Made by a program: the position numbers and the translations under genes. The notes under the pieces were generated by a model. That model had not been told where the DNA came from and searched no databases. It saw nothing but the letters and a program-made list of their open reading frames with translations. Shown here piece by piece: positions 1 through 64,000 of a DNA stretch of 64,000 nucleotides. Within the stretch, counting starts at the first letter, position 1. Each line of letters begins with the position of its first letter. Source of the DNA: Rhodococcus sp. Leaf278 (GTDB taxonomy: Bacteria; Actinomycetota; Actinomycetes; Mycobacteriales; Mycobacteriaceae); contig NZ_LMRR01000042.1 of NCBI RefSeq assembly GCF_001426085.1, positions 26,129-90,128 on the forward strand, given 5' to 3'.

Positions 1-546
1 CGGGTTGTAGCTGCGCTTGACTGCATCGATGGTGCGCAGCAATCGCGCGAGTCCATTGGCTGAGAACAGCGCGGACTGAGTCACGACGACGGCGGCGCGC
101 GCTGCAACAAGGGCGTTGATAGTCAGCAGATCGAGGCTAGGTGGGCAATCGATGAGGATCACGTCGTACACGCCTCGTACGGCGTCGATTGCGTCGCGAA
201 GCCGCCGTTCTCGGCCGGCACCGGCAACGACCAATTGATCGCGGACATAGGCCAGGGACTCGTTTCCCGGCGACGTGGGTACCAGGTCTACGCCAGACCA
301 GATGGCGGGGACGACAGCATCGGCGATGGTCGCGTTCGACGACTCGGCGAGTACGTCGGCAACACCGACATCGTCGCGCTCTAGCTCGGTTTTGGTCAGG
401 ACTGTGCTGGCGTTGCCTTGCGGATCCACGTCGATAACGAGTGCTCGCTTGCCCGCTTGGGCAACGGCGTAGGCGAGGTGAAAGACGGTGGTGGTCTTGC
501 CCACTCCGCCCTTCTGGTTGCAGAACGCAAAGATGTCAGCGGGCAT
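1..546 (-). CDS. parA: ParA/Soj-type partition ATPase (3' end outside window)
   Basis: The minus strand is open from an ATG at 546 to the window edge, giving 182 residues of a longer protein. The N-terminus has the deviant Walker A motif KGGVGKTT at residues 12-19, with the signature lysine at 12. A VIDVDPQGNAS segment follows near residue 39, then an ILIDCPPS Walker B-like segment near 119. These define the ParA/MinD P-loop ATPase family, which segregates plasmids or chromosomes together with a ParB or CopG/RHH partner and a centromere site. No partner is visible because it would lie beyond position 1. The neighbourhood of xis, XRE regulator and integrase makes a plasmid-derived or integrative-element ParA more likely than the chromosomal copy next to the origin. 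The family call is firm; the element assignment is inference. Confidence 0.88.
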   Translation of the reverse strand, partial: MPADIFAFCNQKGGVGKTTTVFHLAYAVAQAGKRALVIDVDPQGNASTVLTKTELERDDVGVADVLAESSNATIADAVVPAIWSGVDLVPTSPGNESLAYVRDQLVVAGAGRERRLRDAIDAVRGVYDVILIDCPPSLDLLTINALVAARAAVVVTQSALFSANGLARLLRTIDAVKRSYNP

Positions 547-1700
547 GGTGGGTCTCACTCTCCATGAATGAATGGGACGAACTGGGGGAATGGCGGGAAT
601 GGGGTGTCTTGCACGCCTTGGAACCAACGGATGAGTCGCACCCCGTAGAAGTGTTGGATGTATTGCAGGTAAGGGGCACGAGGCGCGATTCGCGTCCCAA
701 AGGTGAAAGGCATGCCATAGCGGTATGAGAAGCGTTTACTACCAATACATCCCGGGTGTGAGTGACATCCCTTGTGTGCATGGGAGGTGTAACCACCGCA
801 GGACGTATGACATCCGTCGCCCGCGAGTCATCTGAGGCACTCTTTGCGGGTAATTCAGGTATGGGACTGGCGGGCAACGCCGCCGTACCGCTAGCGGGAG
901 CGGCCTGCACCGGCGGGCTGTTGCGCTCGTGTCCAAGCAAGCAAATGTGTTGCTCCGGTGGAATCTTCGGGGAATCGACATGCAGGAGAGCGGCACGGAC
1001 TGAAAGATCGAGGCCTGAATGACGGCTCGCCATGCCAGGCAACTCGTTGGTGTCAGCCTTGCAGATGGGTCGAGAGCTCAACTGGTACCTCCATAGTGGT
1101 GACGTATGAAAGCCAAGGGACTTCGTTCGTTCCCTCTGGACCCCCCATGGCCCCTGAGCCAATTTCCGCACCCACGTTGTCCGCTCCACGCCCGATAGCC
1201 CCGCGCCTCGATGGGCGCGCGGCTAATCGGTATCGCCACCCGTTCGATGATCAGTCGAGCTGGTGGTGCCTCGGGGCCGGTCTCCGAGGATTTACAAAGG
1301 GTGCACAGGCCGGCGGCAGGCTGGTTGTTCGTCGGGCTCTGCCAGAAAACGACGCTGCGACAGCGACTGCGGGCGGTCTTCAGCGGCACGCGGACCCGCG
1401 CAGGAGTACGGCGTGACGCAGACAATCGCGTAAACAGTGTGTACGCAGATGGATTCACCGAGACATGGGTAAATCCAGCCTCCACTCATCCCCGCTCTAC
1501 GTCGACAACATCTTGAAGCAAAGCGAGTGCATGAGCTCGGCAAAACGCCTTGTTAGGCGCGTCAGGACCGATTAGTATCCGAGAGTGAAGCTCCTTCCTG
1601 CAAGGCGGAGATTTCGAGGACGCCCTCGGCACCGGTGCTCGTAACACCGGAACTCGCCGGGGGCGTCTCTAGTTCGTACAGGTCTGCGGTGAGGGGCATG
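547..1700. other. Gene-poor stretch between parA and xis
   Basis: About 1.15 kb with no frame I believe. The longest frames (minus 536-1189 and 1078-1485) are rich in Ser, Pro, Thr, His and Arg, have no recognisable motif, and one runs into parA. The stretch contains an inverted pair, GGATGTATTG at 656-665 and CAATACATCC at 743-752, and a hairpin at 1619-1667. A centromere site, replication region or decayed DNA are all possible; nothing in the sequence decides. Confidence 0.6.
1619..1667. terminator. GC-rich hairpin downstream of xis
   Basis: GACGCCC-TCGGC at 1619-1630 can pair with GCCGG-GGGCGTC at 1656-1667, with an inner CACCGGTG / CACCGG region in the loop. It lies just past the xis stop in the direction of xis transcription. 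There is no T-run, so terminator function is a guess. Confidence 0.35.
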
Positions 1701-1898
1701 TTAGGCAACGCCCGAGCTGACGCGTGCCGCCTCCTCCAGTCCGACGATGTACTCGTCAATGGCCGTGTCGGGAATCAGTCGGCGCTTACCGACCTTGACA
1801 CTGCGAATCTCACCGGCCGCAAGCTTGTTGAACAAGTTGGAGCGTCCGAGACCCGTCCGAGCCATCGCTTCCTGGACCGAATACAACCGTCGAGACAT
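1701..1898 (-). CDS. xis: Excisionase-type helix-turn-helix protein
   Basis: This 65-residue protein begins at an ATG preceded by GAGAGGAAA, a good ribosome site at normal spacing. The sequence runs YSVQEAMARTGLGRSNLFNKLAAGEIRSVKVGKRRLIP, the MerR/excisionase winged helix (HTH_17 type). The recognition part covers residues 8-35 and the wing 36-44, followed by a short acidic tail. Such proteins bend the attachment DNA and direct a tyrosine integrase toward excision. It is divergent from the XRE regulator (139 bp apart), with the integrase just beyond, so the three form the usual control-recombination module. A small transcription factor of the same fold is the alternative. Confidence 0.8.
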   Translation of the reverse strand: MSRRLYSVQEAMARTGLGRSNLFNKLAAGEIRSVKVGKRRLIPDTAIDEYIVGLEEAARVSSGVA

Positions 1899-2037
1899 GG
1901 TGTTTCCTCTCCGACTTTTGTGTAATGAAGCCACAATCGGGTACTCGATCGAGCCTCGTCCATGTGGTTCCACCACAACGTAGCAATTCAGTAGCGTTGC
2001 CACAACACATACGCAAAATCGGCTAGACTGCGTGCTT
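1899..2037. promoter_or_regulatory. Divergent control region between xis and the XRE regulator
   Basis: This 139-bp spacer must carry promoters for both flanking genes. A -10-like TAGACT at 2024-2029 lies only 8 nt before the ATG at 2038, and no Shine-Dalgarno sequence precedes that ATG. This suggests a leaderless XRE transcript. The region is visibly more AT-rich than the host chromosome. No perfect operator palindrome was recognised. Confidence 0.4.
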
Positions 2038-2673
2038 ATGACACAGTCCTGGGCTGAACAGCTAGTGGCCCGCGTCGCCGGTGAAGTCCGGCGGCTTCGA
2101 GGCAAGGACCACTCCGCAATGTCAGCGGCGAAGCTCGCGGATCGCACCGAGGAGATCGGATATGGGATCTCGCGGTCGGTGGTCGCCGATTTGGAGACAG
2201 GGCGCAAGAAGAGCATCGACGTACCCGAGCTTCTGGTTCTCGCCGCAGCCCTAGGTGTTTCGCCGGCCCAGCTGGTTTTTCCTGATCTCCCCAGAGGCAA
2301 AGTCGAGGTACTTCCCGGGCTCGACCAGGAGTCCCACGATGCACTGCGATGGTTCAGCGGTGAAGCTGGCTTGATGAGGCCTTCGACCGACTGGTCGGAA
2401 CGTGGGGACGAGGAACCAGTGGACGTATGGGTCCGCGAGCAGTTCGATCCCAAGAACGATCGGGTGGGCCTTGTGCGCGAGTGGCTACAGGCGCTGCAGG
2501 CGATGCGTCGCGCACGCGTTCAGATGCGCAACGGCCTCTCCAAGCAAGACTCGGTGGAGCACGTCGAGGCAATGAAGTTCATGTATGAGGACGCGAGACG
2601 ACGCTCCGAGGAACTGTTTCGTCAGATGACCGAGCTCGACATGAACGTCGGTGATGAGGTGTCCGATGGCTAG
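2038..2673 (+). CDS. XRE-family helix-turn-helix transcriptional regulator
   Basis: The product is 211 residues from the ATG at 2038; a GTG at 2032 in the same frame is an alternative start. Residues about 12-75 form an XRE/Cro-type helix-turn-helix: a long first helix, then SAAKLADRTEEIGYGISRSV, an ADLETGRKK turn, and LLVLAAALGVSPAQL closing the fold. The remaining 130 residues are charged and end in a probable coiled helix (EHVEAMKFMYEDARRRSEEL). Regulators of this size next to xis and int are common in actinobacterial integrative elements, where they repress recombination or transfer genes. The stop codon overlaps the integrase start (2666-2673), so the two are probably co-transcribed and translationally coupled. 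Its target is not identifiable from sequence. Confidence 0.82.
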   Translation: MTQSWAEQLVARVAGEVRRLRGKDHSAMSAAKLADRTEEIGYGISRSVVADLETGRKKSIDVPELLVLAAALGVSPAQLVFPDLPRGKVEVLPGLDQESHDALRWFSGEAGLMRPSTDWSERGDEEPVDVWVREQFDPKNDRVGLVREWLQALQAMRRARVQMRNGLSKQDSVEHVEAMKFMYEDARRRSEELFRQMTELDMNVGDEVSDG

Positions 2674-3865
2674 GCAACAACTACCCCCACAGATCCGCAA
2701 AATTTCCGTGCGGGACAGAAAGTCCGGGAGACAACTTACACGCTACGAAGTCACGGTGGACACCGGTAGCAAGACCACCGTCAAGGTGGATGCAGCCGGC
2801 GTACCGCAAACGGTGACTCGCCGGACGCAGAGTCGCCGTCGATACTCGACCGAGCAAGCGGCACGGAGCGCGCTCGCCGAGACCCTCAACTCTGTGAACA
2901 ACGGCCTGTACGTTCACACTTCGCAGTTGACAGTCGAGATGGCAGTCAACTACTGGCTCGAATCGAAACACTCTTTGAAGCCGTCCTCCCTCCATGGCCA
3001 CCGAACCAATTTGCAGCCTGTGATCTCCGAGCTCGGGCACATTCCGGTTCAGAAGCTCACGAAGCCCAACGTCGAGTCCTTGGTGAGAAACCTCCGCAAC
3101 GGAGGACTTCCGACAAAGCAGGGACGACCGCGGAAACCATGGTCGGCGAGGACCGTGAACTACATGCTGGGACTGATCACTGCGATCCTCCAAGATCAGA
3201 TGAAGCAGGGCAATGTAATTCGGAACGTCGGTGCGATGGTCGATCGGCTTCCCGCCGAGGCTACCGAGATGCAGACACTCTCCAAACTGGAAGTCGACAA
3301 GTTGCTCGCGCACGTGGCTCGCGAGCCGATGCAGCATGCCTGGCAGCTGGCGATGCACGGGATGCGGCGAGGCGAAATCGCCGGTCTCCGTTGGGAGGAC
3401 GTCGACCTCGACAAAGCAAAACTAAAAGTCGCCAACACCCGCATCGCGGTTGGCAGCGACATCATCGAGGGTCCACCGAAGACCAAAAAGTCTCGACGAA
3501 CGCTTCCGATCTCGAAGCCACTCGAGGCAGCGCTCCGGGCGGCGCGAGCGCAGCAGGCGAGGGACAAGCTGAGCCTCGGCGAGCACTACCAGGAATCTGA
3601 ATATGTAGTCCGGTTGCCCAGCGGGCAGGCCGTCCACCCGAATTTGCTGACCTTCCGATGGAAGAAAATCCTCGAATCCGCGCAGCTCAGGCACGTGCGT
3701 TTGCACGACGCTCGACATACCTGCGCGACGCTCATGCACCTGCAGGGGATCCCGATCGCCGTGATTGCCGCCTGGCTGGGACACGCTTCTGCCGCGTTCA
3801 CATTAAGCGTATATACGCACTCGCAAGAAGACGCATTGATAGAGGCCGCGACAAGTTTTAAATAA
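2666..3865 (+). CDS. int: Tyrosine recombinase / phage-type integrase
   Basis: The protein has 399 residues from ATG 2666, with in-frame starts up to 15 nt earlier. It has an N-terminal arm-binding region (about 1-85), a SAM-like core-binding domain (about 88-200, beginning LTVEMAVNYWLESKHSL) and a C-terminal catalytic domain. Catalytic residues are visible: Arg in GMRRGEIAGL (R234), Lys in TKKSRR (about 274), HDAR at 347-350, His373 in WLGHAS and the nucleophile Tyr383 in SVYTHS. The enzyme is complete and looks active. Its start overlaps the XRE gene by 8 bp. It would integrate the element at an attachment site; the tRNA-Leu whose 3' end faces the island is the obvious candidate. The attP cannot be pinned down because only one island edge is in view. 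Confidence 0.93.
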   Translation: MARQQLPPQIRKISVRDRKSGRQLTRYEVTVDTGSKTTVKVDAAGVPQTVTRRTQSRRRYSTEQAARSALAETLNSVNNGLYVHTSQLTVEMAVNYWLESKHSLKPSSLHGHRTNLQPVISELGHIPVQKLTKPNVESLVRNLRNGGLPTKQGRPRKPWSARTVNYMLGLITAILQDQMKQGNVIRNVGAMVDRLPAEATEMQTLSKLEVDKLLAHVAREPMQHAWQLAMHGMRRGEIAGLRWEDVDLDKAKLKVANTRIAVGSDIIEGPPKTKKSRRTLPISKPLEAALRAARAQQARDKLSLGEHYQESEYVVRLPSGQAVHPNLLTFRWKKILESAQLRHVRLHDARHTCATLMHLQGIPIAVIAAWLGHASAAFTLSVYTHSQEDALIEAATSFK

Positions 3866-3915
3866 GACTGCAAACCGCAAAGACATACTTTCGGCGCAGC
3901 GGGCAATCGCCAAGA

Positions 3916-5064
3916 CTAGGCGACTACTGCATCCGAATCGCACGAGCAAGAGGACGATACTGCACTAGAGGCCTTCACCTGCGAAGGTACGTACCCGATT
4001 TCACGAAGGGCTTCGCTTACTGCGCCGATACTTAGATGCAACGCACCAGTACCGACATACTTGTCCGCAAAATTTGACGAACTAGCCAAAATTATGCGAT
4101 GAAAATCCGAAACTGCGCTCTGATTGACGGGGCGTAAAGCATAAACACAATCACTCAACACGACGGGATACGCTCCACGGTGAATACCAATCTTCAGCGG
4201 TACTGGATTACCGACTCGCGGGAGTAGCACAAATTCTCCCGTGGTGGCGAGTTGAGACGGCGCGAGCCGTGTCGCCCGCTGATTTCGACTGAGAATATCT
4301 GGTGTGTGCAAGAATGGTGTGTCGCATTCGCGGACAGGCCATGACTTATACGTCGGAACTCGCCCCCTTACCACCTCTACGCACCGACATACACCGGACT
4401 GATTCACCAAAAGATGCGTCTCGCCCGTAGGAGTTACACCACTCTGAGAGCCCAGAGGTGCGATCCTTGGAATAATCGACACGATTGACGTATTTGCTCT
4501 AGCTCCCACGAAAGCTGTCGAAGGCAGAACTTGCTCTATGCGAACTATATGAGTCTTCTCAACCTCCTCCCAAAACTCTCTGCAGCGACGTCCGGCCAAA
4601 ATACCGTTCGGCAGCACAGCCCAAACTCCAAAAATTGGGCGGAGTTCTTGCAAAACTACTGCCACAAAAGCGGCTGCTGGGCTGAGAAGACCATCGAAAC
4701 CGCGATAGCGACATGCGAGACCCGCTCCGCCACGGTAACTAAAGGGCGGGTTCAAAACAACCGCTGCAAGCGGGACGTTCTTACGGACGCTATTCCAGAC
4801 AGAACTAGATCTTCTCGATCTTTCGGACAGGAAGTTTACTCGGCCCAGATTCCAATGCGGGTTGCTTTTTGATAAAATGGACGTCGCATTTTGGTCGATA
4901 TCCATTCCGTACAACTCGACCCTCCGCCTGAAGCGCCGCTCGACTCCAGCCAAGAGCGCACCTTGCCCAACACTCGGATCAAGTATCGCGCCCTTCATCC
5001 CAGACGGCATCCACCCTGCGATGCAATCGGCAAGCCATTCCGGCGAATAATAACTGTCCACCAT
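3916..5064 (-). CDS. N6-adenine DNA methyltransferase (defence operon, gene 4)
   Basis: A 382-residue protein with the gamma-class amino-methyltransferase layout. Motif X is SYYSPEWLADCI (about 4-15), motif I DPSVGQGALL (29-38), followed by the acidic MDID, and catalytic motif IV NPPF is at 105-108. The remainder (about 200-382) could recognise DNA but matches no target-recognition domain I know. It is short for a Type IIG enzyme and has no PD-ExK nuclease motif, so it modifies rather than cuts. The ATG overlaps the preceding stop by one base (TAATG), so it belongs to the four-gene operon. It may mark host DNA as self for the ATPase/PRTase module, or act as an accessory. A Cys/Ser-rich tail (SSSCSCDSD) ends the protein. 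Base composition is clearly lower in GC than the chromosome. Confidence 0.82.
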   Translation of the reverse strand: MVDSYYSPEWLADCIAGWMPSGMKGAILDPSVGQGALLAGVERRFRRRVELYGMDIDQNATSILSKSNPHWNLGRVNFLSERSRRSSSVWNSVRKNVPLAAVVLNPPFSYRGGAGLACRYRGFDGLLSPAAAFVAVVLQELRPIFGVWAVLPNGILAGRRCREFWEEVEKTHIVRIEQVLPSTAFVGARANTSIVSIIPRIAPLGSQSGVTPTGETHLLVNQSGVCRCVEVVRGRVPTYKSWPVRECDTPFLHTPDILSRNQRATRLAPSQLATTGEFVLLPRVGNPVPLKIGIHRGAYPVVLSDCVYALRPVNQSAVSDFHRIILASSSNFADKYVGTGALHLSIGAVSEALREIGYVPSQVKASSAVSSSCSCDSDAVVA

Positions 5065-6059
5065 TACGAATCCTCGTGACCCGATAGTCCGTTTGTATCG
5101 TCAAACCTAAAGACGCTTGTGTTAACGAAGCCCGTTATGTCGTACACGCACAGACGAGCCTCACCTTTACTGCGTCTCTTCGACCGCACCGGATGATCAT
5201 ACACAATCTCTACCAAATTTCCACGAGAAATTGCGTATAAAACTGCACCTACTGCATGCGGTTTAGTCCCGATCGGAGCAACACGAATACCTTCGTGGGG
5301 ATTCCATGCATGAACTTCACTAAGCGTCAAGAAGGCATCAAACGGACAATTAGCCTTCGCGAATTGAACTTGCCGGTACACGAAGTTTGCCTCGATAACG
5401 GACCGATTTCTCGAATGCGCATAGAAGGAGTACTCCGGCCTGAATCCTGGAACTCCTACAATCGGAACAATGCGATCCGGCGGAGTTTCGGTACGGGACA
5501 AGATGTGGTTTAGCCTGGTACCCTCAAACCCAATCATTGGAACAAGAATTTCATCCGTTGACCCAGGACCTAGTCGGGCAAAACCTGGGATTGGCTCGAT
5601 ACCGCCAATCTTTTCGGACAGGTCATAAATTCCATCTTCTGAAATTGTTCGCGAGCTAGAATAAGTCTCGGGTTCTAGATAGATTAGAGAAATCGTTATC
5701 TCACCTATCACTGCCGCCCTCAGCAGCGGTGCCCAAGTTCGATGAGCTAATGCAGTAATATCTAACGTAATCGGTCCAGGTAAACTCTGCAAATATTCAA
5801 CAATGTCATCTGCATCGTGCAGGAATAGCTGTAATCCCGCACTCGCTGCATCAACTTCTGTCACCAGGACCGACTCGTTGCCCTGCGCGTCGATCGAAAT
5901 AAATTTGACATCGGTGAAGTTTGTCGTCGCATGCCACTCCGAGGCGACTGACGCGCGATCTTCATCTACTCCATTGCCAAAGATGAAGGTGCCGCCTGTC
6001 TTTGCAAACTGCCGCCTGTAAATCTCGTCGGTGAAAAGCGGCTCGTCAAGCCTATCCAT
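5064..6059 (-). CDS. Unrecognised 331-residue protein (defence operon, gene 3)
   Basis: I do not recognise this protein. It has 331 residues with no signal peptide or membrane segment and alternates predicted strands and helices. Distinctive segments are GGTFIFGNGVDEDRAS near 23-38, GPITLDITALAHRTWAPLLRAA near 95-116, ISLIYLEPETYS, then two Gly-rich loops, VPMIGFEGTRLNHILS and IVPIVGVPGFRPEY. The run of hydrophobic strands each followed by a loop suggests an alpha/beta Rossmann-like core. The C-terminal part (KPHAVGAVLYAISRG...VEIVYDHPVRSKRRSKG) could be a small domain with a basic tail. It overlaps the ATPase gene by 8 bp and the methyltransferase by 1 bp, so it is a fixed part of the operon. 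It may be an adaptor, sensor or effector; the sequence does not decide. Confidence 0.75.
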   Translation of the reverse strand: MDRLDEPLFTDEIYRRQFAKTGGTFIFGNGVDEDRASVASEWHATTNFTDVKFISIDAQGNESVLVTEVDAASAGLQLFLHDADDIVEYLQSLPGPITLDITALAHRTWAPLLRAAVIGEITISLIYLEPETYSSSRTISEDGIYDLSEKIGGIEPIPGFARLGPGSTDEILVPMIGFEGTRLNHILSRTETPPDRIVPIVGVPGFRPEYSFYAHSRNRSVIEANFVYRQVQFAKANCPFDAFLTLSEVHAWNPHEGIRVAPIGTKPHAVGAVLYAISRGNLVEIVYDHPVRSKRRSKGEARLCVYDITGFVNTSVFRFDDTNGLSGHEDS

Positions 6060-7956
6060 TGAAGAACCCGTCGTAAATCGACAATTGTTCAGGAAGAGCA
6101 GAGTCTACAACTGGAATTCGCCTAGAAAGTACTTTTTGAATGGTACGCCGTGAATTTTTCGACGTGAGAGACAAGAAATCTCCTGAACCAAGAGTCATTC
6201 GGCGTTTGCGCCGATGACTGAACTCAAAGTAAGGAGAAAAAATTGGATGCATCTGAAAGTCGACGTCTTTGGTTTCGCCAGATGACCGAGCATTCTTGTC
6301 CCCTGCGAAAGAAATTAGAGCTCCGTGCATTACCGCTGCCGAGAGAACCGAGCGCACCTCGTCCATGTCAGTATCTGAATTATAGCTTATTCGAAATTGA
6401 TTGACTTCCGGCGCGTGCCCCTGCGGCTCAGCTGCCATGACTTGAAAAATTCTTCCCAGTCCCAAGTTAAGGCGAACAAGTTGCGCACCACGTTCTGAAA
6501 GCCCCTCCAACTCGCGTAATGCCATCTGACCGACGCGGGACGCTGCAGCAGTTTGATCGCCTGCCGCCACTGCCTTATCTAAAGAGTGACCTCCACTAAC
6601 ATGAATCAGCAAGGCCTCATAAACTAACCTTAAAACATATCGTATATTACCATCCGATATCTGAGCGAAGGTTGACCAGCCGGAGTAGTACTTCCGGGTT
6701 CCGCGCTTTCCTTTCCTTAAAGTGAATAGAAGTGAATAGGAGTGGTTCCTGGTTCGAGTCATCCATTTTCTTGGATCGCGGATTGCGTCGTCTAACACAT
6801 CGATCTCCCGACTATTCTGCGCCTCCGCCCAGTAACCAATCATGCAGGCGCTGACTAGCCGCATACTGTCAAAATGCTCCAGTTGTGAGTCGGGTGCTTT
6901 CTGCTGAACGAGACGGTTTCTAACGACCTCCCTTTGCCACTCACCTCCCAACAATATAGCTTCTTGCTCTTCGAGTAATTCCGGCAATAGGTGCGTAATG
7001 GAAACTTCTGGCCTGAATCCAACCGGCAACCGACTCAGACGCCCGTCACATACTTTCTCTGCAAAGGATGCAAAAGACTGCTCTTTTAGGTGATCAACAA
7101 TATCAATTGTTGTGTAATCCGCGGGGTCGTGCAATGGCTGATTTTCGGCCAATGTGGTTCGCTCACGCTCAGATACATTACGGGTGCCAATTTTGAATGT
7201 ATACCCACCATCACCGACATGTTTAATTAGCGTATTGATCACCCGCTGCTGATACGGCTGCAAATTTTCGAATTCATCTAAACAGAACGTGAACGTAAAA
7301 CCGTCTAAGCGCACGTCTTGACGCAGAGCCTTCACCAAGTACTCAACCGGTTTACCTAGGCTCGACAAACTGAGCTGGCCAAGCGCTCGCGATATCGAGT
7401 TTAATCCTGCTTCAAGCTTCGCCAATTCGTAGCCGACACGCTTACGCAACGACTCTAGATTCTGCGGTCCATCGATATTCAGAGAAATGGATGTGAGCGC
7501 GAGGGCATCCCCGTCAGGAAAATTGATAGGTCCTGAATTATTCTCGAACCATTTTACGAACTCGAACAGCTTAAGTACAAGCTGCAGATTGACGTAGTGG
7601 CTGAAAATATGTGTCCAAGTCTCCTCCGAGACTCGTCTGCCCCTGAAGGCGGTTACAACATTGCTTTCAAACCGCCAGTATGCACCGACCGCAGTCCATT
7701 CGTTAATGTCGGACCCTACCAGCTTGGACTGACCTTCGTAGGCAAGGCCACGTAGCGTCGTAGTCTTACCTGTCCCGCGTCCCCCGATGAGCATGCACGG
7801 TCTTTTTCCGACCAACTGTGACCAGTAGACCGGTGTTGAGAAAATCTCGAATAGTTCCTCGCTAGCTAGATGCTCGGTTCTAACCTGGCCGAAGGCAAGG
7901 CTCAGCTCCTTCTGTAGCGATTCAATTCTGGAGTCAGGCAACGCGTGATCTGTCAT
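6052..7956 (-). CDS. ORC/CDC6-like P-loop ATPase (defence operon, gene 2)
   Basis: A 634-residue protein from the ATG at 7956. I chose this start over one 24 nt upstream because GGAGG sits 5 nt before it and it forms an ATGA overlap with the previous stop. Walker A is GGRGTGKTT at about 58-66, and Walker B is FCLDEFENL at about 224-232 with the Asp-Glu pair. KIGTRN at about 255-260 fits a sensor-1 position. A long, mostly helical C-terminal half follows. STAND/ORC-CDC6-type AAA+ proteins bind DNA or ligands and switch on nucleotide hydrolysis. I recall computational work pairing ORC/CDC6-like ATPases with PRTase-like domains in predicted conflict systems, which fits the upstream gene. As the only energy-using member it is the likely sensor or switch. 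Confidence 0.8.
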   Translation of the reverse strand: MTDHALPDSRIESLQKELSLAFGQVRTEHLASEELFEIFSTPVYWSQLVGKRPCMLIGGRGTGKTTTLRGLAYEGQSKLVGSDINEWTAVGAYWRFESNVVTAFRGRRVSEETWTHIFSHYVNLQLVLKLFEFVKWFENNSGPINFPDGDALALTSISLNIDGPQNLESLRKRVGYELAKLEAGLNSISRALGQLSLSSLGKPVEYLVKALRQDVRLDGFTFTFCLDEFENLQPYQQRVINTLIKHVGDGGYTFKIGTRNVSERERTTLAENQPLHDPADYTTIDIVDHLKEQSFASFAEKVCDGRLSRLPVGFRPEVSITHLLPELLEEQEAILLGGEWQREVVRNRLVQQKAPDSQLEHFDSMRLVSACMIGYWAEAQNSREIDVLDDAIRDPRKWMTRTRNHSYSLLFTLRKGKRGTRKYYSGWSTFAQISDGNIRYVLRLVYEALLIHVSGGHSLDKAVAAGDQTAAASRVGQMALRELEGLSERGAQLVRLNLGLGRIFQVMAAEPQGHAPEVNQFRISYNSDTDMDEVRSVLSAAVMHGALISFAGDKNARSSGETKDVDFQMHPIFSPYFEFSHRRKRRMTLGSGDFLSLTSKNSRRTIQKVLSRRIPVVDSALPEQLSIYDGFFNG

Positions 7957-8915
7957 CTTTTCCTCCGAAGCGTCGTCCATCCCGAGTTCTCGCTGGTAAA
8001 AATTGGTAGCGTGTTATCCGGCACGCCGTGCTCAAACGCTAAGGCAAGACCCATGTCACCGAACCCGAACTTGTCCTCGATTTTGTACCCGGCAGGATGG
8101 GCATAACGCGCCAAAAAGCCCGGCAATTCGGCGCGTAGGTTGGCAGGAACCAGATTTGTCTCCGAATACTCGGGATTTGCAAAGTATTCGTCAGGTAGAA
8201 GATGTGCCGGGCGCACCATTACCGTCGGACACTGCATAGCGATTTCCCGCTTGGCGTAAGCCGTACAGATGGCCGGCGTGTAGTAGACTTCTCCGATCCG
8301 CCCATCAGCCTGCAGCAATGCGAGGCTCGTCGCCGCATCACTTTGTCCGTCGGAGATTTCTCGAAACCACACTTGTAAAAATTGGGTGCCGGTTGCTGCG
8401 AGATCGTCGACAAACACCAGGTCGATAGCTCCTTGACCTTGGTTATGCGTTACGTAGTCACCTATTGCAGCAGGGTCTCGCAATTGGCCAGGGTTCGTCA
8501 CGAGGTTGCCCCTTGCGCTTCTAATGAAAATGTGACCTGAGCCGGCCGGGTCGTAGATGTCGCCAGTCGGGTATGTGACAACAACATTACGTCTGAATGT
8601 CTGCCATCGATTTACAACCGACTCGCTAGGCGGCAAGGCACTTCTGAACGTGGTCGATAGGGAATGAAACGCGGAGCTGACCATCTTTTCGACGTGGGCG
8701 CTGTTCAGATACACGAACGATTCAAGTAACGCGGCAGCTATCTCGCGGTCGCGGGCAGTACCAAAATTATCAAGCCAACCCGTAGGGTTGATGTCACCCG
8801 GTTGTCTCGGCCAGAGCCCAATATTCGAGTAGAACTGCCGCCTCGACCGCGACTCGACCTCTGACAAGGCACCTCGTCTTTCAACTCCATCGTAGCGTCG
8901 TATGTACGTAGCCAT
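7953..8915 (-). CDS. Phosphoribosyltransferase-like protein (defence operon, gene 1)
   Basis: A 320-residue protein from ATG 8915; a GTG at 8969 in frame would add 18 residues, and neither start has a strong ribosome site. The hallmark is LVFVDDLAATGTQ at about 166-178, matching the PRPP-binding loop of type I phosphoribosyltransferases (hydrophobic strand, two acidic residues, then TGT). A Gly-rich segment near 119-137 (DIYDPAGSGHIFIRSARG) could be a second loop. The C-terminus HGVPDNTLPIFTSENSGW is a strong family-like tail. This tail and the helical N-terminus are unlike biosynthetic enzymes, and no purine, pyrimidine or amino-acid pathway gene is nearby. From memory it fits the PRTase-like conflict-effector type that is paired with ATPases. 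It is the promoter-proximal gene and ends in an ATGA overlap with the ATPase. Substrate is unknown; nucleotide or tRNA modification is conjecture. Confidence 0.78.
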   Translation of the reverse strand: MATYIRRYDGVERRGALSEVESRSRRQFYSNIGLWPRQPGDINPTGWLDNFGTARDREIAAALLESFVYLNSAHVEKMVSSAFHSLSTTFRSALPPSESVVNRWQTFRRNVVVTYPTGDIYDPAGSGHIFIRSARGNLVTNPGQLRDPAAIGDYVTHNQGQGAIDLVFVDDLAATGTQFLQVWFREISDGQSDAATSLALLQADGRIGEVYYTPAICTAYAKREIAMQCPTVMVRPAHLLPDEYFANPEYSETNLVPANLRAELPGFLARYAHPAGYKIEDKFGFGDMGLALAFEHGVPDNTLPIFTSENSGWTTLRRKR

Positions 8916-9189
8916 GGTAGTGCCCGGGCGCAGGCTGGCGTCGCATTTATCCACTGTGCGGCGACACACGTGAGACGAAGCGAACCCGACGACCTAGCCG
9001 AAGAGGCCATGCTTACCGGACAAGACTGGCATGAGCCGCGGACAGTTCACCGGCCTCGTAGGACGCTAGTTAACTACAGGTCCAGCAAGACGACCGCCGC
9101 CAGTTATTTTGACTTGTGACATTCTGTGACACCGAAGTGCGTGTTCGAACCATCGCTGATGCAGCGTAACGCGCTGACCTGCGCAAACA

Positions 9190-9266
9190 TGGTGCCCCCA
9201 GTCGGACTCGAACCGACACTGTGCGGATTTTAAGTCCGCTGCCTCTGCCAATTGGGCTATAGGGGC
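9190..9266 (-). tRNA. tRNA-Leu(UAA), short variable arm; probable island attachment site
   Basis: Read on the minus strand it folds as acceptor GCCCCTA / TGGGGGC, D arm GCCC...AGGC, anticodon stem GCGGA / TCCGC with loop CTTAAAA, five variable bases ACAGT, T arm GTCGG-TTCGAGT-CCGAC, then A and an encoded CCA. The anticodon is UAA, reading the leucine codon UUA. The body is 74 nt without CCA. It lacks the long variable arm expected of tRNA-Leu. I recall a 74-nt tRNA-Leu at the same place in Mycobacterium tuberculosis. The 3' end faces the accessory region, the usual geometry for tyrosine-recombinase islands. Confidence 0.9.
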
Positions 9267-9293
9267 CACCGCCGGAGACTCGCTCCGGCGGTG
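9267..9293 (-). terminator. Perfect hairpin between atoE-like gene and tRNA-Leu
   Basis: CACCGCCGGAG (9267-9277), loop ACTCG, CTCCGGCGGTG (9283-9293): an uninterrupted 11-bp stem. It lies 18 bp past the stop of the fatty acid transporter, in its direction of transcription, and immediately before the tRNA. There is no T-run on the minus strand, so it may end transcription weakly or mark a processing site. Confidence 0.6.
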
Positions 9294-9310
9294 ACGATCA
9301 TATCGGGCTA

Positions 9311-10762
9311 CTACTGGGCCGGGATGACCGGCGGCACGAAGTCGAAGGTCATGCCAAGAAGCCACACCAGCAGCAGGACCACCGGGAAGTGAAAGATGAA
9401 CTGCAGGAACGTGAATCCGATCAGATCGCGCGCTCGCAGACCCAGAACCGCCAGCAAGGGCAGCATGAAGAACGGGTTGATCAGGTTCGGCAGCGCCTCA
9501 GCCACGTTGTAGATCTGGACGGTCCAGCCCAGATTCATCTGCACATCGGTGGCCGACTGCATTACGTACGGCGCTTCGACGAGCCACTTGCCGCCACCGG
9601 AGGGAACGAAGAGTCCAAGTACGACGGTGTAGATCGCGATGACCACCGCGAAGCCTCCACCGGACCCGATCTCGGTGAAGAAGGTCGCCAAATGCTCGGA
9701 GATCGTAACACCTCCCCTACCCTCTGCCTTGGTCAGCATGGCCGCCATCGCGGCGTATAGAGGAAACTGCACCAGGATGCCTGCGGTTGCGGGGACGGCC
9801 TTGCTGACCGAATCCAGAAAACGCCGCGGCGTCCCGTGCAGCACGAGCCCGAGCATCAGGAAGACCAGAAGGTACCCGTTCAGGCTGCTGACCACCGACA
9901 GCACCGGCAGCGTCAACAGTTGGGAGACAAGCCATCCCAGCGTCATCGCGCCTACGAAGAGCGGAAGAATTCTGCTGTACTCGAGCCACTCCCCTGGTCG
10001 GCTGCGTGGAGCAGGCTCGGACACGGTGTCGTCCAAACTGACGTTCATGTCCTCGGCGGTTTTGATCGCCGCGCCCTTGGGTGCCGAGAAATGCGCGATG
10101 GCCACGGTGAGGACGATGATGATCGCGCACATCAGCAACGACTGCCACGTGAAGATGGTGGTACCGAAATCGAGTTCTCCGGTGACCGAAAGCAGCGTCG
10201 CCGGAAGCGAACTCGCCGTCGCCTGTAGCTGAGCAGCCGAGGATGACATTCCGAGGGCCCACACGGCTCCGAGTCCCATGAACGCCGCCGCCCCGAGTGC
10301 CCGGTAGTCCGTCCGCAGATCGTCACGGCGCGCGATGGCACGGGCCAGCAGCCCGGCGAACACGAGACTCAGTCCCCAGTTCAGGAACGAGACCGAGCAG
10401 GACAGCAGCGCAACAAAACTGACTGCGCTGCTGGAACTCTTGGGCACCTGCGCCAATCGGGTGATCAATCTGGCGACCGGTGGAGATGTGGCCACCACGT
10501 AACCGGTGAGGACGACCATCGCCATCTGCAGCGTGAAGGCCGTCAGATCCCAGAATCCGTTGCCGAATGCATCGACCACGTTCTGCGGAGACGAGCCGTT
10601 GGCGAAGGCAGCAACAGCAACGACCACCACGCCGACAAGAGCGAAGATGTACGCGTCCGGAAACCACTTCTCGGTTCCCTTGGCGAGCGCTTGCGCTACG
10701 CGCGCCAGGCCTTTCTCAGCCGGAGCCTGTTCGGCCGGTGCCTGCTCGGCGGGTGACGTCAT
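9311..10762 (-). CDS. atoE: Short-chain fatty acid transporter, AtoE family
   Basis: A 483-residue, very hydrophobic protein with about eleven to twelve predicted membrane helices. The N-terminus carries a small AEQAPAEQAPAEK repeat before KWFPDAYIFALVGVV. Family-like stretches include NWGLSLVFAGLLARAIARR, ALGMSSSAAQLQA and FVPSGGGKWLVEAPYV, the conserved signature of the AtoE/TIGR00366 group of short-chain fatty acid (acetoacetate, butyrate) importers. Length is normal for the family (about 440-480). No ato catabolic genes are adjacent; it stands alone between ppx and tRNA-Leu, ending at a hairpin. Substrate identity is by family only. Start is the ATG at 10762. Confidence 0.87.
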   Translation of the reverse strand: MTSPAEQAPAEQAPAEKGLARVAQALAKGTEKWFPDAYIFALVGVVVVAVAAFANGSSPQNVVDAFGNGFWDLTAFTLQMAMVVLTGYVVATSPPVARLITRLAQVPKSSSSAVSFVALLSCSVSFLNWGLSLVFAGLLARAIARRDDLRTDYRALGAAAFMGLGAVWALGMSSSAAQLQATASSLPATLLSVTGELDFGTTIFTWQSLLMCAIIIVLTVAIAHFSAPKGAAIKTAEDMNVSLDDTVSEPAPRSRPGEWLEYSRILPLFVGAMTLGWLVSQLLTLPVLSVVSSLNGYLLVFLMLGLVLHGTPRRFLDSVSKAVPATAGILVQFPLYAAMAAMLTKAEGRGGVTISEHLATFFTEIGSGGGFAVVIAIYTVVLGLFVPSGGGKWLVEAPYVMQSATDVQMNLGWTVQIYNVAEALPNLINPFFMLPLLAVLGLRARDLIGFTFLQFIFHFPVVLLLVWLLGMTFDFVPPVIPAQ

Positions 10763-10878
10763 CGGTGGTCCTCACCTCGAAGATAGCCGTGACGTGAGCC
10801 ACAGCACCTGTAAGGTTTCACCGAAAGGCGTAGCGATGCAACCTACATCGCCGCAGACCGTATCTGCAGAATTGCAGA

Positions 10879-11823
10879 TCAGATCTTGATCGACATCGCG
10901 ATGCCGTCGAGGATGTCGTGTTCGCTGACCGTCAACGAGCTCACGGCACCGCGCCGCTCGAACTCCTCGGCCAATACGCTACAGACAATCGCACCGCCGC
11001 CGATGACGTCGACCCGACCGGGATGCATGGGGCCCAACGTACTTCGCTGCGTATGCGTCATGCCGATCAGTCGCTCGCACACCTCGAAGAGCTGATCGAA
11101 CGGCACCCGCGACAGGTGCACCGCATCCGCGTCGTACTCGGGTAGTTCCTTGGCGATGGCCGCGATGGTCGTCATCGTGCCGGCCACCCCCACCCAGCTC
11201 GACGCGTCGCCGATCGACACGTCCTCGAACGCCTCCGCCAACTTTTCGCGGGCGTACTCACGCGCACCGTTGATCTCGTCTGCGGTGGGCGGGTCCGAAT
11301 GCAGGAACCGTTCGGTCAGACGGACGCAGCCGATGTTCGCCGAGAACGCCGCCTTCACGCCTTTGGCGTCGCCCAGTACGAGCTCGGTGGAACCGCCGCC
11401 CAAATCGACGACCAGGAAAGGTCCTGCAGCAGAGTCGAGTTCACCGACTGCACCGGCGAAAGACAACCGTGCTTCCTCGTCACCGGTGATCACTTCGGCT
11501 TCGGCACCGGGGATGACTTTGCCGAGCACCTCGCGCACCATCGAGAAGAAGTCCTCGCGGTTCGACGCATCCCGGGTGGCGGAGGTGGCGACCATCCGCA
11601 CTGCGGTAGCCCCGGTTTTACGAATGATCTCCGCGTACTCGACCAACGCCACGCGAGTGCGTTCGATGGCCTCGGGGACGAATGCTCCCGTCGCGTCGAC
11701 TCCCTGACCGAGTCGCACGATGCGCATCTCGCGGGCGACGTCGGCGAGGGACTTTCCGTTGTTGTCGGCGACGAGCAGGCGGATCGAGTTGGTGCCGCAA
11801 TCTATCGCTGCAACCCTGGTCAT
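10879..11823 (-). CDS. ppx: Exopolyphosphatase / guanosine pentaphosphatase family
   Basis: The product is 314 residues, from an ATG that overlaps the DUF501 stop as ATGA. The ASKHA (actin-like) ATPase fold is plain: phosphate-1 loop AAIDCGTNSIRLLVAD near the N-terminus, phosphate-2 DLGGGSTELVLG near 135-146, and an adenosine-type VIGGGAIVC loop near the end. Ppx/GppA enzymes hydrolyse the terminal phosphate of polyphosphate or convert pppGpp to ppGpp, linking phosphate reserves to the stringent response. This is the short form lacking the C-terminal HD domain, as in Rv1026 of mycobacteria, which occupies the same position. It is the last gene of an operon after ftsB-like and DUF501 genes. 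Which substrate dominates cannot be read from sequence. Confidence 0.9.
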   Translation of the reverse strand: MTRVAAIDCGTNSIRLLVADNNGKSLADVAREMRIVRLGQGVDATGAFVPEAIERTRVALVEYAEIIRKTGATAVRMVATSATRDASNREDFFSMVREVLGKVIPGAEAEVITGDEEARLSFAGAVGELDSAAGPFLVVDLGGGSTELVLGDAKGVKAAFSANIGCVRLTERFLHSDPPTADEINGAREYAREKLAEAFEDVSIGDASSWVGVAGTMTTIAAIAKELPEYDADAVHLSRVPFDQLFEVCERLIGMTHTQRSTLGPMHPGRVDVIGGGAIVCSVLAEEFERRGAVSSLTVSEHDILDGIAMSIKI

Positions 11824-12350
11824 TGTTTCTCCGCACGTAGTTCTTCGATGGTCGGCCAATCGGCCGGAATAGCTTTGCCACGCAACGAGTTCTCGGCGGC
11901 AAGGGCCACCGACTCGTCGCCCAGCGGATTGACGCCCGGGCCTTTGGCCAACGAATGGGCGATCAGGACGTGCAAGCATTTGACCCGATCCGGCATGCCA
12001 CCACCGGTGAAATCCGTTCCGAGAGATTCGATCTCGTCACGCTCGGCCAGATAGGACTGATGGGCGCGCAAATAGGCAGCAGCCAACTTGGGATCGGTAC
12101 CGAGACGTTCGGTCATCTCCCGCATCACGCCCGCCGACTCCTGACGACTCGCCTCTGCCGTCAGCCGTGGGTCTGTCAGATAGAACAGGGTGGGAAAAGG
12201 CGTGCCGTCGGGCAACTTGGGGGCGGTTTTCACCACGCCCGGCCTGCCGTCCGGAGATCGATACGCGATCTCGAGTACGCCACGCGGTTCACGTCCGAGC
12301 TGCGCTGCGACCGCATCGAGATCTTCCTGCGAGACTGCCGAGGAATTCAC
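11820..12350 (-). CDS. DUF501 family protein
   Basis: A 176-residue soluble protein of the DUF501 family, typically found between ftsB/divIC and ppx in actinobacteria (the Rv1025 position). Recognisable segments are QLGREPRGVLEIAYRSPDG, VKTAPKLPDGTPFPTLFYLTDPRL and DRVKCLHVLIAHSLAKGPGVNPLGDE; the last is the family's most conserved block, with Cys and His residues. No function is established. It overlaps both neighbours by 4 bp (ATGA), so translation is coupled to the septum protein upstream and the exopolyphosphatase downstream. Confidence 0.88.
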   Translation of the reverse strand: MNSSAVSQEDLDAVAAQLGREPRGVLEIAYRSPDGRPGVVKTAPKLPDGTPFPTLFYLTDPRLTAEASRQESAGVMREMTERLGTDPKLAAAYLRAHQSYLAERDEIESLGTDFTGGGMPDRVKCLHVLIAHSLAKGPGVNPLGDESVALAAENSLRGKAIPADWPTIEELRAEKQ

Positions 12351-13060
12351 CCGAGCGGTCCTCCTTCTGGTTCTGGCACCGGCGGCGAGGCCGGCACGGG
12401 TTCTGGCTGTACGACGGGCATCGGTGCGGACGTCGGCTCGGCTGGCTCGTCCGAACCCTGCGGCTGAACTGCGGTGTTCCAGAGGTCGGTGTACCAGGGC
12501 CCCGTCGGCGCACTGTCGGCCGCGAGTTCCTCCGGGGTCTTGCCGTAGTCGCCGGGCAACTGCACCTGGTACGGCGTCTCCCCCGGCATCACGAACCGCA
12601 GGCGCTCACGCGCATCGGCCGCGATGCGGGACGGCTCGTCGAGCTGAGATTTCTGGGTCTGGAGCGCTTGCACGTCGTTCTCCAACGCCCGCCGCTCGGC
12701 CAAGACCGACTCGAGTTCACTGCGCTGCGAGAAGTAGGTGCGTAGCGGTACTGCCAGCGTCAACGCCAGCGCACACACCACAACGCCGAGAATGACGGCC
12801 CGCCCGGTGGACAGTCCGAAGAACGTCCGCTCGGGCATCTTGGGCCTACGTGCCCCGACGCGCCGGGGAGCGGCCTTGCCGCCGACCACCGCGTCGCGCA
12901 TCTGCTCCGACGGCTCGGGCGGGGTGGCCTGCCGGCCGGAGGCGTTCTCGTCGCGAGAAACGCCTCCGGCCTTCGACCGACTCGAAGAGGAGGAGCGGCC
13001 GCGAGGCCTGGGATCACGTCCACCTGGACTGGTCCCGGACCTTCCGCGCCGTGCCATCAT
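12347..13060 (-). CDS. FtsB/DivIC-type septum formation initiator protein
   Basis: The product is 237 residues. The first 70 are a basic, Ser/Arg/Gly-rich cytoplasmic tail, then comes one membrane helix (AVILGVVVCALALTLAVPL, about 88-106). A coiled coil follows (SELESVLAERRALENDVQALQTQKSQL), leading into the family's DPSRIAADARERLRFVMPGE block, here DEPSRIAADARERLRFVMPGE. A Pro/Glu-rich tail closes the protein. This is the bitopic DivIC/FtsB architecture, which joins FtsQ/FtsL in the divisome; long disordered ends are usual in mycolata. It lies 33 bp downstream of eno and overlaps DUF501 by 4 bp. ATG 13057 directly follows ATG 13060, so either may be used. Confidence 0.87.
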   Translation of the reverse strand: MMARRGRSGTSPGGRDPRPRGRSSSSSRSKAGGVSRDENASGRQATPPEPSEQMRDAVVGGKAAPRRVGARRPKMPERTFFGLSTGRAVILGVVVCALALTLAVPLRTYFSQRSELESVLAERRALENDVQALQTQKSQLDEPSRIAADARERLRFVMPGETPYQVQLPGDYGKTPEELAADSAPTGPWYTDLWNTAVQPQGSDEPAEPTSAPMPVVQPEPVPASPPVPEPEGGPLG

Positions 13061-13093
13061 TCATCTCCACTTCGTGCGATACGTACCTGCGTG

Positions 13094-15212
<2,119 letters not shown>

Positions 15213-15304
15213 GGTAATAGAAAGCTAAAGCCTCATAAAACCCCAGTTCATCGTGCATTCGAATCGCGCTACAGGGTGTATGTTTCTGTCAACCTTCACG
15301 CATG

Positions 15305-15339
15305 AGGGTCGCCTACCCTTCGCGAGGCAAGGCGTACCA
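15305..15339 (+). promoter_or_regulatory. Tandem DtxR/IdeR-like iron boxes upstream of efeUOB
   Basis: AGGGTCGCCTACCCT (15305-15319, best read on the minus strand as AGGGTAGGCGACCCT) and AGGCAAGGCGTACCA (15325-15339) each match 11 of 15 positions of the core AGGTAAGGCTAACCT that I remember for the IdeR/DtxR operator. Their starts are 20 bp apart, and they end 29 bp before the efeU start. Paired boxes are normal for this regulator. Binding is inferred from pattern only. Confidence 0.55.
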
Positions 15340-15368
15340 ATGTTCGACGCACAACAGGAGCAACATCC

Positions 15369-16250
15369 GTGTCCGTATTGGCTGCCGCAGGATCTGCGCC
15401 ATCGATCGCCACCCAGATGTTCGGTAGCGGTCTGATCGGTCTCCGCGAGGGTCTCGAGACCGGAATCGTCGTCATGATTCTTGTCGCGTTTCTCGTCAAG
15501 GCGAACCGGCGCGACGCACTCAAATGGGTGTGGCTGGGCGTCGGATTGGCCGTTGCCATGGTCGCTGCCATCTTCTTCGTCATCCACTACGGCACGTCGA
15601 CGGTCACCGGACTGACTGCCGAGATCATCGCGGGGGCTGCCTCGCTGGTCGCCGTGGTCATCGTGACGGCAATGGTGCTGTGGATGCGGACCGCCGCCAA
15701 GAACATCTCCGGCGAACTGCGAGCGAACATGGAGAAGGCACTCACCGTCGGGCCTGCCGCAGTGCTGACACTCTCGTTCTTCGCCGTGGGCCGGGAAGGC
15801 GTCGAGACGGCCCTGCTCATGGTCGGCTACGCCGAGAACACCAACGGCAGTCTGTGGCCGCTGCTCGGTCTTCTGCTCGGCATCGTCGTCGCTGCCGTGC
15901 TGACGGTGTTCCTGTACTTCGGTGCCGTGCGCATCAACTTCGCCGTGTTCTTCAAGTACACCGGCATCTTCCTCATCGTGGTCGCCGCCGGAATCCTCGC
16001 CTACGGCATCCGCGCACTGCAGATCGGCGGAGTTCTGCCCGGTGGCAGCGCCGTCGCCTTCGACATCAGCGCTCACTTCGACGCCTCGAGCTGGTACGGC
16101 ACCGTGCTCGGCGGCATCTTCAACTTCCGCCCCGAACCCACTGTCTTCCAAGCGATCGCATGGGTGCTCTACATCGTCGTCGTGTTGTTCCTCTTCCTCC
16201 GCCCGGTCCGCGTTCCCGCGGCTCCCGAGCCTGTACTTCAGAACTCCTGA
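15369..16250 (+). CDS. efeU: Ferrous iron permease EfeU (Ftr1 family)
   Basis: A 293-residue membrane protein from a GTG start, with about seven predicted helices. The two iron-coordinating REXXE motifs of the Ftr1/EfeU family are present: REGLE at 26-30 in the first helix and GREGVE near 138-143 in the fourth. EfeU moves iron across the membrane after EfeO/EfeB deliver it. It is followed 14 bp later by efeO and then efeB, the canonical operon order. Two putative IdeR boxes lie upstream, so iron repression is likely. Confidence 0.95.
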   Translation: MSVLAAAGSAPSIATQMFGSGLIGLREGLETGIVVMILVAFLVKANRRDALKWVWLGVGLAVAMVAAIFFVIHYGTSTVTGLTAEIIAGAASLVAVVIVTAMVLWMRTAAKNISGELRANMEKALTVGPAAVLTLSFFAVGREGVETALLMVGYAENTNGSLWPLLGLLLGIVVAAVLTVFLYFGAVRINFAVFFKYTGIFLIVVAAGILAYGIRALQIGGVLPGGSAVAFDISAHFDASSWYGTVLGGIFNFRPEPTVFQAIAWVLYIVVVLFLFLRPVRVPAAPEPVLQNS

Positions 16251-16264
16251 AAGGCACCACCACC

Positions 16265-17404
16265 ATGCGTCGTTCCACCTTCGCTCTGGCCGCGGTCGCG
16301 GTTCTGCCGATAGTCCTGGCCGGATGCACCGAAAAGTCCTCCACCGAAGCTGCATCGGGTGATATCGCCGTCACCGCGAACGATTCCTCCTGCGACGTGA
16401 GCGCATCCGAGGGCACCACCGGCAACTCGACCTTCCAGATCACCAACAACGGCAGCAAGGTCACCGAGTTCTACGTCTACGGCGAGGGCGACCGCGTCAT
16501 GGGTGAGGTCGAAAACATCGGACCCGGCTTGACGCGTCAGCTCATCGTCGCCCTGCCGGACCCAGGCACCTACCAAACCGCCTGCAAGGCAGGGATGGTG
16601 GGCGACGGCATTCGCGCCGACTTCGTGGTCACCGGCGACTCGGTCCGCACCGCAGGCGAGGACGGGCTCCTCACCGAGGCCGCCGCCGGCTACAAGCGCT
16701 ACGTCGTCAGCCAGATCGACGCACTGCAGGACACCACGGCGTCGTTCGTCACTGCCGTCAAGAGCGGCGACGTCGACGCAGCCAAGGCCGAGTTCCCCAT
16801 TGCACGTAGCTATTACGAGCGTATCGAGCCCGTGGCCGAAAGCTTCCCCGACGACCTCGACCCGCGCATCGACCTTCGTGAGCCCGACGTGGAGCCCGGT
16901 GCCGAGTGGACCGGCTTCCACCGCATCGAGAAGGACCTGTGGGCGCAGGGTCTGCAGGCTGACACCAATGCGATGGCCGATCAGCTGCAGGCCGACATCA
17001 CCGAACTCGCCGACAAGATCAAAGCCGACGACTTCACCATCGACCCCATTCAGGTCGCCGGTGGTGCGCAGGGACTGCTCGACGAAGTTGCCAAGACCAA
17101 GATCAGCGGTGAAGAAGACTTCTTCTCGCACACCGACCTGTGGGATTTCCAGGCCAACGTCGACGGCTCCCAGGCCGCCATTGCCGCGGTGCGCCCCATT
17201 CTCGACGAGCGCAATGCCGATCTCGGTACCGCCATCGATGCCCGCTTCGCAGAACTCGACGCCGAGCTCGCCAAGTACCGCAGCGGCGACGGCTTCGTCT
17301 TCTACGACACGGTGACCGAACCGCAGCGTCAGGAACTCTCGAACAAGATCGATGCATTGTCCGCCGAAGTAAGTCAGGTGCAGGGTGTCGTTGCCGGACA
17401 ATAA
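16265..17404 (+). CDS. efeO: Iron uptake lipoprotein EfeO
   Basis: A 379-residue protein with an N-terminal lipobox (PIVLAGC), so it is anchored outside the membrane. It has the two-domain EfeO layout: a cupredoxin-like N-terminal domain (about 33-125, with YVYGEGDRVMGEVENIGPG) and the imelysin/M75 C-terminal domain. The M75 signature HxxE appears in GFHRIEKDLW, and the ending VFYDTVTEPQRQELSNKIDALSA is typical. It captures iron in the cell envelope for EfeU. Its last codons overlap the start of efeB by 20 bp. Confidence 0.95.
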   Translation: MRRSTFALAAVAVLPIVLAGCTEKSSTEAASGDIAVTANDSSCDVSASEGTTGNSTFQITNNGSKVTEFYVYGEGDRVMGEVENIGPGLTRQLIVALPDPGTYQTACKAGMVGDGIRADFVVTGDSVRTAGEDGLLTEAAAGYKRYVVSQIDALQDTTASFVTAVKSGDVDAAKAEFPIARSYYERIEPVAESFPDDLDPRIDLREPDVEPGAEWTGFHRIEKDLWAQGLQADTNAMADQLQADITELADKIKADDFTIDPIQVAGGAQGLLDEVAKTKISGEEDFFSHTDLWDFQANVDGSQAAIAAVRPILDERNADLGTAIDARFAELDAELAKYRSGDGFVFYDTVTEPQRQELSNKIDALSAEVSQVQGVVAGQ

Positions 17405-18635
17405 GACTGGACACTTATCCCGACGGCGCCTCTTCGGTGCCGTCGGGACCGGAGCCGCGCTCGTCGGAGTGGGGGCCCTGGCGGGACACACGACTGCCTC
17501 CGGTGCCGAGGCACCCGTTTCGGACGTCGTCGACTTTCGCGGAGATCACCAGGCCGGAATCGTCACCCCGGCGCAAGATCGCATGCACTTCGTTGCGTTC
17601 GACATCACCACCGATTCTCGCGAGGACTTCGTTGCGCTGCTGAAGAAGTGGACGCTGATGGCCGAGCGGTTGGTGCGCGGTGAAGAGACCTTCGACGGCG
17701 GTGCGATCGACGGCGGCGAGTACAACGTGCCGTCCGACACCGGCGAAGCGCTCGGCCTGACGGCATCGTCGCTGACGTTGACGATCGGGTTCGGTCCGTC
17801 GATGTTCGACCGATTCGATCTGGCCTCGAAAAGACCTGCGTCGCTTGCCGATCTGCAGCATTTTCCGGCCGACAACCTCGATCCCCGACGCTCCGGCGGC
17901 GACCTTTGCATCCAGGCCTGCGCCGACGACCCCCAGGTGGCCGTCCACGCGATCCGCAACCTCGCTCGGGTCGGGTTCGGTACCGTGTCGGTGAAGTGGT
18001 CTCAACTCGGCTTCGGCCGAACCTCGTCCACCTCGACCACCCAAGCAACGCCGCGAAACCTGTTCGGCTTCAAGGACGGAACGGCGAACCTCAAGGCCGA
18101 GGACCCGTCGTTGCTGGACGAGAACGTGTGGGTTGCTTCCGATGACGATCAGGGCTGGATGGCAGGCGGCTCCTACCTCGTGGCCCGTCGTATCCGCATG
18201 CTCATCGAATCGTGGGACCGCACCACTCTGAAGGAACAAGAGCGAGTGATCGGGCGCAGCAAGGGATCCGGTGCCCCACTCGGCCAGAAGGACGAGTTCG
18301 ACGCACTCGACTTCGAGTCCCAGGGACCCGAGGGCACCTTCATCGACAAGACCGCGCACGTGCGCCTGGCGTCGAAGGAGAACCTGGGCGGCGTCCAGCT
18401 CCTGCGTCGGGGATACAACTTCACCGACGGATCGGACGGCTTCGGACACCTCGACGCCGGATTGTTCTTCATCGCCTACTGCCGGGACCCGCTGACCCAA
18501 TTCGTCCCGATGCAATTGGCCCTGTCCCGCAAGGACGCACTGAACGAATACATCCAACACGTGGGTTCTGCAGTGTTCGCGTGCCCTCCCGGGGTCGGAG
18601 AATCCGAATACTGGGGTTCGACGCTGTTCGAGTAG
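17385..18635 (+). CDS. efeB: Deferrochelatase/peroxidase EfeB (DyP-type, Tat-exported)
   Basis: A 416-residue protein from a GTG that overlaps efeO by 20 bp. A twin-arginine signal is visible: SRRRLFGAVG at about 12-21, then a hydrophobic stretch and an Ala-rich cleavage region. The body is a dye-decolourising peroxidase: the GFKDGTANL loop contains the GXXDG motif with the catalytic Asp, and the distal conserved Arg and proximal His regions follow, ending in LFFIAYCRDPLTQFVPMQ. EfeB is exported folded with heme and oxidises ferrous iron or releases iron from heme for EfeU/EfeO. Family length is normal. Confidence 0.95.
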   Translation: MSLPDNKTGHLSRRRLFGAVGTGAALVGVGALAGHTTASGAEAPVSDVVDFRGDHQAGIVTPAQDRMHFVAFDITTDSREDFVALLKKWTLMAERLVRGEETFDGGAIDGGEYNVPSDTGEALGLTASSLTLTIGFGPSMFDRFDLASKRPASLADLQHFPADNLDPRRSGGDLCIQACADDPQVAVHAIRNLARVGFGTVSVKWSQLGFGRTSSTSTTQATPRNLFGFKDGTANLKAEDPSLLDENVWVASDDDQGWMAGGSYLVARRIRMLIESWDRTTLKEQERVIGRSKGSGAPLGQKDEFDALDFESQGPEGTFIDKTAHVRLASKENLGGVQLLRRGYNFTDGSDGFGHLDAGLFFIAYCRDPLTQFVPMQLALSRKDALNEYIQHVGSAVFACPPGVGESEYWGSTLFE

Positions 18636-18696
18636 GTCAGCCCAACCACCCCCGTCCGCGCCCCACCCTGTCCGCGTCGAACGACCTCACCTGTTC

Positions 18697-18747
18697 GGAT
18701 CAATGCGACCTTGTTGCAGTCTGAGCGACTGAAACCCGCATTGATCC
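18697..18747. repeat. Dispersed palindromic repeat, family A, copy 1
   Basis: GGATCAATGCG (18697-18707) and CGCATTGATCC (18737-18747) are perfect inverted arms. The middle contains CTTGTTGCAGTCTGAGCGAC. A second copy lies at 22023-22073, also just past the 3' end of a gene. This 307-bp gap between efeB and the SNF2 gene otherwise holds only the promoter listed next. Confidence 0.75.
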
Positions 18748-18870
18748 CGGCCGAGGGGCCGAGGAGTCGGGGTCGGGACAGCCGAGAGCGCCACAATTTC
18801 CGGATGTCAATTTTCGACTAAAGGTCACAAATTCCGTTATTTCGCAACCCTTTTCGGAATTGTTTCGAGT

Positions 18871-18899
18871 TTGACAGAACTGTGCGGTCTGCTTAAGTT
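18871..18899 (+). promoter_or_regulatory. Sigma-70-type promoter for the SNF2 gene
   Basis: A perfect -35 TTGACA at 18871-18876, a 17-bp spacer, and TAAGTT at 18894-18899 as a -10. It is 43 bp upstream of the ATG. The local DNA is unusually AT-rich (18800-18900), supporting a promoter. It is not experimentally known. Confidence 0.6.
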
Positions 18900-18942
18900 C
18901 TAGCGGTTCGGATTCGTCGCCGACTGCTCCTCGAAGGGATTC

Positions 18943-20727
18943 ATGCCCCTCCCCCAGACTGCCGATACTCACGCGACCTACCTCGTCGATCGCCACATGT
19001 TTGCCCTGTGGACCTGGTCTTCCGGCACTGTCGGAGCGCCGCCGCCCGTCGGCGATGCCCAGACCGTCCCGCTGGCGGTTCCGACGCCGGACAATTCGGG
19101 TTTCGAGGTGTCCGACGTGGCCTGCACGCTGATCGAGCCGAGTCGGCTGGCCGACGTCGCCCTCGACTCTCCCGGTTCCTCGGTCGACGTGTGGCGGACG
19201 CACCTGGCAGGAGGCGATTCAGCTCTGCCTATCGCCGGGCATGCCACTCCCCATGCCACCGGCAAATTGGTGACGTCGGCAGATTACGCCGTGACCGCAT
19301 TTCGTCATACGACGGCCGTTGCCGCCGAACTACGCGCAGCCCTGGACGCCGAACTGCGGCCGTACCAGGTACGCGGCGTCGCCTGGATCCGGGAAACCGT
19401 CGCAGCACACGGCGGTGCGATACTCGCCGACGAGATGGGGCTCGGCAAGACGCTGCAGGCAATCGGCTACCTCGTCGGGCGCGCCGACGAGGGACCTCAG
19501 GTGGTGGTGAGTCCCACGTCGCTGGTCGGAAACTGGGCGCACGAGATTGCTCGATTCGCGCCGGACCTGTCCGCGGTGATCTGGCACGGCGGTCCCCTGC
19601 CAGAAGTCAGCAAGAGAACGATAGTCCTCACCGGCTATCCGACGATGCGCATGCACGGTGCGCAACTCGCTGATTATCACTGGGCTACAGCAGTGTTCGA
19701 CGAAGCCCAGGTGCTGAAGAATCCGCGCACCCAGATCTCGAAGGCTGCGCGCATCATCGACGCCGGTGCGACCATCGCGATGACCGGCACGCCCGTCGAG
19801 AACCATCTGGACGAGTTCTGGGCGTTACTCGATCTCGTCGCACCGCACTTGTTCGGTAACAGGACGCAGTTCCGGCGTCGATTCATCAAGCCGATAACGG
19901 ACGGTTCCGAGGCGGCCGCCATTCGGCTACGGGCCGCCATCGAACCGGTTGTGCTGATGCGAAAGAAGGCTCAGGTCGCCGGATCACTTCCGCCGAAGAT
20001 CCACGCCGACCTGATCTGCGATCTCACCGAAGAACAGCAGCGGCTGTACGACCTCGTCCTCGATCAGGCGATCGACGACGGCTTCGGCGATGGTGTGCAA
20101 CGCCAGGCCCGAGTGCTGGCGGCGCTGACTTCCCTCAAACAAGTCTGCAACCACCCGGCACTGATTACCGGTGATGTCGGCGATCTGGCCGGGCGGTCGG
20201 GCAAACTCGACCTGTGTACCGACATCGTGGCCAATAACCTCGACACCGATTCGCCCACACTGATTTTCACCCAGTACCGAAAGACCGGTGAGCTTCTCGT
20301 GCGGCACTTCGCTGAGCAGTTCCGAAAGGCCGTGCCATTTTTCCACGGTGGTCTGAATCAGGAACAACGTGCGGATATCGTCCGACGCTTCCAGACCGAC
20401 GGCGGCCCGAGTGTGCTGATACTCAGCCTGAAAGCCGGCGGCACCGGACTGACACTGACTCGCGCGGCAGACGTCATCCACTTCGACCGATGGTGGAACC
20501 CAGCCGTCGAAACGCAGGCCTCGGATCGCGTTCATCGGATCGGGCAGACCCGCACCGTCACGATCACCACGCTGACCACCGACACCACCATCGAGGAGCA
20601 CATCGCCGCCATGCACTCGCGAAAATTGACGTTGACCGATGTCGCCGACATGTCAGGCGTTGCCGAACTGGCGAACATGGACGACGACCGACTCGTCGAA
20701 ACCCTGCGCCGCAAGCGAAGTCGCTGA
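18943..20727 (+). CDS. SNF2-family DEAD/DEAH-type ATPase
   Basis: A 594-residue protein; ATG 18943 follows a GAAGGGA ribosome site. Motif I is LADEMGLGKT at about 161-170, motif II is the variant DEAQ in VFDEAQVLKNP, motif III is MTGTPVENHLDEFW, motif V is SLKAGGTGLTLTRA and motif VI is QASDRVHRIGQTR. This is a complete SNF2 engine that translocates on double-stranded DNA to remodel protein-DNA complexes. It lacks the large N-terminal SWIM region of HepA-like bacterial homologues, but a separate SWIM protein is encoded one base downstream. The two look like the split form of one machine. Its physiological target is unknown; repair, transcription recycling or defence are all described for relatives. 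Confidence 0.92.
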   Translation: MPLPQTADTHATYLVDRHMFALWTWSSGTVGAPPPVGDAQTVPLAVPTPDNSGFEVSDVACTLIEPSRLADVALDSPGSSVDVWRTHLAGGDSALPIAGHATPHATGKLVTSADYAVTAFRHTTAVAAELRAALDAELRPYQVRGVAWIRETVAAHGGAILADEMGLGKTLQAIGYLVGRADEGPQVVVSPTSLVGNWAHEIARFAPDLSAVIWHGGPLPEVSKRTIVLTGYPTMRMHGAQLADYHWATAVFDEAQVLKNPRTQISKAARIIDAGATIAMTGTPVENHLDEFWALLDLVAPHLFGNRTQFRRRFIKPITDGSEAAAIRLRAAIEPVVLMRKKAQVAGSLPPKIHADLICDLTEEQQRLYDLVLDQAIDDGFGDGVQRQARVLAALTSLKQVCNHPALITGDVGDLAGRSGKLDLCTDIVANNLDTDSPTLIFTQYRKTGELLVRHFAEQFRKAVPFFHGGLNQEQRADIVRRFQTDGGPSVLILSLKAGGTGLTLTRAADVIHFDRWWNPAVETQASDRVHRIGQTRTVTITTLTTDTTIEEHIAAMHSRKLTLTDVADMSGVAELANMDDDRLVETLRRKRSR

Positions 20728-20728
20728 C

Positions 20729-21262
20729 ATGGCGGACGACGACTTCGGCTACACAACATGGGGGCGGGATTGGGTTCGACTCGCGCAGCCGTTGCGCGTG
20801 ACCCGCCCCGACCCACGGCTGCCACGCGCCCGCGCACTGGCGAAGGGCGGGAAAGTGGAGGTGACGATCGGTGCGGGCAAGATCCGCGGGACCGTCGAAC
20901 ATGGGCGCACAACACCTGAGGTGTCCATCGAGGTGACACCGCTTTCCGGACCAGCTCTGAGCCTGATAGGCACCCAGGCTCGAACCGTACTCACCGACGA
21001 GATGTATCGCGCGTGCACCGAGCTGGGGCATCCACCCGTACCGAAGCTCACCCGTGTGGACTGCACGTGCCCCGACAACTCCGGTCGGTGCATCCACGTG
21101 CTCGCTGTCTTCTACGACATGGCCCAGCGCATCGACGACGACCCTCGCCTTGCCCTCGATGTCCTGACCCCGTCCGACGGCACTGACCAATCCGAGACAA
21201 TCCCACAGCGGTGGACCGCATTCGACGCGCTCGATCCGGCCGAATACTTCACGGTTCGGTGA
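20729..21262 (+). CDS. SWIM zinc-finger protein, partner of SNF2 ATPase
   Basis: A 177-residue protein starting one base after the SNF2 stop (stop-C-ATG), so the two genes form one operon. The motif CTCPDNSGRCIHVLAVFY (about 112-129) is a SWIM zinc finger, CxC-X(n)-CxH. The N-terminal half (TTWGRDWVRL...VEVTIGAGKIRGTVEHGRTTPEVSIEV) is a beta-rich region typical of proteins paired with SNF2 helicases. In fused homologues this module sits N-terminal to the ATPase. A DNA- or protein-binding adaptor role is inferred. Confidence 0.85.
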   Translation: MADDDFGYTTWGRDWVRLAQPLRVTRPDPRLPRARALAKGGKVEVTIGAGKIRGTVEHGRTTPEVSIEVTPLSGPALSLIGTQARTVLTDEMYRACTELGHPPVPKLTRVDCTCPDNSGRCIHVLAVFYDMAQRIDDDPRLALDVLTPSDGTDQSETIPQRWTAFDALDPAEYFTVR

Positions 21263-21373
21263 TCGACGACGTGCGCTATCGGACTAGTCTGATCCGATTC
21301 CGTCCAGCGATGAGTTTGCGCGCGCAGATCGGTCTACACGTCGTATATCTTTTCCTCGACATCGGGAGCACAC

Positions 21374-22015
21374 ATGGGACAGCTGGTTCGGGTACAGAAC
21401 TTCACCGTCTCGAGCGACGGGATCGCAGCGGGGCCGGACCAGAGCCTCGAGAGCCCGTTCGGCCTCGATCACCTGGCATTGATGAAGTGGTACTTCGCCA
21501 CCGCCACCTTTCCTGGAAACGCCAGTTCGGGCGGTAGTCACGGACTCGACGACTACTTCGCGCGCGACTTCGCCAACAACATCGGTGCCGAAATCATGGG
21601 CCGGAACAAATTCGGACCTCAGCGCGGGCCGTGGGACGACCTCGAATGGCAGGGCTGGTGGGGCGAGGAGCCGCCGTTTCACACCCCCGTTTTCGTTCTC
21701 ACCCACCACGAGCGCCCGTCGATCACACTCTCCGACACAACATTTCACTTCGTCGACGGCGAGCCGTCCGAGGTACTGAAACAGGCAAAGGAGGCGGCCG
21801 ATGGTAAGGACGTGCGCCTCGGCGGTGGCGTCACCAGTATCCGGGAGTTCCTCGATGCCGATCTCGTCGACACCATCCACATCGCTGTCGAGCCCATCGA
21901 ATTCGGTTCGGGCCTGAAGCTGTGGGATTCGCCCGACGAGTTGAACGACAGATTCGAGCACGAAGTCGTCCCCAGCAGCAGCGGAATCACTCATCACCTG
22001 TTCTGGCGCAAGTAA
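21374..22015 (+). CDS. Dihydrofolate reductase-like / RibD C-terminal domain protein
   Basis: A 213-residue soluble protein. It has the RibD_C / DHFR-like fold landmarks: a first strand VQNFTVSSDG, the NNIGAEIMGRNKFG helix, PVFVLTHHERPS, a nucleotide-binding turn in DVRLGGGVTSIREFL and LVDTIHIAVEPIEFGSGLKLWD. Members bind NADPH and are annotated as reductases or deaminases, but most stand-alone members have no known substrate. It is monocistronic, with a 111-bp gap from the SWIM gene and a family-A repeat just past the stop. Confidence 0.85.
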   Translation: MGQLVRVQNFTVSSDGIAAGPDQSLESPFGLDHLALMKWYFATATFPGNASSGGSHGLDDYFARDFANNIGAEIMGRNKFGPQRGPWDDLEWQGWWGEEPPFHTPVFVLTHHERPSITLSDTTFHFVDGEPSEVLKQAKEAADGKDVRLGGGVTSIREFLDADLVDTIHIAVEPIEFGSGLKLWDSPDELNDRFEHEVVPSSSGITHHLFWRK

Positions 22016-22022
22016 CCGGAGT

Positions 22023-22073
22023 GAATCAATGCGCCTTTGTTGCACTCTGACCGACTGAAACCCACATTGATCC
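22023..22073. repeat. Dispersed palindromic repeat, family A, copy 2
   Basis: GAATCAATGCG (22023-22033) and CACATTGATCC (22063-22073) are imperfect inverted arms. The intervening bases match the copy at 18697-18747 closely. It lies between two convergent genes, where it could act as a shared terminator. Confidence 0.7.
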
Positions 22074-22128
22074 CGAAACCGAGGGACGAGGTGAGGGGTG
22101 AGCCCGGTGGGGGAAGGGTGAAGGCAGG

Positions 22129-23043
22129 TCAGCCCCGCAGACCCCAGTGCTCGATCCAATCCAGGGCAGACATCTCTCCCGGCGCGATACCCGCATTGCG
22201 CGCGGATGCTTCGGCGTTGCGGATGAGTGATGCGAAATCCAGTACTCGACGCCGCAGCGCGTCCTCGGCACTCTCCCCACCGTGCGAGTGATCGATCCCG
22301 ATGTGCACGACGCGAAGGCCGTCGGGGACGAGTTCATCGGGTAGGCCGGCCTTGGTGGCTCGTCCGATCACCTTCTGGGCCAGGGCGAGCGAGGGCTGCG
22401 AGAGCGCGATCCCGTCGATGCAGGATCCTCGCGCCTTCTCCGAGGCCTTCTTCTCTTCCCAGGCACGCTCTTGTTCGACGATGTCGATCGGTCCGCCGTC
22501 ACGGCGAGCCAGGTGCGGGCTGCGGTGGGTCAGTTTGGCAACGAGTCCCGCAGCAACGTCGTCGATATCGAAGGCATTCTCGGTGGCGTTCTGAGCGATT
22601 CTGGAGTGAAAGAGCACCTGCAGCAACAGGTCTCCAAGTTCCTCACGAAGGTCGTTCAGGTTCCCCGCGGCAATTGCGTCGAGGAGTTCGTAGGTTTCTT
22701 CCAACAGGTAGCCGCGCAGCGATTCGTGGGTCTGCTGTGCTTCCCAGCCACCGGCGGTGTGCAAGCGGTCCATCAAGTGCATCGCCGCGATGACGTCGTC
22801 ACCGGGCAACTTCTCGGCGGCGATGACGCGTTCTCCACGCGCGATTCGGTCCTGGACTTCAGGGTTGGCCCGGTCGGTGCTGACCAGAACCGGGTCGACG
22901 GCATCGGGCGCAGCGGTACCGGAGAACAGCCATCGCACCCGCACCGGTACCTCTTCGGTGAATTGCACCGCGCCACCGAGAAATTCGACAGCATCGACGG
23001 GTACCTGTGCCGGACGAACGGGGTCGAGCAGAACTACCGTCAC
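22129..23043 (-). CDS. mazG: Nucleoside triphosphate pyrophosphohydrolase MazG
   Basis: A 304-residue protein from a GTG start two bases after the mfd stop. It hydrolyses NTPs and dNTPs to monophosphates and pyrophosphate, cleaning damaged nucleotides. The MazG metal site is visible as EETYELLDAI and REELGDLLLQVLFH, two EExxE/D blocks about 25 residues apart, near residues 113-142. A second, degenerate block ends with ASLIRNAEASARNAG. The N-terminal 80 residues are a divergent domain, as in mycobacterial MazG. It follows mfd in one operon, consistent with genome maintenance. Confidence 0.93.
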   Translation of the reverse strand: MTVVLLDPVRPAQVPVDAVEFLGGAVQFTEEVPVRVRWLFSGTAAPDAVDPVLVSTDRANPEVQDRIARGERVIAAEKLPGDDVIAAMHLMDRLHTAGGWEAQQTHESLRGYLLEETYELLDAIAAGNLNDLREELGDLLLQVLFHSRIAQNATENAFDIDDVAAGLVAKLTHRSPHLARRDGGPIDIVEQERAWEEKKASEKARGSCIDGIALSQPSLALAQKVIGRATKAGLPDELVPDGLRVVHIGIDHSHGGESAEDALRRRVLDFASLIRNAEASARNAGIAPGEMSALDWIEHWGLRG

Positions 23044-23045
23044 CG

Positions 23046-26000
23046 CTACACCCCCACTGTTTGCTCCAACAAGACCGACCGAGATGGCTTCCCGTCCAAG
23101 GATAGGATGAGATCGGCGATGAACTGCACCAATTCGACATCGCGGACGCGCGCCGCCCCCACCCCGCCGCCCTCGACGCGCGGCAGCGGCAATTGCACCA
23201 CTCCGGTTGTCGCGCGGTAGGTGGCACTGGGGTAGAGCCGCTTGAGACGGATCTGCTTGGAGTCGGGCAGATCCATCGGAGCCAGTTTGACCTGAGTTCC
23301 GGCGACGTTGACGTCGGTCAGGCCGTACTCCTTGGCGATGAGCCTCAACTTCGCGATGGAGACCAGGCGGCCGACCTCCTCGGGAAGGGGTCCGTACCGG
23401 TCGACGAGTTCGTCGATGACAGCGTCGATACCTGCAGAATCGGCTGCAGCAGCAAGCTTTCGGTAGCCCTCGAGGCGCAAACGGTCGCTGGTGACGTAGT
23501 CGGGCGGAATGTTGGCGTCGACGGGAAGATCGATGCGCACTTCCTTCGGAGCCTCGTCGGTCGTGATGGGCTTTCCGTCCGCAGCGGCGCGGTAGGCCTC
23601 GACCGCCTCACCCACGAGCCGCACATAGAGGTCGAATCCGACGCCGGCAACGTGACCGGACTGCTCTGCGCCCAGAACGTTTCCGGCACCGCGTATTTCG
23701 AGGTCCTTCATCGCAACGGCCATACCGGCACCGAGGTCTGAGTTCTGCGAGATGGTCGCCAAGCGGTCGTATGCAGTTTCGGTGAGCGGCTTCTCCGGTG
23801 GATACAGGAAGTACGCGTACCCACGTTCGCGGCTACGGCCCACGCGGCCGCGCAGCTGGTGCAGCTGGGACAGGCCGAGCGAATCGGACCGTTCGACGAT
23901 GAGGGTATTGGCATTGGAGATATCCAGGCCGGTCTCGATGATGGTGGTACACACCAACACGTCGGTCTCGCGTTGCCAGAACCCCTGCACGGTGCGCTCG
24001 AGTGTCTCCTCGTTCATCTGGCCGTGGGCAGTCGCGACCCTGGCCTCGGGCACCAGATCACGAATCTTCTTAGCGGCCTTGTCGATCGAGCTGACCCGGT
24101 TGTGGACGAAGAACACCTGACCGTCGCGTAGCAGTTCACGGCGAATGGCTGCCGCTACTTGCTTGTCGTTGTACGCACCGACGTACGTCAACACCGGATG
24201 CCGTTCCTCGGGCGGAGTGAGAATGGTCGACATCTCTCGGATGCCCGCCAGGCTCATCTCCAGCGTTCGCGGAATCGGGGTGGCGGACATGGTCAGGACG
24301 TCGACGTGGGTTCGGAGCGACTTGATGTGCTCCTTGTGCTCGACGCCGAATCGCTGCTCCTCGTCGACGATGACCAGTCCGAGATCCTTCCAGGCGACTC
24401 CGGTCTGCAGCAACCGGTGGGTTCCGACGACGATATCGACTGTGCCGTCCGCCAACCCGGCCATGACCTCCTTGGACTCGGACCCGTGGGTGAACCGGGA
24501 GAGCCCCTTCACCGTCACTGGGAAGGACGCCATCCGCGCGGTGAAGGTCTGCAGATGCTGTTGCGCCAGAAGCGTTGTCGGAACCAGAACCGCTACCTGC
24601 TTGCCGTCCTGAACCGCCTTGAACGCGGCGCGCACTGCGATCTCGGTCTTGCCGTAGCCGACGTCGCCCAGAATGACGCGGTCCATCGGGACCGCCTTCT
24701 CCATATCGGCCTTGACATCGGTGATGGCAGTCATCTGGTCGACCGTCTCGGTGAATCCGAACGCATCTTCCATCTCGAGTTGCCACGGGGTGTCGGGTCC
24801 GAAGGCATGTCCGGGCGCTGCTTGCCGAGCGGCGTACAGCTGCACCAGTTCGCCGGCGATCTCGCGAACTGCCTTGCGCGCCTTGCGTTTGGTGTTGGCC
24901 CAGTCGGATCCGCCGAGCTTGCTCAGTGCCGGCAGCTCGCCACCGACGTAGCGCGAGAGCTGATCGAGAGAGTCCATGGGGACGAAGAGTCGGTCGCCGG
25001 GATGGCCGCGCTTGCTCGGCGCGTATTCGACGACCAGGTACTCGCGTCGGGCACCACCGATGGTGCGTTCGACCATCTCCACGAAGCGGCCGATGCCGTG
25101 CTGATCGTGCACGACGCTGTCGCCGGCGACGAGAGCGAGCGGATCGACCTGATTGCGACGCTTCGCCGGAAGCTTGCGCCCCTCCCCTGCCGCGGCGACG
25201 CGGTTGCCGGTCAAGTCGCTTTCGGTGACGACGACGAGCTTGGCATCGGGGAACACCAGGCCGTCGTGCAGCGATCCACAGAGCACGTTGACGACGTCCG
25301 GTACCGGAACGGCACCGGAATCGAGATGCGCTGCAGGCACTTCGGCCTCGGCGAGGCGTTCGATGATGCGGGTGGCGGTGCCGGCACCGGCGACGGAGAT
25401 GACGGCGCGGCCACCGGTGGCGATGTGCGCCCGCAGGGTCGCGAACAGGGCCGTCAGCGCTTCTTCGGACCCCCGTACCTCCGGGACCGAATCGACGGCG
25501 AGTTCGACCTCTTCGCCGTTGCCGGATGCCAGCGGGCTGATGGTCCACCACGGTCGACCGTGAACCTGAGCCGACTCGCGAACCTGCCGCAGCGACCGAT
25601 ACGCCGAGGCCCCGAGATCGAGTGACGCACCTTCGAGACTGGAGGTGTCGAGGGTCGAGGTGTCCAGTGGCGCAGCGCCACCGATCGACGCTGCCGTCCA
25701 CGACGCCTCGAGAAATTCCTGCCCGGTTCGCACCAGATCTGTTGCGCGCGTACGAATTCGCTCAGGGTCACAGAGCAGTACATGCGTTCCGGCGGGAAGA
25801 GTATCGGCGAGCAGTTGCAGCTCGCCCGGCTGCAGCAGGGGAAGCAACGCCTCCATTCCCTCCACGGGAACGCCGGCGGAGATCTTGTCCAGCATCTCCA
25901 CCAGCGCCGCGTCCCCCGCGTTGTCGGCCGCGAGCACCGCGGCGCGGTCACGGACCTCCTGGGTGAGGAGTAGCTCACGGCATGGCGGCGCGATGACGAG

Positions 26001-26741
26001 TTCGACCTCGTGATCGGGGAGCGAACGTTGATCGGAGACGGCGAACGCACGAAGTTCGGTGATCTCGTCGCCCCAGAATTCCACGCGCACCGGGTGATCT
26101 GCCGTCGGCGAGAAGAGGTCGAGGATGCCGCCGCGGACGGCGAACTCGCCGCGCTTGCCGACCATGTCCACGCGCAGGTATCCGAACTCGACGAGTCGGT
26201 GGATCAAGCCGTCGAAGTCGATGTCGAGCCCGACCTTCAAGGTCACGGGTTCGATCTCACCGAGACCCGGAGCCATCGGCTGGACCAGCGAACGCACGGT
26301 GGTGACGATGACGCGCAGAGGATCGCCGTAATCGGTGTCGCCGGGACGAGCGAGCCGGCGGAGCACGTCCAGTCGCTTACCGACGGTGTCAGCACTCGGT
26401 GAGAGCCGCTCGTGTGGAAGCGTCTCCCACGACGGGAACATCACGACACCGTCGCCGAGGATCTGGCGGAGTTCGTCGGTGAGATCGTCCGCTTCACGCC
26501 CAGTGGCGGTCACGATCAACAGCTGGGTGTGCTGCGCGATGGCAGCGGCGACGAACGGACGAACCGAGTGCGGTCCGATGAGCGTGTGTTCGGCGGTGCC
26601 GATCGCATCGGCTACGGCCACCATCGACGAATCCGTCAGCGCGACGCTGGCCAGACCCGACAGGTGCAGCGCTGCGTCGGGAACGATCGGGGCCGGCCCG
26701 GATGGAGAAATGGCTGGCAGAGAATCGGAAGACAACAGCAA
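23046..26741 (-). CDS. mfd: Transcription-repair coupling factor Mfd
   Basis: The frame encodes 1231 residues. Mfd releases stalled RNA polymerase from DNA lesions and recruits UvrA. Domain order: UvrB-like N-terminal region (about 60-360), RNA-polymerase interaction domain near [14 protein letters not shown], then the SF2/RecG-like translocase, with motif [30 protein letters not shown] for motif [16 protein letters not shown], and QLRGRVGRS for motif VI. The TRCF C-terminal domain closes it. The start is uncertain: no ATG is available. The frame opens with TTG at 26741, only 2 nt after an AGGAG; a second TTG at 26735 has 8-nt spacing and is the better candidate. mazG follows 2 bp later. Confidence 0.96.
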
Positions 26742-26839
26742 TGCTCCTACAAGCGATTCGAGGCGACGGCTGCGCGTGCACAGTCACCATCGAGTCTATG
26801 GGAGTACACCGACAACCCGGCAGCCGGGCGAGCGCGAGG

Positions 26840-27409
26840 TCAGCCGAGAGCTGCGTCGAGGATCGCTGCGAGTGACTCACCGGCAGCAGCCGAGTCGTAG
26901 TCGGGGTCGTGCAGGCGTTCGGTGACGATCGCGTCGATCGCGCCGCCGGTGATGATGGCGAGCGTTCGAGAATCGACTCCTGACGTCCCGCGTGCGCGGA
27001 CGGACGCGTCGATCAGGTCTGCCAACGGTCGCCATCGCTGCTCCGGGGTGTGACCGGGCATGGAGTTGGCCAGCGCCTCGATCAGCATGCGCGTGTGCCG
27101 GGGGTGAGCGCGGAGGTGGCCGACCATGGCCCGGACGTACGCCGCAGGACCGTCCTGCGCTGGAACATCCCCCACCGCAGCAGCCACGTCCTCGACGAGC
27201 GCATCGAGAACGAATCGATACGCCGCTTCCACCACCGCATCCTTGGTTCGGAAGTGGTACAGCACAGCTGCTTTCGTGATTCCGGCATTGTCTGCGATGC
27301 GCGCGAGCGAAACGTTCGAATAACCGTGCTCGGCGACGGCAGCGATCGTGACGTCGATCAGCTGCGCGCGCCGGGTGCGTTCGATGAAGCCCGGTTCTCT
27401 CGTTGCCAC
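26840..27409 (-). CDS. TetR-family transcriptional regulator
   Basis: A 189-residue protein from a GTG start. The N-terminal helix-turn-helix reads AAVAEHGYSNVSLARIADNAGITKAAVLYHFRTKDAVVEAAY (about 23-64), the canonical TetR_N pattern. The ligand-binding C-terminal half is helical and unassigned. It is divergent from a hydrolase gene, with two 10-bp palindromes in the 55-bp spacer. It therefore probably represses itself and the hydrolase until a ligand binds. Confidence 0.92.
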   Translation of the reverse strand: MATREPGFIERTRRAQLIDVTIAAVAEHGYSNVSLARIADNAGITKAAVLYHFRTKDAVVEAAYRFVLDALVEDVAAAVGDVPAQDGPAAYVRAMVGHLRAHPRHTRMLIEALANSMPGHTPEQRWRPLADLIDASVRARGTSGVDSRTLAIITGGAIDAIVTERLHDPDYDSAAAGESLAAILDAALG

Positions 27410-27421
27410 AACCGCCAGCTT

Positions 27422-27451
27422 ACCGTACGGTCAAAATACTTACCGATCGGT
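27422..27451. promoter_or_regulatory. Paired palindromic operator of the TetR / hydrolase divergent promoter
   Basis: ACCGTACGGT (27422-27431) and ACCGATCGGT (27442-27451) are perfect palindromes whose centres are 20 bp apart, two helical turns. They lie between the divergent starts at 27409 and 27465. The second abuts the AGGAG ribosome site of the hydrolase. Spacing and symmetry suit two TetR dimers on the same DNA face. Confidence 0.7.
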
Positions 27452-27464
27452 TAGGAGACCGGAC

Positions 27465-28445
27465 ATGAACGATCGAGTACCGAAAACACGCCGTCGATAC
27501 CTGAAGATCGCCGCTGGGGCGTTGACCGTCGGCGCGCTCGCCCTCACGTTCGCACTCCGATCCCCGTCACCTGTGGGGCATTGGAACAGCGCAGCGAGCG
27601 AGGACCGATTTCTCGCCACCTACGACCGCGCGTTCGAGGATCTGCCCGATCCTGCGGAGACACTCGACATCAGAACCGACTACGGCGTCGTCCGCGTGTA
27701 TCGGTTCGAGGGTGCCGGGACCTCCACGCACCCTCTGCTCTTGCTTCCCGGACGTTCCTCTGCGACCCCGGTATGGGCGGCAAATCTGCCGGGCCTACTG
27801 ACCATCGGCGACGTCTACACCGTCGACCTCCTCGGTGAGCCCGGACGCAGCATCCAGGAACGGCCGATCTCCAACGACCAGGACCAAGCCTCGTGGCTCG
27901 ATCAGACACTCGATGCTCTACCCGACGACCGCGTCCATCTCGTCGGACTGTCGATCGGCGGGTGGACCGCGGCGAACCTGGCGCTGCACGAGGGCACACA
28001 CATAGCCACTCTCACGCTGATCGACCCGGCCCGGGTGTTCGCCGACATTCCGTGGGGCACAGCGATCCGCGCCCTCCCTGCCGCAGTGCCGTGGCTCCCG
28101 AAATCCTGGCGCGACGGCTTCAACTCCTACACTGCCGGAGGCGCTGAAGTGCAGGACGTTCCCATCGCAGACATGATCGAAGCCGGGATGCAGGGCTATT
28201 CACTGAAACTTCCGCAGCCGACACCGATGACCGAGGAGCAACTCCGGACCCTGGGTATGCCGGTACTGGCCGTCATCGCCGGCAAATCCGTGATGCATGA
28301 CGCCACGGAAGCCGTCGCCACAGCAGAAAAAACGCTTCCCGACGGGACCGTACGTCTCTACCCGGACGCGTCTCACGCGATCAACGGCGAATACCCGGAT
28401 CGACTCCGAGACGACATTGCCGACTTCGTTGCGAAGAACTCCTGA
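27465..28445 (+). CDS. Alpha/beta-hydrolase with N-terminal membrane anchor
   Basis: A 326-residue protein with AGGAG eight bases before the ATG. Residues 1-12 are basic (KTRRRY) and 13-32 form a hydrophobic helix, so it is exported or anchored. The hydrolase core has an oxyanion strand LLLLPGRSSATPVW, the nucleophile elbow GLSIGGW (Ser at about 166 in GxSxG), an IDPARV strand and the catalytic His in PDASHAINGEYP. The substrate is unknown. Control by the divergent TetR gene suggests an inducible esterase or detoxifying enzyme. The stop is one base from the stop of the convergent regulator gene. Confidence 0.88.
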   Translation: MNDRVPKTRRRYLKIAAGALTVGALALTFALRSPSPVGHWNSAASEDRFLATYDRAFEDLPDPAETLDIRTDYGVVRVYRFEGAGTSTHPLLLLPGRSSATPVWAANLPGLLTIGDVYTVDLLGEPGRSIQERPISNDQDQASWLDQTLDALPDDRVHLVGLSIGGWTAANLALHEGTHIATLTLIDPARVFADIPWGTAIRALPAAVPWLPKSWRDGFNSYTAGGAEVQDVPIADMIEAGMQGYSLKLPQPTPMTEEQLRTLGMPVLAVIAGKSVMHDATEAVATAEKTLPDGTVRLYPDASHAINGEYPDRLRDDIADFVAKNS

Positions 28446-28446
28446 G

Positions 28447-29091
28447 CTACGGCCCGAAGCGAATGACGCGACGCGCCGCGAACTCGCGGAAGTAGTCCAG
28501 CTTGTTGGCAGGAACCAGCGCCGGCAGCAGGTAGTACCAGAGCCGCTCCATGCGCGAGGGCAATTCCTCGGTGGTGGAGGTGGCGACCGCCACCATGTGT
28601 GCGCCGGTGAGGATTTCCAGGACAAGTGAGCCGATGGTGCGCGAATCCGAGTTGGGGTCGATGTCGCCCTGCGCGATTGCCTTGGCGGCGAGCCTGTCGA
28701 ACGACTCGCTCCACCCGGCCATCACGTTGCCCTCGGTCCCCCGGTAATCGCCGATCTGATGGCTCAATCGGAGCATGGCCGAAACCATGGGATCGCTGAC
28801 CGAGAGGTCGACGACGATGTAGGAGATGCCGATAGCCGCCTCCAGGGCGGGAATACGGCCGTCGTTGAACTGCGAGCAGGCCGTCGTCAAACGAGTGTTG
28901 CCCTCGTCGATGACTGCACGCGCCAGTTCTTCCTTGGAACCGAAATGGAAGTACAGCGCGCCTTTGGTGACCTGAGACTGAGAAATGATTTCGCTGAGAC
29001 TCGCGTTCGCGTACCCGAGACGCAGGAAAACGTTCGCTGCGCCCGCGAGCACGGTGTCGCGAGTTATTTCAGCGCGCGCCTGCCTGACCAT
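28447..29091 (-). CDS. TetR-family regulator resembling gamma-butyrolactone receptors
   Basis: A 214-residue protein beginning MVRQARAEITRDTVLAGAA, then NVFLRLGYANASLSEIISQSQVTKGALYFHFGSKEELARAVI. The combination of RQ-RAE-TR at the start, SLSEI and VTKGALYFHF is characteristic of ArpA/ScbR-type gamma-butyrolactone receptors of Streptomyces and relatives, a TetR subfamily. The C-terminal half also has the family-like LRLSHQIGDYRG stretch. No AfsA-type synthase is visible nearby. Signal-molecule binding is inferred from resemblance only; many such proteins are pseudo-receptors that bind other ligands. Confidence 0.85.
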   Translation of the reverse strand: MVRQARAEITRDTVLAGAANVFLRLGYANASLSEIISQSQVTKGALYFHFGSKEELARAVIDEGNTRLTTACSQFNDGRIPALEAAIGISYIVVDLSVSDPMVSAMLRLSHQIGDYRGTEGNVMAGWSESFDRLAAKAIAQGDIDPNSDSRTIGSLVLEILTGAHMVAVATSTTEELPSRMERLWYYLLPALVPANKLDYFREFAARRVIRFGP

Positions 29092-29280
29092 GGGATCCGC
29101 CTTCGCAATTCTGTACTGCCACCGCGCAAATTACGCCCGAACGGTACCACTGAGTGGCTTTACGTCTCATGTCAACATGCATCGGTCCGATTGAGTACAA
29201 CGCCGAGAGTGACGGAGCTCTCATGACCGACAAAGAGGACGATACCCCCTCTTTCACCGCGAAGAGACGAAACCGGGTAC

Positions 29281-29913
29281 TCATTCCTCGGTCAGTCGAG
29301 GGTCCGCTTCCAGATTCGTCAACCCGTTCCAACACAGGTTCACCACGTGTGCCGCCACCACTTCTTTGGACGGAGTGCGCACGTCCAGCCACCACTGGGC
29401 CGTCATCGACACCATTCCGACCAAAGCCTGGGCGTACATCGGGGCGAACTCGGGATCGAGGCCGCGGCGCGAGAAATCTCCGGCCAGCATGTGTCCGACG
29501 CGTCCGATGGCTTCGTTGAGCAGGGACGAGTACTTGCCGTCCTCGGCAGAGGCAGGGGAATCGCGAACGAGGATGCGGAAACCGTCGGTCCGATCCTCGA
29601 TGTAGGTGAGCAGTGCGAGCGCGACCCGTTCCACGCGAATTCGCGACCGATTGAGATCGAGAGACTTGGTGATCATCCCCAGCAACGTGGACATCTCACG
29701 GTCGACGATGACGGCGTAGAGGCCCTCTTTGCCGCCGAAATGTTCGTAGACGACCGGCTTGGACACGTTGGCGCGTCCGGCGATCTCCTCCACCGACGCG
29801 GCCTCGTAGCCACGTTCGGCGAAGAGCGTTCGTCCCACCTCGATCAACTGCTCGCGTCGTTGCGTCCCGGTCATCCGAACCCGAGGTGAGCGCTCTTGCT
29901 CCGAGGCTGACAT
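29281..29913 (-). CDS. TetR-family transcriptional regulator (upstream of glmU)
   Basis: A 210-residue protein. The DNA-binding part is [45 protein letters not shown] (about 27-71), a clean TetR_N domain. The C-terminal half contains [25 protein letters not shown], typical of a subgroup next to glmU in mycobacteria (the Rv1019 position). It is divergent from tRNA-Gln/glmU, with a 245-bp gap before the tRNA. The ligand and targets are unknown; the conserved neighbourhood hints at a link to envelope or general metabolism. Confidence 0.92.
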
Positions 29914-30158
29914 GGAAACCGCTTCCGTTGACCGACCGTGCGCGTCCTGCCGCCGATATCGGCGACTACCTCACCCTAGCGATGTCCGAAGTATCCGATT
30001 GCCGGGCGTGTGGGAACCGACCTGGCCGGTCTGTTATGAGTCGCGGTTCGACTCACCGCTACCTCTCATGCGAGGATCGTTGCGCTCGGTGGGAGCGCAA
30101 CGGCTTGACGAATGCGTCGTTCGATTCGTCGGCCACTGTCTGTACCACCGGTCGTTTA

Positions 30159-30229
30159 TCCGCCGTGGTGTAATGGCAGCACCTCTGATTTTGGTTCAGA
30201 TAGTTCAGGTTCGAGTCCTGGCGGCGGAG
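30159..30229 (+). tRNA. tRNA-Gln(UUG)
   Basis: It folds with acceptor TCCGCCG / CGGCGGA, D arm GTGT...GCAC, anticodon stem TCTGA / TCAGA around a loop with TTG, T arm TCAGG-TTCGAGT-CCTGG, and discriminator G. The 3' CCA is not encoded. It lies 54 bp before glmU on the same strand, as in mycobacteria. Confidence 0.95.
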
Positions 30230-30283
30230 CGAGCAACATCATTCACGCATGCCCGTCTTTCGCGTTACCGCCTGAGGAGCTCA

Positions 30284-31753
30284 ATGCCTGTGCAGACCGC
30301 CGTGGTCGTTCTTGCTGCGGGTGCAGGTACCCGAATGCGCTCGAAGACCCCGAAAGTTCTGCACCCTCTGGCCGGACGCACGATGCTCGCGCACGCCCTA
30401 CACGCGGCCGCCGACCTCGGACCCGACCATCTGGTGACCGTCGTCGGACATGATCGCGAACGTGTCTCTTCCGCAGTGCACGATCTCGCCGCAACCCTGG
30501 GCCGCACCATCCATACCGCTGTGCAGGATCGACAGTTGGGTACCGGACATGCCGTGCAGTGCGGCCTCGCTGCGCTCCCGGACGACTTCGAGGGCACGAT
30601 CCTCGTCACTGCGGCCGACGTCCCTCTGCTCGACGGCCACACCCTCAAAGCGTTGCTCGACGAGCATCTGAGCGCTCCTCGCCCCGCAGCCGCGACGGTG
30701 CTGACCTTCGTCCCGGACGATGCCAACGGCTACGGCCGCATCGTGCGCACCGACGACGGCGAGGTGGCCGAGATCGTCGAACACGCCGATGCCACCCCCG
30801 CTCAGGTACTGATCGGCGAGGTCAACTCCGGCGTCTACGCGTTCGACGCGGTAGCGCTGCGCACCGCACTGGGAAAGCTCAGCACCGCCAATGCTCAGCA
30901 CGAGCTGTATCTGACCGACGTCGTCAAGATCAGCAAGGCCGACGGCAAAGCCGTCTACGGCACCCAACTCGCCGATCCCGACCTGGTGGTGGGCGTCAAC
31001 GACCGGGTTCAGCTGTCGCATGTCACGTCGGTGCTCAATCGCCACATCATCGAGCGGCACATGCGCGCAGGCGTCACCGTGGTGGACCCGTCGACCACGT
31101 GGATCGACATCGACGTCACCCTCGGCGCGGACGTTCGCCTCGAGCCCGGCGTTCAACTGCACGGCAAGACCCATATCGCCGACGACGCGGTCGTCGGGCC
31201 GGATTCGACCCTGCGTGACGTCGAGATCGGTGAGCGCGCGTCGGTGGTACGCACCCACGCCGAGCAGGCCGTGATCGGACCGGACGCCACGGTGGGACCG
31301 TTCACCTACCTGCGTCCCGGGACCGTCCTCGGCGAGGGGGGCAAGCTCGGCGCATACGTCGAGACGAAGAACTCGACGATCGGCAGACACACCAAGGTCC
31401 CCCATCTCACCTACGTCGGCGACGCCACGATCGGCGAGTACAGCAACATCGGCTGTTCCAATGTCTTCGCCAACTACGACGGTGTCAACAAGAGCCGCAC
31501 GGAAATCGGATCCCACGTGCGGACCGGTTCCGACTCGACGTTCGTCGCCCCCGTTCACGTGGGCGACGGCGCTTACACCGGCGCAGGAACAGTGATTCGG
31601 GAGGATGTCCCTCCCGGCGCACTGGCCGTCTCCGGTGGCAAGCAACGGAATATCGAAGGCTGGGTCATCGACAACAGGCCCGGAACCGAAGCTGCGCAGG
31701 CAGCGGCGCTCGCAGATCGTGATCGGCACGAACAAAAGGACGGCGAACAGTAG
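30284..31753 (+). CDS. glmU: Bifunctional GlcNAc-1-P uridyltransferase / GlcN-1-P acetyltransferase
   Basis: A 489-residue enzyme making UDP-GlcNAc, the first dedicated precursor of peptidoglycan and arabinogalactan linker. ATG 30284 follows GAGGAG. The N-terminal pyrophosphorylase domain starts [25 protein letters not shown] with the uridyl-binding loop, then [10 protein letters not shown] and [11 protein letters not shown]. The C-terminal left-handed beta-helix has hexapeptide turns from about 260, with the acetyltransferase signature [24 protein letters not shown] and NYDGVNK. Both active sites look intact. Its stop overlaps the prs start (TAGTG). Confidence 0.98.
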
Positions 31754-32736
31754 TGAGCACCCCCAATTGGATCGACAACCAGAAGAACCTGATGTTGTTC
31801 TCCGGTCGAGCACATCCGGAGCTGGCCGAACAGGTCGCGAAGGAACTCGGCATCGAGATCACCCCGCAGACGGCACGTGACTTCGCCAACGGTGAGATCT
31901 TCGTGCGCTTCGAGGAGTCGGTCCGCGGATCGGACGCATTCGTTCTTCAGTCGCATCCGTTCCCGCTCAACACCTGGCTGATGGAACAGCTCATCATGAT
32001 CGACGCTCTCAAACGTGGATCGGCCAAACGCATCACCGCGATCCTCCCGTTCTACCCGTACGCCCGCCAGGACAAGAAGCACCGCGGCCGTGAGCCCATC
32101 TCCGCTCGCCTCGTCGCCGATCTGCTCAAGACCGCAGGTGCCGACCGCATCATCACCGTGGACCTGCACACCGATCAGATTCAGGGCTTCTTCGACGGCC
32201 CCGTCGATCACATGCACGCGCACAGCCAGCTCGCCGATCACATCCGCGGCAAGTACAGCCTCGAGCACATCACCGTCGTCTCCCCCGACTCCGGCCGCGT
32301 CCGCGTCGCCGAGAAGTGGGCGGACTCCTTCGGCGGCGCACCGCTGGCCTTCATCCACAAGACGCGTGATCCGCTGGTGCCCAACCAGGTCAAGTCCAAC
32401 CGCGTCGTCGGCGAGGTCGAGGGCCGCACCTGCATCCTCATCGACGACATGATCGACACCGGCGGCACCATCGCGGGCGCGGTCAAGGTTCTCAAGGAAG
32501 CCGGCGCGGGCGACGTCGTCATCGCTGCCACTCACGGCGTGCTGTCCAACCCGGCCGCCGAGCGCCTGGCCAACTGCGGTGCCAAGGAAGTTGTCGTCAC
32601 CAACACCCTGCCGATCAGCGACGAGAAGCGCTTCGACACGCTCACCGAACTCTCGATCGCACCCCTGCTGGCCCGCACCATCCGCGAGGTCTTCGAAAAC
32701 GGTTCCGTCACCAGCCTTTTCAACGGCAGCGCATAA
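31753..32736 (+). CDS. prs: Ribose-phosphate pyrophosphokinase
   Basis: A 327-residue PRPP synthetase from a GTG that shares one base with the glmU stop. It makes PRPP for purines, pyrimidines, His, Trp, NAD and arabinan precursors. Motifs: FANGEIFVRFEESVRGSDAF, the ATP-binding flexible loop PYARQDKKHRGREPIS, VDLHTDQIQGFF and the PRPP loop CILIDDMIDTGGTI. The pairing glmU-prs is standard in mycolata and feeds cell-wall decaprenyl-phospho-arabinose. A hairpin follows the stop. Confidence 0.98.
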   Translation: MSTPNWIDNQKNLMLFSGRAHPELAEQVAKELGIEITPQTARDFANGEIFVRFEESVRGSDAFVLQSHPFPLNTWLMEQLIMIDALKRGSAKRITAILPFYPYARQDKKHRGREPISARLVADLLKTAGADRIITVDLHTDQIQGFFDGPVDHMHAHSQLADHIRGKYSLEHITVVSPDSGRVRVAEKWADSFGGAPLAFIHKTRDPLVPNQVKSNRVVGEVEGRTCILIDDMIDTGGTIAGAVKVLKEAGAGDVVIAATHGVLSNPAAERLANCGAKEVVVTNTLPISDEKRFDTLTELSIAPLLARTIREVFENGSVTSLFNGSA

Positions 32737-32761
32737 CAATAGGTCTGTTTCGCTCGACCGG

Positions 32762-32858
32762 AACCCGCCCCACCCACTCTCCATCCGCACTGCATGAACT
32801 ACGTCACGTCGACGACCGGAATATGCAGCTCGCGAGACGGGGGTGTGTGGGGCGGGTT
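32762..32858. terminator. Long inverted repeat downstream of prs
   Basis: AACCCGCCCCAC (32762-32773) pairs perfectly with GTGGGGCGGGTT (32847-32858), followed by TCGTTGT. The 73-nt loop is long for an intrinsic terminator. It lies between prs and the next plus-strand gene and may also overlap that gene's promoter. Confidence 0.5.
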
Positions 32859-32883
32859 TCGTTGTCACCTAAGATGACTCGTC

Positions 32884-33516
32884 GTGATCGACGCACACTC
32901 TCTCAACGGCCCGGCTGGAACTACTACCGTCAGAATTGCTCGATGGACGCCGGGCGGGTGCGTCTGGTGCGGGAGCACCGACGCCGTCGAAACCTTTCGG
33001 AACGAACCTCGCTGTGGTCTGTGCCGCGAGAAGGAAGCCGTCATCGACGAGGCCAAGCACTTCATCGGCATGTACGGTCTGCGGCCCCTGGGCGGCACTC
33101 TCGCGTCCGAGGACGACGAGGAGCGCGAGTACCGCGTCACCGCCCGCGATGCGCGTGAGGTCCTCAACCGCATTCGGCTCGAGAAGCTCCCCGACCCAGC
33201 CGCCGTCCGCAAGGCGTTGCGCCCCAGGGCCGCTGCCGCAGTGAACGCGCCGGCCTCACCCTCGTCGACGTCCGCTCCGGCGAAGGCACCGACGAAGAAG
33301 TCGCAGGCCGGTGTCACCGGAATCGATGCGATCGAACTGCAGTCCCGCGTGGAGAAGTTGCTCGGCCAACTCACGTCCGTCGACGAGCAGATCAGCGCGC
33401 TGGACGGCGTACAGGGCCTCCCCGCACGTGCCCGTATGAAGGATCTCGAACGTCAGCGGACCACCGTGCTGTCGACGTTGGCCGCGCTCGAGAAGGCTCG
33501 TCGCCGCACCAACTGA
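32884..33516 (+). CDS. Hypothetical protein with CxxC pair and C-terminal coiled coil
   Basis: The product is 210 residues, from a GTG; later in-frame starts are possible. I do not recognise a named family. The N-terminal part has two Cys pairs, CVWC (about 26-29) and CGLC (about 44-47), spaced like a small treble-clef zinc ribbon. It is followed by a helical segment (EKEAVIDEAKHFIGMYGLRPLGG). A Pro/Ala/Ser-rich linker (about 110-140) leads to a coiled coil, AIELQSRVEKLLGQLTSVDEQISAL, and a basic tail. A nucleic-acid-binding or scaffold role would fit but is guesswork. It is 18 bp upstream of the sensor kinase gene, so co-transcription is likely. Confidence 0.75.
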   Translation: MIDAHSLNGPAGTTTVRIARWTPGGCVWCGSTDAVETFRNEPRCGLCREKEAVIDEAKHFIGMYGLRPLGGTLASEDDEEREYRVTARDAREVLNRIRLEKLPDPAAVRKALRPRAAAAVNAPASPSSTSAPAKAPTKKSQAGVTGIDAIELQSRVEKLLGQLTSVDEQISALDGVQGLPARARMKDLERQRTTVLSTLAALEKARRRTN

Positions 33517-33534
33517 TCCACGTAGTCTGATCGA

Positions 33535-34731
33535 GTGCTGCGCAAGCGTTCGATCTCCCGGCAGGTGCTCGATGCCGTCTATGCGGTCGTCTTCGTTCTG
33601 CTGCTGCTGGGGTCGACCCTGAACGGAGTCGCCGGTACCCCGGGTGTGGGTGTTCTGGTCGGGTTCGGCATTGCCTTGGCCATCCGGCGCCGATCACCAC
33701 GGTGGTCCTTGGCGCTCGCCTGGGTGTTGGCCGTCGTGCAAATGGTCTTCGGAGTGCTCCCCCTGTCGGCCGATACCGCAATCTTCGCGATTCTGTACTC
33801 CTCGGCCGCCTACGGCGACAACGTGGTTCGACGCCTCGGTCTCGTCTCGGCAGTGGTCGGCGGAGTGATAGCGGCGCTGTATCTCGCGTACGTGGACGGC
33901 AATCCTTTCGGAGATCCGACGGAAGAGGGATTCCAGGAGCCTCGCCTCGCTCAGTTCGCTCTCCTCCTCGTCGGCCTGTGGGCCATGCTCGGCTTGTCCT
34001 GGGCATTGGGTCGACTCGCCTACGCGCGGCGCACAGCCATCGAGTCGGCACACGCGCGCGAGCTCGCCGAGGTCTATCAGGCGCGAGCCGAGCAGGAAGT
34101 GGTAATCGAGCAGGAGCGCAACCGAATTGCCCGGGACATGCACGACATCGTCGCGCATTCCCTGGCCGTGGTGATCGCTCAGGCCGATGGCGCACGCTAC
34201 GTGCGTGCAGTGGATCCCGCTGCCGTCGACACTGCCCTGACAACGATCTCCGACACCGCGCGCGAGGCGTTGTCCGACGTTCGGGTGCTGCTGGGGCAGC
34301 TCCGCCACAGCCAAGGCGATCTCCCGACCCCCGGGCCGGGCGACCTCGAGCGATTGATCGATCAGATGCGCGCCACCGGCCTGACCATCGAGTCCTCGAT
34401 CGGCACCGGCGACGTGTCGTTGGGTGCCGGGGCGCATCTGGCGCTGTATCGCATCGCGCAGGAATCGTTGACCAATGCACTGCGCCACGGCGATCCGAAC
34501 GCGCCGGTGACCGTCGCCGTCGAATCGGATTCTGCCGGCGTCGAACTGACGGTACGAAACAGTGTGTTGCCGGGGCCTCCCGCCGCGGAATCAGCCGGTC
34601 ACGGAGTGGCCGGCATGAAGGAACGCGCCAGCCTCTCCGGCGGTACGTGCACTGCGACCGGCGACGCCTCGTCATGGACCGTGACGGCATGGTTGCCTGC
34701 CACCACCCCCTCGACGAAGGGCACTACGTGA
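33535..34731 (+). CDS. NarL-type sensor histidine kinase
   Basis: A 398-residue protein with a GTG start. Five to six membrane helices in residues 12-160 form a sensor with little extracellular surface, an arrangement seen in envelope-stress or antibiotic-sensing kinases. A coiled linker follows (ELAEVYQARAEQEVVIEQERNRI), then the HisKA_3 phospho-acceptor RDMHDIVAHSLAVV with His at about 203. The HATPase_c domain (about 280-390) has RIAQESLTNALRHG for the N box and GHGVAGMKERASLSGG for the G box. The stop overlaps the response regulator start (GTGA), and the ABC genes follow. The stimulus is unknown. Confidence 0.93.
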   Translation: MLRKRSISRQVLDAVYAVVFVLLLLGSTLNGVAGTPGVGVLVGFGIALAIRRRSPRWSLALAWVLAVVQMVFGVLPLSADTAIFAILYSSAAYGDNVVRRLGLVSAVVGGVIAALYLAYVDGNPFGDPTEEGFQEPRLAQFALLLVGLWAMLGLSWALGRLAYARRTAIESAHARELAEVYQARAEQEVVIEQERNRIARDMHDIVAHSLAVVIAQADGARYVRAVDPAAVDTALTTISDTAREALSDVRVLLGQLRHSQGDLPTPGPGDLERLIDQMRATGLTIESSIGTGDVSLGAGAHLALYRIAQESLTNALRHGDPNAPVTVAVESDSAGVELTVRNSVLPGPPAAESAGHGVAGMKERASLSGGTCTATGDASSWTVTAWLPATTPSTKGTT

Positions 34732-35390
34732 GTTCCGATCGCATCAAAGTTACGCTGGTCGACGATCAGCAGCTGTTCCGAGCGGGCATTCGCATGCTCA
34801 TCTCCTCGCAGACCGATCTGGAATTCGTCGGGGAGGCGGGGAACGGACGAGAAGCCGTCGAACTCGCAGCGTCCGCGACTCCCGACGTGATGCTCATGGA
34901 CATCCGAATGCCGGTGCTCGACGGTATCGCCGCGACCGAGCAGATTCTGGCCGCCTCCGACAATCCCCCACGCATTCTGGTACTGACGACGTTCGACCTG
35001 GACGAGAGCGCTGCGCGGGCCATTCGTTCCGGTGCAAGCGGATTCGTGCTCAAGGACGCCGACCCGGAGTTTCTGCTCGCGGCGATTCGTACGGTCCATG
35101 CCGGAAACTCGGTGATCGCTGCGTCCGCGACGACCGGTCTGCTCGCACATTTCACTCCGACGCCTCCGGTTCCGACGGTCCCGGCAGCCTTCGAAACCCT
35201 CACTGCGCGAGAGAAGGAGCTGTTCCGGCTCACCGCCCGCGGGCTGAGCAACTCCGAGATCGCCGAGCTGGAGTACCTGAGCGAGGCGACGGTGAAAACA
35301 CACATCAGCCGCATATTCGCCAAGCTGCATCTGCGTGATCGGGTGCAGCTTGTGGTCTACGCATTCGAGCACGGACTCACTGGAGACTGA
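34728..35390 (+). CDS. NarL/LuxR-type response regulator
   Basis: A 220-residue regulator from a GTG overlapping the kinase stop by 4 bp. The receiver domain has the acidic pair in VTLVDDQQLFRAG, phospho-acceptor Asp58 in VMLMDIRMPVLDG, Thr in LTTFDLDE and Lys in FVLKDADP. The C-terminal LuxR helix-turn-helix is LTAREKELFRLTARGLSNSEIAELEYLSEATVKTHISRIFAKLHLRDR. All residues needed for phosphotransfer are present. It most likely controls the ABC transporter genes that begin 82 bp downstream. Confidence 0.95.
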   Translation: MSSDRIKVTLVDDQQLFRAGIRMLISSQTDLEFVGEAGNGREAVELAASATPDVMLMDIRMPVLDGIAATEQILAASDNPPRILVLTTFDLDESAARAIRSGASGFVLKDADPEFLLAAIRTVHAGNSVIAASATTGLLAHFTPTPPVPTVPAAFETLTAREKELFRLTARGLSNSEIAELEYLSEATVKTHISRIFAKLHLRDRVQLVVYAFEHGLTGD

Positions 35391-35471
35391 CGCCGACGTC
35401 ATCCTGCAGATGTACGAGGTGAAGACTCGCGCCTGACTACTTCGGTGCGTCGAATTCATAGCGTTGTGGGC

Positions 35472-36227
35472 ATGACAAGCACAGCAGGCCCTGTTGCACG
35501 GGCATTCCAGGTCAGTAAGCATTTCGGCGACTCGTCCAATCCGGTGAGCGCGCTCGACAACGTGTCCCTCGACATTCACGGCGGCCAGTTCACCGCCATC
35601 ATGGGGCCATCCGGTTCCGGTAAATCGACGCTCATGCACGTCATGGCTGGATTGGACAGCGCCAGCTCGGGCCATCTGATGCTGGCCGGTGCAGATATCA
35701 CCTCGGCCGACGACGACGCTCTGACGACGTTGCGACGCAAGCAGGTCGGCTTCATCTTCCAGTCCTTCAATCTTGTTCCCACCCTGGATGTTCGGGGCAA
35801 CATCCTGCTTCCCTTCGAGCTCGACGGCCGCGCGCCCAGTGCGCAGGAGTCGGCGTGGATCGATCAGCTGATCGACACCCTCGGACTGAGTGGCCGGGTG
35901 AATCACCGTCCACATCAGCTCTCGGGTGGGCAGCAGCAGCGCGTCGCCATCGCCCGCGCGTTGGGTACCCGGCCGCATCTCATCTTCGCCGACGAGCCCA
36001 CCGGCAACCTCGATTCCCGCACCGGCCGTGAGGTTCTCGGCCTCCTGGCCGCAGCGGTGCGCGAGTACGGCCAGTCGATCGTCATGGTCACCCACGATCC
36101 CATCGCAGCCAGTTACGCCGATCGCATCGTCTTCCTCGCCGACGGCCGCATCGTGAACGAACTGGGACGTTCGAGCGCGGAGCAGATCTCGAGCTACATG
36201 CTGGGAATGGAAGGTGCAGTCCGATGA
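35472..36227 (+). CDS. ABC transporter ATP-binding protein (MacB/LolD type)
   Basis: A 251-residue ATPase from ATG 35472; an upstream in-frame extension is not homologous. Walker [13 protein letters not shown] (about 45-56), Q-loop [17 protein letters not shown], signature [15 protein letters not shown] and Walker [13 protein letters not shown] are all intact. This is the MacB/FtsE-like class that powers FtsX-type permeases in antimicrobial-peptide resistance or envelope export. It overlaps the permease by 4 bp. With the preceding two-component system it resembles a sensing-and-detoxification module. Confidence 0.94.
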
Positions 36228-37609
36228 GTGCGTTGACTTCTGCACAGGCGTCGAAAGAGCACGGTGCCAGCATCATGGTGACGTCGCTCGCGTCGTTCTT
36301 CGGTGTCGTCTTGATTCAGGCGACGGCCTTTCTGGTCGACATATTCGGAGGTGGGGCCGGCGACAGTGCCGCAATCAACGCGCTCTACAGCGTGGCGTTG
36401 GTGTTCATCGGCGTTGCCCTGTACGTCGCGGCGGTGGTCACCTCGAACACATTCGCCACGATCGTCGCGGGGCGCACCCGCACCATTGCACTACTTCGCC
36501 TCCTGGGAGCGCGCTCTCGTGACCTGCGCCGATCGGTGGCACGCGAGGGTCTCGTCGTCGGATTGTTCGGTGGCGCAGTCGGTATGGTTCTCGGCGTCGG
36601 CGCCAGTCATCTGGCCCGGGCCATTGCGGTCTCGGCCGGCCAGCTGCCGGACGTGCAGTACACGACCGTTCAGCCACTGATAATTCTGCCGGTGGTCATC
36701 GTGGTGCTCACGACGACCGTCGCATCGTATGTGGGGTCTCGCAAGGTACTGGATGTCACGCCTGTCCAGGCAACGGGAGGTGCAGTCGACACGGGAGTGG
36801 AAGCTCCGCGGTCGCGTCGGATCAGAACAGTGCTCTCGATCGTGCTCATCGCCGGCGGGGTGATTCTGCTGGGTCTCGGGGTCCTGATCGGGATGGTCAA
36901 CCCGGGCGGTGTGCTGGTGGCATTCTTCGGTGGTATCGCATCGTTCACCGGAATCATGGTTGGGGCGTATCGCATTCTGCCCGCCACCCTGAAGCTGGTG
37001 GGGCGACTGTCCGGCCGCGGCCCTGCTGCTCGATTGGCGTCCGCCAACGCACTTCGCTACCCGGATCGCAGTACTCGTACCGCGGTGGGCCTGCTGATCG
37101 GGGTGACGTTGGTGACGACGTTCGCGGTCGCCATGTACAGCTATCGGACGATGCTCGTCAACGAATACGACGAGGCCACCGTCGGGCAGGTGCTCACCGT
37201 GACAGTGGGAATCATGACCGGTCTCATCGGATTCTCGGCCGTCATCGCGGCCGTCGGAATGGTGAACAACCTGCTGCTGAGCATTCTGCAACGCACTCGT
37301 GAGATCGGCCTGCTGCGCGCACTCGGGTTCACCCGCAAGCAGATTCGAGCGATGATCGTATCGGAAAGTACTCAGATGGTGGTCGCATCGATGGGCTTCG
37401 GTCTGATCCTCGGCATCGTGTACGGCTGGGCCGCAGCACAATCGCTGCTGGGCTCACTGGATTCCCGAGGGCTCACCGCGCCCACCCTGCCATGGGCCGT
37501 CATCGCCGGAACGGTGTTGTGCGGTGGACTCCTCGCACTGGGGGCCTCGTTGACCCCGGCGCGGCGTGCCAATCAGATCTCGCCGGTACTCGCGTTGGCA
37601 GACGCCTGA
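36224..37609 (+). CDS. FtsX-like ABC transporter permease
   Basis: A 461-residue membrane protein with about eight helices. Two FtsX domains are recognisable: TIVAGRTRTIALLRLLGARSRDLRRSVAREGLVVGLFGG and, near the end, LQRTREIGLLRALGFTRKQIRAMIVSESTQM. Both show the family's E-x-G-hh-R-A-h-G-h cytoplasmic coupling motif, one strict and one degenerate. It has no large extracellular MacB domain. It is coupled to the ATPase by an ATGA overlap. The substrate is unknown; a small peptide or lipid-targeting antibiotic is a reasonable guess. Confidence 0.92.
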   Translation: MSALTSAQASKEHGASIMVTSLASFFGVVLIQATAFLVDIFGGGAGDSAAINALYSVALVFIGVALYVAAVVTSNTFATIVAGRTRTIALLRLLGARSRDLRRSVAREGLVVGLFGGAVGMVLGVGASHLARAIAVSAGQLPDVQYTTVQPLIILPVVIVVLTTTVASYVGSRKVLDVTPVQATGGAVDTGVEAPRSRRIRTVLSIVLIAGGVILLGLGVLIGMVNPGGVLVAFFGGIASFTGIMVGAYRILPATLKLVGRLSGRGPAARLASANALRYPDRSTRTAVGLLIGVTLVTTFAVAMYSYRTMLVNEYDEATVGQVLTVTVGIMTGLIGFSAVIAAVGMVNNLLLSILQRTREIGLLRALGFTRKQIRAMIVSESTQMVVASMGFGLILGIVYGWAAAQSLLGSLDSRGLTAPTLPWAVIAGTVLCGGLLALGASLTPARRANQISPVLALADA

Positions 37610-37644
37610 TCTCGAGGCCTCGGGCCGGCTGCGGTGGGCATGGT

Positions 37645-37709
37645 TGCGCACTACCGACGCCGATCGACGGGATTCCGTCGATCGGCGGTCGTCGTGTGCA
37701 CTGGTGCCC
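37645..37709. repeat. Dispersed palindromic repeat, family B, copy 1
   Basis: The core is GCCGATCGAC, a short GGGATTCC loop, then GTCGATCGGC, a near-perfect 10-bp stem. It is flanked by TGCGCACTACCG and GTGTGCACTGGTGCCC, which extend the hairpin. It follows the permease stop by 36 bp. Copy 2 is at 38687-38752. Confidence 0.78.
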
Positions 37710-37804
37710 GTCATGGTCGGCCGGCCTGTGGATAACGCATCGACTTATCCACAGTTACGGAATTGCCACTGTTGCGCAAGCTCCACAGCCGCAACGGTGT
37801 AGCA

Positions 37805-38662
37805 ATGGGGGTTTACGCGGTGCAGCAACTGGTGGCGCAAGGGCTCAGTACGAGCGGCATTTCGAGGCGAGCTCGATCGGGAGAACTCGTACGCCTTCTG
37901 CCTAATGTCTAAGCGACGGAGAAACCCGACTACTTCGGCCTGTGCACTGCGGCGACTCTATGGAGACCGGATGCCGCACTGAGCCACGAAAGTGCGGCCT
38001 GGTTGTGGGGACTGATCGACTACGAACCGCGCCTGGTCTCTGTCACCGTTGCCCCGAACACCCAGTCGAGGTCGGTTCCCTGGGTTCGAATACATCGCCG
38101 ACGCCTCGTCGACGTCCAGCTGCACCGAGGCCTGCGAGTCGTGTCACTGGAGCAAACTTTTGTCGATGTCGCGACGTGCTTGTCGACGCCTGACCTCGAG
38201 AAATTCTTCGACAACGCCATCGACCATCACCTGCCGTGGCGTCGAGTTGCCGAATTGTGTCACTCCGCAAAGGGGATGCACGGGATGGCCGCGGTTCGCA
38301 AGCAGCTTCGAACATGTTGCCCCAGCACCAGATCGGAGCCGGAACGCGTGGTGGCGCGGGCATTGGCAGCTCGCCACTTCACGATGGAGATCAATGCGCG
38401 CGTCGGAAAGTTCTACGGCGACCTGGTCGACTTTTCCGCACGAGTGATCGTCGAAATCGATGGCCGAGAGTTTCACACGGATCCCGCCACGTTCAACAAC
38501 GATCGTCGACGGCAGAACGAGTTGGTGCTCGATGGATGGTTGGTGCTGCGCTACTCGGCGGCGACGGCACTTGCGGAGTTGGATCGCGTCGTGGACGAGA
38601 TCATCACCGTGGTGCGCCGTCGACGGAAATCGATTGCGGCAAGCGATCGTCGACTGCCGTGA
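37805..38662 (+). pseudogene. DUF559-type protein gene interrupted by an in-frame TAA
   Basis: From ATG 37805 the frame reads MGVYAVQQLVAQGLSTSGIS...GELVRLLPNV, stops at TAA 37910-37912, and continues in the same frame for 249 codons to TGA 38660-38662. The continuation is homologous-looking throughout: ALSHESAAWLWGL, the middle winged-helix region, and a C-terminal VSR-like nuclease fold (ARVIVEIDGREFH, DRRRQNELVLDGWLVLRYSA). DUF559 proteins usually begin with this kind of AbiEi-like winged helix and read ...LLPGVYAT at this point, so the TAA replaces an expected Tyr codon. One base substitution, or a sequencing error, explains it. An internal GTG at 38003 could make a truncated product of 219 residues. 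Confidence 0.82.
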
Positions 38663-38686
38663 TCATGCAGCTGCGGCGGGCCGGAG

Positions 38687-38752
38687 TGCGCACTACCGCC
38701 GCCGATCGACGGGATTGAAGTCGATCGGCGATCGTCGTGTGCACTGGTGCCC
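38687..38752. repeat. Dispersed palindromic repeat, family B, copy 2
   Basis: The same element as 37645-37709: TGCGCACTACCG, GCCGATCGAC, loop GGGATTGAA, GTCGATCGGC, then GTGTGCACTGGTGCCC. It sits between the convergent ends of the DUF559 pseudogene and egtD, so the two copies flank the pseudogene. Confidence 0.8.
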
Positions 38753-38764
38753 ACTCGGTGCGAG

Positions 38765-39733
38765 CTACTCGACCTTGCGCGCGAGGATGAGCGCGAAGCG
38801 GGAGTCTGCATCGGTCCACAGATGGTCGACGTCGAATCCCGCTGCGGCGAGTTCTTCGGTGATGCCTTCCGGTCGAAACTTCGCCGAGATTTCGGTGCGC
38901 AGGTCCTCATCGGCGTCGAAGTGCACGTGCAGATCGAGATCGGCGAGATACACCTCCTGCGGTGACGTGGCCCGGAGCCGCATTTCGATCCACTCCTGCT
39001 CGGCATTCCAGAGCGCGACGTGCTCGAACGCATCGGTGTCGAAATTTCCGTCCAGGCGAGAGTTGATCACCGACAGCACGTTTCGATTGAATTGCGCCGT
39101 CACCCCGGCAGCATCGTCGTATGCCGGAACGAGAACCGCCGGGTCGATGACCAGCCCGACACCGAGTAGCAGGTATTCGCCGGCATCCAAGGCGTCGGCG
39201 ATGGCCTTCAGAAATTCCTCGCGCTCCTCGGGGATGAGGTTGCCCAGGGTGCCGCCCAGGAACGCAATGGTGCGTGCGCGACCTGCGGGCAGATTGTGCA
39301 AGGTGTCGGTGAAATCGCTGACGATGCCGCGCACCTCGAGAGCGGGAAACTCCTGCCCGATCTGCTCGATGGCTCCCTCGAGCGCAGTGACCGATACATC
39401 CTGCGGCACATAGGTGTTCAACGAACCGTGCTTGACCCCTGCAGCAAGAAGAATCTTCGTCTTCTCCGACGACCCCGAGCCCAACTCGATCAACATCGTC
39501 GATTCGGTTGCCTCGGCGATGTCGAGTGCATGTTCTTCGAGGAGTGCCCGCTCGGTACGCGTCGGGTAGTACTCCGGCAACACGGTGATCTGCTCGAACA
39601 ACTCACTGCCCAGTGCGTCGTAGAAGTACTTGGGCGACAGCCATTTCGGCGAGGACGTCAACCCGTCTCGCACATCCTTGCGCAATTCGTCCACCAGTGC
39701 GGTATCTGCCAGGTGTACCTCGACAGTGCTCAT
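38765..39733 (-). CDS. egtD: L-histidine N(alpha)-methyltransferase EgtD
   Basis: A 322-residue enzyme trimethylating histidine to hercynine with S-adenosylmethionine, the first step of ergothioneine synthesis. It has the DUF2260/EgtD layout: SPKWLSPKYFYDALGSELFEQITVLPEYYPTRTE at the N-terminus, the SAM loop LIELGSGSSEKTK, IAFLGGTLGNLIPEER, and the C-terminal WNAEQEWIEMRLRA with the acidic histidine-binding residues. Length matches the 321-residue mycobacterial enzyme. Last gene of the egtABCD operon, overlapping egtC by 4 bp. Confidence 0.97.
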   Translation of the reverse strand: MSTVEVHLADTALVDELRKDVRDGLTSSPKWLSPKYFYDALGSELFEQITVLPEYYPTRTERALLEEHALDIAEATESTMLIELGSGSSEKTKILLAAGVKHGSLNTYVPQDVSVTALEGAIEQIGQEFPALEVRGIVSDFTDTLHNLPAGRARTIAFLGGTLGNLIPEEREEFLKAIADALDAGEYLLLGVGLVIDPAVLVPAYDDAAGVTAQFNRNVLSVINSRLDGNFDTDAFEHVALWNAEQEWIEMRLRATSPQEVYLADLDLHVHFDADEDLRTEISAKFRPEGITEELAAAGFDVDHLWTDADSRFALILARKVE

Positions 39734-40476
39734 GTGTGCTCCTCTTCATCGAGACGGGAAACGGTGAACTCCGATGCTGTAGCGACGACAAGACTGCGGT
39801 CGTCTATGTGCGTCCAGTCGGAGTCGTCGGTGGGTTCGGACGCGATGGTGACGGCGTCATCGGAACGGCGGACGGACAGTGCGTGATGTATCGCGGTGGC
39901 GTACATGTTCTCCCCGTCGCCGAGGAGAAAGTTGAGCCTGGACCCCGGCGCGCGCTCTTCGATGCGCCGAACCAACGTAGCAAGGGCCGCCTGCGGTTCG
40001 AGGCGGGTGAGCAACTGACGCAATACGATCCACACCGCCGCTGCGTCGGTCGGAGCCGGCAACGTGAGTGCATCGACGGGTGGTACCTCGGACCACAGGT
40101 CGGTCAGCGAGTGTGGCCAGCCGCGGACCACACCGTTGTGACTGAATGCCCAGCGGCCGTCGGTGAACGGGGCGCAGGCCGATCGTTCCACCGGCATTCC
40201 CACCGTCGCCGATCGCACCGCGGCGATCACCGACGTCGACTCCAGCTGCGGCAGAACATCGTCGACGGCCGGATCGGTCCAGATGGGCATCGGATTGCGG
40301 TAGCTGCGCACCGAACCGTCCTGCCACCAGGCGACGCCGAACCCGTCGGCATTGATGGTGCCGCCGCCGCGCATGTCGTTGGGGGCATACGACTGCACGC
40401 GGAGACTGTGGTCACCGGCAGTGAGCACGCCCCCGACGGACGTGCGAGGGCCGAGATACCCGAGATGACGGCACAT
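39730..40476 (-). CDS. egtC: Ergothioneine glutamine amidotransferase-like hydrolase EgtC
   Basis: A 248-residue N-terminal-nucleophile hydrolase. After Met, the exposed Cys2 of MCRHLGYLG is the catalytic nucleophile, as in class II amidotransferases. GWHxNADGFGVAWW-like residues appear as GTINADGFGVAWWQ, and FSHNGVVRGWP is the substrate-binding loop. EgtC removes the glutamyl group from gamma-glutamyl hercynylcysteine sulfoxide. It begins immediately after the egtB stop and overlaps egtD by 4 bp. Confidence 0.96.
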   Translation of the reverse strand: MCRHLGYLGPRTSVGGVLTAGDHSLRVQSYAPNDMRGGGTINADGFGVAWWQDGSVRSYRNPMPIWTDPAVDDVLPQLESTSVIAAVRSATVGMPVERSACAPFTDGRWAFSHNGVVRGWPHSLTDLWSEVPPVDALTLPAPTDAAAVWIVLRQLLTRLEPQAALATLVRRIEERAPGSRLNFLLGDGENMYATAIHHALSVRRSDDAVTIASEPTDDSDWTHIDDRSLVVATASEFTVSRLDEEEHT

Positions 40477-41781
40477 TCAGCTGGGCTCGACGTCGCGGGC
40501 CAACCGGAACCCGCTGAAGATCTGCCGCCGAATCGGGTGATCCCAGTTGCGGAACGTTCCTCGACAGGCCACTTCGTCGGTGCCGAACGAGCCGCCGCGC
40601 AACACCTTGTAATCGCCTCGCAAAAACACCTCGGAATATTCGGCGTAGGGGAACGCCTCGAATCCGGGGTACGCCTCGAATTCGGAGGACGTCCATTCCC
40701 ACACGTCACCGATCAGTTGATGAACACCGGCGGCGGACGCACCGTCCGGGTATGCGCCCACGTCCGCCGGTTCGAGGTGTCGCTGATTCAGATTGGCATG
40801 CGCTGCAGTGGGTTCGGCGTCGCCCCACGGGTAGGCGTGGCTGCTACCGGTCCGGGCGTCGTGGCGCGCGGCCTTCTCCCACTCCGCCTCGGTCGGTAGT
40901 CGCTTACCTGCCCAGCGGGCATAGGCGTCGGCCTCGAACCAGCTCACGTGCACCACGGGCTGCTGCGGACGCACCGGCTTGCGAACCCCGAAGCTACGCC
41001 GCCACCACGTGCCGTCGGAATCACGCTCCCAGAATTGCGGGGCGGTGAGTTGCGCGTCGACGCGATGCGCCCAGCCCTTCTCGGTCCACAGTTCACGACG
41101 CTCGTAACCGCCGTCGTCGATGAACTCGATGTACTGCGCGTTGGTGATCGGAGCTCGGTCGATGGCGAACGTCGGCACGTGCACCAGGTGAGCGGGCCGC
41201 TCGTTGTCCAGTGCCCACGGATCGAGCGAGGTGCCCATCGAGAACGCTCCACCGGGAATGATCGCCTCACCCGACACCTGCGCCGCAGACGTCGGGGGCG
41301 CGGGGGCAGTGAGAACGGCGGGGCCGGAGCGTAACTGGTGGGTCGCCAGCATCGTCTCGTCGTGCTGCTGTTCGTGCTGCGCGATCATGCCGAATGCAAA
41401 TCCGTGCTTCTCGACCGGCCTGCCCGCGAATGTACTGCGGTCCAGTACGTCCCAGGCCTTGTCGCGAACGGTCTGCACGTACACGCGCGCCTCGTCCGGA
41501 GTGAGCAACGGAAGCGAGGTTCGGGACGACCGTGAGTGCTTGAACGCGTCGTACAACTCGTCGATGTCGGGACGCACGGGATCACGACCACCGACGTCGC
41601 GGACCAGCCAGAGTTCTTCCTGACTTCCGATGTGCGCGAGATCCCACACCAGCGGACTCATCAACGGCGAATGCTGCGCCATCAGTTCGGCTTCGTCCAC
41701 GCAGTCGGTGAGTGCTGCACTGCGGGCACGGCTGCGGGTGAGGACCGTTTCGATCCTGTTCCTGAGTTGTTCGGCGCTCAC
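40477..41781 (-). CDS. egtB: Hercynine oxygenase EgtB
   Basis: A 434-residue non-heme iron enzyme that joins hercynine to gamma-glutamylcysteine with oxygen, forming the sulfoxide. GTG 41781 is chosen because it forms a GTGA overlap with egtA; an ATG 72 nt upstream lies inside egtA. The N-terminal DinB-like domain carries the iron ligands His50 (DLAHIG), His136 and His140 (QHEQQHDE), matching the three-His site of mycobacterial EgtB. The C-terminal FGE-sulfatase domain (about 175-434) has IPGGAFSMGTSLDPWALDNERP, RLPTEAEWEKAARH, and GGSFGTDEVACRGTFRNWDHP. Confidence 0.97.
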   Translation of the reverse strand: MSAEQLRNRIETVLTRSRARSAALTDCVDEAELMAQHSPLMSPLVWDLAHIGSQEELWLVRDVGGRDPVRPDIDELYDAFKHSRSSRTSLPLLTPDEARVYVQTVRDKAWDVLDRSTFAGRPVEKHGFAFGMIAQHEQQHDETMLATHQLRSGPAVLTAPAPPTSAAQVSGEAIIPGGAFSMGTSLDPWALDNERPAHLVHVPTFAIDRAPITNAQYIEFIDDGGYERRELWTEKGWAHRVDAQLTAPQFWERDSDGTWWRRSFGVRKPVRPQQPVVHVSWFEADAYARWAGKRLPTEAEWEKAARHDARTGSSHAYPWGDAEPTAAHANLNQRHLEPADVGAYPDGASAAGVHQLIGDVWEWTSSEFEAYPGFEAFPYAEYSEVFLRGDYKVLRGGSFGTDEVACRGTFRNWDHPIRRQIFSGFRLARDVEPS

Positions 41782-43034
41782 ACCGATTCCTTTCGATTCC
41801 GAAAATCCGGTGATGCCGTGTCGAACTCGCTGGGAGGTTCGCCGGCTCGGCATCGGCGAGCAGCTGCCGACAGGTAGTCGGCGTACTCACCGCCACACTC
41901 TGCTGCGAGGTCGAGCAATTCGGTTGCGGCCGAACGGAGATCGCGGTCGCCGAGTCCGATACGAGCCGCGTCGAGCCAGCGTCCGGCCGTCCCGGCTCCG
42001 ATCTCGGTGGCGCGAGCCACCAGCTCGGGCGTCGACAACAGCGCCTCGAACGCCGCCGCGGGAATGACCCACTGCCCGTCCGGTTGGGCGTCGAGATAAC
42101 GGATCTCGAGATGACCGCACGCTCGAACCTGGGGAAACAGGGTGGTCAGGTGATAATCGAGGTCGCCGTACGTGGGCGCACGTCCGACGACATCCGGATC
42201 AGCCAGCCACTGTGCGAACGTCGTACCCGCAGGCGCTTCCCAGTTCTGGTCGACGCCCATTATGCACAGCAGCGGAACGTCGAGAGCCCACCGCGCGTAA
42301 TCGGCAATCGGATCTCCGGTATTCGGAACCGCCGTTCTGCTGGAATCGGTTCTACTGGAATCGAGTTCGAGCCACGTGCGCATCCGCTGGGACGCCCACA
42401 CTCCTTCGGGGGCTCCCTCGAGTTCCGGGGACCGAGCGAATGCCGCCACGAACGCCGGGCCGATCACGTGGAGCATTCGCCACCGCGCGGCAACCTCGCC
42501 GCGGTCGCGACCGGCGTCGACACTCACCTGCGCGGCAGCGGTGTTGCACATCATCAATTTGCCGAAGGGACCGATGGTGGTGAACCGGTTCTCCATCGCG
42601 CAGTATCTCGGCAGAACGAGAAGCCGTTCGGGAGCGCGTGTGGTATCTGCCGGAACGGCGAGGATGCGGATGCCGGAGCCCTCGAGCATGTCTCGCACCA
42701 AGCGCGCATCGGCGTCGAGCACGGATGCCAGGTCGGAAACGGATGTATAAGGCGAACTGGACAATTCGACTTGGCCGCCGGGTTCGACGGTGACCATACT
42801 TCCGCCCGGCAACGTCAGGGCGGGTGACTCGGGGGCGATACTGCGCGGGGAGTGATCACCGAGCGCAGTGGCAAGCGAGGAGAGGCTGGGACGCGTTCCG
42901 TCGTCGAGGGCAGTGAGCCACTCGAGTTCGGCACCGATCAACGTCGGTGGACCCAGCTTGAAACACACTTTCGACACGTATGCCTCGGCTGCTGGGCGTG
43001 TGCTCAGCTCGAGGGACTTCTCGTTGGACGACAC
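41778..43034 (-). CDS. egtA: Glutamate-cysteine ligase EgtA
   Basis: A 418-residue GCS2-type ligase that makes gamma-glutamylcysteine for ergothioneine. Features are IGAELEWLTALDDG at the N-terminus with the metal-binding Glu residues, LTLPGGSMVTVEPGGQVELSS, a Met-Cys-Asn-Thr segment (GKLMMCNTAAAQVSVD) and HLEIRYLDAQPD. A small SSRTDSSRT repeat sits in a surface loop near 226-234. First gene of egtABCD; the divergent egtE begins 145 bp away, so a shared control region is likely there. Confidence 0.95.
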   Translation of the reverse strand: MSSNEKSLELSTRPAAEAYVSKVCFKLGPPTLIGAELEWLTALDDGTRPSLSSLATALGDHSPRSIAPESPALTLPGGSMVTVEPGGQVELSSSPYTSVSDLASVLDADARLVRDMLEGSGIRILAVPADTTRAPERLLVLPRYCAMENRFTTIGPFGKLMMCNTAAAQVSVDAGRDRGEVAARWRMLHVIGPAFVAAFARSPELEGAPEGVWASQRMRTWLELDSSRTDSSRTAVPNTGDPIADYARWALDVPLLCIMGVDQNWEAPAGTTFAQWLADPDVVGRAPTYGDLDYHLTTLFPQVRACGHLEIRYLDAQPDGQWVIPAAAFEALLSTPELVARATEIGAGTAGRWLDAARIGLGDRDLRSAATELLDLAAECGGEYADYLSAAARRCRAGEPPSEFDTASPDFRNRKESV

Positions 43035-43179
43035 TTTTTCCTTCTTTCCGCACTCACCACGTTCTTCGCTACTGAACGTACCCAGCTGCGGGGATCGAAA
43101 ACGCCGTGATCCCGCGTCGTATCGAGGCTACCGATTGTGCAACCCTGATGCCGAGAGTTCGTGACAGGAAGGACGACCG

Positions 43180-44349
43180 ATGCTCGATCAGGACCGCATC
43201 CGCCGCGATACCCCCGGTGCGTCGGGTCGGGTATTTCTCGACAGCGCCGGCTCCTCGTTGCCGCCCACCGTCGTCGTCGACACCGCCGTCGCGCACCTGC
43301 GCCGAGAAGCGGAAGTCGGTGGCTATCGGGCAGCAAACGAACGCTCGGACGATCTCGCGGCGGTGAAGACATCGATCGGAACGTTGATCGGGGCTTCGGC
43401 GTCGAGCATCGCCCTGAGCGATTCCGCGACACGTGCCTGGACCGACTTCTTCTACTCCGTGCCGCTCTCCCCCGGTGATCGAATCCTGCTGTGCGAGGCC
43501 GAGTACGCCAGCAACGCGATCTCCGCTCTGCACCGCGCCGAGGTCACCGGAGCGGTGGTCGAGGTGATTCCGAGCGACGTGTCGGGACGGATCGACGTCG
43601 ACGCGCTGGCCACCATGCTCGACGATCGCGTGAAGCTGGTCTCGGTGGTGCACGCACCCACCAACGGCGGTCTGATCAACCCCGCCCGCGCTGTCGCAGA
43701 TCTCGCCCACCGACACGGTGCCCTGGTACTGCTCGACGCCTGCCAGTCCATGGGACAGATGCGCATCGACGTCGACGAGCTCGATGTCGACGCGCTCTCT
43801 GCCACCGGACGCAAATGGCTCCGCGGCCCGCGCGGAACCGGATTTCTCTACCTGCGTCCAGGATTGGCGTCGACGCTGCATCCACCGGCCCTCGACTTGC
43901 ACAGCGCCCAATGGGAAGACACCTCCACCTACCGAATGGCCGACGACGCCACACGATTCGAGTTCTGGGAATGCGACGTCGCGGCCAGGCTCGCACTCGG
44001 TGCCGCCGTCGACTATCTACTCGAGCTCGGTATCGACCACGTCGAAGAGGCAGTCGGCGAACGTGCCGAATATCTGCGCGCGGGGCTCCTGAAGGTCCCC
44101 GGCGTGACAGTGCAGGATCTGGGCGAACGCAAGAGTGGGATCGTCTCCTTCACCGTCGACGGTGAAGATCCCCTTGCTGTCCGCGATCGACTCGCCGCCC
44201 AGAACGTGACGGTGACCGTCAGCCACCGTGGCTCGACGCGCCTGGACATGACGGGCCGCGGACTCGACGCCGTGGTGCGTGCGTCTCCGCACTATTTCGT
44301 CACCTTCGCCGAGTTGGACGCGATGCTCGCTGCGCTCGCAGGTGCATGA
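43180..44349 (+). CDS. egtE: PLP-dependent C-S lyase EgtE
   Basis: A 389-residue class V aminotransferase-fold protein that would cleave hercynylcysteine sulfoxide to ergothioneine. The PLP lysine is in SATGRKWLRGPRGTG (about 211), preceded by LVLLDACQSMGQ with the PLP-binding Asp. An AGSSLPP N-terminal block and HAPTNGGLINP are typical. A cysteine desulfurase is the alternative by fold, but position next to egtABCD decides. It is divergent from the operon. The last 58 bp overlap the antisense end of the EamA gene and enter a family-C repeat. Confidence 0.92.
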   Translation: MLDQDRIRRDTPGASGRVFLDSAGSSLPPTVVVDTAVAHLRREAEVGGYRAANERSDDLAAVKTSIGTLIGASASSIALSDSATRAWTDFFYSVPLSPGDRILLCEAEYASNAISALHRAEVTGAVVEVIPSDVSGRIDVDALATMLDDRVKLVSVVHAPTNGGLINPARAVADLAHRHGALVLLDACQSMGQMRIDVDELDVDALSATGRKWLRGPRGTGFLYLRPGLASTLHPPALDLHSAQWEDTSTYRMADDATRFEFWECDVAARLALGAAVDYLLELGIDHVEEAVGERAEYLRAGLLKVPGVTVQDLGERKSGIVSFTVDGEDPLAVRDRLAAQNVTVTVSHRGSTRLDMTGRGLDAVVRASPHYFVTFAELDAMLAALAGA

Positions 44350-45242
44350 CAATTCGTAGCGGGGGTCGAATTTTCGCTCACATGGGTCTTGCGGAGGTAT
44401 AGAGCCACACCGATTCCCGAGACCACCAGTCCACCCACTCCAACCCAGGTAATCGCATCGCCGAACATGAGCCAAGCCCACACCATGGTCGTCGGCGGAG
44501 TCAGGTACAGCAGCACGCTGGCGCGAGTGGGTCCGTTACGACGCACCACGAACAGGTACGCGCCGTATGCGCCGAACGTCGACAGCACCACGGTCCAGGC
44601 GACGGCCGCTCCGAAAGCCACCGTCATCGGCGGTGCGAGATCTCCCGCCAGAGCGCTCCAGGTCATGAAACCGGCTGCGCTGAAGGAACATTGAACAGCC
44701 ATCGACAGCGCGATCGGCTCCTTCGGTGCCAGGATTCGCTGACCGACGGTCCCGATCGACAACGCCAACATCCCGGCGGCCGGTAGTAAGTAGACGGGCC
44801 AGGAGAGGTCGGCACCGGACATGTCCCCCACCACGACCAGCGATACCCCGACGATGCCGACGACGAGTCCCAGACTCTGCCTCGGCCCGACGCGTTCGCC
44901 GAAGATCCTGCTCGACGCCATGGCGACCAACAGCGGCTGCAGGGCGGCGATCAGCGCGGCGACACCTGGCGGCACGCCCATCCCGATGCCGGTGATGGTG
45001 GCCCCGAGGTAGAGGAACTGACAAAACAGGCCCAGCACGGCGTGAATTCGGATGGCGTGCCAGGTCGGTGTCAGCCTCCGATATCGGCACCAGGCGATCA
45101 GGAGCACCGCAGCCGCGACGTAGCGCCAGGCCAGCAGCGTGTGCGCGGGGGCTTCGGCTGTGCCGAGTTCGGCTCCGATGAAGCCCGAACTCCACAGCAC
45201 CACCAGGGCCGTACCTGCGACCGTATCGATATTTGCTCTCAT
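44292..45242 (-). CDS. EamA/DMT-family transporter
   Basis: A 316-residue protein with ten predicted membrane helices in two EamA halves (about 8-135 and 150-288), e.g. GTALVVLWSSGFIGAELG and WTVVLSTFGAYGAYLFVVRRNGPTRASV. Such transporters export amino acids, metabolites or drugs. It is divergent from a TetR gene with a palindromic operator, so it is probably an induced exporter. The final 24 residues (after LRKTHVSE) are read from a family-C repeat and overlap egtE in antisense; the functional protein probably ends with the tenth helix. Substrate unknown. Confidence 0.9.
   Translation of the reverse strand: MRANIDTVAGTALVVLWSSGFIGAELGTAEAPAHTLLAWRYVAAAVLLIAWCRYRRLTPTWHAIRIHAVLGLFCQFLYLGATITGIGMGVPPGVAALIAALQPLLVAMASSRIFGERVGPRQSLGLVVGIVGVSLVVVGDMSGADLSWPVYLLPAAGMLALSIGTVGQRILAPKEPIALSMAVQCSFSAAGFMTWSALAGDLAPPMTVAFGAAVAWTVVLSTFGAYGAYLFVVRRNGPTRASVLLYLTPPTTMVWAWLMFGDAITWVGVGGLVVSGIGVALYLRKTHVSENSTPATNCHAPASAASIASNSAKVTK
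44325..44384. repeat. Dispersed repeat, family C, copy 1
   Basis: A 60-bp element, GCTCGCTGCGCTCGCA, then GTGCA, TTCGTAGC, GGGGTCGAA and CACATG blocks. It aligns without gaps to 45864-45923 with about ten mismatches. It covers the egtE 3' end and the antisense 3' end of the EamA gene. Confidence 0.75.
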
Positions 45243-45256
45243 TCAGCGATGTAAAC

Positions 45257-45270
45257 ATACAGGTCTGTAT
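45257..45270. promoter_or_regulatory. Palindromic operator between EamA and TetR genes
   Basis: ATACAG-GT-CTGTAT is a perfect inverted repeat with a 2-bp centre, 15 bp before the EamA start and 46 bp before the TetR start. Its place in a divergent TetR promoter makes it the likely TetR binding site; it is inside an AT-rich stretch. Confidence 0.72.
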
Positions 45271-45315
45271 ACTCGCAGTGCACCTGCTTCTCACCAGCGC
45301 TTTCGGAAGGTATCC

Positions 45316-45891
45316 ATGCTCGACAAGCCGCTCACCCCCGCCGGAGAACGCATTCTCAGCGTCGCCAGCGAGCTGTTCTACGCCCGCGGGATCCGCGCCG
45401 TCGGCGTCGACCTCATCGCCGAGGAGGCCGGTACCACCAAGAAGACCCTCTACGACCGCTTCGGCTCCAAGGACGGCCTGGTGCAGCGATACCTCACCCG
45501 CCGATACGGCCTGTGGTGCGAGCATGTGAGCAGGTACGTCGAATCCCTCGAACCCGGCGACGCGCGAATCCTCGGGGTGTACGACGCCCTCGATCTGTGG
45601 ATGCGCGACAACCATCGCGGCTGCGGATTCGTCAACGCGTTCGCCGAGTTCGGCGGCACCGACAGCCCGGTACTCGAGATCATCAAGTCCGAGAAGGAAT
45701 GGACCAGATCACTGTTCGCGCAACTGGCCGCCGACGCCGGGTACTCCGACGCCGAACAACTGGGCTCACGACTGTCGGTACTGCACGAGGGCGCGGTGGT
45801 GATGGGAACTGCAGGCGGCCGTGATGATGCGATATCCGTCGCGCGTGGTGTTGCCGCAGAGTTGCTCGCTGCGCTCGCACGTGCACGGTAG
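45316..45891 (+). CDS. TetR-family transcriptional regulator
   Basis: A 191-residue protein. The helix-turn-helix is SELFYARGIRAVGVDLIAEEAGTTKKTLYDRFGSKDGLVQRYL (about 18-60). The GIRAVGVD and TKKTLYDRFGSK words mark the common YjdC/LmrA-like subgroup that regulates divergent transporters. An HRGCGFVNAFAEF segment (about 102-114) is part of the ligand domain. It probably represses the EamA exporter through the operator at 45257-45270. The last codons fall inside a family-C repeat. Confidence 0.93.
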   Translation: MLDKPLTPAGERILSVASELFYARGIRAVGVDLIAEEAGTTKKTLYDRFGSKDGLVQRYLTRRYGLWCEHVSRYVESLEPGDARILGVYDALDLWMRDNHRGCGFVNAFAEFGGTDSPVLEIIKSEKEWTRSLFAQLAADAGYSDAEQLGSRLSVLHEGAVVMGTAGGRDDAISVARGVAAELLAALARAR

Positions 45892-45923
45892 TTCGTAGCA
45901 GGGGTCGAACTTACGCGCACATG
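45864..45923. repeat. Dispersed repeat, family C, copy 2
   Basis: The same 60-bp element as 44325-44384, including the TTCGTAGC, GGGGTCGAA and GCACATG blocks, again starting in the last codons of a gene. The rest of the 211-bp gap to rplY holds the rplY promoter and leader; I see no known leader-RNA structure. Confidence 0.75.
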
Positions 45924-46102
45924 ACGTGGTCGTGTATTGTCTTCCAGGTTGTCTCGGCGAGGGTAGATCCACGATTTCAGGATCCACCGTTATCGACGCG
46001 GCTCGGCCCCGTTGGCCGCGCTCGTTCGTGTCCGCCCCGACGAGCTTGACCGCCCGACGAAGTACGCCGCACGAACCACAGTTATCAGGAGCATGTAGCA
46101 CC

Positions 46103-46777
46103 ATGGCATCGAAGGTAAACAATCTCACCGCGCAGGTCCGCACCGAATTCGGCAAGGGCGCAGCTCGCCGCGCACGTCGCGACGGCCTCGTTCCCGCCGT
46201 TCTCTACGGACACGCCACCGATCCCCAGCACCTCGCACTGGACGCTCGCGCGTTCGCCGCTGTGCTGCGTAACGACGGCACCAACGCTGTGCTCACCCTC
46301 GACATCGCCGGCAAGTCGCAGCTGGCCCTCACCAAGTCGATCGTCGTGCACCCGATCCGTCGCAGCATCGAGCACGCCGACCTCCTCGTCCTGAAGAAGG
46401 GCGAGCGCGTCACCGTCGAGGTCAACGTCATCGTCGAAGGCGATGCCGCACCGGGCACCCTGGTCGTCACCGACTCCACGTACATCGAGATCGAGGCCGA
46501 CGCGCTCGAGATCCCGGAGAACTTCGTCATCTCCGTCGAGGACAACCAGATCGACACCCAGTACTACGCAAAGGACGTCGAGCTTCCTGACGGCGTCACC
46601 CTGATCTCCGATCCCGAGCAGCTGCTCGTCAACGTCACCGAGGCACCGTCCGAGGAAGAGCTCGAGGCCGACGGCGAAGGCACCGAGCCGATCTCCGAGG
46701 AGGGCGAGGCCGAAACTCAGGAAGAGGCCGAGAGCCACGAGGATTCGGACGAGGACAGCAAGGATAGCGACAGCTGA
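46103..46777 (+). CDS. rplY: 50S ribosomal protein L25 / general stress protein Ctc
   Basis: A 224-residue protein of the long (CTC) form: an L25 5S-rRNA-binding domain ([30 protein letters not shown] at the start, to about 95) and a C-terminal TL5 beta domain (about 96-185). A strongly acidic tail of repeated Glu/Asp/Ser follows, 40 residues long. It binds 5S rRNA at the central protuberance. Acidic tails occur in other actinobacterial homologues. It lies upstream of pth, as usual, with a terminator between them. Confidence 0.97.
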
Positions 46778-46797
46778 TCTCGCTCCATCGACCGCGT

Positions 46798-46834
46798 ACG
46801 ACGCGCTGTTCCCACGCCGGGAGCAGCGCGTCGT
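46798..46834 (+). terminator. Hairpin between rplY and pth
   Basis: ACGACGCGCTG (46798-46808) and CAGCGCGTCGT (46824-46834) form a perfect 11-bp stem with a 15-nt loop, then TCGTTTCG. It is 21 bp after the rplY stop. It probably attenuates transcription into pth. Confidence 0.65.
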
Positions 46835-46858
46835 TCGTTTCGAAGGCGTGATGAGACA

Positions 46859-47455
46859 ATGACGACCGTGAGTGTCGAACCCGAAGAGCCGGCCTTGATC
46901 GTCGGGCTCGGTAATCCTGGCCCGCAGTACGAAAAGACCCGCCACAACGTCGGTTTCATGGTCGCCGACGCCTTGGCCGGACGCATCGGCGGAGCGTTCT
47001 CCTCGCACAAGAAGTCCAATTCCGACATCGTGCAGGCTCGTCTGGGTCGACGCTCGGTGGTCATCGCCAAGCCGCGCACGTTCATGAATGTCTCGGGCCA
47101 GCCGGTGGCGGCATTGGCTCGGTTCTTCTCCATCGACGCGGCGAACATCGTGGTGGTGCACGACGAATTGGATATCGACTTCGGGGCTCTGCGACTCAAA
47201 CTCGGCGGCGGCGAAGGCGGCCACAACGGGCTGCGCTCGATATCGCAGCATCTGAGCACCAAAGACTATCTGCGGGTTCGCGTCGGCGTCGGACGCCCGC
47301 CCGGACGAATGGATCCGGCGTCGTTCGTGCTCAAGCCGTTCTCGGCCGCCGAACGCAAGGATCTCGGCGTCGTCGTCGAAGAAGCAGCAGACGCCGCGGA
47401 GCTCCTACTCTCGGCCGGACTGGAAGCAGCGCAGAACCGAGTGCACCCACGCTGA
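46859..47455 (+). CDS. pth: Peptidyl-tRNA hydrolase
   Basis: A 198-residue enzyme that recycles peptidyl-tRNA released from stalled ribosomes. [22 protein letters not shown] contains the catalytic His and the Asn/Tyr of the active site; [43 protein letters not shown] contain the catalytic Asp and the tRNA clamp. Length is normal. It is convergent with the acyl-AMP ligase gene; a long inverted repeat separates them. Confidence 0.98.
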
Positions 47456-47459
47456 AGCC

Positions 47460-47531
47460 CACACCCTTTTTACGAGGTGCGCGCCTGTTCTCGCCTCCGA
47501 GCGCACGCGCGCACCCCGCAAAAAGGGTGTG
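47460..47531. terminator. Long inverted repeat between convergent pth and FAAL genes
   Basis: CACACCCTTTTT (47460-47471) pairs with AAAAAGGGTGTG (47520-47531), with further GC pairing inside (AGGTGCGCGC against GCGCGCACC). The position between convergent genes suits a bidirectional terminator. The T-run is on the 5' arm on both strands, so it is not a textbook intrinsic terminator. Confidence 0.6.
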
Positions 47532-47541
47532 AAGTCCCAGC

Positions 47542-49176
47542 TCAGCTGAGTAACGACGCCGAATTCGCCCGTCGCAGCTTGCCGCTCGATGTCTTGGGAA
47601 TGCTGCCCGGTCCGAGTACCGCGACGGTGCGCGGCCGCACCCCCACCTCCGAGTGCACCGCATGGATCACCTCACGTTCGATGCGTTTGACCTCGTCCGG
47701 CTTGTCGATGTCGTTGGTTTCGACCGCTACAGCGAAACTTTCACGCTTGTCCCCTGCATCGAGTCGGATGGCCACGGCATTGCCCGGTCGCACACCAGCG
47801 ACGGTTTGTGCAGCCCGTTCGATATCGGTGGGATAGATATTGCGACCGCCCATGATGATGACGTCCTTGATGCGTCCGCAGACGACCACCAGTTCGTCCT
47901 CGGTGATGTAGCCGACGTCGCCCGTGTCGAGCCAGCCGTCGGCGTCGAGCGTCGAGACCGGCCCGTCGACGGTGATGTATCCGGGGGTGACGGCCTTGCC
48001 CCGCACTTCGATGATGCCGACACCGCGCGCGGTCAGCACCTGCCCCTCCTTGTCTACGACCCGACCCTCGAGGCCCGGCACGAATTTGCCTAGAGTGGCG
48101 AGAGAGCGGGTGTTTCCACGGGTGGACGGAACGGCGCGACCCAGCGTCTCGAGCAGGTCCGCGTCGACCACGTCGATCACCTGACCGCGATCGGGGTCCG
48201 GAATCGACACTGCCAGAGTTGTTTCGGCCATTCCGTACACCGGAGCGAGCGCCGACGGGTTGAGCTTGTACCGCGCACCGGCCTCGGCCAAGGCGATCAT
48301 CGTGTCCGGATCGACAGGCTCGGCCCCGTTCCAGGCGTAGCGCAGAGTGGAGAGGTCGAGGTCCAGATCGTCCTCGGCCTGGCGCAACCGGCGCGCAAGC
48401 AGTGAATACGCGAAATTCGGTGCTGCCGTGACGGTTCCGCGGTACTTGTGAATGAGCTTGGCCCACAGCAGCGGTGAACGAAGGAAGTCCAGCGGAGTGA
48501 TGCTGACGACCTCGGCACCGACCTGCATGGGCACCGAAAGAAAGCCCACCATCCCCATGTCGTGGAACAGCGGCAACCAACTGACCATCACGTCGGACTC
48601 GACGTCGAACTCGATGCGGTCGATCATCGCGTACGCATTGACGTAGAAGTTCTCGTGCGTGATCCGCACGGCTTTGGGTGAACCGGTCGAACCGGAGGTG
48701 AGCTGTTGCAGCGCGATGTCGGACTCCGCCGTCGGCACCGGGTCGATATCGCGACCGGTCTTCATGTCCTCGATCTTCAACACGGTGATGCCGCGCTCCT
48801 CGAGCACCGGGGCGGCGATGTCGAACGGCGCGCCGAGAACGACGGCCTTGGCCTCGATCATCCGCACGACGGTTTCGGTGTCCTCGCCCCACACAGCGAG
48901 GTCGGTTCGGGGAGTCGGCTGATGCAGCATCGTCACCGAGGCCCCGCGCATCCATGTCGCCTGGCACGCTGGTGCGATATCCACCGGCTGACCGGCCAGA
49001 ATGCCGATCGCGTCACCGTGTACTACGCCCGCGTCGGCCAACGCGCCTGCCATCCGACGCGCCTGCTCGTGGATGTCGCCCCAGGACTGTCGGAGCGCCT
49101 CGTCGGGCTCGCCGGTGACCAGACCTCGCTTGCTGGTGCTCGCGGTCTCGAACATTTCCTCGGTGAACTTGCTCAA
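47542..49176 (-). CDS. Fatty-acyl-AMP ligase (FAAL; Rv1013/Pks16-like)
   Basis: A 544-residue adenylate-forming enzyme from a TTG start. Motif A3 is [19 protein letters not shown] (about 158-176), A5 is [16 protein letters not shown]7 is [13 protein letters not shown]8 is [20 protein letters not shown], and the C-terminal Lys is in [12 protein letters not shown]. The VYGMAE block and the insertion region favour the FAAL class, which makes acyl-AMP for transfer to polyketide-synthase carriers, over a CoA ligase. Length and position beside pth match Rv1013, which is annotated pks16 in M. tuberculosis though it is not a PKS. Its lipid product is unknown. Confidence 0.88.
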
Positions 49177-49320
49177 CGCGCGTCTCCTCGTGACGTGAAC
49201 CCCGCCCCACCGAACACAGTAGGCAGTCCCGCCGCGCCCGCGCTGGACAATAGGCCGCGTATCCTTGATGTCTGCCCGGTCACCGCATCGGTCCTGCCTG
49301 TCTACGAGAATGAGGTTTTC

Positions 49321-51015
49321 GTGAGTACCCCGTCCAGTACCCCCGACGTCGACGCAACGCTCGAAGGGTCCGGACCGGCAGTGCTGGAAGAATCCGGACC
49401 CTCCCGAAGCCCTGCCAAGGAACTCGAGACCGAGGTCGCGAGGCGTCGAACATTCGCGGTGATCTCACACCCCGACGCCGGTAAGTCGACTCTCACCGAA
49501 GCACTCGCATTGCACGCCCGCGTCATCTCCGAGGCCGGAGCCATCCACGGCAAAGCCGGCCGCCGGTCCACCGTCTCGGACTGGATGGAGATGGAGAAGG
49601 CACGCGGTATCTCGGTCAGTTCGACTGCGCTGCAGTTCAATTACCACACCTCACCCGATGCCGAGATCACCAACGTCATCAACCTCGTCGACACTCCGGG
49701 CCACGCCGACTTCTCCGAGGACACCTACCGGGTCCTGACCGCCGTCGACGCAGCCGTGATGCTCATCGACGCCGCGAAGGGCCTCGAACCCCAGACCCTC
49801 AAGCTGTTCCAGGTGTGCCGCCAGTTCGGCATCCCGGTCATCACCGTCATCAACAAGTGGGACCGTCCGGGCCAGTCACCGCTGGAGCTCTTGGACGAGA
49901 TCGAGTCGCGGATCGGACTGACCCCGACGCCGCTGTACTGGCCCGTCGGCATTGCCGGCGATTTCCGCGGGCTGCTCGACGTGCAGGACGGCAGCTACAT
50001 TCGCTTCACCCGCACCGCGGGTGGTGCGACCATCGCGCCGGAGGAATTCATGTCGGCCGAGGCGGCCGCCGCACGCGAGGGCGTCGATTGGGACACCGCG
50101 GTCGAGGAGAGCGATCTGCTGATCTCGAGCGGTCAGCAGCACGACCAGGAAATGTTCCTGGCCGGCCAGACGTCGCCGGTGATCTTCGGCTCGGCCATGC
50201 TCAACTTCGGCGTCCGGCAAATCCTCGACACCCTGGTGGCCCTGGCCCCCGCGCCGGGATCGCGTGACGATGCTTCCGGCGGCGTGCGCGAGGTGACCGA
50301 TCCGTTCAGCGCCGTGGTGTTCAAGGTGCAGGCCGGCATGGACACCGCCCATCGGGATCGACTTGCCTTCATGCGCGTGGTGTCGGGCGTCTTCGAGCGC
50401 GGAATGGTCGTCACGCACGCCCAGACCAAGAAGCCGTTCACCACCAAATACGCCCTGACGGTGTTCGGTCGCGATCGCACGACGGTCGAGAACGCATACC
50501 CCGGCGACATCGTCGGCCTCGTCAACGCGACCGCGCTGGCTCCGGGCCACACCCTCTATTCGGACAAGAAGGTCGAGTTTCCGCCGATCCCGTCGTTCGC
50601 GCCCGAGCACTTCTCGGCACTGCGCGTCGACAGTGCGGACAAGTACAAGAAGTTCCGCCGTGCCGTCGAGCAGCTCGACTCCGAAGGCGTGGTTCAGGTG
50701 CTACGCAACGACATTCGCGGTGACGCGTCGCCGGTACTCGCCGCTGTCGGACCCATGCAGTTCGAGGTGGTCACCGCACGAATGAAGACGGAGTTCGGCG
50801 TCGACGCCCGAATGGAACCCCTCGGTTACTCCTTGGCCCGGCGGACCGACGCGGCATCGGCCGTCGAGTTGGGTCGCCAGCGCGGAGTCGAGATCTTCAC
50901 CCGCACCGACGGAGCCCTGCTGGCGTTGGTCAGCGACAAATGGCGCCTGCAATACATCCAGAAGGAAATGCCCGAGCTGACCCTCGAGCCGCTCGTCGCC
51001 GCGGGCGATCAGTAG
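49321..51015 (+). CDS. prfC: Peptide chain release factor 3
   Basis: A 564-residue translational GTPase from GTG 49321, preceded by TGAGG. It ejects RF1/RF2 from the ribosome after termination. G1 is [14 protein letters not shown]3 [11 protein letters not shown] and G4 NKWD. Then come the RF3-specific [34 protein letters not shown] and [23 protein letters not shown]. The first 40 residues are a low-complexity Ser/Pro/Glu extension. It is divergent from the acyl-AMP ligase and 5 bp upstream of pnuC. Confidence 0.96.
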
Positions 51016-51020
51016 CCCCT

Positions 51021-51674
51021 GTGCTGATCGAGCTGCTCGACGCCGAATTCAGCGTGTTCGGCCACCCCGTGCTGTGGCGCGAGGTGGTCGGCAACGGCTT
51101 CGGGTTGCTCTCGGCAATCGGTGGGATGCGACGCGTCGTATGGGCGTGGCCGGTGGGCATCATCGGAAATGCATTGCTGTTCACCGTCTTTCTGGGCGGG
51201 GTGTTCCACACACCGCAGGCCCTCGATCTCTACGGCCAGGCCGGACGCCAGCTGATGTTCATCGCCGTGAGCGTCTACGGGCTGGTGCGCTGGATGCGCG
51301 ATTCCCAGCGCACGGGGGCCGCCGTCCTCCCGCGGTGGGGTACTACGCGTGAACGGACGGCGATGCTCGTTGTCGCGGTCGTCGGAACGGTCGTGTTCGC
51401 GCAGCTGTTCGGCTATCTCGGCTCGTTCGGCAAATGGGCCGATGCGTGGATCTTCACCGGATCGATGCTGGCCACGTTCGGAATGGCGCGCGGCCTCACC
51501 GAGTTCTGGCTGATCTGGATCGCGGTCGACGTGGTGGGTATTCCCCTACTCGTCGTCGCCGGGTTCTATCCGTCAGCGGCGCTCTACCTGGTGTACGCCG
51601 GGTTCGTTGCCTGGGGATTTGCCGTCTGGTTGAGGATCCAGAACAAATACGCCGGTCAAAAAATGGCGTCTTAA
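51021..51674 (+). CDS. pnuC: Nicotinamide mononucleotide / riboside transporter PnuC
   Basis: A 217-residue membrane protein from a GTG 5 bp after prfC, so translationally linked. It has six to seven helices. PnuC-family words are FGLLSAIGGMRRVVWAWPVGIIGNALLF near 28-55 and DLYGQAGRQLMFIAVSVYGLVRWMRD, then WADAWIFTGSMLATFGMARGLTEFWLIWIAVDV. The latter contains the ligand-contacting Trp/Asn positions, some altered. It imports an NAD precursor. No NAD kinase-type gene is adjacent and no riboswitch is visible. Confidence 0.93.
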   Translation: MLIELLDAEFSVFGHPVLWREVVGNGFGLLSAIGGMRRVVWAWPVGIIGNALLFTVFLGGVFHTPQALDLYGQAGRQLMFIAVSVYGLVRWMRDSQRTGAAVLPRWGTTRERTAMLVVAVVGTVVFAQLFGYLGSFGKWADAWIFTGSMLATFGMARGLTEFWLIWIAVDVVGIPLLVVAGFYPSAALYLVYAGFVAWGFAVWLRIQNKYAGQKMAS

Positions 51675-51820
51675 ACAATCGTGATGCTACTCTCACAGGG
51701 TCCGAACAAACTTAGAGTACGTTTTAGCGTGCTCGGCCCCGAGTAGCACGTCCTGATCGATATCCGATCGTGACATCTCGGCACCGAGCCAGCTGGGAAC
51801 ACGATGAAGTGGAAGACGAC

Positions 51821-52486
51821 ATGACACAGGGATCGAATTACCCATTGGCCGGGATCAAGGTCGGTGGCGCTCCTGCGCATCGTTTGGCGACGCCGCCGAA
51901 GTCGGACTCCACTTCGCCAAAAAGTGCCCGCACCGATTCTTCGGCGGCAGCGCCCGCCGAGAAGGCGGTCGAGGCCGCAACCACCGAGAAATCGGCCGTA
52001 GCGACCACGCCCGCCGAGAAGGCGTCTGCAACAACGCCTGCACCAGCAACGTCGTCCGTCACGGATTCAGCGACTCCCCGCGCGGATCGACGTCGTCCAG
52101 AGAAGCCCGCCACGGAATCGAACGAGGTTGAAGTGACTACAAGCGATCAGATCTCAGAACACGGCCTGCCCACCAACGGCCGCTCCACGTCTCACGGATC
52201 GACCGCCGGCTCCACGCCGACGCTCGGACGCGGCCAGGCACCCGATCGTCGTACTGCCATGGGCGTCGCCTCGGTACGCATCGCAGGCCGGCTGACCCAG
52301 AACGAGCTCGGCAGCCGTACCGGTGACATCCGCACCCCCGACACCTCCGTCGGCCCCGACGAGCTGCTGCAGCTGCTCGGCGAATACCTCGTCTCGGGTG
52401 GCCTGCAGAACCCCGAGATCCATGTGCGTTCCAACGGCCAGACCATCGTGTTGGACCTGCAGAACCCTGCCAAGGGTTACCGCTGA
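51821..52486 (+). CDS. Low-complexity hypothetical protein with conserved C-terminal segment
   Basis: The product is 221 residues from ATG 51821; a longer frame begins at GTG 51770. I do not recognise it. About 40 N-terminal residues carry a hydrophobic-poor start (LAGIKVGGAPAHRLATPPKS). Then a Thr/Ala/Pro/Glu-rich low-complexity region (about 25-110) contains AEKA-type repeats. The C-terminal third is compact: RIAGRLTQNELGSRTGDIRTPDTSVGPDELLQLLGEYLVSGGLQNPEIHVRSNGQTIVLDLQNP. This may be a small helix-rich domain plus a strand. There is no signal peptide or membrane helix. A hairpin-like CGTGCTCGG / CCGAGTAGCACG (51729-51751) precedes the gene. Confidence 0.65.
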   Translation: MTQGSNYPLAGIKVGGAPAHRLATPPKSDSTSPKSARTDSSAAAPAEKAVEAATTEKSAVATTPAEKASATTPAPATSSVTDSATPRADRRRPEKPATESNEVEVTTSDQISEHGLPTNGRSTSHGSTAGSTPTLGRGQAPDRRTAMGVASVRIAGRLTQNELGSRTGDIRTPDTSVGPDELLQLLGEYLVSGGLQNPEIHVRSNGQTIVLDLQNPAKGYR

Positions 52487-52496
52487 CCCCAGACGG

Positions 52497-53495
52497 TCAC
52501 AACAGCTGTTGGAAAGCCTCTGGTCGCACCATTTCGAGTACCAGAGGCTTCCACTGCGGTGCGCGGTCCTTGTCGACCAGCACCGCGCGTACACCTTCGG
52601 CGAAGTCCGGTTCGGTGATGATCCAGGTCGCCATTCGCAACTCGCGGTCCAGACATTCCCGCAACGTGCTGTCTGCTCCGCGCGCAATCAGCGCGTCGGT
52701 GGCCATCAGTGACGTCGGAGACAGCGTCGCCAGCTGAGTCTTCGTGGTACGTGACCACGGGGTGTCGCACTCGAGCGCGTCGATGATGTCGACGAGAGAC
52801 TCCTTCTCGAACACCGCTGCCACCGCCTCGGCGTCGAACGAGAGCTCTGTCGTCGACGGCACCGTTGTGTGGCGATCCAGCGCCTCGTGAATATCGGTGC
52901 CGGCGAGGATGTCGGCCTTCAATTCGTCCACGACCTCGCTCGGGCAGAAGTGCGTGGCCAGACCCAATGCGAGTGCGTCCGGTCCGGTGATGCGCGTACC
53001 CGTCAGAGCCAGGTACCGCCCCACACGACCGGGCAGTCGTGACAGGAAGTAGCTCGACCCCACATCCGGCACGAAGCCGATCGCCGTCTCCGGCATGGCC
53101 AACACCGCGTTCTCGGTGACGACGCGGATGCTGCCGTGAATCGAGATACCGAGACCTCCACCGAAGGCCGCTGCCTTGATGATCGCGATGTAGGGCTTGG
53201 GGTAGTTCGCGATCAGTTCGTCGAGATCGTATTCCGCGGCGAAGTACTGCGGCCCGGCGTCGCGATCGCCGTCGACGACGGCCTGCCGAATCGCCTTGAT
53301 ATCTCCGCCCGCACAGAACGCCCGCGGTGAACCACTCGTCACCAATACCGACGCGACCGCATCGTCGTCTCGCCACGCATCGAGAGCGTCGCGGATGCCG
53401 TCGATCATGGCACCGTTCAACGAATTCAGAGCCTCCGGCCGATTCAGGACGATATGTCCGACCCCGCTGGACACCTCGGCTTCGACAACAGCCAT
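52497..53495 (-). CDS. 3-hydroxyisobutyryl-CoA hydrolase / enoyl-CoA hydratase-like protein
   Basis: A 332-residue crotonase-fold enzyme from ATG 53495, chosen over one 21 nt upstream. GHIVLNRPEALNSL and the oxyanion loop SGSPRAFCAGGDIKAI are the first part; AFGGGLGISIHG and MPETAIGFVPDVGSSYFLSRLPG carry the catalytic Glu/Asp region. The long C-terminal extension (about 210-332) and this pattern are characteristic of the ECH_2 / HIBCH group. That group acts in valine catabolism, releasing 3-hydroxyisobutyrate. No valine pathway neighbours are visible. Start and function are confident at family level. Confidence 0.9.
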   Translation of the reverse strand: MAVVEAEVSSGVGHIVLNRPEALNSLNGAMIDGIRDALDAWRDDDAVASVLVTSGSPRAFCAGGDIKAIRQAVVDGDRDAGPQYFAAEYDLDELIANYPKPYIAIIKAAAFGGGLGISIHGSIRVVTENAVLAMPETAIGFVPDVGSSYFLSRLPGRVGRYLALTGTRITGPDALALGLATHFCPSEVVDELKADILAGTDIHEALDRHTTVPSTTELSFDAEAVAAVFEKESLVDIIDALECDTPWSRTTKTQLATLSPTSLMATDALIARGADSTLRECLDRELRMATWIITEPDFAEGVRAVLVDKDRAPQWKPLVLEMVRPEAFQQLL

Positions 53496-53542
53496 TGTTG
53501 ACTCCTTCACCCGCACATCGTTCGACGCGTAACAGTAGCGCG

Positions 53543-54226
53543 CTACTCGCGTGACTCCACCGATCGAGGACGCGCGTCACCGGGGATGTCGGCTGTTCGA
53601 CACGGCCTCTCCTCCGCGGTGAACCATCCGCGATACAGAAAGAGCTGGCCGAGGACCGGACTCTGAACCTTGATCTCGATGCGATGCCGCTCCTCGGCCG
53701 AGTCCCACCACTCCCGACCGATCGTCAGCGCCGACGCCACCTTCGGCAATTTCGGTGCCACCGGGCCGAGCAGGAATCGGGGCACTTCGCTCTCGAGTAT
53801 CAGACCGCCTTCGTCGTCGACCTCACACCTGGTGTGCACCACCATGTCCGAGGAGAATCCCAGATAGTCCAGGGCGTACTCGTCGGACTCGGCAGAGGAC
53901 ACCATCACGGAGTTCATCCCCTGCGGACGGCCGGCAAAGGCGAAACGGCGCACGAAAGACATTGTCTCGCGGCCCAACTCGTCGACATACGCGTAGTTGG
54001 CGATGGTGAACGGCACGTCCGTGCCCACGCCCGCAGGAAAGAGTCCGCGCTTGCGGCCGGCCCACAGCAACGGCGGCGGTACCAAACGAGAGTGCGTCAT
54101 CTCCTCCATCACGCCCACCCCGAACTGGGCGAGCTGATCCGAGGACTGCAACCCGAAGCGCCACTGAACCTTGGGATGCAGACGTGAGAAATCCGAACCG
54201 AGTACTTCCGCGACCACCGATGCCAT
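53543..54226 (-). CDS. DUF4166-type protein
   Basis: A 227-residue soluble protein from ATG 54226; an upstream GTG/ATG extension reads through a repeat-like region. It contains DFSRLHPKVQWRFG near the start and YRGWFTAEERPC at the end, which I associate with the DUF4166 family. The middle has an IANYAYVDELGRETMSFVRRF strand-rich section and FLLGPVAPKLP. Start-domain-like beta sheet is plausible. No function is established. The gene is separated from the hydrolase gene by 47 bp. Confidence 0.72.
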   Translation of the reverse strand: MASVVAEVLGSDFSRLHPKVQWRFGLQSSDQLAQFGVGVMEEMTHSRLVPPPLLWAGRKRGLFPAGVGTDVPFTIANYAYVDELGRETMSFVRRFAFAGRPQGMNSVMVSSAESDEYALDYLGFSSDMVVHTRCEVDDEGGLILESEVPRFLLGPVAPKLPKVASALTIGREWWDSAEERHRIEIKVQSPVLGQLFLYRGWFTAEERPCRTADIPGDARPRSVESRE

Positions 54227-54243
54227 GTGTCCAGTATGCGCAC

Positions 54244-54291
54244 CTCGCACGTGCACGAAACTTCGTAGCGGGTTACGAATTACCGATCACC
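54244..54291. repeat. Dispersed repeat, family C, copy 3 (diverged)
   Basis: CTCGCACGTGCACG, CTTCGTAGCGGG, ACGAATTA and GATCACCTG blocks align with copies at 44325 and 45864, but the match is weaker in the 3' half. It lies in the gap between the DUF4166 gene start and the ABC-F gene end. Confidence 0.6.
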
Positions 54292-54337
54292 TGGGTCGTT
54301 CCGCAGGCTCCACTCCGGCCACATGCGGCGGAGCCGC

Positions 54338-56133
<1,796 letters not shown>

Positions 56134-56134
<1 letters not shown>

Positions 56135-57069
56135 CAGGAAAAACCAATCGATTCATTAGTGACAACACGAGCGCCGGGAACCGGCCCACTCGCAACACGG
56201 ACGGTGCGGCACACGCCGGCACCGGACAGTTCAGCGCTCACCGACACCGCCGCGTCGGCGTCGGCGCAGAGAAACGCACACGTGGGGCCCGAGCCCGAGA
56301 CGATGCCCGCCAACGCCCCGGCCGTCACCCCTGCGCGAAGGGTGCGACGCAGCTGTGGCATCAGCGACACCGCAGCAGCCTGCAGATCGTTGCCGAGCAA
56401 CGGCGCGAGGGCACGCGCATCACCGGACGTGAGCGCATGCATCAGATCCTCGGTGCCGCCGAGGCGAGGCGGACTGCCTTTGGCGCGCAACTCGTCGAGT
56501 TCGTTGTACACCGCGGGCGTCTGCAGACCGCCCTTGGCCAACGCCAGTACCCAGTGAAAACTGTTGCGCGAGAGCACCGGAAGCAACTTCTCACCGCGTC
56601 CTGTTCCCACCGCAGTGCCGCCGTGCAACGAGAACGGTACGTCGCTGCCGAGGTCTGCAGCGACGTCGTCCAGCTCGTCCCGAGAGAGATCCAGATGCCA
56701 CATCGCATTGAGGGCCACCAGAGTCGCAGCAGCATCGGCGCTTCCACCTGCCATGCCTCCGGCCACCGGAATGCCCTTGTCGATGGTGATCTCCACCGAC
56801 GGCTCACGGCCGACTCTTTCGCCGAGCAGCACCGCGGCCTTCCACACCAGATTCCGCGAATCGGTGGGAACCACCTTCGCGTCGTCGCCGCGCACCCGAA
56901 CCGACAGCGACGTGGCCGGAATCACCGACAGCTCGTCGGACAACGAGAGCGCCTGGAACACCGTCGTCAACTCGTGAAAGCCATCGGGACGCAGGTCACC
57001 GACCGCGAGATGCAGATTCACCTTCGACGGGGCCCGTACGACAACGGGTGTGGGAACGACAGACAGCAC
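56134..57069 (-). CDS. ispE: 4-diphosphocytidyl-2-C-methyl-D-erythritol kinase
   Basis: A 311-residue GHMP kinase of the MEP isoprenoid pathway. GTG 57069 gives the family start [15 protein letters not shown]. The ATP loop is [21 protein letters not shown], with the catalytic Lys in APSKVN and Asp in the later DLGSDVPF block. Motif III is [14 protein letters not shown] frame running 375 nt further upstream is not homologous and passes through a direct-repeat region. It usually follows ksgA in actinobacteria, but here a three-gene cassette on the other strand intervenes. Its stop overlaps the ABC-F start. Confidence 0.96.
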
Positions 57070-57136
57070 GAGTAACCACAGTAGTGGAGAAACAGCGGCC
57101 GAGTTCACCACCGGACCGCCCACCTGGGGGTACTCA

Positions 57137-57218
57137 ATGTCACGTCGAGTGGACTGGAGTGCAGCCTGCGGAACGACCATCGAGCACTTTCGGGGGTCGA
57201 TGTCACGTCGAGTGGACT
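57137..57218. repeat. Direct repeat pair upstream of ispE
   Basis: ATGTCACGTCGAGTGGACT occurs exactly twice, at 57137-57155 and 57200-57218, 63 bp apart. The region is the 214-bp gap between the divergent starts of ispE and the WYL gene. Regulatory sites for the WYL protein, or a small duplication, are both possible. Confidence 0.7.
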
Positions 57219-57283
57219 TCGGTGGCGGGGCTGGGTCGCTAAAAGGGACCGAAGGTGTCCGCATTCGGTGGCATCGTGTGGAT

Positions 57284-58273
57284 ATGAAGGAAACCTCGGC
57301 CCGGCTGTTGCGGCTGTTGTCGCTCCTGCAGACCCGTCGCGACTGGGCGGGTGCGGAGCTGGCAGAGCGGCTCGATGTCACTCCGCGGACGCTGCGACGC
57401 GATGTGGACAAGCTGCGCGATATCGGATACCCCGTCAATGCCACGCCGGGGGTCGGCGGCGGCTATCAGCTCGGCCCCGGCGCGGAGATGCCGCCACTGC
57501 TGCTCGACGACGACGAAGCACTGGCGGTGGCGTTCGGCTTGCAATCCGCCGCCGGCGGGTCGGTGGCAGGCATCGGCGAGGCGTCGCTGCGGGCCTTGAC
57601 GAAGCTGCGTCAGGTGATGCCGTCGCGCATCCAGCATCGGCTCGACGCGCTGCGCATCGACGTGGTGGAACAGACGCCACGTTCGGCGGTGGATGCCTCG
57701 GTGCTGTCGACGGTGGCGGCGGTGTGTCACCGGCACGAGCGGCTCCGATTCGACTACCGCAAACACGACGGTTCCGAGTCCAGGCGTGAGGTGGAGCCGT
57801 ACAGCCTGGTGCGGGCGGGAGCGCGCTGGTATCTCCTGGGATGGGATGTGCTGCGGGAGGATTGGCGATCGTATCGAGTCGATCGTCTGATTCCGAAGAT
57901 CCCGACGGGTCCTCGGTTCACCCCGCGCGAGCTGCCTGCCGGCGGGGCTGCCGCGTTCGTCTCGAAGGGTATCGATCGCGCGTTCACTCAGGTGCAGGCG
58001 AGGATCGCGCTGCATGCACCGATCGAGACCATCGCTCCGATGATCGACGAACAATGGGGCGCAATCGAATCCATCGACGAGCACACCTGCGCTGTGATTC
58101 TGTCCGGCGATTCGCTGCCGTCGATCGCGCGGTGGCTGGCAGCGTTCGATACCGATTTCACCGTGCTCGATCCACCAGAACTACGTGACGAATGCCGAGT
58201 CGTCGCCGAGCGGCACGCGAGACTGACCGACCGGTACCTGGCGGCGGTTCACTCTCCGGTAACCGACGCGTGA
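57284..58273 (+). CDS. WYL-domain transcriptional regulator
   Basis: A 329-residue protein. The N-terminal HTH_11 winged helix is [44 protein letters not shown] (about 6-50), followed by GGGYQLGPG. The WYL ligand-binding domain (about 140-225) includes [28 protein letters not shown], and a WCX domain follows. WYL proteins sense nucleic acids or nucleotides and often control DNA-damage or defence genes. It is the first gene of a plus-strand cassette with a nuclease gene 13 bp downstream. Targets unknown. Confidence 0.92.
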
Positions 58274-58285
58274 GTCAATGGACCG

Positions 58286-59101
58286 ATGACGTCACCACTC
58301 GGTTTCGACCCGGAGTTTCTGTCCGACATCGACGTTCCTCTGCCCGATCGCGCAGGCCTGGTGGTGCTGCCGTACACGCACTTCTCGGTGTCCATCGACC
58401 CCGATCGACGCCTCGCCGCGGTCACCGGCGTCAACATCGACGGCATGAGCTTAAAAGACGTCGAGCGGGGCGACGACTGGCGCTTGGACGACCGACTGCC
58501 GGCGTCACAGCAGGCCGGTAACGAGCTGTACAAGAACAACGACCTTGATCGCGGGCACCTGGTTCGCAGGCGAGACCCGGTGTGGGGCGAGCTGCCGGTG
58601 GCCACTCGCGCCAACCAGGACACATTCCACTACACAGTCTGCGCTCCGCAGACGGCCACGCTGAACCAGTCCAAAACACTGTGGCTGGGGCTCGAGGATT
58701 ACGTTCTGGGCTACGCAGAGCAATACGGCCAACGACTTTCGGTGTTCAGCGGCTGCATCTTCGCCGACGACGATCCGATCTACCGAGGCATCGCAATTCC
58801 GCGGCAGTTCTTCAAAATCGCTGTGTGGTCGCAGGATTCGAGTCCTGCGTGCACCGGCTACGTGCTGGACCAGTCGCCGTCCCTCGACCCGATCCTCGAC
58901 AAGCCGCTGCGACTCGAGACCGATCCCCCGCCCCTCGGCCCCTACCGGACGTACCAGGTTCCGGTCGCCGACATCGCGTCCGCCACCGGTCTCGAACTGA
59001 GCCTGCTCATCGACGCCGATCGGTACGCACCGGTGGCCGCGGCCCGTGCCGAGGCGTCGAGGTGGACCGAGCTGACGCGACTGTCTGACATCCACCTCTG
59101 A
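58286..59101 (+). CDS. DNA/RNA non-specific endonuclease (NucA/NUC1 family)
   Basis: A 271-residue protein. The DRGH catalytic motif is clear in NNDLDRGHLVRRRDPVWG (DRGH at about 89-92, His the base). ATRANQDTFHYTVCAPQ supplies the metal-binding Asn (N110-N130 region), and VFSGCIFADDDPIYRG follows. There is no signal peptide, which is unusual since most NUC1 nucleases are exported with an inhibitor or targeted to organelles. It follows the WYL gene by 12 bp in the same operon. A defence, toxin or DNA-scavenging role is possible; no inhibitor gene is obvious. Confidence 0.9.
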   Translation: MTSPLGFDPEFLSDIDVPLPDRAGLVVLPYTHFSVSIDPDRRLAAVTGVNIDGMSLKDVERGDDWRLDDRLPASQQAGNELYKNNDLDRGHLVRRRDPVWGELPVATRANQDTFHYTVCAPQTATLNQSKTLWLGLEDYVLGYAEQYGQRLSVFSGCIFADDDPIYRGIAIPRQFFKIAVWSQDSSPACTGYVLDQSPSLDPILDKPLRLETDPPPLGPYRTYQVPVADIASATGLELSLLIDADRYAPVAAARAEASRWTELTRLSDIHL

Positions 59102-59202
59102 ACGAACCAAGTGGTTTGATATGAAATCGTGACGCGCACAATCGATGGATGCCAATAGCATTGCTCAGCATCTGACGGAACGTCGAAGAACAGGGGTCCG
59201 AC

Positions 59203-59706
59203 ATGCGTAGACGATGGACGACGGCACTGGTGGCGCTGGCGATGACGGTGGCCGCACTGTTCGTCTCGGGTGGCACGGCGGCGGCCGCGCCGCACTCCCA
59301 TCTCGCGACCGTATCGATCCCGAGCGCGTACCCCTGGGAAGCGCCGTACACGCTCGAGGTCAACGGCTACAGCGGCCTTCGATCCGACTTCGGCGGGCCG
59401 TATCACGCATTCCTTGCGATCACCGCGCAGCCGCCGACCACCGACCCGATCTACAGCCAGAACTGGCGTTTTCTGTCGTTCGCTTCGCACACCGAAGTGC
59501 AGTGGCGCAACACGACGACCGGGGCCTCGGGCGTCGCACACGAGGACAGGAATGCGCGGTATCCGTGGGGTGAGGCGTACATCGACACCGGTCTCGGGTG
59601 GGTCGAGTACACGATCACGGTCACCTCTGGAGCATTCGTTCAGCAGCTGAATCCGCAGCGGGTCACGTCGTCCGGCGCACTCGAAGTGTCCATGAATCCG
59701 TTCTGA
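59203..59706 (+). CDS. Small secreted protein of unknown function
   Basis: A 167-residue protein with a typical Sec signal: MRRRWTT, a hydrophobic core ALVALAMTVAALFVSG, and an AAAAPH cleavage region near 30. The mature part (about 137 residues) is rich in aromatic residues and strands (YTLEVNGYSG, YHAFLAITAQ, NWRFLSFASHTEVQW, WVEYTITV), suggesting a small beta-sandwich. I recognise no family. It lies 101 bp past the nuclease gene, so it may be separately transcribed. Confidence 0.8.
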   Translation: MRRRWTTALVALAMTVAALFVSGGTAAAAPHSHLATVSIPSAYPWEAPYTLEVNGYSGLRSDFGGPYHAFLAITAQPPTTDPIYSQNWRFLSFASHTEVQWRNTTTGASGVAHEDRNARYPWGEAYIDTGLGWVEYTITVTSGAFVQQLNPQRVTSSGALEVSMNPF

Positions 59707-59709
59707 CGG

Positions 59710-60585
59710 TCAGGCTTGCGTAGCGGCCAAACGGACGAAGGCTGCGGCGTCGATGGTCTCGCCGCGTGCCGTCGGGTCGATCCCGGCCTCGCGGAGGCGT
59801 CGTTCGGCGGCAACCGGGGAACCGGCCCACCCGGCCAGGGCTGCTCGTAAAGTCTTGCGCCGCTGCGCGAATGCGGCATCGATCGCGGCGAAGACGGCCT
59901 TGCGATGCGCTGTGTCCGTCGGCCACGGTGGCTCGGCGTACCGATCGATGCGAACCAGGCCCGACTCGACCTTGGGCACCGGCCAGAACACCGAACGGCC
60001 CACTGCGCCTGCCCTTTTGACATCACCGAAGAATCTGGCCTTGACGCTGGGAATGCCGTAGATCTTGCTTCCCGGTACCGCGGCCAGTCGATCGGCGACC
60101 TCGGCCTGGACCATCACCACGGCCACCCTCAGGCTCGGCAGTTCCGAGAACAGATGGATCAGCACGGGAACGGCGACGTTGTAGGGAAGATTGGCCACCA
60201 GGGCGGTCGGCTCGCCGGCGATGTCTGCTGCACGGATACGAAGGGCGTCGAACTCGATGACCGTCAGGCGGTCGGCCAGAGTCGGGGCGCGGTCGGCCAC
60301 CGTGATCGGCAGACGGGTCGCGAGCTTGGGGTCGATCTCGACCGCAATGACGGCCTCGGCGACATCGAGCAGCGCGAGTGTCAGCGATCCGAGCCCTGGA
60401 CCGACCTCGAGCACCGTGTCCTGCGGGCCGACGCCCGCCGAGGCGACGATGCGTCGAACGGTGTTGGCGTCGTGGACGAAATTCTGCCCGAGCTGTTTGG
60501 TGGGCCGAACATCGAGCTCGGCGGCGAGAGAACGGACCTCGGCAGGACCGAGCAGAGCCGCAGCTCCCCTCACATGTTCGGACAC
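59710..60585 (-). CDS. ksgA: 16S rRNA dimethyladenosine transferase KsgA (RsmA)
   Basis: A 291-residue methyltransferase that dimethylates two adenines in helix 45 of 16S rRNA during 30S maturation. GTG 60585. The SAM site is [15 protein letters not shown], the acidic VEIDPKLA follows, and the catalytic [11 protein letters not shown] motif (NLPY) is intact. [39 protein letters not shown] is the conserved C-terminal entry. 22 bp downstream of rpfB. Normal length. Confidence 0.97.
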
Positions 60586-60607
60586 TGGGGAGACTCTACT
60601 GAGGCGA

Positions 60608-62664
<2,057 letters not shown>

Positions 62665-62685
62665 GATCGTTAGAGTAGGCGCACC

Positions 62686-64000
62686 ATGACTGCGCCAGCT
62701 GATGCCTCACGGCCACCCTTCTACGTCACCACGGCGATCGCGTACCCCAACGGCGCTCCCCACATCGGGCACGCCTACGAGTACATCGCCACCGACGCCA
62801 TCGCGCGCTTCAAGCGCCTCGACGGTTACGACGTGCGATTCCTGACGGGAACCGACGAGCACGGGCTCAAGATGCAGCAGACCGCTCAGACCGAGGGCGT
62901 CGACGTACGCGAACTCGCCGCTCGCAACTCCGATGCGTTCCAGACGGCCCAGGATCTGCTGAAGATCTCGTACGGACGCTTCATTCGCACCACCGACGCC
63001 GATCACCACGCCGCGAGCCAGGAACTGTGGAAGCGGATGGAAGCGAACGGCGACATCTACCTGGACTCGTACTCCGGCTGGTACTCGGTGCGCGACGAGG
63101 CGTTCTATACCGAGGCCGAAACGACTCTCGGTGAGGACGGCTCCCGCGTCGCGACGGAGACGAACACTCCGGTCGAGTGGACCGAGGAGTCGTCGTACTT
63201 CTTCCGGCTCTCGAACTACCAGGACAAGCTTCTCGAGCTGTACGACGCGTCGCCGGACTTCATCGCACCGAACACACGCCGAAACGAGATCGTGAATTTC
63301 GTCAAGGGCGGACTGCGCGATCTGTCGATCTCGCGCACCACATTCGACTGGGGTGTACCGGTTCCCGGCGATCCCGCGCATGTCATGTACGTGTGGGTCG
63401 ACGCGCTGACCAACTACCTGACCGGCGCCGGCTACCCGGACCTCGAGTCCGAATCGTTCCGCACGTTCTGGCCTGCCGATCTCCACGTCATCGGCAAGGA
63501 CATCACTCGCTTCCACACCGTCTACTGGCCGGCGTTCCTGATGTCCGCAGGCATCGAGCTCCCCAAGCGGGTGTTCGTGCACGGGTTCTTGAACGTCAAG
63601 GGCGAGAAGATGTCCAAGTCTCTCGGCAACGTGCTGGACCCGCAGTCGTTGGTGGAGAACTACGGTCTCGATCCGGTGCGCTTCTTCTTCCTGCGCGAGG
63701 TCTCGTTCGGTCAGGACGGCAGCTACAGCCACGAGGCCATCGTCGCCCGCGTCAACGCGGATCTGTCCAACGAACTCGGCAATCTCGCGCAGCGTTCGTT
63801 GACGATGGTCGCGAAGAACCTGGAAGGACAGCTTCCGACACCGGGCGACTTCACCGCCGAGGACGAGGCGATGCTGGCCCGCGCGGACGCGCTGTTGGAT
63901 ATCTGCCGACGCGAATTCGACGTGCAGGCAATCCATTCCGCGCTCGAGGCGATCTGGTCGGTACTCGGTGAAACCAACCGCTACTTCTCGCTGCAGCAGC
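62686..64000 (+). CDS. metG: Methionyl-tRNA synthetase (3' end outside window)
   Basis: The first 438 residues are visible. It charges tRNA-Met. The class Ia HIGH motif is [17 protein letters not shown] (about 23-39); KMSKS is in [17 protein letters not shown]. The zinc-knuckle Cys residues of the MetG1 type are absent in the stretch near 120-170, placing it in the MetG2-like group without zinc found in mycobacteria. The frame is open to the window edge. ATG 62686 follows weak ribosome-site sequence. Confidence 0.96.

Follow-up and report, generated by a model that had tools for sequence, protein, structure and literature searches.

Do the four minus-strand genes at positions 3916-8915 of the window (the whole 64,000-nucleotide stretch of Rhodococcus sp. 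Leaf278 DNA analysed here) form a defence operon, as the first-pass annotation proposed, and which of their products could sense, switch and act? The features discussed are listed below, from the first gene of the operon outwards.

7953..8915, minus strand: PRTase-CE, type I phosphoribosyltransferase fold, predicted effector, 320 aa; ATG start, alternative GTG start at 8969 open
6052..7956, minus strand: ORC-CDC6-like AAA+ ATPase, predicted switch, 634 aa; Pfam PF24389, E 1e-124; earlier ATG at 7980 open
5064..6059, minus strand: CARF6, tandem-CARF putative nucleotide receptor without effector domain, 331 aa; PADLOC
3916..5064, minus strand: N6-adenine-type DNA methyltransferase, predicted self-mark, 382 aa; NPPF motif, PF02384, EcoR124 M profile match
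2651..3865, plus strand: integrase of the tyrosine type from the carrying element, transcribed convergently to the operon; PF00589 (Phage_integrase), E 1.1e-20; phrog_1, E 2.8e-57
2032..2673, plus strand: Cro/CI-type HTH regulator; HTH_3, E 1.1e-5
1701..2129, minus strand: HTH_17 protein, possible excisionase; PF12728, E 2.4e-6; ORF open to 2453
9190..9266, minus strand: tRNA-Leu (TAA), island border, probable integration site; ARAGORN; 3' half recurs downstream in relatives

The island and its border

The ORF coordinates agree with the gene overlaps noted in the first pass: an ATGA overlap joins the PRTase and ATPase genes, with GGAGG immediately 5' of that ATG, the ATPase and CARF genes overlap by 8 bp, and the CARF-methyltransferase junction reads TAATG. 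The region is indeed AT-richer than the chromosome, with a GC content of 51.2% over 3916-8915 versus 64.4% over 9400-64000, and bases 7561-7620 contain 26 G/C. Third-position GC is 48-59% across the four operon genes versus 75 and 83% in two rightward genes (identified by eye as ppx and eno). The complete neighbouring integrase and the bordering tRNA gene, both also read from the sequence earlier, are recovered by Pfam and ARAGORN.

The idea that the tRNA gene is an attachment site holds in part. The 3' half of tRNA-Leu is repeated downstream of the tRNA in four related genomes, and two further copies (86-94% identity) lie on a different contig of the window's own genome, which suggests that this tRNA gene is a used integration site; but no second copy of its 3' end is found to the left of the tRNA, either over 27 kb of contig or over the 8.1 kb that remain beyond, up to its end.

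Conservation of the gene set and its putative receptor-switch core

The co-occurrence check proposed for the four genes was run, and many genera carry the gene set, hence it is not a product of chance. CARF6 adjoins the ATPase in 49 of 49 loci (the window and 48 found through the ATPase), and the PRTase does so in 48 of them; the scattered, never co-occurring homologues envisaged in the first pass as grounds for refutation are not what was seen. These loci span several bacterial phyla and one archaeon with PRTase, and the gene order is conserved. Moreover, the four proteins diverge in step: pairwise distances correlate with r of 0.88-0.94 over 42 loci, the best of 1000 permutations being 0.37.

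Left out before counting were L001-L003 (the window itself), L013 (the contig of L011), L126-L140 (tRNA query) and L053-L098 (short match stretches that were weak or whose wider regions were already covered). The near copies L011 and L032 are both among the 49, and one of them was removed from the 42-locus divergence and effector-tree tests; L106 and L107 are also near copies, and L120 is a broken copy. Genome assemblies contribute 39 of the relative loci, on contigs that may be chromosomal or plasmid-borne, while seven plasmid or phage loci (L004-L010) were hand-picked among 150 records. PF24389 is matched in at least 41 genomes, of which regions from 25 were used, those omitted being 12 with weaker matches (E 1e-10 to 1e-6) together with 4 that had been sampled before; as 3-6 candidates were scored per genome, these tallies and those of the control genomes are lower bounds. 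An alignment of eight distant members yielded no stretch conserved enough for searching, and closer sets were used instead. The "Akkermansia" host label of the MAG locus L046 is doubtful, as this locus is a close neighbour of the Burkholderiales MAG locus L027.

The earlier assignments of the PRTase, the ORC/CDC6-like ATPase and the N6-type methyltransferase were right according to Pfam and profile matches. In particular, the ATPase scores 417.9 bits against PF24389 (curated cut-off 27). The Walker A pattern is present in 71 of 73 ATPase-family ORFs, and the D and E of Walker B are invariant in eight ATPase sequences, although our Walker B pattern is missing in 27 of the 73 ORFs, including the window ATPase. 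A housekeeping ORC identity is rejected, PF24389 being above cut-off in none of 14 control genomes, with one sub-cut-off match (Caulobacter). A TIR-like N-terminus, suspected by eye in the ATPase of L052, finds no support in Pfam, PDB or PADLOC.

The 331-residue protein, which the first pass left as unknown, now has a family. It matches PADLOC PDLC01913 with E 1.4e-95, eight CARF6 models matching altogether, and has the CARF fold in a fold test; it is assigned as a tandem-CARF nucleotide receptor and putative ligand binder. Segment 264-266 (GTK), which we take to have a role in CARF domains, is near-invariant in 45 sequences, and our EP..Y pattern is missing in 9 of 68 CARF ORFs. Among 396 genomes of the phylum PDLC01913 is matched in one, the window's own, indicating that this CARF6 subtype is rare there. 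The ATPase had been proposed as the sensor by itself; it is retained as a part of the likely sensor, but the CARF receptor would share the role. In the loci L111 and L115 CARF6 is fused to a kinase and the ATPase, and the L111 fusion matches PADLOC PDLC01925 nearly full length. PDB sequence searches with the CARF6, PRTase and ATPase profiles gave chance-level matches (best 0.01, 0.18 and 0.032, respectively), Csm6 being at 0.94-1 with the CARF6 profile.

Exchangeable slots for a predicted effector and for DNA modification

We favour a modular, horizontally spread conflict operon, directed against phages or plasmids, in which the ATPase and CARF6 form a core with exchangeable effector and DNA-modification slots; we give this reading about an even chance of being correct.

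The PRTase scores 110.5 bits against PF24390 (cut-off 27), and its fold is recovered together with a PRPP-type loop pattern, which is missing in three of 57 PRTase ORFs (L006, L028, L118). As a lone query it reaches five plasmid records at E 0.01, and the two from Bradyrhizobium among them (also E 0.01) lie outside the genera matched by the ATPase and CARF6. In relatives the slot is occupied by PRTase, HD-CE, calcineurin-type or kinase domains, and this substitution lends support to the earlier proposal of the PRTase as the effector, a predicted role in which its toxicity would be the means of action. Effector type changes 5 times on the ATPase tree, versus 13.8 times with shuffled labels. The loci scored with our HD, CALC, M5C, D12 and kinase models also served to build these models. 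All four HD seeds, as well as the C5 and D12 seeds, are confirmed by Pfam. Metallophos is matched by the calcineurin seeds L106 and L114, whereas the match of L117 is restricted to the associated wHTH; the kinase domains of L101, L102 and L116 are above the Pfam cut-off, and those of L111, L115 and L121 are below it.

HD and calcineurin-type domains are also typical signal-degrading enzymes, and the slot might set a signal rather than kill. In the corresponding alternative the enzyme of the variable slot makes or destroys the nucleotide read by CARF6, and the ATPase is the acting part. PRTase, HD and calcineurin-type enzymes all act on nucleotides or phosphoesters, and PRTases of Ter systems have been proposed as signal producers (PMC7824862). 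Still, a single family of receptors would need to recognise unrelated products, the kinase members produce no nucleotide, and Pfam and PADLOC scans recognise no effector domain on the window ATPase or CARF protein; we consider this alternative unlikely.

The methyltransferase falls slightly short of the PF02384 cut-off (19.1 bits, E 9e-4, versus 20.4). It carries the NPPF motif, and its family profile matches the EcoR124 M subunit (E 7.2e-19) and also BseCI and TaqI relatives, so that it belongs, on sequence grounds, to the DNA methyltransferases, with predicted activity. Across loci the slot holds N6, N6_N4, C5 or D12 families (the C5 labels of L099, L113 and L119 come from our model only). 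That other DNA methyltransferase families take the same place favours the self-marking role suggested in the first pass, which we regard as predicted. This exchange is also a difficulty for the conflict operon, whose sensor would have to cope with C5-cytosine marks in place of N6-adenine marks.

It is improbable, in our estimate, that the methyltransferase is a passenger shielding the element from host restriction, with the PRTase-ATPase-CARF unit functioning without it. It is missing in three of the 49 loci (L021, L050, L052) and lies upstream, downstream or on the opposite strand depending on the locus, but it is retained beside the core in the other 46, being swapped for other families rather than lost, and its distances follow those of the other three proteins (r 0.88-0.89). 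In a wider sample, where L118 was scored as having a methyltransferase, the loci lacking the gene are 3 of 6 with a kinase, 3 of 4 with a calcineurin-type enzyme, 1 of 4 with HD and 2 of 8 with PRTase. Methylation is thus not required by every member.

Known systems, mobility and proposed working

The proteins of the window and its relatives match the Pfam families ORC-CDC6-like (PF24389), PRTase-CE (PF24390), HD-CE (PF24391) and wHTH-Calcineurin_assc (PF24408), whose shared naming and closely spaced accession numbers point to an earlier joint cataloguing by others. The ORC-CDC6-like and CE families probably go back to work of Burroughs and Aravind from 2020. The window has both marks of such operons, an ATPase over the cut-off and an adjacent CE-type effector. 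The CARF6 models of PADLOC (including CARF_STK_AAA), which probably go back to Makarova and others in 2020, are a catalogue of CARF proteins and not a described system. Together with the integrase here and the plasmids carrying relatives, these listed families agree with the defence-type setting assumed at the outset.

Mobility also raises the alternative of an addiction or maintenance module, similar to selfish restriction-modification systems, in which the PRTase would act as a toxin, cured cells would be killed once methyltransferase and marks are lost, and defence would be a side effect. Besides the integrase of the window, relatives on 148 plasmid records (133 typed conjugative, 129 from Klebsiella), one of them 1.3 kb from repA on pKPHS2, are in line with it. 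However, effector and methyltransferase families are swapped while the receptor-switch core stays constant, which fits an arms race better, and it is not obvious what purpose a CARF receptor would serve in simple addiction; we therefore doubt this explanation. Carriage by a phage, suggested by the record label of L010, was not used as evidence, as efp and cstA-type genes flank the operon there.

Several described systems share parts with the operon. CBASS has SAVED receptors and type III CRISPR systems have CARF effectors, whereas the receptor here is a separate protein without an effector domain, and the operon encodes neither a cyclase nor another ligand source. Both identities are rejected, with no CD-NTase among the scanned proteins and no match in the genome to SMODS or to Cas10 (PF22335, the only Cas10 model tried). 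Unlike a restriction-modification system, the operon combines its DNA methyltransferase with no nuclease family among its four proteins in Pfam, PADLOC and other profile scans. BREX and Ssp share an ORC/Cdc6-clade ATPase accompanying DNA modification (PMC12839542, PMC10853773); the window differs by its putative nucleotide receptor and exchangeable effector, and no PglZ or phosphorothioate gene was found among the proteins scanned with Pfam and PADLOC. A PRTase is the presumed effector under another sensor in type III retrons, type III-A included (PMC12548924), and in DprA-PRTase pairs of P2-like phages, which act against T7 and lambda (PMC9122126). The control parts in the window are CARF6 and the ORC-like ATPase, and a Pfam scan of its proteins gave no DprA family match. 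A retron-like system with an overlooked reverse transcriptase is very improbable: although the PRTase matches the PADLOC PRTase_III-A models (E 9.4e-14), none of the seven window proteins scanned with Pfam, the four of the operon included, matches a reverse transcriptase family.

In the favoured conflict operon the methyltransferase would mark resident DNA, and unmarked invading DNA or a nucleotide pool shifted by infection would be the trigger. The resulting nucleotide ligand would bind CARF6, and the ATPase would alter its state or assemble on DNA, thereby freeing the PRTase, which may then attack a nucleotide, NAD or a nucleic-acid base and stop growth.

A more specific version is no more than tentative. 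Here an ORC/CDC6-CARF switch coupled to self-methylation would respond to a deoxyuridine or thymidine nucleotide, disturbance by infection of the dUTP, dUMP or dTMP pool or the presence of unmarked DNA would fire one of the exchangeable effectors, and accessory enzymes that remove the signal would determine the threshold. At 19 of 73 loci, genes for dimeric dUTPase, trimeric dUTPase, MazG-like protein or ThyX stand within the operon or close to it; these are four Pfam families, which represent at least three unrelated folds. The operon of Pseudomonas sp. NFACC02 (L043), for instance, has a dUTPase.

If the favoured reading is true, this is a widespread immune-type system, in which the restriction nuclease is replaced by a receptor-gated exchangeable effector while the self-marking methyltransferase is mostly kept. 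Since the CARF receptor resides in a genome without matches to models of the two main cyclase types, its ligand could be a new one, and the recurrent acquisition of dUTP/dTMP enzymes provides a concrete first guess at it. Finally, the relatives on Klebsiella plasmids may influence which phages and plasmids these bacteria accept.

Composition of the operon and co-occurrence of its genes

The first-pass annotation proposed a four-gene island operon acting in phage defence. Its four ORFs, all on the minus strand and overlapping as described, were verified in the window sequence, as were the low GC content, the integrase and the tRNA-Leu gene. The operon comprises:

7953-8915, minus strand: PRTase, predicted effector
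6052-7956, minus strand: ORC/CDC6-like ATPase, predicted switch
5064-6059, minus strand: tandem-CARF receptor CARF6
3916-5064, minus strand: N6-adenine-type DNA methyltransferase, predicted self-mark

The three identities proposed earlier are borne out by family profiles: Pfam PRTase-CE (E 1.6e-31), Pfam ORC-CDC6-like (E 1e-124), and, for the methyltransferase, the EcoR124 M subunit (E 7.2e-19), BseCI and TaqI enzymes. The methyltransferase scores slightly below the Pfam N6_Mtase cut-off, and its relative from plasmid pKPHS2 exceeds it. The third protein, which the first-pass annotation did not identify, matches eight PADLOC CARF6 models (best E 1.4e-95). These family assignments are almost certain.

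Among 49 loci (the window and 48 found through the ATPase, two members being near copies), CARF6 adjoins the ATPase in all 49, and both the PRTase and the order PRTase-ATPase-CARF are found in 48. A window-type methyltransferase lies beside this core in 41 loci, another DNA methyltransferase in five (L007, L047, L048, L049, L051) and none in three (L021, L050, L052); its position is mostly downstream, being upstream in L006, L009, L037 and L040 and on the opposite strand in L008 and L012. Pairwise distances are correlated in the 42 loci carrying all four genes (r 0.88-0.94, still containing shared species history), while none of 1000 permutations exceeded 0.37.

Putative effector and methyltransferase slots in the ATPase family

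The ATPase-family search in five phylum-wide draws gave matches in at least 41 of 1439 sampled genomes (by draw, at least 5/200, at least 12/398, at least 4/346, at least 13/296 and at least 7/199), including five centre genomes picked because they had an ATPase match. In the 25 regions fetched from these matches, the partner encoded upstream of the ATPase, or fused with it, is a PRTase in eight, HD-CE in four and a calcineurin-type protein in four (two near-identical), and a kinase-like domain is fused to the ATPase in six (three below the Pfam cut-off); L120 (broken) and L125 have no assigned effector, and L124 is ambiguous. CARF6 is present in 22 of the 25 by our own model or PADLOC; L107 nearly duplicates L106, L124 gives only a weak match (E 8e-6), and neither search found the protein in L125. 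A single protein in L111 combines kinase, ATPase and CARF and matches PADLOC CARF_STK_AAA over nearly its full length; the three are fused in L115 too. Such fusions support the view that ATPase and CARF act together.

The ATPase tree (69 rows, with several long branches of uncertain placement) needs five changes of effector type, versus 13.8 with shuffled labels. Methyltransferases adjoining the core belong to the N6, N6_N4, C5 and D12 families, and are absent from 9 of the 22 phylum-sample regions with an assigned effector. L109 and L110 carry a distant PRTase-ATPase-CARF6 set with an upstream SIS/HAD-type gene (by Pfam and by eye, respectively), L109 additionally with NADAR and L110 with a sugar-kinase-like gene (by eye). 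In L120, from the phylum draw of the planctomycete Botrimarina, the ATPase copy is broken, CARF is split in two and a ThyX gene is adjacent.

Accessory nucleotide genes, carriers and spread

When same-strand ORFs adjacent to the operon were clustered, and CARF6 proteins overlooked by our own model and one near-copy pair were set aside, four families proved recurrent: dimeric dUTPase, ThyX, trimeric dUTPase and MazG/PRA-PH-like. All ten members scanned were confirmed by Pfam (dUTPase_2, Thy1, dUTPase, PRA-PH). In the wider set of 73 loci, 17 have such a gene within 300 bases on the operon strand, L038 among them with an additional dUTPase on the opposite strand, 39 bases off. Including L103 (dUTPase on the opposite strand, 153 bases off) and L047 (split ThyX 1.5-1.7 kb off), 19 of 73 loci have an accessory gene in or near the operon:

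L004, L007, L010, L019, L023, L024, L027, L028, L031, L033
L038, L040, L043, L046, L047, L048, L103, L119, L120

The remainder of the 1.19 Mb of locus sequence gave no further matches to these families (E up to 1e-5), and the window locus has no dUTPase, ThyX or MazG-like genes. The seven loci with a dimeric dUTPase fall into a single clade of the ATPase tree, and ThyX is found on separate branches, alongside both PRTase and HD effectors. Controlled only by the remainder of the same sequences, this association hints at a link between deoxyuridine or thymidine nucleotides and the receptor or its trigger; alternatively, the accessory genes may resupply dTMP once the effector has acted.

The 3' half of the tRNA-Leu gene is repeated downstream in related genomes, at 17-85 kb (G1496, G1499) or 176-302 kb (G1497, G1498), and also on another contig of the window's own genome:

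window 9190-9266: tRNA-Leu
fetched locus L146, 18830-18878: tRNA-Leu 3'-half repeat
contig C14: tRNA-Leu 3'-half repeat

The tRNA-Leu gene is probably an integration hotspot, and the copies of its 3' half may border islands. ParA-like and relaxase-like ORFs (named by eye) on the contig left of the window make an integrated conjugative or plasmid-like element the likely carrier; its far end was sought on the contig and not found. Window positions 1-123 are duplicated exactly just left of the window start (L122 17877-17999), where ORFs contain unknown residues. These are likely scaffold joins, and the left end is thus doubtful.

In tblastn searches CARF6 and the ATPase each matched 148 plasmid records with the same breakdown by organism (Klebsiella 129, Serratia 7, Enterobacter 3, plus others), and the more diverged window PRTase only five. 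The ATPase matched two phage-collection records; seven loci were read from these matches (six plasmids, one phage-collection). A scan of 84,980 species genomes with the ATPase gave at least 39 loci. Two viral contigs carry the ATPase, one of them also CARF6. In E. coli the Klebsiella form is plasmid-borne in 4 of 5426 genomes, all four being laboratory recipients to judge from their names.

On pKPHS2 (L009) the operon lies 1.3 kb from repA, and Klebsiella plasmids commonly hold relatives. L010 is labelled Acinetobacter phage, yet the operon stands among efp, cstA and a gene for threonine dehydratase, with a tRNA-Val adjoining it; the record looks chromosomal. As in defence islands, an annotated NACHT protein is among the neighbours in L004 and a PDC-S02 type nuclease in L005.

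Predicted role and relation to known systems

Each part of the operon is already catalogued, and no paper on the four-gene set was among the literature matches listed. DefensePredictor (PMC13092281) names a PRTase in a legend on validated E. coli systems, so an experimentally tested relative is possible.

The same receptor and switch adjoin unrelated enzymes, which favours effectors in the variable slot over signal makers; the kinases would yield no nucleotide. Since a single slot is filled by different methyltransferase families, DNA marking as such is favoured. Like BREX and Ssp, in which ORC/Cdc6 ATPases occur together with DNA modification (PMC12839542, PMC10853773), the operon joins such an ATPase to a predicted DNA-modifying enzyme; like retrons (PMC12548924) and DprA-PRTase (PMC9122126), where PRTase is the presumed effector, it has a PRTase as predicted effector. 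From the slot exchange and these precedents we infer an abortive response which DNA methylation would license and CARF would gate, a mechanism to which we give an even chance. That the operon is a conflict system in role is very probable.
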